Under the pieces are notes generated by a model. The model was given only the letters and a program-made list of their open reading frames with translations. It ran no database searches and had not been told where the DNA came from. This document shows, piece by piece, positions 1-34,208 of a DNA stretch of 34,208 bases. The position numbers were made by a program, and so were the translations under genes. This stretch comes from Prolixibacteraceae bacterium (GTDB taxonomy: Bacteria > Bacteroidota > Bacteroidia > Bacteroidales > Prolixibacteraceae), in the NCBI GenBank assembly GCA_009773765.1, contig WTWZ01000028.1:31948-66155 (forward strand). The letters run 5' to 3'. How positions within the stretch are numbered: the first letter of the stretch is position 1; every line of letters starts with the position of its first letter.

Positions 1-1541
1 ATACCTATAAACGTACGGAGAATGCACGAATTGAAGACACGGTTTTGGTAATTGAAGCCCGCAAGGAAAAATACATCGGGGCCGATTACACCTCTGCAAG
101 CATCATTTCGCGCGGTATTGGCGACTGGAAATACGGCAAAATTGAAATCAGCGCCAAAGTGCCAACCGGAAAGGGAACCTGGCCGGCTTTGTGGATGCTG
201 CCAACCAACAGTGAATTCGGCTGGCCGGCAAGCGGCGAAATCGATATCATGGAATACATTGGCACTGAGCCACAAAAACTTCATTATACCTGCCATTTCG
301 GGGGAATCAATGGTACTGGCCACCAGTCGAGCGGTGCAAACAGTACTTACATTGCCGATCCATTCAAAAAATTTATCAAATTCACCCTGGTTTGGACACC
401 TGAAAAAATAGAATGGTATGCCAACGATCGAAAATACCACGAATACCGGAAACAACCAACGTATGATTACCGGATGTGGCCTTTTAACAAGGAATTTTAC
501 CTGATTATCAACCTCGCTTACGGTGGTACATGGGGTGGGTATGCGGGTGTTGACGACACAAAACTGCCGCATAAATTTATGATTGACTATGTTCGTGTTT
601 ACCAGTTACAGGATACGGAAGGCCCTTTTAACCTTAATATTCAACCTTCGCCACATGGAAAAGTGGAAGTTTCACCCCTGCTCGATGTTTATCCTGAAAA
701 CACAGAAGTTACTCTCACCGCAATTCCCGAATCAGGGTACAGTTTTAAAGCCTGGGAATATTTCAGCGGTGCAAATCCATACACTTTCACCATTGCAAAA
801 AACACAACCATTGAACCTGTGTTTTACAATTCAAAAGAACTTCTTTCGAACGGTGAATTCAATAAAAACCTGAATCCATGGACATTTTATGTGGAGAACA
901 ATCAGAACGTCAGTTACACTAAATCGGTATCCGACAGCACATTTGTGATAGACATTACCAAAACCACCGGTACCGACTGGCATTTGGGATTTCATGAACT
1001 GGGCCTTTCGATGAAAAAAGCCAGTTACAAATTAACCTTCGAAGCCTGGGCAGAACAGGCGAAACAATTGTTAATCACGGTATCGAAAAACTACCCCGAC
1101 TGGAGCGCGTGGGTTACAAAAACACAAATGATTTCAACCGCCAGGAAAAAATATGAGCTTACCCTCAATATGCCCGTGAATGACGATAATGTGAGGTTGT
1201 ATTTCGGAATTGGCAGGTTTTTAGGCAAGTTTTATATCGATAATATCAGTTTGACACAAATTGAACCTGTAACTGCAAATAAAGAAATAAGTTTAAGCGA
1301 AACCGCGTTTACCGTTTACCCGAACCCGACAAATAATAGTTTCAGTGTAAAAATATCGCAATGCTCATACGTCGATGAGCAAATAATTGAAATTCTGACT
1401 CTTGAAGGGAAAATTATTTATCAAACCAAATTAACAAATCCTGAATCGGAAATCATTCCAGGCCAAATCACTCCGGGTATTTATATTGTGAGGATAAAAT
1501 CTGAAAATCAGATTTTTACAAAGAAATTAATTGTCAATTAA
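1..1541 (+). CDS. GH16 family endo-beta-glucanase, secreted by T9SS (5' end outside window)
   Basis: The frame is open to the left edge, so the signal peptide and the start of the catalytic domain are missing; the TTG at 45 is not a convincing start. The GH16 jelly roll carries the signature GEIDIMEYIG, with the nucleophile Glu at 237-239, the Asp at 243-245 and the acid/base Glu at 252-254. It ends near YVRVYQ (about 600). After it come a short InlB-like repeat module (about 630-830, with GYSFKAW), a carbohydrate-binding-like beta domain (about 840-1260, ending FYIDNISL), and a C-terminal type IX sorting domain (about 1310-1541, with VYPNPTNNSF and a final KKLIVN). GH16 members of this type hydrolyse beta-1,3 or mixed beta-1,3/1,4 glucans such as laminarin or lichenan. 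The exact substrate cannot be told from sequence alone. The acetylesterase and cellobiose phosphorylase downstream favour a glucan that yields cellobiose. Confidence 0.9.
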   Translation, partial: TYKRTENARIEDTVLVIEARKEKYIGADYTSASIISRGIGDWKYGKIEISAKVPTGKGTWPALWMLPTNSEFGWPASGEIDIMEYIGTEPQKLHYTCHFGGINGTGHQSSGANSTYIADPFKKFIKFTLVWTPEKIEWYANDRKYHEYRKQPTYDYRMWPFNKEFYLIINLAYGGTWGGYAGVDDTKLPHKFMIDYVRVYQLQDTEGPFNLNIQPSPHGKVEVSPLLDVYPENTEVTLTAIPESGYSFKAWEYFSGANPYTFTIAKNTTIEPVFYNSKELLSNGEFNKNLNPWTFYVENNQNVSYTKSVSDSTFVIDITKTTGTDWHLGFHELGLSMKKASYKLTFEAWAEQAKQLLITVSKNYPDWSAWVTKTQMISTARKKYELTLNMPVNDDNVRLYFGIGRFLGKFYIDNISLTQIEPVTANKEISLSETAFTVYPNPTNNSFSVKISQCSYVDEQIIEILTLEGKIIYQTKLTNPESEIIPGQITPGIYIVRIKSENQIFTKKLIVN

Positions 1542-1677
1542 CCTGGTTTTATCCTCAATATAAAGAATCAGTTCTTTCAAAAACACCTTGAAGCCCTTAT
1601 TTGATACTTCAGAATTTCAGGGAAAATATAGATCAGGATTCTTATTGATACATTTTTTATCAATAGATTTGAAGAAA

Positions 1678-3651
1678 ATGAAAATGAAAATTATGAAAAC
1701 GGTAACTTCTTTTTATCTGACAATCCTGTTGATTGTTTTTGTTTCTTCAGTCGCATTGGCTGAAGTAAAACTCCCCCGTATTTTCAGTTCAAACATGGTT
1801 CTGCAGCAGGGCATCGAAATTCCGGTATGGGGCTGGGCCGACAAAGGCGAACGAATTTCAGTGAGTTTTAACAACAAGACAATTCGCACCAAAACCGGCA
1901 GCGATGGGAAATGGATGGTAAAACTTCCGGTCCAGGAATACGGCGGCCCTCACAAGCTAACTGTAAAAGGTAAAAACACCATCGTATTCGAAAATATTCT
2001 GATTGGCGAAGTTTGGGTGTGTTCGGGCCAGTCGAATATGGAATGGAGTGTTGCTCAAAGCAACAACGCTGAAAATGAAATAGCAACCGCCAATTTTCCT
2101 AAAATTCGTCTGTTTACAGTTCCAAAAGCGGTAGCACAATTTCCTCAAGACGATATTTCAAGCGGTGAATGGGTTGAATGTACACCTGAAACCGTTTCTG
2201 ATTTTTCGGCAGTAGGCTACTTTTTTGGGCGCGATATTTTTAATGAATTAAATGTTCCAATTGGATTAATTCACACATCGTGGGGTGGCACAGTTGCTGA
2301 AACCTGGTCGAGTTCCCAAACCATTTCGAAAGACCCTGACTTAAAAGAAAAACTGGCGGAATTGCAGCAACTGGATTTAAATAAATTCCGCGAAGAGAAA
2401 ATGGCTCAGATTAAAAAGTTACTGGGTGGCGAAATTCCGGAGAAAGATATGGGAATGCAAAACGGTGAGCCTGTTTGGTCAGCGATGGATTTTAACGATG
2501 AAAGCTGGAAAACCATCAAAGCGCCTTCGTACTGGGAACCGCAGGGATACATGGATATCGACGGAATTGGCTGGTATCGCAAGGAAATTCGGTTGACAGA
2601 ACAGCAATCGAATGCAAATGCGACATTGCATTTGGGAAAAGTGGATGATTCGGATATTACTTTTATGAATGGAATACCGATTGGGAAAACAGAAGGACTT
2701 TACGATAAAGACAGAATTTATACCATTAACAAAGAATTGCTAAGGCCGGGAAAAAACATGATTGTGGTACGTGTGAACGATACCGGCGGTAATGGCGGCA
2801 TTTGGGGAGATCCGAATGATCAGTTCCTCGCCATTGGCAGCGAAAAAATGGACATTTCGGGCGACTGGAAATTTAAAATTTCGAAAGCAACCGTGGGTGC
2901 TGTTAATGTTGGCCCAAACTCATACCCAACCTTACTTTTTAACGGAATGATCAACCCGATTTTGCCGTATGCAATTAAGGGCGCAATTTGGTACCAGGGC
3001 GAATCGAATGCCGGACGGGCAAAACAATATCAGCGTATTTTTCCGGATATGATAAAAGACTGGCGGACTCATTGGAACCAGGGCGATTTCCCGTTCCTTT
3101 TTGTTTCGCTGGCCAACTTCAACCAACCGGCTGAAAATCCGGGAGAAAGCGACTGGGCCGAATTACGCGAGTCACAAACCAAAACCCTATCACTGCCAAA
3201 TACGGGAATGGCCCTGGCCATCGACATTGGCGAGGCAAACGACATTCACCCGCGCAATAAACAGGATGTAGGCAAACGCCTGGCATTAAATGCACTGAAA
3301 ATAGCCTATAAAAAAGATGTGGTTCATTCGGGCCCCATGTACCAATCGGTTGAATTTAAAGACGGTAAAGCTTTTATTACCTTTTCAGAAACCGGTTCTG
3401 GGTTATTAGTTAAAGACAAATACGGTTATTTAAAAGGTTTTACCATTGCCGGTGTAGATAAAAAATTCATGTGGGCAAAAGCTGAAATTGTTGATGATAA
3501 AACAGTTGTGGTTTATAACGAGAATATTACCGGACCCAAATCAGTGCGTTACGGCTGGGCAAACAATCCCGACGATGTGAATTTATACAACAAGGAAGGG
3601 TTGCCTGCCAATCCATTCAGGACCGACGACTGGCCGGGAATTACGAAGTAA
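1678..3651 (+). CDS. Sialate O-acetylesterase family SGNH carbohydrate esterase, secreted
   Basis: The product is about 657 aa. It belongs to the SASA/DUF303 esterases, which remove O-acetyl groups from sugars; in Bacteroidota the true substrates are often acetylated plant or algal glycans rather than sialic acid. The frame opens at 1588 with TTG, but a signal peptide begins properly at the ATG at 1678 (or 1684 or 1693) and has a likely cleavage after VALA. Block I is GQSNMEW with catalytic Ser119. The family block IWYQGESNA lies in the second half, and DIHPRN supplies Asp522 and His524. Residues about 270-420 form an inserted GH2-like jelly roll (WYRKEIRL, NGIPIGKTEG, NMIVVRVND), a common insertion in this family. 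The gene lies 136 nt after the GH16 gene on the same strand and probably belongs to the same glycan locus. No lipobox is seen, so a periplasmic location is likely. Confidence 0.88.
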   Translation: MKMKIMKTVTSFYLTILLIVFVSSVALAEVKLPRIFSSNMVLQQGIEIPVWGWADKGERISVSFNNKTIRTKTGSDGKWMVKLPVQEYGGPHKLTVKGKNTIVFENILIGEVWVCSGQSNMEWSVAQSNNAENEIATANFPKIRLFTVPKAVAQFPQDDISSGEWVECTPETVSDFSAVGYFFGRDIFNELNVPIGLIHTSWGGTVAETWSSSQTISKDPDLKEKLAELQQLDLNKFREEKMAQIKKLLGGEIPEKDMGMQNGEPVWSAMDFNDESWKTIKAPSYWEPQGYMDIDGIGWYRKEIRLTEQQSNANATLHLGKVDDSDITFMNGIPIGKTEGLYDKDRIYTINKELLRPGKNMIVVRVNDTGGNGGIWGDPNDQFLAIGSEKMDISGDWKFKISKATVGAVNVGPNSYPTLLFNGMINPILPYAIKGAIWYQGESNAGRAKQYQRIFPDMIKDWRTHWNQGDFPFLFVSLANFNQPAENPGESDWAELRESQTKTLSLPNTGMALAIDIGEANDIHPRNKQDVGKRLALNALKIAYKKDVVHSGPMYQSVEFKDGKAFITFSETGSGLLVKDKYGYLKGFTIAGVDKKFMWAKAEIVDDKTVVVYNENITGPKSVRYGWANNPDDVNLYNKEGLPANPFRTDDWPGITK

Positions 3652-3814
3652 TAGAAACCCCTGCTGCCTCCACCGAAAGGGTTCCTTATTTATACAAAAC
3701 GAAAAGTTGAATAACAGGAGTATAAAAAATACGATTCAATATCGTTTAACGTTCCGGTACTTCTTTTTCCTTATTCGATATCATAGGGTTAATACTTTAA
3801 TTCTGTTTTTTTTC

Positions 3815-3844
3815 TTGATTGATTGCCTGCAAGAACTACTTTTG
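3815..3844 (+). promoter_or_regulatory. Bacteroidota-type promoter of the GH94 gene
   Basis: A TTG at 3815-3817 and a TACTTTTG at 3837-3844 are separated by 19 nt. This matches the Bacteroides primary sigma consensus (TTG, 19-21 nt, TAnnTTTG). The ATG of the phosphorylase follows 26 nt after the box, which leaves a short leader. Before it, 3654-3685 holds a weak imperfect hairpin (GAAACCC against GGGTTCC) that could end the esterase transcript. The phosphorylase therefore probably has its own promoter. Confidence 0.65.
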
Positions 3845-3870
3845 CATTCTAATTTTTCAAAATCAACATT

Positions 3871-6306
3871 ATGAAATTCGGATACTTTGACGACCAAAAC
3901 CGTGAATATGTAATTACCAATCCGCTAACACCCTGGCCGTGGATTAATTATTTGGGAACTGAAGATTTTTTCTCGCTGATTTCAAATACAGCCGGAGGTT
4001 ACAGTTTTTACAAAGACGCCAAATTCCGCCGAATTACCCGTTACCGCTACAACAACGTTCCAATGGACAGCGGCGGCAGGTATTTTTATATCAAAGATGG
4101 AGACACAACCTGGTCGCCGGGATGGAAACCGGTTAAAACCCCGCTCGACAATTACGAATGCCGTCACGGAATGAATTACACCAGGATTAAAGGTGAAAAA
4201 GACGGGATCAGTGCTGAAGTTCTGTTTTTTGTCCCACTTAAAACACACGCCGAAGTTCAAAAACTGACCTTGACAAATAATTCGGACAAAACAAAAAGCA
4301 TCAAATTATTCTCGTTTATCGAATGGGCGCTTTGGAATGCCGCTTCCGATATGGAGAATTTTCAAAGAAACTTTTCTACGGGCGAAGTCGAAATCGAAGG
4401 TTCGGTAATTTATCACAAAACCGAATATAAGGAACGGCGCGACCATTTTGCCTGGTATTCGGTAAACGTTCCAGTTAACGGTTTCGATACCGATCGTGAA
4501 TCGTTTTTCGGATTGTACAACGGATTCGATGAACCGCAGGTTGTGGCTGACGGAAAACCCCGGATGAGCGAAGCTCACGGCTGGTCGCCGGTTGCATCAC
4601 ATTATATCGAGGTTGAATTAAAACCCAGTGAATCGAAAGATTTTGTTTTCATGCTTGGATATGTTGAAAACAAACAGGAAGAAAAGTGGGAATCAAAAAA
4701 TATTATCAATAAAACAAAAGCAAAAGCTACAATTGCCAAATTCGATACTGTTGAAAAAGTGGATGCTGCCTGGTCTGAGTTAAAAAAATACTGGGAAAAT
4801 TTACTCAGTATTTATGTTGTTAATTCTGGTGATGAAAAACTGGATCGCATGGTGAACATTTGGAACCAGTACCAGTGTATGATCACCTTCAATTTCTCGC
4901 GTTCAGCCTCATTTTTCGAAAGTGGAATTGGAAGAGGAATGGGTTTCCGCGATTCGAACCAGGATTTGCTTGGATTTGTACACCAAATACCTGAACGGGC
5001 GCGCGAAAGGATTATAGATATTGCCTCCACCCAATTTCCCGACGGAGGTTGCTACCATCAGTACCAGCCTCTCACCAAACGCGGGAACAACGATATTGGC
5101 GGCGGTTTCAACGACGATCCGCTTTGGTTGATTGCCGGAACGGTAAGCTACATAAAGGAATCAGGCGATTTTAGCATACTGGGCGAAATGGTCCCATTCG
5201 ACAATGATTGGAACACTGCCCGTTCGTTGTTCGACCATCTTACCGTTTCATTCGACCACGTAATCAACAATTTGGGACCGCACAATCTGCCTTTAATTGG
5301 CCGCGCCGACTGGAACGACTGTCTGAACCTGAACTGCTTCTCAAACGATCCGAACGAATCATTTCAAACCACCGAAAATAATACTGAAGGCTCAAAAGCA
5401 GAATCGCTTATGATAGCCGGCCTTTTTGTGGTGTATGGCCGGGATTATATTGAGCTCTGCAAAGTTATAGGCAAAAACAACGAAGCTATCCGGGCCCAAA
5501 AACATGTTGATTCAATGATTGAAGCCGTTAAAAAACATGGCTGGGATGGAGAATGGTTTATAAGGGCTTACGATTATTACGGGAAAAAAATAGGATCAAA
5601 AGAAAACGAAGAGGGTAAAATATTTATCGAATCGAACGGCTGGTGCGGCATAGCCGGAATCGGCAAAGAAGAGGGCATGGTTGAAAAAGCTTTGGATTCG
5701 GTAAAAAAATACCTCGACTGCAAATATGGGATTGTGCTAAACAATCCGGCTTTTACTAAATACTATATTGAATATGGTGAAATTTCGAGTTATCCGGCTG
5801 GATACAAGGAAAATGCGGGTATTTTCTGCCATAATAACCCCTGGATACTGATTGCAGAAACCAAAATAGGGCGCGGTGATATGGCTTGGGAATATTTCAA
5901 AAAGATTTGCCCGTCGTACCTTGAGGAAATCAGCGACCTGCACAAAACCGAGCCTTATGTTTACTCGCAGATGATTGCCGGAAAAGATGCATTTAAACCG
6001 GGAGAAGCAAAAAACTCATGGCTTACCGGAACTGCCGCCTGGAACTTTTACGCAATTACACAATACATTCTTGGTATTCAACCCGATTATGACGGATTGG
6101 TTATAAATCCCTGTATTCCAAAAGACTGGAACGGATTTAGCATTACCCGGAAATTCAGGGGAACAACTTTTAATATTGAGATTCAAAATCCAAATAAAAT
6201 TTCAAAAGGAGTAAAAGAATTATGGATTGACGGCATTAAAACCGAAGGAAATAAAATTCCACTTCAGAATAAAAAGGAATGTAATGTAATAATTGTGATG
6301 AGTTAA
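3871..6306 (+). CDS. Cellobiose phosphorylase (GH94)
   Basis: The 811 aa protein matches, from first to last residue, the well-known cellobiose phosphorylase pattern (the Cellulomonas/Cellvibrio gilvus enzyme is 822 aa), recalled from memory and not aligned by program. It phosphorolyses cellobiose reversibly to glucose 1-phosphate and glucose. Visible family blocks are [67 protein letters not shown] and [16 protein letters not shown]. The general acid should be Asp483 in [14 protein letters not shown]. There is no signal peptide, so it acts in the cytoplasm. The start fits the family start exactly (MKFGYFDD). It lies downstream of a secreted glucanase and an esterase, which fits a beta-glucan use pathway, although no transporter or SusC/D pair is visible in this window. 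Other GH94 specificities (cellodextrin, laminaribiose) are less likely given the match over the full length. Confidence 0.93.
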
Positions 6307-6308
6307 TC

Positions 6309-6600
6309 CGGGACTTTGACTTTCCAAAGTCAAAGTTTTTGGATTTATAATCATGGACTTCGGAAAGTCCATATCCCGGCAGCCTTTTTGGATTTATAAT
6401 CATGGACTTCGGAAAGTCCATATCCCGGCAGCCCAGAGACTTTGACTTTCCAAAGTCAAAGTTTTTGGATTTATAATCATGGACTTCGGAAAGTCCATGT
6501 CCCGGCAGTCCAGGGACTTTGACTTTCCAAAGTCAAAGTTATTTGGAATAAATCATGGACTTGCCACGGACTTTGGAAACCCATTGGTTCTCGGATACAT
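6309..6600. repeat. Cluster of palindromic tandem repeats
   Basis: Two palindromes alternate. Type A has 11-nt perfect arms (ACTTTGACTTT, then CC, then the complement) at 6313-6336, 6439-6462 and 6516-6539. Type B has 8-nt arms (ATGGACTT and AAGTCCAT around CGGA) at 6353-6372, 6402-6421 and 6479-6498, with a decayed copy from about 6555. A 49-bp unit starting TTTTTGGATTTATAATC and ending CCCGGCAGCC occurs exactly twice in tandem at 6336-6384 and 6385-6433, and with two changes at 6462-6510. Type A followed by a run of T resembles an intrinsic terminator and would end the phosphorylase transcript. The cluster fills the gap between the GH94 and TonB receptor genes; no gene is seen in it. Confidence 0.9.
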
Positions 6601-6647
6601 GTCCCGGAAAAAAGCTCAACCAGCACAATTTATTTAACATTTCAAAG

Positions 6648-6676
6648 TTGATTATACATTCGGTTTGTTAGTTTTG
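6648..6676 (+). promoter_or_regulatory. Promoter of the TonB-dependent receptor, close to the start codon
   Basis: A TTG at 6648-6650 and TAGTTTTG at 6669-6676 are spaced by 18 nt. The ATG at 6682 starts only 5 nt after the box. In Bacteroidota transcription begins a few bases after this element, so the message would have almost no 5' leader. Confidence 0.55.
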
Positions 6677-6681
6677 TGCCA

Positions 6682-9099
6682 ATGATAAAATTCAATCTTT
6701 TAATTCTCACACTTATCGCAGGTTTTTTGTGCAATACTGTATGGGCGCAAAGTAACAATGCCACGCTGAAAGGCATTATTACCGACCAAAACGGCAAACC
6801 TCTCGATATGGCCAACATTGCTTTAAAAGATTTCGCGCTGGGAACCAGCTCAAAACGCGACGGTACTTTCCTGCTGCGGATCCCGTCTCAAAAAAGCATT
6901 GTCGTTAATTTTAGTTCGCTGGGCTACTCCCCTGTTACCGACACCATTTTTGCCAAAGCAGAGGAAATCATCATCGTAAAAATAACCATGCCGGAATCGG
7001 ATCTGAAGCTTGCCGAGGTAGTGGTATCGCAAAACCGCCGTGCAGGCGGAAATGTAACCCGCATCGATCCAAGGATGCTCGATGCCATTGTAGGTTCTTC
7101 GGCAGGAGCTGTGGAGTCGCTGATTAAAACCCTGCCCGGCGTTTCATCAAACAACGAGTTGAGTTCGCAATACACTGTGCGCGGTGGAAATTTCGATGAA
7201 AATATGGTTTATGTGAACGATATTGAAATTTACCGCCCATTTCTGATTCGCGCCGGGCAGCAGGAAGGGATGAGTTTTATAAACAGCGACATGGTTTCCA
7301 CTATAGAGTTTTCGGCGGGTGGTTTTGATGCCAAATATGATGATAAAATGTCGTCGGTGCTGGATATAAAATACCGGAAACCTAATGAATTAAGTGGTTC
7401 TGCATCAATGAGCCTGCTTGGCGCTTCCGCACATTTCGAAGATGTGGCATTAAAAGGAAAACTGTCGCATATTTCTGGTATCCGTTACAAAACAAACAAA
7501 TATTTACTTGGAAGTTTAGACGAGCAGGGTGAATACGACCCTGATTTCCTGGATATTCAAACCTATATTACATATCAGGTTTCTCCACAGTTTGACATTT
7601 CGGTATTGGGAAACCTGGCGCAAAACAAGTACAGGTTTGTGCCTGAAACCCGCGAAACTACATTCGGGACATGGGATGCACCGCTGAATACAAAAATCTA
7701 TTTCGATGGGCAGGAGGTTGACGATTTCCAAACCTATCTTGGGGCGATTTCAGCTAATTATCATCCCAATGCTAACCTGAACCTGAAATTTATTGCTTCG
7801 GCTTTTTATACATCCGAAAAGGTTACCTACGATATTTTAGGCGATTACTATTTAAATGAACTGGAGCGTAATATGTCATCGAAAGAATTTGGCGACAGTG
7901 TTTTAAATCTTGGTGTTGGGTCGTTTATCGAACATGCGAGGAACTACCTCAATGCCACAGTAACCAGTTTTTCGCACAGGGGGGCTTATAATTCGGAGAA
8001 TCATCTGGTTAACTGGGGATTTAAGTTTCAGCACGAAGTCATCGACAGCAAAATTAACGAATGGGTTTTCCGCGATTCAACGGGGTATTCCATTCCATAT
8101 TCCGACACCCATGTTTTATTGTACTACACTCTGAACAGTAAAAATTCTATCCGCTCGAACCGGTTCACAGGTTTTGTTCAGGATACCTGGAGTGTTCCGG
8201 TTGGCAGGGGCGATTTTTATGTTACCGGCGGGGTGAGGTTTAATTACTGGGATTTTAACAACGAACTGCTCATCAGCCCCCGCACAACCATGAGTTATTA
8301 TCCCGACTGGAAAAACAAGATGTCGTTCCGGCTTTCAGCAGGAATGTATTACCAGTCGCCGTTTTTTAAAGAGCTGCTTTTTGCCGACGGAACATTAAAC
8401 CACAATCCCCGCGCACAACGCTCGTACCAGGTGGTTGCCGGGTCCGACCTTGTTTTTACCGCCTGGGACCGCCCGTTCAGGTTTACTTCCGAAGCTTATT
8501 ACAAATACATGGACCGGCTGATTCCGTATCAGGTTGACAATGTGCGTATCCGTTACCAGCCCGGACACGAAGCCATTGGTTACGCCACTGGGGTTGACAT
8601 GAAAATTAACGGCGAATTTGTAAGTGGCGTGCAATCGTGGGCAAGTTTGTCTTTTTTAAGCACAAAAGAAGATATTTTTATGGACGGGCACGGATATATT
8701 CCCCGTCCAACCGACCAATGGATGAATTTCAGCCTTTTTTTCCAGGATTATCTGCCCGGAAATCCTTCATATAAAATGCAGCTTTCGGGATTTTACGGGG
8801 CAGGGTTGCCAACCGGACCGCCTGATGGTGAACGCTACCAGGATGTTTTCAGAATGCCAGCTTATCGACGCATCGACCTTGGATTTTCAAAGGTTTTTAT
8901 TAGTCAGGCAAATCCGGTTAACCGTGATTTTCTGCGCCACATCAACGACCTTTGGCTCAGTCTTGAAGTTTTCAACCTGCTGAATATCAACAATACCATT
9001 TCTTACTATTGGGTATCGAGTATTTATGGCGACCAGTTTGCGGTTCCCAATTACCTGACCGGACGGAAAATCAATCTGAAACTGACGGTGAAGTTTTAA
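6682..9099 (+). CDS. TonB-dependent outer-membrane receptor with carboxypeptidase-like N-terminal domain
   Basis: The product is about 805 aa. The frame opens at a GTG at 6676, but the ATG at 6682 begins a clean signal peptide ending in a VWAQS type site. A carboxypeptidase-D regulatory-like domain follows (about 25-110, with GIITDQNGKPLDMANI), then a plug domain (about 120-230, with LIKTLPGVSS, QYTVRGGNFDENMVYVNDIE and STIEFSAGGFDAKY), and a 22-strand barrel ending in an aromatic residue (LKLTVKF), as outer-membrane barrels do. It imports a ligand using TonB energy. No SusD-like partner gene follows, so it is not a standard Sus pair, and its ligand (siderophore, cobalamin, peptide or sugar) cannot be told. 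It stands alone between two repeat-filled gaps. Confidence 0.88.
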   Translation: MIKFNLLILTLIAGFLCNTVWAQSNNATLKGIITDQNGKPLDMANIALKDFALGTSSKRDGTFLLRIPSQKSIVVNFSSLGYSPVTDTIFAKAEEIIIVKITMPESDLKLAEVVVSQNRRAGGNVTRIDPRMLDAIVGSSAGAVESLIKTLPGVSSNNELSSQYTVRGGNFDENMVYVNDIEIYRPFLIRAGQQEGMSFINSDMVSTIEFSAGGFDAKYDDKMSSVLDIKYRKPNELSGSASMSLLGASAHFEDVALKGKLSHISGIRYKTNKYLLGSLDEQGEYDPDFLDIQTYITYQVSPQFDISVLGNLAQNKYRFVPETRETTFGTWDAPLNTKIYFDGQEVDDFQTYLGAISANYHPNANLNLKFIASAFYTSEKVTYDILGDYYLNELERNMSSKEFGDSVLNLGVGSFIEHARNYLNATVTSFSHRGAYNSENHLVNWGFKFQHEVIDSKINEWVFRDSTGYSIPYSDTHVLLYYTLNSKNSIRSNRFTGFVQDTWSVPVGRGDFYVTGGVRFNYWDFNNELLISPRTTMSYYPDWKNKMSFRLSAGMYYQSPFFKELLFADGTLNHNPRAQRSYQVVAGSDLVFTAWDRPFRFTSEAYYKYMDRLIPYQVDNVRIRYQPGHEAIGYATGVDMKINGEFVSGVQSWASLSFLSTKEDIFMDGHGYIPRPTDQWMNFSLFFQDYLPGNPSYKMQLSGFYGAGLPTGPPDGERYQDVFRMPAYRRIDLGFSKVFISQANPVNRDFLRHINDLWLSLEVFNLLNINNTISYYWVSSIYGDQFAVPNYLTGRKINLKLTVKF

Positions 9100-9113
9100 T
9101 GCGGGAATAAAGA

Positions 9114-9295
9114 AAATGCGAGAATGCTTGAATGCTTAAATGCTATAATGAAAGAATGAAAAGAAAAGTCCATTCATCATCAGGAATCCAGTATCCAGCA
9201 ACCAGTATCCAGCAACCAGTATCAAATATCCAGAATCCAGCATCCAGTATCAAGCATCCAGTATCAAGCATCCAGTATCAAGCATCCAGTATCAC
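9114..9295. repeat. Short tandem repeats between receptor and PhzF genes
   Basis: First comes a loose run of GAATGCTT-like words (about 9114-9160). Then CCAGTATCCAGCAA-like words begin at about 9187 and settle into a 14-nt unit ATCCAGTATCAAGC at 9242, 9256, 9270 and, partly, 9284. No protein frame makes sense of it. The pattern looks like slippage-grown simple sequence in an intergenic gap. Confidence 0.85.
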
Positions 9296-9333
9296 AGTGA
9301 CAATTCAGTAACTTTAAACTTTAGACCATTGCA

Positions 9334-10116
9334 ATGAAACTCAAAATTTACCAAATTGATGCTTTTACCGATAAGGTTTTTGAAGGAAATCCTGCTGTAG
9401 TTGTTCCGCTTGAAAACTGGCTGCCTGACAACATAATGCAGCAAATTGCATTGGAAAACAACCTGTCGGAAACAGCTTTTTTTGTTCCAATTGAAAATGG
9501 ATTTCACATCCGCTGGTTTACACCGGTTGCAGAGGTAAATTTGTGCGGCCATGCAACCCTGGCTTCAGCCCATGTAATTTTCAACAACCTGAATTATTTT
9601 GAAAACGAAATTTGCTTTCACTCAAAAAGCGGTTTGTTAAAAGTGAAAATTGAAAACGATTTGATTGTACTCGATTTTCCGGCATCGCAGGTTACACCTG
9701 TTGAAATTCCTGAAGAAGTGGCAAAGGCTTTTCATATTCAGCCGGTTGCCTGTTTTAAAGGGCGCTACGATTTTATGTTAATATTTGAAAATGAAAGTCA
9801 GGTTAAACAGTTAAAACCCGATTTTCAGCAATTGGTGCAAGCAAAAACAAGAGGTGTAATCTGTACCTCGATTTCTGAAAATTACGATTTTGTATCGCGG
9901 TTTTTTGCCCCGGCAGTGGGTGTAAACGAAGACCCTGTAACGGGATCGGCGCACACGATGCTTATTCCGTATTGGGCGGGGATTCTTGGCAAAAACGAAG
10001 TGACAGGGAAACAAGTATCTGCCCGCGGCGGTATTCTCTATTGTAAAAATCTGGGCGAACGCGTTGAAATTGGGGGAAAAGCGGTGACGTTTCTGGTTGG
10101 GGAGATTCATTTATAA
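9334..10116 (+). CDS. PhzF family isomerase-like protein
   Basis: The 260 aa protein has the diaminopimelate epimerase fold pattern of the PhzF family: an N-terminal QIDAFTDKVFEGNPAVV, the conserved Glu47 in ETAFF (the catalytic Glu of PhzF), CGHATLASAHV (71-81) and, in the second half, EDPVTGSAHTMLIPYW. It shows no signal peptide and should be cytoplasmic. PhzF itself isomerises trans-2,3-dihydro-3-hydroxyanthranilate in phenazine synthesis, but no other phenazine genes are present. Most members in Bacteroidota have no known substrate, so only the family is called. It appears to be a single-gene unit; a TAACTTTA, one base from the promoter consensus, lies about 20 nt before the ATG. Confidence 0.85.
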   Translation: MKLKIYQIDAFTDKVFEGNPAVVVPLENWLPDNIMQQIALENNLSETAFFVPIENGFHIRWFTPVAEVNLCGHATLASAHVIFNNLNYFENEICFHSKSGLLKVKIENDLIVLDFPASQVTPVEIPEEVAKAFHIQPVACFKGRYDFMLIFENESQVKQLKPDFQQLVQAKTRGVICTSISENYDFVSRFFAPAVGVNEDPVTGSAHTMLIPYWAGILGKNEVTGKQVSARGGILYCKNLGERVEIGGKAVTFLVGEIHL

Positions 10117-10173
10117 TTGTTAACCTGCTGACTTCCCGTCAACTGGTGAATAGTGCTTAATATCAACCTTCTA

Positions 10174-10205
10174 TTGAGCAGGTGAACTTGAAGTCACCAG
10201 CTCAA
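10174..10205. repeat. Inverted repeat after the PhzF gene
   Basis: TTGAGCAGGTGA is paired with TCACCAGCTCAA across an 8-nt loop; 11 of 12 positions pair, with one A-A mismatch. It is not followed by a T run on either strand, so it is not a textbook terminator. It lies about 60 nt before the promoter box of the AAA gene, where it could be an operator or a transcript-end hairpin. Confidence 0.6.
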
Positions 10206-10261
10206 TCACAAAAAATAGAAAAAAATATTTAACTGCGACAGTTTTTGGCGCAGGCTGGTTC

Positions 10262-10269
10262 TACTTTTG
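10262..10269 (+). promoter_or_regulatory. Candidate -7 box of the AAA ATPase operon
   Basis: TACTTTTG matches TAnnTTTG and ends 26 nt before the ATG at 10296. The only TTG upstream (10245-10247) is 14 nt away, shorter than the usual 19 or so, so the -33 side is weak. Confidence 0.45.
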
Positions 10270-10295
10270 CCTCAGAAACTTAAAACAATAAAAGT

Positions 10296-11423
10296 ATGAA
10301 CTCAAAATACCTCTTTGAAAAAACACAGTTTTCACCCTATTCAGACATGAAAATCTCACCTGCAATTAACCTGGCGCAGGTGTTTGAACCCCGAAGAAAT
10401 TCATACCTGAACGAATTAACCTTATTTACCACCCTTTTTAATTCAATCCCGAATTTCATTCACGAAAAAAATATCAATTGCAAAAAAGCAAGCAATTGGT
10501 TTTCTGATACCTACAAAGCGGAAATCAAAGATTGTTATTACGACAAAATATATTTCGACAGAAACAAAACATCTGAATTTGACGATCTTTTTTATGTTAT
10601 TTACGAAGATTTGCTTATCGATTTCGACACACAAAATTCCATCGTCAGGTTTCTTTTCCGAAACACTGGAATGGAGAAAGTAGAGGGAATTATCAACGAA
10701 ATCAGAAAGTTTAAAAACCGAAAATCGAAACGCAAGCCGGAGATTTCGCTGCTTATGGTTACCAGAAACGGAATTGAAAGCAAATCGCTGACCATTGCCA
10801 AACCAAAACTGAGCATTGAAGACAACTACAACAACGATTTCAGGGAAATACACCAAACCGTCATGAAACGGCTTTCGCGGAACAACGACAAAGGACTTGT
10901 TCTTTTGCACGGAAAACCCGGAACCGGAAAGACTTCGTACATCCGTTACCTGATAACTTCGCTGCGAAAGAATGTTATTTTCCTGCCGCCAAATATGGCC
11001 GGGGCAATTACCAATCCCGATTTAATTTCGATTTTAATCGCCAATCCCAATTCAATATTTGTAATCGAAGATGCCGAAAACATTATCGTTGACCGCGAAA
11101 AAGAAGGCCACTCCCCTGTTTCTGCTTTGCTGAATATTTCCGACGGCTTGCTTTCCGACTGTCTGAATATCCAGATTATTTGTTCTTTCAACACCGACAT
11201 CACCAAAGTTGACAGTGCTTTAATGCGAAAAGGTCGGCTAATTGCGAAATACGAATTTAAGGAACTGGAACCCGAAAAAGCCAATTCCCTTTCGGTTAAA
11301 CTGGGATTTGGCGCGGCATTCAGCAAACCTGCATCGCTGACTGCAATTTATAATCAGGAAGAAATGGACTTTCAGCAGAATAAAAGACAGCATGCAATGG
11401 GATTTAAATCAGATAATTATTGA
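10296..11423 (+). CDS. AAA family ATPase (BCS1-like AAA core)
   Basis: The 375 aa protein has an N-terminal region of about 190 aa with no recognised domain and a C-terminal AAA module. Walker A is GKPGTGKTS (206-214), Walker B is SIFVIEDAE (D259 region), sensor 1 is IICSFNTDI, and the likely arginine finger segment is DSALMRKGRL. The order and the short core recall BCS1/classical AAA proteins, which remodel or thread proteins as hexamers. No membrane segment or signal peptide is seen. It is the first gene of a tight operon: its TGA ends 2 nt before the ATG of the phosphoesterase. The substrate is unknown. The N-terminal region would be the specificity part by analogy with the family. Confidence 0.82.
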   Translation: MNSKYLFEKTQFSPYSDMKISPAINLAQVFEPRRNSYLNELTLFTTLFNSIPNFIHEKNINCKKASNWFSDTYKAEIKDCYYDKIYFDRNKTSEFDDLFYVIYEDLLIDFDTQNSIVRFLFRNTGMEKVEGIINEIRKFKNRKSKRKPEISLLMVTRNGIESKSLTIAKPKLSIEDNYNNDFREIHQTVMKRLSRNNDKGLVLLHGKPGTGKTSYIRYLITSLRKNVIFLPPNMAGAITNPDLISILIANPNSIFVIEDAENIIVDREKEGHSPVSALLNISDGLLSDCLNIQIICSFNTDITKVDSALMRKGRLIAKYEFKELEPEKANSLSVKLGFGAAFSKPASLTAIYNQEEMDFQQNKRQHAMGFKSDNY

Positions 11424-11425
11424 AT

Positions 11426-12058
11426 ATGGACATCACTTTTATTTCGGATACGCATGGTTTGCACAATCGTTTAAACCTGAACGGGGGAACGCTTTTAATC
11501 CATTCAGGCGATATAACAGAATATGGGACAGAAGAAGAAGTTTTCGAATTTTTGCACTGGTTTTCAAGGCAGAATTTCAAACATAAAATCTTTATAGCCG
11601 GAAATCATGATTTGTTTTTAGAAGAATGCATTTCTGCAAAAAGGAAACGGATGATTCCTTCGGATATCATCTATCTGCAAAACAATGGGATAGAAATTGA
11701 AGGCCTGAAAATTTGGGGATCGCCGGTTACTCCCTATTTTTTAGGCATGGCTTTCAATGCCCGGCACGGAACAGAAATCAGGAAGGTTTGGGATAAAATT
11801 CCTGCCGGTACCGATATACTGATTACACACGGACCGCCTAAAGCTATTTTGGACGGTGGTGTTGGATGCGAAGAATTACTTCAAAAAGTGAATAAAATAA
11901 AACCGGCAATTCATTGTTTTGGACATGCGCACGGGCAAAATGGAATTGAAACGATCAACGGCACGGCGTTTATAAATGCCTCGGTAGTCAATTGTCTCGA
12001 TCCATTCAAATGTGCAGAATATAAGGTGATTGGCAAACCAATAATTTATAAAATCTGA
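11426..12058 (+). CDS. Calcineurin-like metallophosphoesterase
   Basis: The product is 210 aa from the ATG at 11426; the frame also has a TTG at 11420 that overlaps the previous stop and is less likely. All blocks of the two-metal phosphoesterase fold are present: D8-x-H10 in SDTHG, GD (D29) in HSGDITE, GNHD (N60, H61), H135 in ITHGPP, and GHAH (H167, H169). The size and layout are like the MPPED/239AB-type cyclic nucleotide or phosphodiester hydrolases, but the substrate is not predictable. It starts 2 nt after the AAA gene and ends 1 nt before the exonuclease gene, so the three are almost certainly translated from one message. Confidence 0.87.
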   Translation: MDITFISDTHGLHNRLNLNGGTLLIHSGDITEYGTEEEVFEFLHWFSRQNFKHKIFIAGNHDLFLEECISAKRKRMIPSDIIYLQNNGIEIEGLKIWGSPVTPYFLGMAFNARHGTEIRKVWDKIPAGTDILITHGPPKAILDGGVGCEELLQKVNKIKPAIHCFGHAHGQNGIETINGTAFINASVVNCLDPFKCAEYKVIGKPIIYKI

Positions 12059-12059
12059 C

Positions 12060-12545
12060 ATGAACACATTTACTGCCATTGATTTCGAAACCGCTCACGG
12101 CAAACGTTGGAGCATCTGCCAGGTTGGGCTGGTGCGTGTTGAAAACGGTATAATTACCGATGAACTCAGCATTTTGGTGCAGCCTCCCAACAATTTTTAC
12201 TGGAACTGGTTTATCGGCATACACCATATTACACCAGAAATGACCCGAAACGCGCCCACTTTCGATAAAATCTGGCATTTGGTTGAACCGTTTATCAAAA
12301 ACCAAACGGTAGTTGCACACAATGGATTTAGTTTCGATTTTCCGGTTCTGGCGCAAACACTTCTATATTATGGATTGGAAGTTCCTGAATACGAAAAGAA
12401 TTGTACTTACCGGATTTATAAAAGCAGTTTGTTTTCACTTTGCCAGCGGTTTCAAATTGCTTTAAACCACCACAAAGCGTTGAGTGATGCACGTGCATGT
12501 GCGGAGTTGTTTTCTTTACATTTTAAAACTGAAAATAATGATTGA
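12060..12545 (+). CDS. DEDDh 3'-5' exonuclease (DnaQ-like)
   Basis: The 161 aa protein is an exonuclease domain with nothing attached. The catalytic set is complete: D8 and E10 in AIDFET, D93 in AHNGFSFDFP, and H138 with D143 in HHKALSDARA (the HxAxxD form of DEDDh enzymes). Stand-alone enzymes of this size resemble the epsilon subunit of DNA polymerase III or oligoribonuclease-like trimmers; DNA or RNA as substrate cannot be decided here. The last 8 nt overlap the start of the next gene (ATGATTGA). Two decayed copies of its 3' end occur downstream, at 13999-14154 and 15474-15540. Confidence 0.88.
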   Translation: MNTFTAIDFETAHGKRWSICQVGLVRVENGIITDELSILVQPPNNFYWNWFIGIHHITPEMTRNAPTFDKIWHLVEPFIKNQTVVAHNGFSFDFPVLAQTLLYYGLEVPEYEKNCTYRIYKSSLFSLCQRFQIALNHHKALSDARACAELFSLHFKTENND

Positions 12546-13272
12546 AAACTGGGAAGAATTCTATGCGGAAATTGAAAAGCTTTCGTTACCCGAGTTAGAG
12601 ACAAGGATTAAGGAGTTGTATAAAGAATTCCAGAGAAGCAGAGCTTATTCAGATGACAGGTTGAATGCATGTCTTGGACAACGCAAATACCTGATAGACA
12701 GAAATTTTAAGTTTACGCCTGAAGCCGTCAGGCATATTGAACGGGTGAACCGGATATTAACGGAAAGTACGGCCAGGGTATTGCAGCGCACCGTGCTTCT
12801 TTATCGTCAGATGGTGCAACTCAAAGCACAGGGCGATGATTTTCTGGATGATTTTGAGGTAGAGGGTACGGTTGCTGTTCATTTCCGTGGTGATGAATCG
12901 GTATTAACGCTCGACGAGGATGAAAATAACGGACAGTCGGATTATGTAGCTATGGCCGATGTATTGGATTATAGTCAACTTGCTTTTGAATATTTGCGCT
13001 CGTTTACCCTCTCCGACAGGGATAATGTTGGCAGCAATGCAACCGATGAAGAACGTGAAACTGACAATATGCTGGAATTTAACTGGAATATTGAACTGCT
13101 GAGCGCTCCCGAGCTTAGTGCCATCGAATACTTTTGCTATGCCTCGCACATTCTTTTTGTTGATTCAGACTATTCAATTTCAGATTGTATCCGCATCAAC
13201 GATGTTTGGAACGAGGTGAAAGTGACGCATCAAAATTGGGGTGAAAAATTATCTACGATGGAAAAACTATGA
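12538..13272 (+). CDS. Uncharacterised protein, first of a tandem paralogue pair
   Basis: The product is 244 aa from the ATG at 12538. The frame is open further upstream inside the exonuclease gene, but the paralogue next door starts at the matching residue (MMENWEEF against MIENWEEF). I do not recognise the family. The N-terminal third is charged and helical, with likely coiled-coil (LSLPELETRIKELYKEFQ, then a helix ending RVNRILTE). The middle has an acidic strip, GDDFLDDFEVEGTV and LTLDEDENNGQSDYV. The C-terminal third is better conserved between the copies (LSAIEYFCYASHILFVDSDY, RINDVWNEVKVTH). There is no signal peptide or membrane segment. It overlaps both neighbours, so it is part of the AAA-phosphoesterase-exonuclease operon. 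Confidence 0.75.
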   Translation: MIENWEEFYAEIEKLSLPELETRIKELYKEFQRSRAYSDDRLNACLGQRKYLIDRNFKFTPEAVRHIERVNRILTESTARVLQRTVLLYRQMVQLKAQGDDFLDDFEVEGTVAVHFRGDESVLTLDEDENNGQSDYVAMADVLDYSQLAFEYLRSFTLSDRDNVGSNATDEERETDNMLEFNWNIELLSAPELSAIEYFCYASHILFVDSDYSISDCIRINDVWNEVKVTHQNWGEKLSTMEKL

Positions 13273-14012
13273 TGGAAAATTGGGAAGAATTCCGTACGGA
13301 AATTAAAAAGCTGTCGTTACCCGAATTGGAGGTAAGGATTAAGGAACTTTACAAAGAATTCCAACGACGTTACGAACGTAAAAATGAGAAATTGAACGCT
13401 TGTTTATCGCAACGCAAACGCCTCAATGATAACAATTTTAAGTTTACACCCGAAGCCGTAAAACATATTGAACGGGTGAACCGGATATTAACTGAAGGAA
13501 GGGCGAAGGTATTACAACGCTGCGGTTTTCTTTACAGGCAGTTGCTGCAAATGAAAAAGCAAGGCGATGATTTCCTGGATGATTTTGAGATAGAAGGTAC
13601 GGTTACTGTTCGGTTTAATAATGAAGATTCGGTTTTGACATTAGACGATGATGAAAATAACGGACAATCGGATTATGTTGCAATAGCAGAAGTTTTGGAA
13701 GATACTCAAACTGATTTTGAATGTCTGACATCGTTCTATTTCTCCTGGTCCAAAAATGCTGATTTTCAGGCCAGCGACGAAGAACTTGGAATCATAGACA
13801 GCAGTTTAAAGACAAATTTTAATTATGAACTTTTGGATGCTCCGGAACTCAGCCATATTGAATACTTTTGCTTTGCTTCACATGTCCTCTTTGTTGATAT
13901 GGATTACTCATTATCAGATATTATCCGCATTAACGAAGTTTGGAATGAGGTGAAAGTAACTCATAAGAATTTGGGAGTAAACGGGAACAAGCAATCCAAT
14001 GCTAAAATTTGA
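13269..14012 (+). CDS. Uncharacterised protein, second of the tandem paralogue pair
   Basis: The 247 aa protein is homologous along its whole length to the preceding gene; by eye well over half of the residues are the same. Conserved blocks include KLSLPELEVRIKELYKEFQR, NFKFTPEAVKHIERVNRIL, GDDFLDDFEIEGTV, DENNGQSDYVA and RINEVWNEVKVTH. The two copies differ most near residues 165-190 (around SWSKNADFQASDEE). Its ATG overlaps the previous stop by 4 nt, and its own 3' end runs into the relic of an exonuclease gene. The tandem copies suggest two subunits of one complex, or one copy adapted to another partner (inference). The function is unknown. Confidence 0.75.
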   Translation: MMENWEEFRTEIKKLSLPELEVRIKELYKEFQRRYERKNEKLNACLSQRKRLNDNNFKFTPEAVKHIERVNRILTEGRAKVLQRCGFLYRQLLQMKKQGDDFLDDFEIEGTVTVRFNNEDSVLTLDDDENNGQSDYVAIAEVLEDTQTDFECLTSFYFSWSKNADFQASDEELGIIDSSLKTNFNYELLDAPELSHIEYFCFASHVLFVDMDYSLSDIIRINEVWNEVKVTHKNLGVNGNKQSNAKI

Positions 14013-14154
14013 AAAGCACTGTACTTACCGTTTATTTAGAAAGAATCTTGCAACATTATGCAAAATGTTTAATATACATTTGAACCATCACGAAGCTTTG
14101 AATGATGCAAGGGCTTGTGGGGAGTTGTTTTTAATTAATTTGAATAGAAAATAA
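13999..14154 (+). pseudogene. Relic of a DEDDh exonuclease 3' end (copy 1)
   Basis: An open stretch of 51 codons matches the last quarter of the exonuclease at 12060-12545. It reads HCTYRLFRKN where that gene reads NCTYRIYKSS, and LNHHEALNDARACGELF where that gene has LNHHKALSDARACAELF. The HxAxxD tail of the active site is kept, but the DxE and middle Asp parts are absent. Nucleotide similarity is only moderate, so it comes from a diverged homologue and not from a recent duplication. It begins inside the last codons of the second paralogue. Confidence 0.8.
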
Positions 14155-14161
14155 ACTGAAT

Positions 14162-15289
14162 ATGGGAGATATAAAAAACTTGTTAAATCAAGTATCAATC
14201 ATCACAAAAAAGAACGATGAATTTCTTGACGCCACAGGAGGGCGTTTTAATATTTTCCGAATTGCAGGTGTAAACCACTATGAAAATACACACTCTGCCG
14301 TCCTTGCAGAATTATTAAATCCCAAGGGTTCACATGGATTAAAAAGTAAGTTTTTACAGGCTTTTTTGGATAGGATAAGACTCAAAGATGAATTAAAGGA
14401 CATTGATTGTGAAAATGCAAATGTAAAAACTGAAGCACCAACAGAAGATGGCAGAATAGATATTTTAATTCGAGACAATATGAGTCATTCGGTTATAATT
14501 GAGAACAAGATTTACGCTAGGGATCAGGTTCAACAGTTGAAAAAATACAATGCCCATGGGTTAAAAATCTCTAATGAAAAGTATCAGATTTTTTATTTGA
14601 CTCTTTATGGAACAGAAGCCTCTGATAATAGCGGTGGTGGTATTAACTATTCAAGAATTTCTTATGCAGATGATATTATTTCGTGGCTTGAACAATGTGT
14701 ACAGTTATCTGCTCGATACCCACTTGTTAGAGAAACAATAAATCAATATATTAATCACTTAAAAAAATTAACAAATCAAGATATGGATAAGATAAATCAA
14801 AACGAATTGGTTGAACTACTTTCAAAACCAGATAATATTAAAGCTGCCTTTAAAATTTCGGAGAATGTAAAAAATCTCAAAATTAAATTAGTTACTGATA
14901 TGGCAGAAGGAGTTGCGAAAAAATTCGCTATGGAATTTAAAGTAAATGATGATGCAAATGGCTTCTATTTTTATAAAAAGGGTTGGAAAGAAGGTGCTGG
15001 AATATGGTTTGCCGAATCCAAAGGGATGATTTATTATGCAATAAAAACAAGTGAAGCTTGTTTTGGTAAAGCAATTTTACAAATGAAGATTGTTGAACTA
15101 TTTGAACAGGAACCCATTCCATGGGATCCTTTTGGATATGGAATTGTAATGAATGACCATTGGCAGAATAATACTGAACTGTACCTTAAAATGGTCGACG
15201 GTTCTTTAGCTGAAGAAACAATAATTGTCAGACTGAAAAAGGTAATGGATTACCTCAAAGAGCATTCTGAAATTGAAGAAGTTTTATGA
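14162..15289 (+). CDS. PD-(D/E)XK nuclease superfamily protein (PDDEXK_4-like), first copy
   Basis: The product is 375 aa. The nuclease core lies in the first third: ENTHSAVLAELLNP (41-54), then GRIDILI with D100, then IIENK giving E114 and K116, then a Gln-rich helix start ARDQVQQLKKY. This is the order seen in the PDDEXK_4 family, found as stand-alone proteins in many mobile or defence-rich regions. The C-terminal half (about 200-375) is not recognised; it has aromatic-rich strands (GFYFYKKGWKEGAGIWF) that might bind a target. The gene is visibly richer in A and T than the operon before it, which suggests transfer. It starts 8 nt after the exonuclease relic, so it may be read through from the operon. 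Confidence 0.72.
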   Translation: MGDIKNLLNQVSIITKKNDEFLDATGGRFNIFRIAGVNHYENTHSAVLAELLNPKGSHGLKSKFLQAFLDRIRLKDELKDIDCENANVKTEAPTEDGRIDILIRDNMSHSVIIENKIYARDQVQQLKKYNAHGLKISNEKYQIFYLTLYGTEASDNSGGGINYSRISYADDIISWLEQCVQLSARYPLVRETINQYINHLKKLTNQDMDKINQNELVELLSKPDNIKAAFKISENVKNLKIKLVTDMAEGVAKKFAMEFKVNDDANGFYFYKKGWKEGAGIWFAESKGMIYYAIKTSEACFGKAILQMKIVELFEQEPIPWDPFGYGIVMNDHWQNNTELYLKMVDGSLAEETIIVRLKKVMDYLKEHSEIEEVL

Positions 15290-15339
15290 CTATAAGTTCA
15301 TATTTTTTCTATAGATCAAATTTAAGTACACAAATAATT

Positions 15340-15475
15340 TTAAGCTGGTTCAACAACTTTATCAAGTGGTGGAATTTCCGGAGAGGAAAACTCTTCATTT
15401 TCGATGGTAATGATTTCAGATAAAGATATAAAATTGATAACCGGTTCTTACGCAAACGCTTCAGTATTATTGAAT
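15340..15475 (-). pseudogene. Relic of an unknown minus-strand gene (related to 17467-17673)
   Basis: Read on the minus strand, 15447-15340 gives EPVINFISLSEIIT and then PPLDKVVEPA followed by a stop. The small protein at 17673-17467 ends APVIVFKPLAEIIS and LPLDKVAEPN. Just upstream, in another frame, LRNFNSIILKRLRKN matches FRKFNYTLKKL of that protein, so a frameshift separates the two parts. It lies between the two nuclease genes in a 306-nt gap (15290-15595), the rest of which holds an exonuclease relic and AT-rich sequence. Confidence 0.65.
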
Positions 15476-15540
15476 TGAAATTCCTCAGTATGAAAAGCAT
15501 TGTACTTACAGCTTATTTGAGACAATCTTGCTTCATTATG
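15474..15540 (+). pseudogene. Relic of a DEDDh exonuclease 3' end (copy 2)
   Basis: The frame from 15474 reads IEIPQYEKHCTYSLFE. The intact exonuclease has LEVPEYEKNCTYRIYK at the matching place, and the first relic has FEKHCTYRLFR. The bases also line up with 14011-14060 with a small deletion, ending in CTTGC..CATTATG in both. After that it is out of frame and soon stops. It is a third, more eroded copy of the same gene end, placed just before the second nuclease gene. Confidence 0.65.
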
Positions 15541-15595
15541 AAAAAAATATGATAAACTTTTAAATTTATTTAATCAAACTAATAAACAATTTATT

Positions 15596-16642
15596 ATGAG
15601 CAATTTAGCAAATACAAACTTATTTAAACATGCACCAAAGGAATTGGTCACAGATGCATTTATAACTTGGTTGTTTTATTTTTTAGACTGCGATGAATAT
15701 TATATGCAAAAGAAAATAGTATTCGATGAATTACTTTTAAAACCAGAGGATATTGGGAAAGAAGTTAATAAAATCAAAATAATCAAACAGCAAACCAGTA
15801 ATTTCGGTCGAACCGATATTATTCTTGAATTTAATTTAAATGGCAAAGAAGAAAAAATTCTATTTGAAAATAAAACATGGACTACCACAAATGAAAGACA
15901 ATTGAATGATTATAAAAAAGCTAATCCTGAATTTTATAAATACATCTATTTAAAACTAGCCTATGTAGATTATGAAGAATTAAAGCTCACAAAGAGATGC
16001 GGTTATGAAGTAATAGATGTTTTCAAATTATCACAGACTTTTTCAAAAATCAAAAACATCAATTTAATTCTAATGCAATATTTAGAATATATTGATTTTA
16101 CATTTAAAGATCATATTTCGCAATTCCCATTAAAATTGTTGAATGAAAATAATACCGCATTATTATGGGATGGCCAAGCACAACACTTTTTAGTAGATGA
16201 AATTTATAAACAGATAGATGGTAAAGTCAGTGGATTATGTCTTAGATATGGAAGTAGCTTTGGACGTCCGTGGACTCAATTAGATATTTACGAAACAGAT
16301 AATATATATGGCAAAACAGAAGAAAAAATCTTTTGGAGAGTAGATATAAGAGGAGGAGAATTTTATTTAAGGTTAAACCAATATGCCTATATAGATATTT
16401 CACATAAAGAGCTGAAATTAAAAAGATTAGAAAAATTAAGAGAAATTGCAAATAATATTTCGAATAAACTGTTACTAGTTGGTGGTCGATTATCAAATAA
16501 GGGACTAATGGAAAGTGAAATCATAATTTTCTTTCTTAATCAAAATAGAATCAAGTCCTTATTAGATTTAATACCTACATTTACATTAGAATTTATAGTT
16601 GAATATGAAAAGATTTTAATACCAATTGAATCGCCAAAATAA
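15596..16642 (+). CDS. PD-(D/E)XK nuclease superfamily protein, second type
   Basis: The product is 348 aa. The active-site pattern is FGRTDIILEF (D74), ILFENK (E91 and K93) and ERQLNDYKK (Q102), preceded by an N-terminal helix with KELVTDAFITWLFYFLD that stands where the family has its first conserved acid. It is a distant relative of the nuclease at 14162-15289, alike in core order but not in the C-terminal half. The rest (about 180-348) is unrecognised and contains LALW-like and GGEFYLRLNQYAYIDIS strands. The gene is very AT-rich, the most so in the window by eye, which suggests recent transfer. It is followed by a hairpin terminator and starts about 55 nt after an exonuclease relic. Confidence 0.7.
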   Translation: MSNLANTNLFKHAPKELVTDAFITWLFYFLDCDEYYMQKKIVFDELLLKPEDIGKEVNKIKIIKQQTSNFGRTDIILEFNLNGKEEKILFENKTWTTTNERQLNDYKKANPEFYKYIYLKLAYVDYEELKLTKRCGYEVIDVFKLSQTFSKIKNINLILMQYLEYIDFTFKDHISQFPLKLLNENNTALLWDGQAQHFLVDEIYKQIDGKVSGLCLRYGSSFGRPWTQLDIYETDNIYGKTEEKIFWRVDIRGGEFYLRLNQYAYIDISHKELKLKRLEKLREIANNISNKLLLVGGRLSNKGLMESEIIIFFLNQNRIKSLLDLIPTFTLEFIVEYEKILIPIESPK

Positions 16643-16699
16643 CAGATTTTTTATTTAACACTCTATCACTTAAACATCCATTCAGCCTCTTTCACTGCG

Positions 16700-16743
16700 A
16701 AAACCGCCTAAAAATAAAACTCTCATTTTCAGGCGGTTTTTTA
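16700..16743 (+). terminator. Intrinsic terminator after the second nuclease gene
   Basis: AAAACCGCCT (16700-16709) pairs with AGGCGGTTTT (16731-16740), with inner AAAA/TTTT pairs possible, and a T run follows. It could end transcripts from either side. A similar half, AAAACCGCCT with a like AT-rich tail, recurs at about 17684 without its partner arm. Confidence 0.75.
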
Positions 16744-16765
16744 TGCAAAAACTTTTAAAAGCGAC

Positions 16766-17044
16766 ATGTACCGGCTTACCTCCCCATCATCTTTGTTTGA
16801 AAAGCCAGAAATGGAAAAAGCTAAGAAAAAAAGACTCCTGAAATGCATTAAAAATGTGTACGATGCAGCCAAGGAAAACAAAGTGGAATCATCTGCCAAT
16901 GCCGGAATTGCAGAAAATGAATTCAGACTCAATTACTTTACTTTCAGCTTAATACCTGTCTTTCGAATTTCAACGGCAAACGGATTATTTGAATCGAGAT
17001 CCTTTTTTGAAATAGGATGGGGTTCAATTCTGGTGTCGATTTGA
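16766..17044 (+). CDS. Possible small hypothetical protein or gene remnant
   Basis: A 92-codon frame whose first half looks protein-like (EMEKAKKKRLLKCIKNVYDAAKENK, an amphipathic lysine-rich helix of which only part is quoted by key residues here), possibly starting at the ATG at 16811. The second half runs antisense through the 3' end of the nucleotidyltransferase gene and looks like chance coding. No family is recognised. It may be the start of a gene cut off by whatever brought in the minus-strand cassette. The gap 16643-16932 holds nothing else but the terminator. Confidence 0.25.
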   Translation: MYRLTSPSSLFEKPEMEKAKKKRLLKCIKNVYDAAKENKVESSANAGIAENEFRLNYFTFSLIPVFRISTANGLFESRSFFEIGWGSILVSI

Positions 17045-17250
17045 GCAGCTAACAACATCAATCTGACCTGGGTATCAAATCTCTCATTATCAGCCAGATC
17101 ATCTATAACCAGAGCAACATCAATATCACTTTCTGAACGTTGCATATTCCGTGCATAAGAGCCAAATATGAATGCCGAAATTAACCCTGACTGATGCCTG
17201 GCTACTGAATCGATATATCGTTTTACAGTTTCACGAATTCCTTTATCCAT
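16933..17250 (-). CDS. MNT-type nucleotidyltransferase (antitoxin of a HEPN/MNT pair)
   Basis: The 105 aa minimal nucleotidyltransferase has the signature FIFGSYARNMQRSESDIDVAL: G30-S31, then D42 and D44 as metal ligands, and a third acid likely in IDTRIEP (D72). In HEPN/MNT modules this protein neutralises the HEPN RNase, in the characterised cases by AMP-ylating it. Its ATG lies inside the tail of the HEPN gene, the usual arrangement, but that HEPN gene is broken (see 17223-17403). The MNT reading frame itself looks complete. Confidence 0.82.
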   Translation of the reverse strand: MDKGIRETVKRYIDSVARHQSGLISAFIFGSYARNMQRSESDIDVALVIDDLADNERFDTQVRLMLLAAQIDTRIEPHPISKKDLDSNNPFAVEIRKTGIKLKVK

Positions 17251-17403
17251 AGTCTTTTAGTTTTAATTTCTTCAATCCATTTTGCTGAAAACTCGGGAGT
17301 GCAGGTTACTTTCGAACATGGCCATCATCGTATCAAAATCATCATCAGAACTGTCAAGCCAGTAATTAACAATTTTGTCCCTGTCAAATTCTGTGTTTTC
17401 CAT
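17223..17403 (-). pseudogene. HEPN-domain toxin gene with internal deletion and frameshift
   Basis: From the ATG at 17403 the minus strand reads MENTEFDRDKIVNYWLDSSD and DDFDTMMAMFES, the typical N-terminus of HEPN proteins paired with MNT. It then passes at once into a tail that in its own frame reads CTPEFSAKWIEEIKTKRLWI and ends at 17223, the typical HEPN C-terminus. The central helices and the RNase Rx4-6H motif are missing, and the join shifts the frame, so the literal product is only 43 aa. The tail overlaps the MNT start by 28 nt, as in intact pairs. The family call is from memory of the pattern. Confidence 0.75.
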
Positions 17404-17466
17404 TTTTCAAAGTTATTAAAAAAAGAATTCAACCATTTGCTGAATTTGAAAGTTACATCTGCAAAT

Positions 17467-17673
17467 TCATTCACTTTGATAAGATTCATTCGGTTCAGCA
17501 ACTTTGTCGAGTGGCAGGATTTTGGAAGAGGTAATTTTTTCTCTTTCTGAAGAAATGATTTCAGCCAGTGGTTTAAATACAATTACCGGCGCTTTTCCAA
17601 CTGCCAGCGAAAGTTCAATTAGCTTTTTAAGCGTATAGTTAAATTTCCTAAATAAATCATCCAAGGCTTTCAA
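17467..17673 (-). CDS. Small unknown protein or gene remnant upstream of the HEPN/MNT relic
   Basis: A 68-codon frame from a TTG at 17673 (preceded by GGAGGG), reading LKALDDLFRKFNYTLKKL, then IELSLAVGKAPVIVFKPLAE, then a tail LPLDKVAEPNESYQSE. The frame is open a little upstream of the TTG, so this may be the C-terminal piece of a longer lost protein. I do not recognise it. A second eroded copy lies at 15340-15475. The tail of the frame overlaps nothing. Similarity between the two relics shows that it was once a real gene family in this region. Confidence 0.4.
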   Translation of the reverse strand: MKALDDLFRKFNYTLKKLIELSLAVGKAPVIVFKPLAEIISSEREKITSSKILPLDKVAEPNESYQSE

Positions 17674-17768
17674 CCCTCCAAAACCGCCTGATTATAAAAT
17701 AACTGAAAATTAATCAGTTATACTTAAAAATAATTCATACTGCGCCGTATTTTGTCGTACCATTATTG

Positions 17769-17776
17769 TAAATTTG
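17769..17776 (+). promoter_or_regulatory. Candidate -7 box of the WYL regulator gene
   Basis: TAAATTTG fits TAnnTTTG and ends 29 nt before the ATG at 17806. A TTTG at 17751-17754 is 14 nt upstream, closer than usual. There is no other feature between the minus-strand cassette and this gene. Confidence 0.45.
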
Positions 17777-17805
17777 TTTCAGTTTAACATTTAAAATTTC
17801 AGAAT

Positions 17806-18702
17806 ATGTCGGTAAGAGAAACAATATTACGGTATCATTTGATCATCAGTAAACTACGGAAACATCCGGTAACTTTTAACGAGTTGGCAGATTTTCTTGA
17901 ACGTGAATCGGATTTTCACGGGAATACGCTTACAAAAGCCAAACGCACCATCCAGCGGGATTTTGATGCTATCCGCTCCATTTACAACATCGATATCCGT
18001 TTCGATTTCAGGCGCGGAGTTTATGTGCTCGACCCTGACGAAAACCAGGAAAAAAACCTGCGGATGGTGGAAGCGCTCGATTTGTTCAATGCCATGAAAG
18101 TAACCGAAAATATCTCGGGAATTATCCATTTCGAAAAACGCCGTCCTCAGGGTACTGAAAACATGAACGGACTGTTACACGCCATTCAGCGCCGTGTGCA
18201 AATAGAATTTACCTATTCAAAGTACTGGGAAAATGTATCAACCCAACGAATAGCAGAACCGTATGCGCTGAAGGAGTTTAAAAACCGCTGGTACCTGGTG
18301 GCGCTGGATCATAAAGACCTCAGAATAAAAACCTTCGCCCTCGACCGCCTGACCGATCTTGAAATTACAAAACGTAAATTTCAGCATCCGCAAAAGTTTG
18401 ATGTTAACGAGTATTTCAAACATTGTTTTGGTATTATCACTGCTGAAGGTGAAGAACCGCATGATATAGTTTTGTCGTTCGAACCGACCCAGGGAAAATA
18501 CATAAAGTCGCTGCCCTTACATGAATCGCAGGAAGTGCTGATTGATAATGAACAGGAAATTCGAATCAAAATCAAAATATTTCTGACGCATGATTTTCTG
18601 ATGGAAATCCTTTCGCACGGTGAAAATGTGAAAGTGATTGAACCTGCCGGTTTAATTGAAAGCCTGATAACAAGTTATCAGAACGCACTAAAACAATACT
18701 AA
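17806..18702 (+). CDS. WYL-domain transcriptional regulator
   Basis: The 298 aa protein has an N-terminal helix-turn-helix of the DeoR/HTH_11 kind (about 1-70, ILRYHLIISKLRKHPVTFNE then TKAKRTIQRDFDAIRSIYNI), a WYL domain (about 120-200, with IEFTYSKYW, PYALKEFKNRWYLVALD and FALDRLTDLEI), and a C-terminal WCX extension (about 205-298). WYL proteins bind nucleic-acid-like ligands and often control CRISPR and other defence genes. It may regulate itself, the cassette region to its left, or the small gene that starts 2 nt after it. The link to the nearby nuclease genes is inference from position only. Confidence 0.87.
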   Translation: MSVRETILRYHLIISKLRKHPVTFNELADFLERESDFHGNTLTKAKRTIQRDFDAIRSIYNIDIRFDFRRGVYVLDPDENQEKNLRMVEALDLFNAMKVTENISGIIHFEKRRPQGTENMNGLLHAIQRRVQIEFTYSKYWENVSTQRIAEPYALKEFKNRWYLVALDHKDLRIKTFALDRLTDLEITKRKFQHPQKFDVNEYFKHCFGIITAEGEEPHDIVLSFEPTQGKYIKSLPLHESQEVLIDNEQEIRIKIKIFLTHDFLMEILSHGENVKVIEPAGLIESLITSYQNALKQY

Positions 18703-18704
18703 TA

Positions 18705-19130
18705 ATGAATAATACCTTGGAATTTGTTACAGTAAAACTGAACAAAATGCTTGAAATAGAGCAATTTGACAATGAAATGTTTGAATTCTACATCGCTTTA
18801 TTGAAAGAGAAATACAATTTTGAAATTCAATTGATTGATTTTGAGTTTTACAATGAAGAAAAGCTCCGGAAAGCACAAACTGAGAAAAGGAAAGGAATGG
18901 AATTGCATGATTTTGAATATACTGCCAATTGCCGCGAATTGGAAAAGATGTGTTTGAAATGTCTTGAAACTAAATCGGAATGGAAGATTGAAAAGTCGGT
19001 ATTTTTACCCGAACCCGGAAGGAATTTATTGAATAGTTTAATACCAGTTTATTTTTATTACTGTCATTTCGGAAATGCCAAAAATGATGGTTTGGTAAAA
19101 AAGCTTATTGAAAACGAGGTAAATCATTGA
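18705..19130 (+). CDS. Small uncharacterised protein co-transcribed with the WYL regulator
   Basis: The 141 aa protein starts 2 nt after the WYL gene. It is helical and charged, with no signal peptide or membrane segment. One stretch, EKRKGMELHDFEYTANCREL, has the spacing of the UVR motif of UvrB/UvrC and ClpC (helix, short acidic turn, helix) and might bind a partner protein; this is a weak resemblance. The N-terminal half (EFYIALLKEKYNFEIQLIDFEF) is not recognised. Its neighbour suggests a regulatory or defence context, nothing more. Confidence 0.6.
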   Translation: MNNTLEFVTVKLNKMLEIEQFDNEMFEFYIALLKEKYNFEIQLIDFEFYNEEKLRKAQTEKRKGMELHDFEYTANCRELEKMCLKCLETKSEWKIEKSVFLPEPGRNLLNSLIPVYFYYCHFGNAKNDGLVKKLIENEVNH

Positions 19131-19559
19131 AAAACATTTAGCGGGTAAATTACCGGACACAGCAGTAATTGTTGTTCAGTACTTATCCCCCTTTGATTTT
19201 TATCATGCTATGGAATTGAATATTTCGATTCAAAGGGGGATTCAGGGGGATTGTTAGGCACATTAAATTTTTGAATTAAATATTTTCTGATTCCTTATTT
19301 CTTATTTTTTATTTCTTATTTCCTTAATTCCGAACAAATCAAGAATTCTCAATCTCCCTTTTATTCACCTTTAATATTAAAGTTATCCTTTCAATTCATG
19401 TTTTGCAATTAAAGGGGGACGAGTTTCGAAGTGACTTTTCATCCAATTAATTGACCATCAGTTAACTGCGCCTATTATAAAATGACATGTGAAGGGAAGT
19501 CACGTGCAAAAAAAAAATACAAAGTTCCTTTCTCAATACTCGTACTAAAAATCTAAAGT
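19131..19559. other. Gene-free gap with inverted repeats
   Basis: I see no gene here. TCCCCCTTTGA (19186-19196) and TCAAAGGGGGA (19230-19240) form perfect 11-nt arms around 33 nt, followed by a further GGGGGATTG word. A single AATTAAAGGGGGAC occurs near 19408. The stretch around 19290-19325 is low-complexity pyrimidine-rich (TTATTTCTTATTTTTTATTT). The inverted repeat could act as a terminator between the converging genes, or could be a trace of a small non-autonomous element. Confidence 0.6.
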
Positions 19560-20789
19560 CTATTTGGAAACATCATACACCATCAGCGCATTTCCGTGCC
19601 TGATATACATTCGTTTGTTGTGAATTACCGGGTGCGCCCAGTGCTGGTCGGTGCCGAGTGGTACATTAAATTTACTGATAATTTCAAAAGTACCGGGGGT
19701 CATTTTTACCAGCGCTACCTGTCCATCTTCGCTGTAGCAATAAAACAAACCGTCGGCATAAATAATTACACCATTGCTAAAATCTGAAGCGATTATTTTT
19801 TCATCACCGGTTGCTGCATTAACTGAATACCAGTTTTTTGTGCGGTACGCTGAGCCATAAATCGTGCCATCAATTAGCACAATTCCTCCCATCAGGTTTT
19901 TAAAATCCTCGTTTCTCCAAAGTTGTTCCACCTGTTTTCCATCATACGATAATTTCAGGGCCAGCAAACCGCTGTTTCCTTGCTCTGATGAAGTACTTGA
20001 ACAATAAATAATTCCGTTTTCGTACACCGGGGTATTTGCATGTATTTTATGGGCCTGAAATTGATCAACCCTCCAATATAATTCACCTGTGTCTGCATCC
20101 ATTCCAATAACAGAAGTTTGGGTCATGGTTACCACAAGCCGGGTATTGTTGTGCTCCACCAAAACAGGAGAACAATATGCCGAGGGTTCTCCGTGACCCT
20201 TGCTGGCCCAGATAGTTTCGCCGGTAAACCGGTTAATCGCCACAACATTGAATTCTTCGCCACCAGGTGTACAAATCAAACGGTCGCCATCAACCAGCAC
20301 CGATTCTGTAATTCCCCACTGAATATTTTTGCCGTTAAACTTTTTCAGTAAATCCACCGACCAAACCAAATTGCCATTTTCAGCATTAAAACAAAACACT
20401 TTGCCCATCCCGCTTACCAGATAAACCAAATCATCAACGACAAGCGGCGTCGATCTCGTTCCGGTATAATTCACATGCCATTCTTCTCCGTATTCTTTTT
20501 GCCAAAGCAATTTGCCATTCATATCGAATGAATAAAGAACACCAGTTGTATCGGGCATTCCATTGATAAAAATCCTGTTATTTCCGATTCCCGGACTGCT
20601 GTGCCCGGCGCCCAGACCTTCGAAACTCCATAAAAGTTCAGGTCCGTTTTCGGGCCATGAATGAAGCAGGCCTGTTTCATGAAAAATACCCCGACGGTCG
20701 GGGCCGCGCCATTGCGATGATTCATCTGTTTGACTTTTACACGATAATACCATAAAAAATCCCAATGCGAATAAAAATAATTTTGCCAT
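19560..20789 (-). CDS. PQQ-like beta-propeller lipoprotein, second of a tandem pair
   Basis: The product is 409 aa. The N-terminus is a lipoprotein signal with lipobox LSC (Cys17). The body is built of repeated propeller blades of the PQQ/BamB kind, each with a Trp and a turn such as NGKLLWQKEY, NGNLVWSVDL, TGETIWASKG and TGELYWRVDQ. It opens with WRGPDRRGIF, a motif common to these periplasmic PQQ-repeat proteins in Bacteroidota and Planctomycetota. The family has no uniform function: dehydrogenase-like, scaffold or sugar-linked roles are all known. No PQQ synthesis genes are nearby. It starts 22 nt after its paralogue, so the two form one operon. Confidence 0.83.
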   Translation of the reverse strand: MAKLFLFALGFFMVLSCKSQTDESSQWRGPDRRGIFHETGLLHSWPENGPELLWSFEGLGAGHSSPGIGNNRIFINGMPDTTGVLYSFDMNGKLLWQKEYGEEWHVNYTGTRSTPLVVDDLVYLVSGMGKVFCFNAENGNLVWSVDLLKKFNGKNIQWGITESVLVDGDRLICTPGGEEFNVVAINRFTGETIWASKGHGEPSAYCSPVLVEHNNTRLVVTMTQTSVIGMDADTGELYWRVDQFQAHKIHANTPVYENGIIYCSSTSSEQGNSGLLALKLSYDGKQVEQLWRNEDFKNLMGGIVLIDGTIYGSAYRTKNWYSVNAATGDEKIIASDFSNGVIIYADGLFYCYSEDGQVALVKMTPGTFEIISKFNVPLGTDQHWAHPVIHNKRMYIRHGNALMVYDVSK

Positions 20790-20811
20790 TATGTATTAAT
20801 TTTAGAATGAA

Positions 20812-22077
20812 TTATAAAGATATTTTGTAAGCCATCAGCGCATTTCCGTGCCTGATGTAAAGAATTCCGTTTTTAATTACCGGGTGCGCCCAGTGCTGGT
20901 TAGTGCCGAGCGGTACTTTAAACCGGCCAACGATTTCAATTGTGCTGCATGTAGCATTTACCAGCGCCATTTCGCCATCGTTTTCCGAATAGCAGTAAAA
21001 CATCCCGTCGGCGTAAATTACTGCACCACCGCCCAAATCTTTGTTCTGCGCCAGCATCTCTCCGGTATTCCAGCTAAGTACCTGCCAGTCGGGTTTTAAA
21101 TAAGCCGAAATAAACAGGCAGGTATCCAGTTTAACAGCACCTCCCATCAGGTTTCGCATTTTTGTGTTTCGCCAAACCACTTCTGCATTTTTTCCATCTT
21201 CTGAAAGTTTTAAAAGGACCAACCCCGATGCAGGTGTTGGGTCTCCGCTCGAAACCAGAAGTTTGCCATCGGAATAAATGGGTGTGTTGGCGTGAATTTT
21301 ATTCCTTTGCGTATGTTCAATCCTCCAGTACATTTCGCCGGTTCCGGCATCAATACCCATAATTGAACCTGCGGACATTGCAATTACCAGTTTCTGCCCG
21401 TTGTGTTCAACCAAAATGGGCGAATTATAGGTTGCCGGCTCCTCAAATCCTTTCGACGACCAGATTTTCTTCCCGGTAAACCTGTTCAGTGCAACCACAT
21501 TATTTTCTTTTCCGCCCGGAACACAAATCAAACTTTCACCGTTGATTAAAACCGATTCGGAATAACCAAACTGAATAACTGAATCCACTCCAAAATCTTT
21601 GATAAAATCAACCGACCATACCTGTTCCCCATTTTCAGTTTTTAAACAATACACCGCGCCCATCCCGCTTTCAATGTAAATCAAATCGCCAACCACAACA
21701 GGCGCTGAGCGGGTTCCGTGAAAGTTCAGGCAGAAATCTTTTCCGTAATCTTTTTGCCAGAGCAAGTTTCCTTCGGGATCAAAAGTAAAAAGTGTCCCAA
21801 CAGATAAGATAGTATCTTTAACTCCGGTTACAAACACCCTGTCGCTGATAACTGCCGCGCTGCTGTGCCCAAAACCCAAACCTTCAAACGACCACAACAT
21901 TTCCGGCCCGTTTACAGGCCACTGTTTTAACAGGTTTTTTTCGGGATAAATTCCATCGCGGCTGGGGCCCCGCCAGTCTGAGATTTCTGTAATTATTAAC
22001 TTGGTTTTGCCTTTTTGACATGACACACCTGCAAAAACTATCAGGGCTAAAAACGATATAAATCGGGCTATAATCAT
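20812..22077 (-). CDS. PQQ-like beta-propeller lipoprotein, first of a tandem pair
   Basis: The 421 aa protein has a lipobox GVSC (Cys20) and the same blade series as the gene downstream: DWRGPSRDGIYPE near the start, then EGNLLWQKDY, NGEQVWSVDF, TGKKIWSSKG and TGEMYWRIEH, ending with a matching NQHWAHPVIKNGILYIRHGN. The pair is alike along its whole length, so it is a tandem gene duplication. This copy is upstream and would be translated first. It is expected in the periplasm, anchored by lipid. The substrate or partner is unknown. Confidence 0.83.
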   Translation of the reverse strand: MIIARFISFLALIVFAGVSCQKGKTKLIITEISDWRGPSRDGIYPEKNLLKQWPVNGPEMLWSFEGLGFGHSSAAVISDRVFVTGVKDTILSVGTLFTFDPEGNLLWQKDYGKDFCLNFHGTRSAPVVVGDLIYIESGMGAVYCLKTENGEQVWSVDFIKDFGVDSVIQFGYSESVLINGESLICVPGGKENNVVALNRFTGKKIWSSKGFEEPATYNSPILVEHNGQKLVIAMSAGSIMGIDAGTGEMYWRIEHTQRNKIHANTPIYSDGKLLVSSGDPTPASGLVLLKLSEDGKNAEVVWRNTKMRNLMGGAVKLDTCLFISAYLKPDWQVLSWNTGEMLAQNKDLGGGAVIYADGMFYCYSENDGEMALVNATCSTIEIVGRFKVPLGTNQHWAHPVIKNGILYIRHGNALMAYKISL

Positions 22078-22255
22078 TCGGTTTTTATTGAAGCGGTTAA
22101 AATAGAAAATTAATTTTAATCTAAAACAAAATATGAACTGATTTGGGTTCTGGTATTTTTGTTATCATATAAATCGGGGCAATTCTCAGTTTTTTCATTT
22201 GCAGGAACCAAATAACCAGAAATTAATTTCTGCAAAAATATTCTGGTTGTATTTG

Positions 22256-22315
22256 TTTGCAGATAAGTTTCTGCTGTTTGCAGATAAGTTTCACCGATTC
22301 ACAGATATTTTTTCG
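22256..22315. repeat. Three direct repeats spaced 21 bp
   Basis: TTTGCAGATAAGTTTC occurs at 22256-22271 and 22277-22292, and a decayed form (TTCACAGATATTTTTTC) begins at 22298. The step is 21 bp each time, two turns of the helix, so a protein bound to each copy would sit on one face. The copies lie about 70-130 nt before a small gene and about 180 nt before the divergent lipoprotein operon. The rest of the 306-nt gap 22078-22383 shows nothing else that I can name. Confidence 0.6.
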
Positions 22316-22383
22316 CCGTTTAATTGCTATTTCCTAAATTAGCTGAGAAATTTATATCATTCACCAGCAGAAAACTAAAAACG

Positions 22384-22623
22384 ATGAAAACAATTTTTCT
22401 TATCACTTCCATTTTTTACGTACTTGGGTTGAAAATTGGCCATAAAATCGACATTTTCAGAAATTATAATCCAATAGAAAAAATTACAACCACAAAAAAG
22501 GTTATCAGAAAAGCCGTAAAACCGGTTTATTTTCAGGATGAAGTTCAAAAGAAAAGTAAAGCCGATTCAACCAGGAGCGTGCAAATTGCCGATAAAAAAG
22601 TAGTAAATTCAAACCACTTTTAA
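22384..22623 (+). CDS. Small hypothetical protein with N-terminal hydrophobic segment
   Basis: The product is 79 aa from the ATG at 22384 (a TTG at 22324 also opens the frame but precedes a non-hydrophobic segment). The first 18 residues (MKTIFLITSIFYVLGLKI) are a signal or anchor; the rest is basic (KKVIRKAVKP, QKKSKADSTR) and without Cys. I do not recognise it. It stands alone between two longer genes, downstream of three spaced repeats, and may be a small envelope protein. Confidence 0.5.
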   Translation: MKTIFLITSIFYVLGLKIGHKIDIFRNYNPIEKITTTKKVIRKAVKPVYFQDEVQKKSKADSTRSVQIADKKVVNSNHF

Positions 22624-22756
22624 TATTGCACTTCAGTTTAAAAAATAATAAAACAGCGTTAAGGAAATCAAAATTTTGGTTTCCTTTTTTTATTTTCTAA
22701 ATTCGAAAAGTTTGGCACGAATTAAACAGTGTATATTTTTTAAATCATTTTTGGAT

Positions 22757-23566
22757 ATGATTTGCAAAATAACGTTGAACGATGTGGTTATAGAAAGCTG
22801 GGCGCACCTGGTGGAAGAAGTATATCATGATGCCTGGAAACCTAAGTTGGGAAGGTTTCGGAGCGATTATGCCTTTCGGGGATTGTCGGATTGCACCTAC
22901 CGGCTGGAAAACAGTTTCCTGCGGAATTGTGGCAACCGGCCGGAGCTTGAGTATCATATTTTGCGCAATTTCAGGAAGTACGCGCGCACCAGCGAACCCA
23001 ACCTCACCAACACGCAGTTGCGCTCACTGGTTTTGGCACAGCACCACGGATTGCCAACCCGTTTGATGGACTGGACCTATTCGCCCTTTATAGCCATGCA
23101 TTTTGCCACATCCAGCACCGAAAAATCCGATATCGATGGCGTAATCTGGAAAATTGATTTTGTAAAGGTTAACTGTTTGGCGCCAAAACCGCTTAAAAAA
23201 TTGCTGTCGAAAGAAAAGTGCAATGCTTTTACAATTGAAATGCTTGAATCGGAATTTTCTAACCTGCAAAAGTTCGATGAAGTAATTGGAAAAGGAAATG
23301 TCATTTTTTTCGAGCCACCTTCCATCGATGACCGCATTGTAAATCAATTTGCCTTGTTTTCCATTATGTCGGATGCCGCTTCTGTTTTGGACGAATGGCT
23401 TACCGAGCGGCCTGAATTGTACCGCAGGTTAATCATTCCGGCAAAGTTAAAATGGGAAATCCGCGACAAACTCGACCAGTCGAATATTACCGAAAGGGTT
23501 TTGTTCCCTGGGCTCGATGGATTGGCGCGCTGGTTGAAAAGACATTATCAACCAAAAGACATTTAA
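22757..23566 (+). CDS. FRG-domain protein
   Basis: The product is 269 aa from the ATG at 22757; the frame also opens at a TTG at 22676, but the stretch between is not protein-like. The FRG motif itself is YAFRGLSD (residues 39-46), followed by the conserved LVLAQHHGLPTRLMDWT and SPFIAMHFA blocks. FRG proteins are found in many phages, toxin-like operons and defence islands; a role in nucleotide or NAD handling has been proposed for the family, but no reaction is settled. No signal peptide is seen. No obvious partner gene flanks it, so it stands as an orphan. Confidence 0.83.
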   Translation: MICKITLNDVVIESWAHLVEEVYHDAWKPKLGRFRSDYAFRGLSDCTYRLENSFLRNCGNRPELEYHILRNFRKYARTSEPNLTNTQLRSLVLAQHHGLPTRLMDWTYSPFIAMHFATSSTEKSDIDGVIWKIDFVKVNCLAPKPLKKLLSKEKCNAFTIEMLESEFSNLQKFDEVIGKGNVIFFEPPSIDDRIVNQFALFSIMSDAASVLDEWLTERPELYRRLIIPAKLKWEIRDKLDQSNITERVLFPGLDGLARWLKRHYQPKDI

Positions 23567-23653
23567 GTTTGTTACATACGAAGGACTGAAAGATTGAAAG
23601 ATTAAAATTGAGATAAAGTATAGGCAAAATTTAAAAATCACAAAAAAATAGTT

Positions 23654-24580
23654 ATGGAAAATTTTAAAATGAACCGTCGGAAATTTATGAGCGCCCTGGG
23701 GTTGGGGACCGCTCATGTTTTATTTTCAAATCCCCTTTTTGCGGCAGCTCCCGGCCGGTTTCCATCCAGCGACCCGGTGCAGATGGTTAAACTTGGAAAG
23801 TCGGGGGTTGAAACTACTTTGTTGGGAATGGGTACTGGTGTTCATGCCGGAAACCGGGCTTCGTTTCTCACCAAACAGGATAAACAGAAAGGCCTGGCGC
23901 TTATACACCACGCATACGACAAGGGAATCCGCAATTTCGATTGTGCTGATACTTACGGAACCCATGGTATTGTTGCTGAAGCCCTGGCCAAAAAGAACAG
24001 GGAAAGTTATACCCTGACCACAAAAATCTGGGTTCGCGGTGGTGGAATTCCTGAACCGGAACGCCCTGATGCAAATATTGTGGTTGATCGATTCAGAAAA
24101 GAATTAAAAACCGATTACCTCGACCTGGTTCAGATTCATTGTATGGAAGATCCAAATTGGACGGTTAACCAGAAAAAGCAAATGGATATTTTGGAGAACC
24201 TGAAAGCAAAAGGGATTATCAGGGCCCACGGTGTATCTGTCCATTCTCTTGATGCGATGAAAGATGCAGTAAAAAGTCCGTGGGTTGATGTAATTCATGT
24301 GCGTATCAATCCTTATGGAATGGCGATGGACAAACCCGATCCAAAAGAAGTGGTAGAGGTGATTCAGCAATTGCACAAAGCCGGAAAAGGCGTAATTGGG
24401 ATGAAACTGGTTGGTAATGGTAATTTGCGCGACGACAGCAAAAAAATAGATGATTCGCTTAAGTTTGTTTTAGGCTTGGGATGTGTTGATATGATGATTA
24501 TCGGGTTTGAGGAAAACAATCAAATTGACAATTATTTGGGACGGGTTGAAAAATCAATAACCCAAATCAACAGGGGATGA
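23654..24580 (+). CDS. Aldo/keto reductase with twin-arginine signal
   Basis: The 308 aa protein begins with a Tat-like signal, NRRKFMSALGLG, then a hydrophobic run ending near FAAAPG. The ATG at 23669 gives the tidier Tat start, but both are possible. The reductase core follows: KLGKSGVETTLLGMGTG, RNFDCADTYG with the Asp and Tyr of the catalytic tetrad, the Lys in TTKIW, and the His in VQIHCMED. The enzyme reduces aldehydes or ketones with NAD(P)H; a Tat-exported member may use another cofactor or be loaded before export. It ends in a 4-nt overlap (ATGA) with the pirin gene. Confidence 0.87.
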   Translation: MENFKMNRRKFMSALGLGTAHVLFSNPLFAAAPGRFPSSDPVQMVKLGKSGVETTLLGMGTGVHAGNRASFLTKQDKQKGLALIHHAYDKGIRNFDCADTYGTHGIVAEALAKKNRESYTLTTKIWVRGGGIPEPERPDANIVVDRFRKELKTDYLDLVQIHCMEDPNWTVNQKKQMDILENLKAKGIIRAHGVSVHSLDAMKDAVKSPWVDVIHVRINPYGMAMDKPDPKEVVEVIQQLHKAGKGVIGMKLVGNGNLRDDSKKIDDSLKFVLGLGCVDMMIIGFEENNQIDNYLGRVEKSITQINRG

Positions 24581-25596
24581 ATCCTTCCGCAATCCGTCAA
24601 ATTAAAAAATTAGGTTTTCCCTGGATAACGCAGGATCCGTTTTTGTTTTGTGTGCATCACCTCGATTATTACCCAAAAGGAAACGACAAACTTGGTCCCG
24701 GTGCTTCGCTTGCAGGAAGAAATATAGGGAACGACTTTGCAATCAAAGATGGCTGGCGGATGTATCACGGCGATACTGTTCCCGGTTTTCCGGCACACCC
24801 GCACCGTGGCTTCGAAACGGTTACATTTGTTTTGCAGGGACTTGTTGATCATGCTGACTCTAACGGGGCAGCCGGGAGATATGGCAACCGCGATGTGCAA
24901 TGGATGACAGCCGGCAGTGGTTTGCAACATTCCGAAATGTTTCCGTTACTGAACGAAGACAGTGGAAATACCTTCGAACTTTTCCAGATTTGGCTGAATT
25001 TACCGGCAGTAAAAAAATTTGTTGCCCCGATGTACAAAATGCTTTGGGGAGAAACCATTCCAAAAGTAACACTAAAAGACAATCAACAGAAAACCATTGA
25101 AATTGATGTTGTTGCTGGCAAATACAACACTCATTCAGCACCCGCCCCGGCTCCTGATTCATGGGCTGCAAATACTGAAAATGAAGTAAATATTTGGCAA
25201 ATTAAGCTCGAAGAAAATGCTGTTTGGGAAATTCCAACAAACTTTACAAAAGTAAACCGTTCGCTTTATTTCTTTGAAGGGGAGACTATTACATCAGAAA
25301 CAAATGTAATTCAGCAAAATCATGTTTTAGAACTGGACGCATTCAGGGAAGTAACAATTCAAAACGGCAATAAACCTGCCCGGCTGCTTTTACTACAGGG
25401 AAAACCCATTGATGAACCCGTTGCCAGTTACGGGCCATTTGTGATGAACAACATGGCCGAAATTGAACAGGCTTTTTCAGATTACCGTAAAACAAGGTTT
25501 GGCGGCTGGCCGTGGCCCCGCACAGACATGGTTCATGGAAAAGAAAAACGGAGGTTTGCCCGGTTTGATACAGGGGAAGAAACAATTAAGGATTAA
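24577..25596 (+). CDS. Pirin family protein
   Basis: The 339 aa protein has the bicupin layout. The N-terminal metal site is visible in PAHPHRGFETVTFVLQG (two His) and QWMTAGSGLQHSEM (His and Glu). An FHHLDYYPKG-like block, here FCVHHLDYYPKGNDKLGPG, opens the fold. The C-terminal extension (about 290-339, ending RRFARFDTGEE) is common in bacterial members. Some pirins are quercetin 2,3-dioxygenases; others modulate regulators. The start overlaps the reductase stop by ATGA, so translation is coupled. The redox pairing is seen from position only. Confidence 0.87.
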   Translation: MNPSAIRQIKKLGFPWITQDPFLFCVHHLDYYPKGNDKLGPGASLAGRNIGNDFAIKDGWRMYHGDTVPGFPAHPHRGFETVTFVLQGLVDHADSNGAAGRYGNRDVQWMTAGSGLQHSEMFPLLNEDSGNTFELFQIWLNLPAVKKFVAPMYKMLWGETIPKVTLKDNQQKTIEIDVVAGKYNTHSAPAPAPDSWAANTENEVNIWQIKLEENAVWEIPTNFTKVNRSLYFFEGETITSETNVIQQNHVLELDAFREVTIQNGNKPARLLLLQGKPIDEPVASYGPFVMNNMAEIEQAFSDYRKTRFGGWPWPRTDMVHGKEKRRFARFDTGEETIKD

Positions 25597-25732
25597 ATTG
25601 TTGGCTAATGTATCCATCTCTGCTCTGCCACAAGTTTGAAAGTCTCCCTAGTTAGTGTATAATGATGAGAATGAATACTGAAACAAGATAATTAAGCAAT
25701 ATGAATTTACTTTTAAGAAATTGGGTTCCAAA

Positions 25733-27529
25733 TTAAACCGCGAACTGTAATTCATTCAAAACGCGGTAAGCGCCCGGTTTTAACCGCATCAGTTCGTAGT
25801 GTGTTCCGGTTTCTACAATTTGGCCATTTTCAAGAACCACAATTTTGTCTGCATTTCTGATTGTTGACAAACGGTGGGCAATTACAATCGAAGTCCGGTT
25901 TTTCATCAGTTTGTCCAATGCTCCCTGTACCAGTTGCTCCGATTCAGAATCGAGCGAAGAGGTGGCTTCATCGAGAATCAGTATTTTCGGATCTTTCAGA
26001 ATAGCGCGCGCAATGGCAATTCGTTGCCGCTGCCCACCCGAAAGTTGAGTGCCCCGCTCTCCCACTACTGTTTCCATTTTCTCAGGAAAACGGTTTGTGA
26101 ATTCGTGGACGTTGGCATTTTTTGCCGCTTCCATAATCTCCTCTTCGCTTGCACCGTACTTGCCATAAGCGATATTTTCGCGAATTGTACCGCCAAATAA
26201 AAATATGTCCTGCGGAACAAGTGCGATTTGTTTGCGTAAAGCGGTTAAATTGATTTCTTTAATTGACAAATCATCAAATAAAATCTGTCCTGAACCGGGT
26301 TCGTATAAATGAAGGAGCAAACTTGCAAAAGTAGATTTACCGGCGCCGCTTTTCCCAACCAAAGCAATCAGGTTACCGGGTTCAATTGAGAGGTTGATAT
26401 TTTTCAGAACTTCGGTTTCAGGCCGCGACGGATACGCAAACGACAGATTTATAAAGGTCACTTTCCCTGTAAAATCAACCTTTTCAATACCTTTCTCAGG
26501 TTCCTGTATTTTTTCTTCCTTCGTTTCAAAAATATCGAACAAGTCGTCGGTAGCCCCAATGAATTTCTGAATCCGTGTAAAAACGGCTGCCACGCCGCCA
26601 ATTGTTCCGCCGATATAGCCTGAATAAATAACAAACGAAAACAGTTCGCCCGTTTCAATTTCGCCATTAACCAACAGCAATGCACCACGCCAAACAACCG
26701 CCACCAAAGCGCCAAACAGCCCGATTATCAAAGTTGAGCTGAAAAGTCCGCCGTAAATTCCGGCTTTCATTCCGGCTTTGGCAACTTCGTTGATTTTGCT
26801 GCTATAACGTTCCATTTCAAAAAACTCGTTGGTATAAGATTTTACGCTCCTTATTCCCTGCAAGGTCTCTTCGACTATGGTATTCGATTCGGCAGTTTTT
26901 TTCTGTGCCTCGCGCGACAGTTTCCGGATAAATTTTCCGAAAAACCAGATACTCAGAATAACCACCGGCAAAATCAGCAACATAAAAAGGGTTAGTTGGG
27001 GAGAAGTATAAACCAGCAATCCAATGCCCCCGACAATAATAACCATTTGCCGGACCAGGTCGGCCAAAGTAGTGGTGAATGTTTCATGAAGCATCGAAAT
27101 GTCAGACGAAATACGGCTGTTAAGTTCACCAACGCGGTGTTTATCGAAGAAACATAAAGGCAGTTTAATAAGATGGTTGTATGTAAAACGCCTGATATCA
27201 GCCATGGTTTTTTCGGTTACATTGGCAAACAACACTGACCTGAAATACGAAAATACGGCCTGAATAACCAAAATTAAAAGCAGCAAAAACATCAACCCGT
27301 TAATTTCGTTTGATAGGTTACCTTTATTTCCGGCATCCACCAAATCGCCCAGCAATTTTGGAAATGCAAGGTTTGCAATGCTTGCGCCCAACAGAAAAAA
27401 CATCCCGATGGAATATTCCACACGGTAGGGTTTTACATATCCAAACAGCTTCAGCACTTTACCGAAACCATCGCGTGTAATTTTCTTTTTATTGTCGTAA
27501 TTTCGTGTTGCGCTTTTGTATCCGCTCAT
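25733..27529 (-). CDS. ABC exporter, fused permease and ATPase (MsbA/lipid-drug type)
   Basis: The 598 aa half-transporter works as a homodimer. Six membrane helices lie in the first 330 residues (clear ones near 42-62, 80-98, 160-175, 178-198, 260-282 and 298-318). The nucleotide-binding domain has Walker A GKSGAGKS (392-399), Q-loop VPQD (438-441), signature LSGGQ (496-500), Walker B ILILDEATSSLD (D520, E521) and the switch H552 in AHRLST. It matches the ABCB/MsbA class, which flips lipids or exports drugs. The C-terminus is short with no extra domain. It is a single-gene unit on the minus strand; 25597-25732 and 27530-27751 hold no genes. Confidence 0.9.
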   Translation of the reverse strand: MSGYKSATRNYDNKKKITRDGFGKVLKLFGYVKPYRVEYSIGMFFLLGASIANLAFPKLLGDLVDAGNKGNLSNEINGLMFLLLLILVIQAVFSYFRSVLFANVTEKTMADIRRFTYNHLIKLPLCFFDKHRVGELNSRISSDISMLHETFTTTLADLVRQMVIIVGGIGLLVYTSPQLTLFMLLILPVVILSIWFFGKFIRKLSREAQKKTAESNTIVEETLQGIRSVKSYTNEFFEMERYSSKINEVAKAGMKAGIYGGLFSSTLIIGLFGALVAVVWRGALLLVNGEIETGELFSFVIYSGYIGGTIGGVAAVFTRIQKFIGATDDLFDIFETKEEKIQEPEKGIEKVDFTGKVTFINLSFAYPSRPETEVLKNINLSIEPGNLIALVGKSGAGKSTFASLLLHLYEPGSGQILFDDLSIKEINLTALRKQIALVPQDIFLFGGTIRENIAYGKYGASEEEIMEAAKNANVHEFTNRFPEKMETVVGERGTQLSGGQRQRIAIARAILKDPKILILDEATSSLDSESEQLVQGALDKLMKNRTSIVIAHRLSTIRNADKIVVLENGQIVETGTHYELMRLKPGAYRVLNELQFAV

Positions 27530-27721
27530 TTAATCCGCTTTTGATTGCCGAAAGTAAGATTTAAAACAGAGTATTGCACACTTTGTTTTAAATGAATCCA
27601 ACTACTTAATGAAATGAATTAGCTAATAATTACTGTTACTTCATTCTATTTCAATTTTTGAAAACAAACCAATAGGAATACACAACTTATAAACAGACCG
27701 AAAACTTAGGTCAAAAATCGT

Positions 27722-27729
27722 TAAATTTG
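27722..27729 (+). promoter_or_regulatory. Candidate -7 box of the restriction-modification operon
   Basis: TAAATTTG matches TAnnTTTG and ends 22 nt before the methyltransferase ATG at 27752. No clear TTG lies at the expected distance. No C-protein gene and no C-box repeat are seen, so the pair seems to have no controller of the classical kind. Confidence 0.45.
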
Positions 27730-27751
27730 CAGAAAAGATGACAATTATTAT

Positions 27752-28630
27752 ATGGAAATTACAACTGATATACATCTTGGTGACAGCAGGCATGAACTCC
27801 GAAAACTCCCTGACAACTCTGTTGACCTTATTATAACGTCGCCACCATATGCTGATCAGCGAAAAAGCACTTACGGGGGGATTCACCCCGACAAATACGT
27901 TGAATGGTTTTTACCAATATCCGAACAATTGTTAAGAGTTCTACAACCGAAAGGGACCTTCATTCTTAACATAAAAGAAAAAGTTGTTGATGGTCAGCGA
28001 AGCACTTATGTTATGGAACTTATCCTTGCAATGCGCACTCAAGGTTGGTTATGGACTGAGGAGTTTATTTGGCATAAAAAGAATTCATATCCAGGAAAAT
28101 GGCCAAATCGTTTTCGTGATTCATGGGAGAGACTTTTGCAATTCAATAAAACAAAACACTTCAATATGTATCAAGAAGAAGTGATGGTACCAACGGGCGA
28201 CTGGGCTAAAACAAGATTGAAAAAACTTTCTGAAACAGACAAAATTCGTGACAATTCTAAAGTTGGCAGCGGTTTTGGAAAGAATATTTCCAACTGGATA
28301 GACAGAGAGAAAGCATATCCGACAAATGTTTTACATCTTGCAACTGAGTGTAACAATAAAAATCACAGTGCAGCATTTCCTGAAGAATTACCAGAATGGT
28401 TTATCAAATTATTCACTCAGGAAAATGATGTTGTACTTGATCCTTTTATGGGCTCCGGTACAACCTTAAATGTTGCTAAAAGAATGAAAAGAAATTCTAT
28501 AGGAATTGAAATCGTCCCTGAATACTATGAAATGGTAAAGAAACAATCAAATCCAGTTGAACTATATTTATTTGAGCCAAAGTTAAACTATGAAAAAACT
28601 GAATCTAAAAGACGTATCACATTACGTTGA
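27752..28630 (+). CDS. Type II DNA methyltransferase, beta class (probably N4-cytosine)
   Basis: The 292 aa enzyme has motif IV TSPPY (S30 to Y33) near the N-terminus and the SAM-binding motif I DPFMGSGTT (230-238) near the C-terminus, the beta order. SPPY rather than DPPY is typical of N4-cytosine methyltransferases, though some N6-adenine enzymes vary. After motif I comes NSIGIEIVPEYYEM, also typical. The middle (about 130-200) is the likely target recognition region. The recognised sequence cannot be read from the protein. The 3' end overlaps the endonuclease gene by 41 nt. Codon and base use is more AT-rich than in the ABC gene next door, in line with transfer. Confidence 0.88.
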   Translation: MEITTDIHLGDSRHELRKLPDNSVDLIITSPPYADQRKSTYGGIHPDKYVEWFLPISEQLLRVLQPKGTFILNIKEKVVDGQRSTYVMELILAMRTQGWLWTEEFIWHKKNSYPGKWPNRFRDSWERLLQFNKTKHFNMYQEEVMVPTGDWAKTRLKKLSETDKIRDNSKVGSGFGKNISNWIDREKAYPTNVLHLATECNNKNHSAAFPEELPEWFIKLFTQENDVVLDPFMGSGTTLNVAKRMKRNSIGIEIVPEYYEMVKKQSNPVELYLFEPKLNYEKTESKRRITLR

Positions 28631-29354
28631 AGAAAATATTGGGACATTTCATGAGAAGCGTATTCAAAGCCTTGACAGCTTGAAGTTGACAAAAGTTCTT
28701 AAACGAAAGAACCCCTATCTTTATAAGGCTAAATACGTACTGACTGCTGACCAAATAGTCCGTGGAATTGTTGATGCACATATTTCTTCCAGCGAAGAAG
28801 GATTTTTTGGGGATTGGTTAGAAGGGCTAGCAATTTTCATAAATGGAAAAGTGTTTGGTGGTCGTAAATCAGGAATAACAAATATTGACCTTGAATTTGA
28901 TGCTCATGGCAAACGAAGTATTATTACGATCAAATCAGGGCCAAATTGGGGTAATAGTTCGCAAATTAAAAAAATGATAACTGACTTTAAGACAGCAAAA
29001 AAAGCATTACGAACAAGTAACTCACATCTTGAAATTATTTGTGTAAATGGTTGCTGTTATGGAAGAGACAACCAACCAGACAAGGGAGAATATTATAAAT
29101 ATTGTGGTCAAAAATTTTGGGAATATATTTCTGGAGAGTCAAATTTATACACAGAATTGATTGAACCACTCGGACATAAAGCCAAAGAACGAAATGACGA
29201 TTTCTTGCAATCCTATTCGCAAATGATTAACAAATTCACCAAAGAATTTACAACAGACTTTTGCGATAATTACGGGAAAATTGATTGGGACAAACTTGTC
29301 AAACTTAACTCGGCGACTGTAGAATCCAAAACTAAAAAATTGAAGAACGTTTGA
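28590..29354 (+). CDS. Type II restriction endonuclease (PmeII/EcoO109I-like)
   Basis: The 254 aa protein follows the methyltransferase with a 41-nt overlap. The likely core is GFFGDWLEGLA (71-81), then NIDLEF with D100, then IITIKSGPNWG with K115, which has the place of the Lys in PD-(D/E)XK. The usual acid two residues before that Lys is Thr113, so an acid from elsewhere (for example the DWLEG helix) would have to complete the site, as in some restriction families. The later part, GQKFWEYISGE and a C-terminal helix ending KIDWDKLVKL, recalls EcoO109I (remembered, not aligned by program). The target would match that of the methyltransferase. Confidence 0.75.
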   Translation: MKKLNLKDVSHYVEENIGTFHEKRIQSLDSLKLTKVLKRKNPYLYKAKYVLTADQIVRGIVDAHISSSEEGFFGDWLEGLAIFINGKVFGGRKSGITNIDLEFDAHGKRSIITIKSGPNWGNSSQIKKMITDFKTAKKALRTSNSHLEIICVNGCCYGRDNQPDKGEYYKYCGQKFWEYISGESNLYTELIEPLGHKAKERNDDFLQSYSQMINKFTKEFTTDFCDNYGKIDWDKLVKLNSATVESKTKKLKNV

Positions 29355-30016
29355 ATCCAAAGTTTATCAAACAAATACTGAAAGAAAACCGCCCGTTTTT
29401 AATTCCATACCTGATTTTTCTGGTGTTTGCGGTTTTTATGATGCTGACTTTTTCAAAAACCGAATTGCATATTTTATCGAACAAAGCCAATTCGCCATTT
29501 TTTGATTTTTTCTTTAATTACGCAACATTTCTGGGCGACGGGGCAATGATTGCCATTCTTTTTATTGTTCTTCTCTTTGTGAAATACCGTTTTGCCTTTG
29601 CATTTTTAGCCGGAAGCCTGGCAACTGCGGTAATAGTTAATATCATCAAAAAAGTTTTATTGCACGATGTTTACCGGCCTGCGAAATACTTCGAATTATT
29701 CGAAACCTACCAGTTGCATTTTGTTGAAGGAGTGAAACTTTATTCATTGCAAAGTTTTCCATCGGGCCATACCGCAACGGCATTTAACGTGTTTCTGACT
29801 TTGGCAATCCTATCGAAAAATAACAGGATTAAACTTTTACTTTTTGTTGGTGCATTACTGGTTGGCTATTCGCGGGTATATCTTTCACAACACTTTTTAA
29901 TCGACATCACGGCAGGTTCGGTATTTGGTACCTTAATCATTCTTTTTTTCTGGATTTGGTTTGAACGATTTAACAAAAACTGGCTCGAATATTCCATATT
30001 AAAACGCACAAAATGA
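29351..30016 (+). CDS. PAP2 superfamily membrane phosphatase
   Basis: The 221 aa protein has about six membrane helices and all three PAP2 blocks: K101 to R109-P110 in KKVLLHDVYRP, PSGH at 137-140, and SR at 174-175 with H181 and D185 in SRVYLSQHFLID. Enzymes of this fold remove phosphate from lipids such as undecaprenyl diphosphate or from lipid A. The only start in frame is a TTG at 29351, because a stop lies 18 nt upstream. It overlaps the last codon of the endonuclease gene, so the restriction pair may have been inserted right at this start. It overlaps the glycosyltransferase gene by ATGA. Confidence 0.85.
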   Translation: MNPKFIKQILKENRPFLIPYLIFLVFAVFMMLTFSKTELHILSNKANSPFFDFFFNYATFLGDGAMIAILFIVLLFVKYRFAFAFLAGSLATAVIVNIIKKVLLHDVYRPAKYFELFETYQLHFVEGVKLYSLQSFPSGHTATAFNVFLTLAILSKNNRIKLLLFVGALLVGYSRVYLSQHFLIDITAGSVFGTLIILFFWIWFERFNKNWLEYSILKRTK

Positions 30017-31662
30017 TTAATCAAATTAAACCCGTAAAAATTCAAATCCTTATTGCAATGGTTGCAGCACTGCTCTTCGTACCGTTTTTGGGCGGCGTTC
30101 ACCTTTTCGACTGGGATGAAATTAATTTTGCCGAAGCAGCCAGAGAAATGATTGTAACAGGCGATTATCTCACGGTTCAAATCAATTACCTGCCTTTCTG
30201 GGAGAAACCCCCGCTGTTTATCTGGATGCAGGTATTTTCAATGAAACTGTTCGGAATCAACGAGTTTGCAGCGCGTTTTCCAAATGCAATATGCGGAATT
30301 GTAACACTGCTGGTATTATTTAATACTGGCCGAAAATTGCGAGATAATTTGTTTGGCATACTATGGGTTTTGGCTTTTGCAGGATCCATTCTGCCCTTTT
30401 TCTATTTTAAATCGGGAATTATCGACCCGTGGTTTAACCTGTTTATCTTTCTAAGTATTTGGTTCCTGATGTTGTATTCATTCCCCGAAAGCATAAATAA
30501 AATCCGTAATATTATCTTCTCAGCCTCTTTTGCAGGCCTTGCAATACTTACCAAAGGCCCGGCCGGATTTCTGATTATTGCCCTCACTGCCGGCGTTTTT
30601 CTGTTGCTTATCCGCTTCAAAATAAGAGTAAGGATTACTGATGTTCTGGTTTATTTTCTGGTTTTAGCGCTGGTTGGCGGTTCGTGGTTTATCGCGCAAA
30701 TTCTGAGCGGGCACTACGATACAGTGGTTGAGTTTATTGTTTATCAAATCAGGTTGTTTCAAACCCAGGATGCCGGACATGGCGGCTTTTTCGGGTACCA
30801 TTTTGTGGTTCTTTTTTTCACTGTGTTCCCAACTTCAATACTGGCCTTAAAATCGTTTTCGAAAGAAAAAAGCGATGAACCTTTTTACCGTTTGATGAAA
30901 AAGTGGATGCTGATTTTATTTTGGGTGGTGCTGGTTCTTTTTTCGATAGTAAAAACAAAGATTGTTCATTACTCGTCGCTGGCCTATTTCCCGATGACTT
31001 TTATGGCAGCCGGATTTGTTTACAATGCCTGGCAAAACAAGCAGGTTTGGGGCAAATGGTTGTCGGGGCTGGTAATTTTTGTTGCTGCGCTTTTAACAAT
31101 CCCAGTTGTTTTACTTCCTTTTGTCGATTCATTTAAAAATGAAATCATTTCCCGAAACCTGATCCATGATGATTTTGCTGTTGCCAATTTGCAGGCCGAT
31201 GGCGGATGGACTGGATTTGAGGTAATCCCGGGAATTCTTTTCCTGGCAGCAGTGATTTTTGCAGTAATTCGCATTCCAAAAGAGGATGTTCTGAAACGTG
31301 CTGTTTTTCTGTGGACAACTACTTTGCTTTTTACTGTTTCGGTAATTATGCTGATAGTTCCAAAGGTTGAGAAATACTCGCAAAATGCACTGGTTGAGTT
31401 TTTTAAATCGCACGCCGGCAAAGATGTTTACCTGAAGAATATCTTTTTTAAATCTTATGCCACCTGGTTTTACGGGGCAACCACACTACCCCAAAATCCA
31501 AATTATTACGACGAAAACTGGCTGCTCTCAGGCAATATCGACAAAGATGTATATTTTGTCACAAAAATTCATTTGGCAGCAAAATTGGAACCCTATACTG
31601 ATATTGAAAAGATTGGGGAGAAAAATGGATTTGTGTTTTATTTGAGAAAAAAATCAGAATAA
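30013..31662 (+). CDS. Glycosyltransferase family 39/83-like (ArnT-like) membrane protein
   Basis: The product is 549 aa. The N-terminal loop carries the metal-binding acids in FDWDEINFAEAAREM (D33, D35, E36), as in ArnT and PMT-type enzymes. About ten to twelve hydrophobic helices follow, then a C-terminal soluble part from about residue 450. Such enzymes move a sugar from a lipid-phosphate carrier onto lipid A, a protein or a polymer on the outer face of the inner membrane. The PAP2 gene that overlaps its start could recycle the lipid carrier or trim the acceptor (inference). The sugar and acceptor are not known. The gap to the next gene (31663-31808) shows only AT-rich sequence. Confidence 0.82.
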   Translation: MINQIKPVKIQILIAMVAALLFVPFLGGVHLFDWDEINFAEAAREMIVTGDYLTVQINYLPFWEKPPLFIWMQVFSMKLFGINEFAARFPNAICGIVTLLVLFNTGRKLRDNLFGILWVLAFAGSILPFFYFKSGIIDPWFNLFIFLSIWFLMLYSFPESINKIRNIIFSASFAGLAILTKGPAGFLIIALTAGVFLLLIRFKIRVRITDVLVYFLVLALVGGSWFIAQILSGHYDTVVEFIVYQIRLFQTQDAGHGGFFGYHFVVLFFTVFPTSILALKSFSKEKSDEPFYRLMKKWMLILFWVVLVLFSIVKTKIVHYSSLAYFPMTFMAAGFVYNAWQNKQVWGKWLSGLVIFVAALLTIPVVLLPFVDSFKNEIISRNLIHDDFAVANLQADGGWTGFEVIPGILFLAAVIFAVIRIPKEDVLKRAVFLWTTTLLFTVSVIMLIVPKVEKYSQNALVEFFKSHAGKDVYLKNIFFKSYATWFYGATTLPQNPNYYDENWLLSGNIDKDVYFVTKIHLAAKLEPYTDIEKIGEKNGFVFYLRKKSE

Positions 31663-31808
31663 AACTCCAAAAAACAAAAATCAAAAAACAAATAAAAAAC
31701 GGGGTTATAAAGAATTTTGAATTTATTCGATTTGAATGTTGAGATTTATTTGCTATTTGCAATTTGACATTTAACAATTTTACTTTTCAAAAATTTGTTC
31801 TGTACGGG

Positions 31809-32696
31809 TTACTTCACAAATTTCTTAAAGTAGTTCACTTTGGCTTCATCGCCAAAACGGGCGTAAATGTTGGCAAAATAGCCGGCGTATTTTTCACCAG
31901 GCTCAATTTTCCAAAGTTTTTCGAAATATGGAAGCGCTTTTTTAAAATCGGCAGTGGCCAAATCGAGTTCGGCCAACAGAATTTTATACTGTTTGTTGGT
32001 TTTGTTGTTGTTGTATTTCTCCATTTCACGCTTGTAACGGTTTTCGCCCAGCCAGTAATATTTTTCACCGTTCCATTCCAAAGCATCAGTATTTTCAGGT
32101 TCAATTTGTAAAATAATTTGCGAAACCGAATCGCATACCACAGCATTTTCAAATTCACGGTTAACCATAAAATAGGTTTTCAGGTTCGATATCTTATTTT
32201 TTGCCTTTGAATCCATTTTATCCCATATTTCCAGCGCTTTATCGTTCATTTTTATTTCGAAATAAATTTCAAACAAACGCGTGTTTAACTCGTTCAGGTT
32301 TTCAGTAAAATTTGTGCTGTAAAACTCAAGAGCATTCAATTCTTTTGAAATGTTTTGTTGCGAACGGTAAATTTTGGCAATTGTTGAATACATTTCGGCG
32401 CTGGCAAAATTTTTATACCGCGCCTGATCGAACCAACTGACAGCCAGGTTTTCATCGTTAATTTTAAAGGCAATTTGGGCAGCTTCTGCATAATCGGCCC
32501 CTGAAATTTCTGTAATTGGCTGCCCTCTGAAATATTGCTTCCATGCTTCCGTCGCCAGCGCGTGATTGCCGTCGTCAGCCGCTTTTTCAGCAATTGTTTT
32601 GTGCGATACTGCAGCCGGCGCTATTACTTTTGACCCGCTGCAACCTGCCAGAATTGCCAAAATGATGAATCCGGCAAAGAATAAAACCTGTTTCAT
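31809..32696 (-). CDS. TPR-type lipoprotein
   Basis: The 295 aa protein has a signal with lipobox LAGC (Cys19). Its body is almost all paired helices with TPR spacing, for example ADYAEAAQIAFKINDENLAV, ASAEMYSTIAKIYRSQ and FKKALPYFEKLWKIEPGEKY. The C-terminal part, with DLATADFKKALPYFEKLW, is the clearest TPR. It should be anchored to a membrane facing the periplasm and serve as a protein-binding scaffold. No partner is evident: the gene converges on the glycosyltransferase gene and is read away from the tRNA. Confidence 0.75.
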   Translation of the reverse strand: MKQVLFFAGFIILAILAGCSGSKVIAPAAVSHKTIAEKAADDGNHALATEAWKQYFRGQPITEISGADYAEAAQIAFKINDENLAVSWFDQARYKNFASAEMYSTIAKIYRSQQNISKELNALEFYSTNFTENLNELNTRLFEIYFEIKMNDKALEIWDKMDSKAKNKISNLKTYFMVNREFENAVVCDSVSQIILQIEPENTDALEWNGEKYYWLGENRYKREMEKYNNNKTNKQYKILLAELDLATADFKKALPYFEKLWKIEPGEKYAGYFANIYARFGDEAKVNYFKKFVK

Positions 32697-32716
32697 TTTT
32701 GATGATTTTCAGGGGG

Positions 32717-32749
32717 CAAAGCTAAACAAATATATTTTTGGGTAAACAA
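32717..32749 (-). promoter_or_regulatory. Candidate promoter of the TPR lipoprotein gene
   Basis: On the minus strand TAGCTTTG lies at 32724-32717 and ends 20 nt before the ATG. A TTG at 32749-32747 is 22 nt upstream, slightly long. A second possible box, TATATTTG, lies at 32734-32727. Confidence 0.4.
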
Positions 32750-32792
32750 AATTTAAGCAACCGGAATTTTTAATAATTTTCGGTACTGAAAC

Positions 32793-32880
32793 GGAGAGAT
32801 GCCAGAGCGGCCGAATGGGGCGGTCTCGAAAACCGTTGTCCCGCCACGCGGGACCGAGGGTTCGAATCCCTCTCTCTCCG
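32793..32880 (+). tRNA. tRNA-Ser (anticodon CGA)
   Basis: The 88-nt cloverleaf has a 7-bp acceptor stem GGAGAGA with TCTCTCC and discriminator G at 32880. The anticodon loop CTCGAAA gives CGA (32827-32829), which reads UCG. The long variable arm GTCCCGC/GCGGGAC is a mark of tRNA-Ser, and the T arm is GAGGG-TTCGAAT-CCCTC. CCA is not encoded (CTGG follows). Confidence 0.95.
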
Positions 32881-32991
32881 CTGGTTTTTCATCTATATTA
32901 ACGATAAACTACAACTAATAAGCATTAAATGGTTATTTTACTGAATTAGACTTTAAAGCACATCCAATCAGGTTTGCCATAGGATGTCTGT
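32881..32991. other. AT-rich spacer between tRNA and CRISPR array
   Basis: This 111-nt stretch contains no gene. By the repeat orientation it is the trailer end of the array rather than the leader. No repeat remnant or terminator hairpin is seen in it. Confidence 0.5.
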
Positions 32992-34208
32992 GTTTCAATC
33001 CTTGTTTTTTTGGAAGTGGGGTTTTAAGACCAATAACCCATCGGGAATATTTCCTATATTCAAGTTTCAATCCTTGTTTTTTTGGAAGTGGGGTTTTAAG
33101 ACCAATAGCTTTCATTGATATACCAATACTTTCCCCGTTTCAATCCTTGTTTTTTTGGAAGTGGGGTTTTAAGTGGCGTATCCAACTTTGCAATTTTGAT
33201 TGCACCTGAGTTTCAATCCTTGTTTTTTTGGAAGTGGGGTTTTAAGAAGGTTGCGGTGTATATTATGGTGCACATTGGGTAGTTTCAATCCTTGTTTTTT
33301 TGGAAGTGGGGTTTTAAGACCTGGTCGTCCTTGGGTTTGTCTTTCCAGTTCGCGGTTTCAATCCTTGTTTTTTTGGAAGTGGGGTTTTAAGCGCTATCGC
33401 GGGGTGATGTGCATTGGCCGGGTGCAAAGTTTCAATCCTTGTTTTTTTGGAAGTGGGGTTTTAAGTTATCGACATACACATTTCCACCTTCGAGGGATCA
33501 AGTTTCAATCCTTGTTTTTTTGGAAGTGGGGTTTTAAGATAAAAATTGCGCTGTTCAGGTTTTTAAGAACAAAATGTTTCAATCCTTGTTTTTTTGGAAG
33601 TGGGGTTTTAAGACGCTGGTACGGCTTGAAAAATAGGAATTGGATTACGTTTCAATCCTTGTTTTTTTGGAAGTGGGGTTTTAAGATAGTACCCCCGCCT
33701 ATATTATACCAGTTGCAATTGTTTCAATCCTTGTTTTTTTGGAAGTGGGGTTTTAAGATCATACAACCTGGGGCAAACAAAGGACTGTAATATGTTTCAA
33801 TCCTTGTTTTTTTGGAAGTGGGGTTTTAAGAGCAGTATTACGTATGCCTGTCGTATTTGAACTAAGGTTTCAATCCTTGTTTTTTTGGAAGTGGGGTTTT
33901 AAGTTTGGGCAGAGGCGTTTTGGTTTTGAATGTAATCCCCTGGTTTCAATCCTTGTTTTTTTGGAAGTGGGGTTTTAAGTTGAGGCAGCCCTTTTTTTGT
34001 TATTTAGAACCTTTAGTTTCAATCCTTGTTTTTTTGGAAGTGGGGTTTTAAGCCTATACACGGTGTTACAGGCTGCCCTTTTAGGGTTTGTTTCAATCCT
34101 TGTTTTTTTGGAAGTGGGGTTTTAAGACTTTTGACAGTGTTAACAACTGTTATAATATTGCAGTTTCAATCCTTGTTTTTTTGGAAGTGGGGTTTTAAGA
34201 AAATAGAC
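32992..34208 (-). CRISPR. CRISPR array, 17 repeats in window, truncated by the right edge
   Basis: A 37-nt repeat starts on the plus strand with GTTTCAATCC, has a run of seven T in the middle and ends GTGGGGTTTTAAG. It occurs 17 times, at 32992, 33064, 33137, 33210, 33282, 33355, 33429, 33502, 33576, 33649, 33721, 33794, 33867, 33943, 34016, 34090 and 34163; all copies look identical. The 16 complete spacers are 35-39 nt (mostly 36) and all different. A 17th spacer is cut by the window end. On the minus strand the repeat ends in GGATTGAAAC, the usual 8-nt crRNA handle ATTGAAAC of type I-A/B/D and type III systems. The array is therefore probably transcribed right to left, with the leader outside the window. 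No cas gene is present here. Confidence 0.97.

What the first reader, a model, noticed from the sequence alone, without database searches (positions are those of the whole stretch)
12399..15540. Exonuclease 3' ends repeated between successive payload genes
The intact exonuclease ends at 12545. Its terminal coding part recurs as a relic at 13999-14154, just after the paralogue pair, and again, more eroded, at 15474-15540, just before the second nuclease. The blocks thus read: exonuclease, two unknown genes, exonuclease tail, nuclease, exonuclease tail, nuclease. The tails are diverged from the intact gene and closer to each other. This looks like a site where cassettes, each with its own exonuclease tail, are swapped in by recombination at the 3' end of the exonuclease gene, much as integrating elements duplicate a gene end.
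Basis: partly seen in the sequence, partly recalled or inferred. Interest (0 to 1): 0.72.

Follow-up and report, generated by a model that had tools for sequence, protein, structure and literature searches.

The report
Defence-gene swap site with scars
In this bacterium, genes that look like defence genes seem to have been slotted in one after another behind an exonuclease gene, and two cut-off tails of that gene were left behind as scars of earlier swaps.

Summary
An intact DEDDh-type exonuclease gene (12060-12545) is followed by two orphan copies of its 3' third: tail B (about 14005-14154, open) and tail C (about 15441-15565, broken). No other copy reached E 0.001 in the genome. Over a shared 81 bases both tails are closer to the exonuclease of another genus (81-85%) than to the intact gene (58-61%).

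In relatives the 3' end of this exonuclease appears to be a payload-swap point. In several pairs the DNA is 80-91% identical up to the last 60-170 bases of the gene, then unlike through a defence-type payload (GmrSD, McrBC, PD-(D/E)XK and others). In three pairs checked, identity resumes within 12 bases of a WYL regulator's start. Two loci have no payload. One other genome has an orphan exonuclease tail abutting a GmrSD pair.

Best reading: incoming DNA anchors by homology in the exonuclease. Most events replace the payload cleanly; in the window two events added a payload and pushed the old tail and old payload downstream. This works like T6SS/Rhs orphan arrays. No integrase was found, the crossover signal in the intact gene is only moderate, and defence function is inferred from family names.

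The parts
12060..12545 (+). intact DEDDh-type exonuclease, the anchor gene
   Evidence: RNase_T PF00929 1.4e-16; PADLOC DEDDh 1.5e-24; PolC-type exonuclease 2p1j 1.5e-9
12387..12545 (+). 3' third of the exonuclease, proposed exchanged end
   Evidence: 5' part nearest L033/L065, 3' part nearest L068/L034; tests of moderate strength
12538..13272 (+). payload gene pA, unknown family; its start overlaps the exonuclease stop
   Evidence: no Pfam family at its curated cut-off; relatives in 4 other genomes of 140 in the family, all genus g15
13269..14012 (+). payload gene pB, paralogue of pA (67% identity); its stop lies inside tail B
   Evidence: sequence
14005..14154 (+). tail B: orphan exonuclease 3' end, open frame
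14162..15289 (+). payload nuclease 1, PD-(D/E)XK (PDDEXK_4), PADLOC candidate PDC-S26
   Evidence: PF14281 3.6e-36; PDC-S26 3.4e-95
15441..15565 (+). tail C: second orphan exonuclease 3' end, decayed
15596..16642 (+). payload nuclease 2, distant PD-(D/E)XK-like
   Evidence: weak PADLOC matches PtuB 7.9e-5 and PDC-S26 1.4e-4; no Pfam match at 0.1; one relative at 38% in 140 genomes of the family, next to a WYL gene
17806..18702 (+). WYL regulator, proposed far border of the payload slot
   Evidence: PF13280 3.6e-16; WYL within 10 kb on the same strand in 28 of 42 loci with exonuclease identity of 59% or more, window included
10296..11423 (+). AAA ATPase upstream; a homologue stands before the exonuclease in 6 of the 41 other loci of 59% identity or more
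   Evidence: PF00004 5.6e-11
11420..12058 (+). metallophosphoesterase (PADLOC candidate PDC-S10) between AAA and exonuclease
   Evidence: AAA plus MPE homologues also in L119, L122, L124, L125, where no exonuclease was found

Best explanation
The locus is a swap site for defence-type genes. The exonuclease gene is the fixed left border and a WYL regulator is often the right border. Incoming DNA carrying a related exonuclease 3' end plus a payload pairs with the resident exonuclease and crosses over in its last third, so the exonuclease stays whole but receives a new tail and a new neighbour. If the other end also recombines by homology (WYL side), the old payload is replaced cleanly. If it is joined by chance, the cut-off old exonuclease tail and the old payload stay behind, shifted downstream. 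The window would record at least two such additions: first tail B + nuclease 1 in front of tail C + nuclease 2, then the present exonuclease tail + pA/pB in front of tail B + nuclease 1. Shown: the relics and the greater decay of the farther one, payload variation behind one exonuclease, sharp DNA borders in relatives, loci without payload, and one other orphan tail with a payload. Inferred: the homology-plus-chance joining, the order of events, and anti-phage function.
For: Relics far above chance and the only ones found in the genome. Clean swaps in relatives: L039 vs L051 share 88.9% DNA from 1.85 kb upstream through the exonuclease, no blastn match at 1e-8 in the payload beyond it, and 92% again from 2 nt before the WYL start; L057 vs L051 likewise (80.6%, 89.6%). 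Of 15 hand-picked pairs in 60-nt windows, 11 of 13 with different or diverged payloads fall within exonuclease nt 300-480; L034-L068 and L076-L079 do not; the two near-identical same-payload pairs show no fall. Payload classes behind the exonuclease: GmrSD, McrBC, PDDEXK_4, a 1377-aa TmtA-like protein, UDG-like. WYL follows with no payload between in L147 (120 bp) and L074 (156 bp). In L035 about 2.8 kb sits between the exonuclease and a GmrSD block that directly follows it in L040. Orphan tail + GmrSD pair in L174. Tail C matches the intact gene 36/45 before nt 328 and 47/80 after; L065 28/45 and 68/80 (Fisher p 0.018 and 0.007, border chosen after seeing the data). In the 3' tree window+L068+L034 (98/93) and tail B+L033+L065 (97/94) are separate starred groups.
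Against: The crossover in the intact gene is not proven: AU tests did not reject window+L068+L034 in the 5' part (p 0.077) nor window+L033+L065 in the 3' part (0.088 with tail B, 0.36 without) (groups named after identities had been seen). The best split of 47 scored informative sites was reached by 134 of 2000 permutations. Exonuclease tail and payload co-vary only weakly: partial r 0.168 (15 of 5000 permutations, 38 loci), 0.092 without near-identical pairs (327 of 5000, 36 loci). No tail relic in the other 58 loci scanned. Tail B is not specially close to exonucleases of other PDDEXK_4 units. None of 7 pA relatives has an exonuclease tail before it.
Confidence: 0.62

Rival explanations
1. 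Tandem whole exonuclease-payload operons accumulated, and later deletions removed the 5' parts of the downstream exonucleases, leaving tails.
For: Decayed or internally deleted exonucleases exist elsewhere (L173, L175, L176; in-frame deletion in L081).
Against: Both window tails lack the 5' side and no exonuclease 5' fragment was listed elsewhere in the window. L174 shows a tail and no other exonuclease piece in 17 kb at 1e-3.
Confidence: 0.2
2. A site-specific integrating element targets the exonuclease 3' end and restores it, as tRNA-targeting islands do.
For: The duplicated piece is a gene 3' end and the gene is kept whole. Tail B begins near the best-conserved block.
Against: No recombinase among the 10 window proteins scanned (other ORFs not scanned; pA/pB are of unknown family). 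The copies share at most 11 exact bp and start at different places (nt 283 and about 328). Borders in relatives vary over nt 300-480 or lie beyond the gene.
Confidence: 0.07
3. The tails are remnants of gene decay in a generally fluid defence island; payloads arrive anywhere and the exonuclease is only a frequent neighbour.
For: The island also varies elsewhere: AAA and MPE occur with other neighbours; exonuclease-payload co-variation is weak.
Against: Sharp identity borders inside the exonuclease and at the WYL start in several pairs; exonuclease-WYL loci without payload.
Confidence: 0.11

Closest known systems
Vibrio cholerae T6SS effector-immunity arrays (Kirchberger et al. 2017, PMC5361080; abstract and two sections read)
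   Same: A conserved upstream region serves as anchor, a new module is inserted in front, and older modules and in one case a shifted 3' end of the old effector remain downstream. The paper proposes homology-facilitated illegitimate recombination and thinks clean replacement likely the commoner route.
   Different: There the exchanged 3' end encodes a toxin part and immunity genes are kept. Here the exchanged end is the rest of an exonuclease and the payloads are nuclease/restriction-type genes.
Rhs main gene with orphan C-terminal tips (Koskiniemi et al. 2014, PMC3967940; passages read)
   Same: Displaced gene 3' fragments lie downstream, each with its own linked gene.
   Different: Rhs orphans can be fused back to the main gene. 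Here the copies share at most 11 exact bp, so such fusion is expected to be inefficient (inference).
Enterobacterial immigration control region (review PMC12707154; one section and passages read)
   Same: Variable McrBC, GmrSD and other restriction genes between conserved anchor genes; an empty site is known; the section contrasts it with a neighbouring hotspot that does carry an integrase.
   Different: Different anchors and phylum; the section read reports no orphan anchor-gene tails.
WYL/BrxR regulators near defence systems (Picton et al. 2022, PMC9122601; passages read)
   Same: A WYL gene sits with varied defence genes.
   Different: The words 'exonuclease' and 'Bacteroid' do not occur in that paper's main text.

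Membership tests
Displaced orphan arrays (T6SS/Rhs type) | constant 5' gene part with variable 3' end and variable downstream genes | tested here: met
   (11 of 13 payload-different pairs; pairs hand-picked)
Displaced orphan arrays (T6SS/Rhs type) | orphan 3' fragments downstream, each next to its own payload | tested here: met
   tails B and C; L174
Displaced orphan arrays (T6SS/Rhs type) | newest module next to the main gene, oldest last | tested here: inconclusive
   tail C is more decayed than tail B; L035 has extra DNA next to the exonuclease compared with L040, but gain was not told from loss
Displaced orphan arrays (T6SS/Rhs type) | exchanged end encodes a toxin with a cognate immunity gene | tested here: not met
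   the exchanged end encodes the exonuclease C-terminal part
Site-specific integrating element at a gene 3' end | integrase with the element | tested here: inconclusive
   none among 10 window proteins scanned with Pfam; pA/pB are of unknown family and remaining ORFs were not scanned
Site-specific integrating element at a gene 3' end | short identical att repeats | tested here: not met
   longest exact matches between the copies are 11, 11 and 9 bp
Defence hotspot between anchor genes | different defence-type genes between the same anchors, and empty sites | tested here: met
Defence hotspot between anchor genes | payloads protect against phages | not testable with these tools
   family names only

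The most novel reading that the evidence does not exclude
The exonuclease is a dedicated docking gene: its 3' third is the shared handle by which Bacteroidota trade defence modules across families, and stacked tails keep older modules as a reserve that could be brought back behind the exonuclease by tail-to-tail deletion.
Probability: 0.12. Interest if true: 0.72.

Novelty: new variant of a known kind. Interest (0 to 1): 0.52.

Why it matters
How defence genes move in and out of fixed genome sites without an integrase is poorly understood (my own view of the field). This locus would show one route, with scars that suggest direction and order, and a small conserved gene that acts as the handle. 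It also points to the exonuclease-WYL pair as bait for finding new defence genes in Bacteroidota, including the unknown pA/pB family.

Tried and rejected
Tandem duplication of one payload: nuclease 1 and nuclease 2 show no significant similarity (E 0.23), so rejected as the source of the array; pA/pB themselves are a pair of paralogues. Exonuclease tail in front of pA homologues: none in 7 relatives (by eye on translations of 240 nt, and by HMM); L123 begins inside pA and was not examined. Phage origin: a scan of viral contigs for close relatives confirmed none (5 pattern matches, none kept). Clean mosaic map of the intact exonuclease: informative sites are mixed after nt 190 and the split is not significant, so I name no donor for its 3' end. 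Apparent short-frame tails: of 9 fetched, L174 is tail-only; L173, L175 and L176 are decayed or internally deleted exonucleases; L177 and L180 are cut by contig ends; L178 is a near-complete exonuclease in two frames; L179 and L181 showed no exonuclease match at 1e-3. Literature: no paper describing an exonuclease-WYL payload site appeared in the listings of searches (two found nothing at all); this library lacks most subscription journals. Rows dropped: one search left out L043 (near-identical to L039), L047 and L061 (short contigs), L066 and L067 (remote) and duplicates L069, L070, L112, L113; one search left out L043 and 12 remote loci, and loci without a called gene behind the exonuclease. 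Pairs (21; 15) were chosen by hand.

Full report
What is there. G000 has 4,269,778 bases in 118 contigs. Between 10.3 and 18.7 kb stand, on the + strand, an AAA ATPase, a metallophosphoesterase (PADLOC candidate PDC-S10), a DEDDh-type exonuclease, two paralogues of unknown family (pA, pB; 67% identity), a PD-(D/E)XK nuclease (PDDEXK_4, PADLOC candidate PDC-S26), a second nuclease that matches PtuB and PDC-S26 models only weakly, and a WYL regulator. 'Defence' here rests on these family names, not on any test.

The relics. At E 0.001 the exonuclease query finds three places in the whole genome: the gene and the two relics. The alignment scores are about twice the best of 1000 shuffles. Tail B covers aa 110-156 without a stop. 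Tail C starts further upstream (aa 95), has one in-frame stop and a 1-nt gap from 15441 on, and lacks the end of the gene; two further stops that one search counts lie just before 15441. The stop of pB lies inside tail B, and pB departs from pA just before that point, as expected if pB was cut when it was joined to the tail (inference). Nuclease 2 begins about 30 bases after the last aligned base of tail C.

Whose tails they are. Over exonuclease nt 328-408 tail B is 81% and tail C 85% identical to L065 (genome G109, genus g18), 76% to each other, and 61% and 58% to the intact gene. Before nt 328 tail C is instead nearest the intact gene (36/45; L065 28/45). So the intact gene seems to share its front part with what was there before, and to differ from about nt 330 on, near where tail B starts. 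The two Fisher tests (0.018, 0.007) used a border chosen after seeing the data. Trees agree in direction: in the 3' part the intact gene groups with L068+L034 (98/93) and tail B with L033+L065 (97/94); in the 5' part the intact gene is with L033+L065 at 72/88. Formal tests are mixed. In the 3' part window+tail B (p 0.030) and, in a tree without tail B, window+L033 (0.015) are rejected. Window+L068+L034 in the 5' part (0.077) and window+L033+L065 in the 3' part (0.088; 0.36 without tail B) are not. An informative-site map is mixed after nt 190 (134 of 2000 permutations reach the best split). I therefore treat the crossover as likely but not proven, and name no donor.

Relatives. A scan of GTDB genomes gave 35 loci; searches of 199, 140 and 393 genomes gave more. 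Of 42 loci with exonuclease identity of 59% or more, the window included, 28 have a WYL homologue within 10 kb on the same strand; of 14 more remote loci, 1 does. Of the 14 misses, 9 have under 6 kb of contig behind the exonuclease. A WYL homologue at E 1e-20 occurs 16 times in 31 genomes, so the linkage is far from chance. The genes directly behind the exonuclease are varied: GmrSD families in many loci, McrB-like AAA genes (L054, L068; McrC confirmed by Pfam in L054), PDDEXK_4 (L036, L048), a 1377-aa TmtA-like protein (L034), a UDG-like protein (L062), and unknowns. In L147 and L074 the WYL gene follows the exonuclease after 120 and 156 bp, that is, without a payload.

Swaps at DNA level. 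L039 (Parapedobacter defluvii) and L051 (complete chromosome, Bacteroidetes bacterium UKL13-3) are 88.9% identical over 2.3 kb that end with the exonuclease, have no blastn match at 1e-8 in the payload, and are 92% identical again from 2 nt before the WYL start. L057 (Algoriphagus antarcticus) against L051 gives 80.6% and 89.6% with the same borders; L057 against L053 resumes 12 nt before WYL (WYL positions). Flavobacterium loci L042 and L045 against L049 show the same left border and about 82% flanks; in L049 about 4 kb behind the exonuclease are missing. Of 13 hand-picked payload-different pairs, 11 fall in exonuclease nt 300-480; in L034-L068 and L076-L079 identity runs on beyond the gene, so the border is not always inside it. 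The two near-identical same-payload pairs show no fall. L035 differs from L040 by about 2.8 kb placed between the exonuclease and a GmrSD block that both share; no tail relic was seen there.

Other relics. Of 59 loci scanned with all exonucleases, the window is the only one with a clear relic (L065's hit is its own first codons). A wider search with tail B itself in 393 and 140 genomes and a look at nine candidates gave one more tail-only case: L174 (genome G486, another family of the order). About 31 codons of exonuclease end there 4 bp before a GmrSD pair, and no full exonuclease was listed for that genome. Three further candidates (L173, L175, L176) are decayed or internally deleted exonucleases.

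Against the reading. Payload families also occur without tails: pA relatives in four genomes of genus g15 stand in loci with AAA, MPE or WYL homologues but without this exonuclease and without a tail. Nuclease-1 relatives sit behind a whole exonuclease (L036, L048) or near a WYL gene (L115, L116). Tail B is not specially close to the exonucleases of L036, L048 or L050; the last two score below the window's own gene. Across loci the exonuclease tail follows the payload only weakly once the front part is allowed for (partial r 0.168, 15 of 5000 permutations, 38 loci; 0.092, 327 of 5000, 36 loci without near-identical pairs; the reverse control is null at 599 and 1339 of 2000).

Mechanism. The pattern is what homology-facilitated illegitimate recombination would leave: one end anchored by homology, the other joined by chance. 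Kirchberger et al. proposed this for V. cholerae T6SS arrays and thought clean homologous replacement likely commoner (PMC5361080, two sections read). The same two outcomes are seen here: several clean swaps and few scarred loci. That the swaps use this route, and that DNA arrived by transformation or conjugation, is inference. An integrase is unlikely on present evidence but not excluded. Present-day switching between the tails is unlikely to be efficient, with 11 exact bases at most (inference).

Verdict. A real and informative scar at what looks like a payload-swap site. The process is known in toxin loci, and defence hotspots are well known. What seems new, within the searches made, is an exonuclease 3' end as the anchor of a defence-type swap site in Bacteroidota, with stacked orphan tails.

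Noticed in passing
window 32992-34208: CRISPR-like array with 17 copies of a 37-nt repeat, spacing 72-76, running to the window's end, behind a tRNA-Ser gene at 32793-32881.
   Followed up: partly
L050, L052, L062, L065 (exonuclease); also L024, L031: Exonuclease genes interrupted by single in-frame stop codons while the frame is otherwise kept: loss of the exonuclease may be common.
   Followed up: no
L081:1098-1445: Exonuclease with an in-frame deletion of about aa 53-92 that ends at the FDF/PVL motif, near where tail C begins.
   Followed up: no
window 16933-17250 (-): Small nucleotidyltransferase-like ORF (named by eye) between nuclease 2 and the WYL gene; a similar fragment lies near the exonuclease in L068.
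   Followed up: no
L119, L121, L122: g15 genomes carry the AAA ATPase and a pA homologue, in L119 and L122 also the metallophosphoesterase and an ATPase-like gene (by eye), without the exonuclease: pA may belong to a larger modular island.
   Followed up: partly
window 22676-23566: FRG-domain protein (PF08867 8.4e-25; PADLOC PDC-S15) outside the island.
   Followed up: no
L178:3936-9786: Reverse layout: WYL, a GmrSD pair, then an exonuclease in two frames downstream.
   Followed up: no
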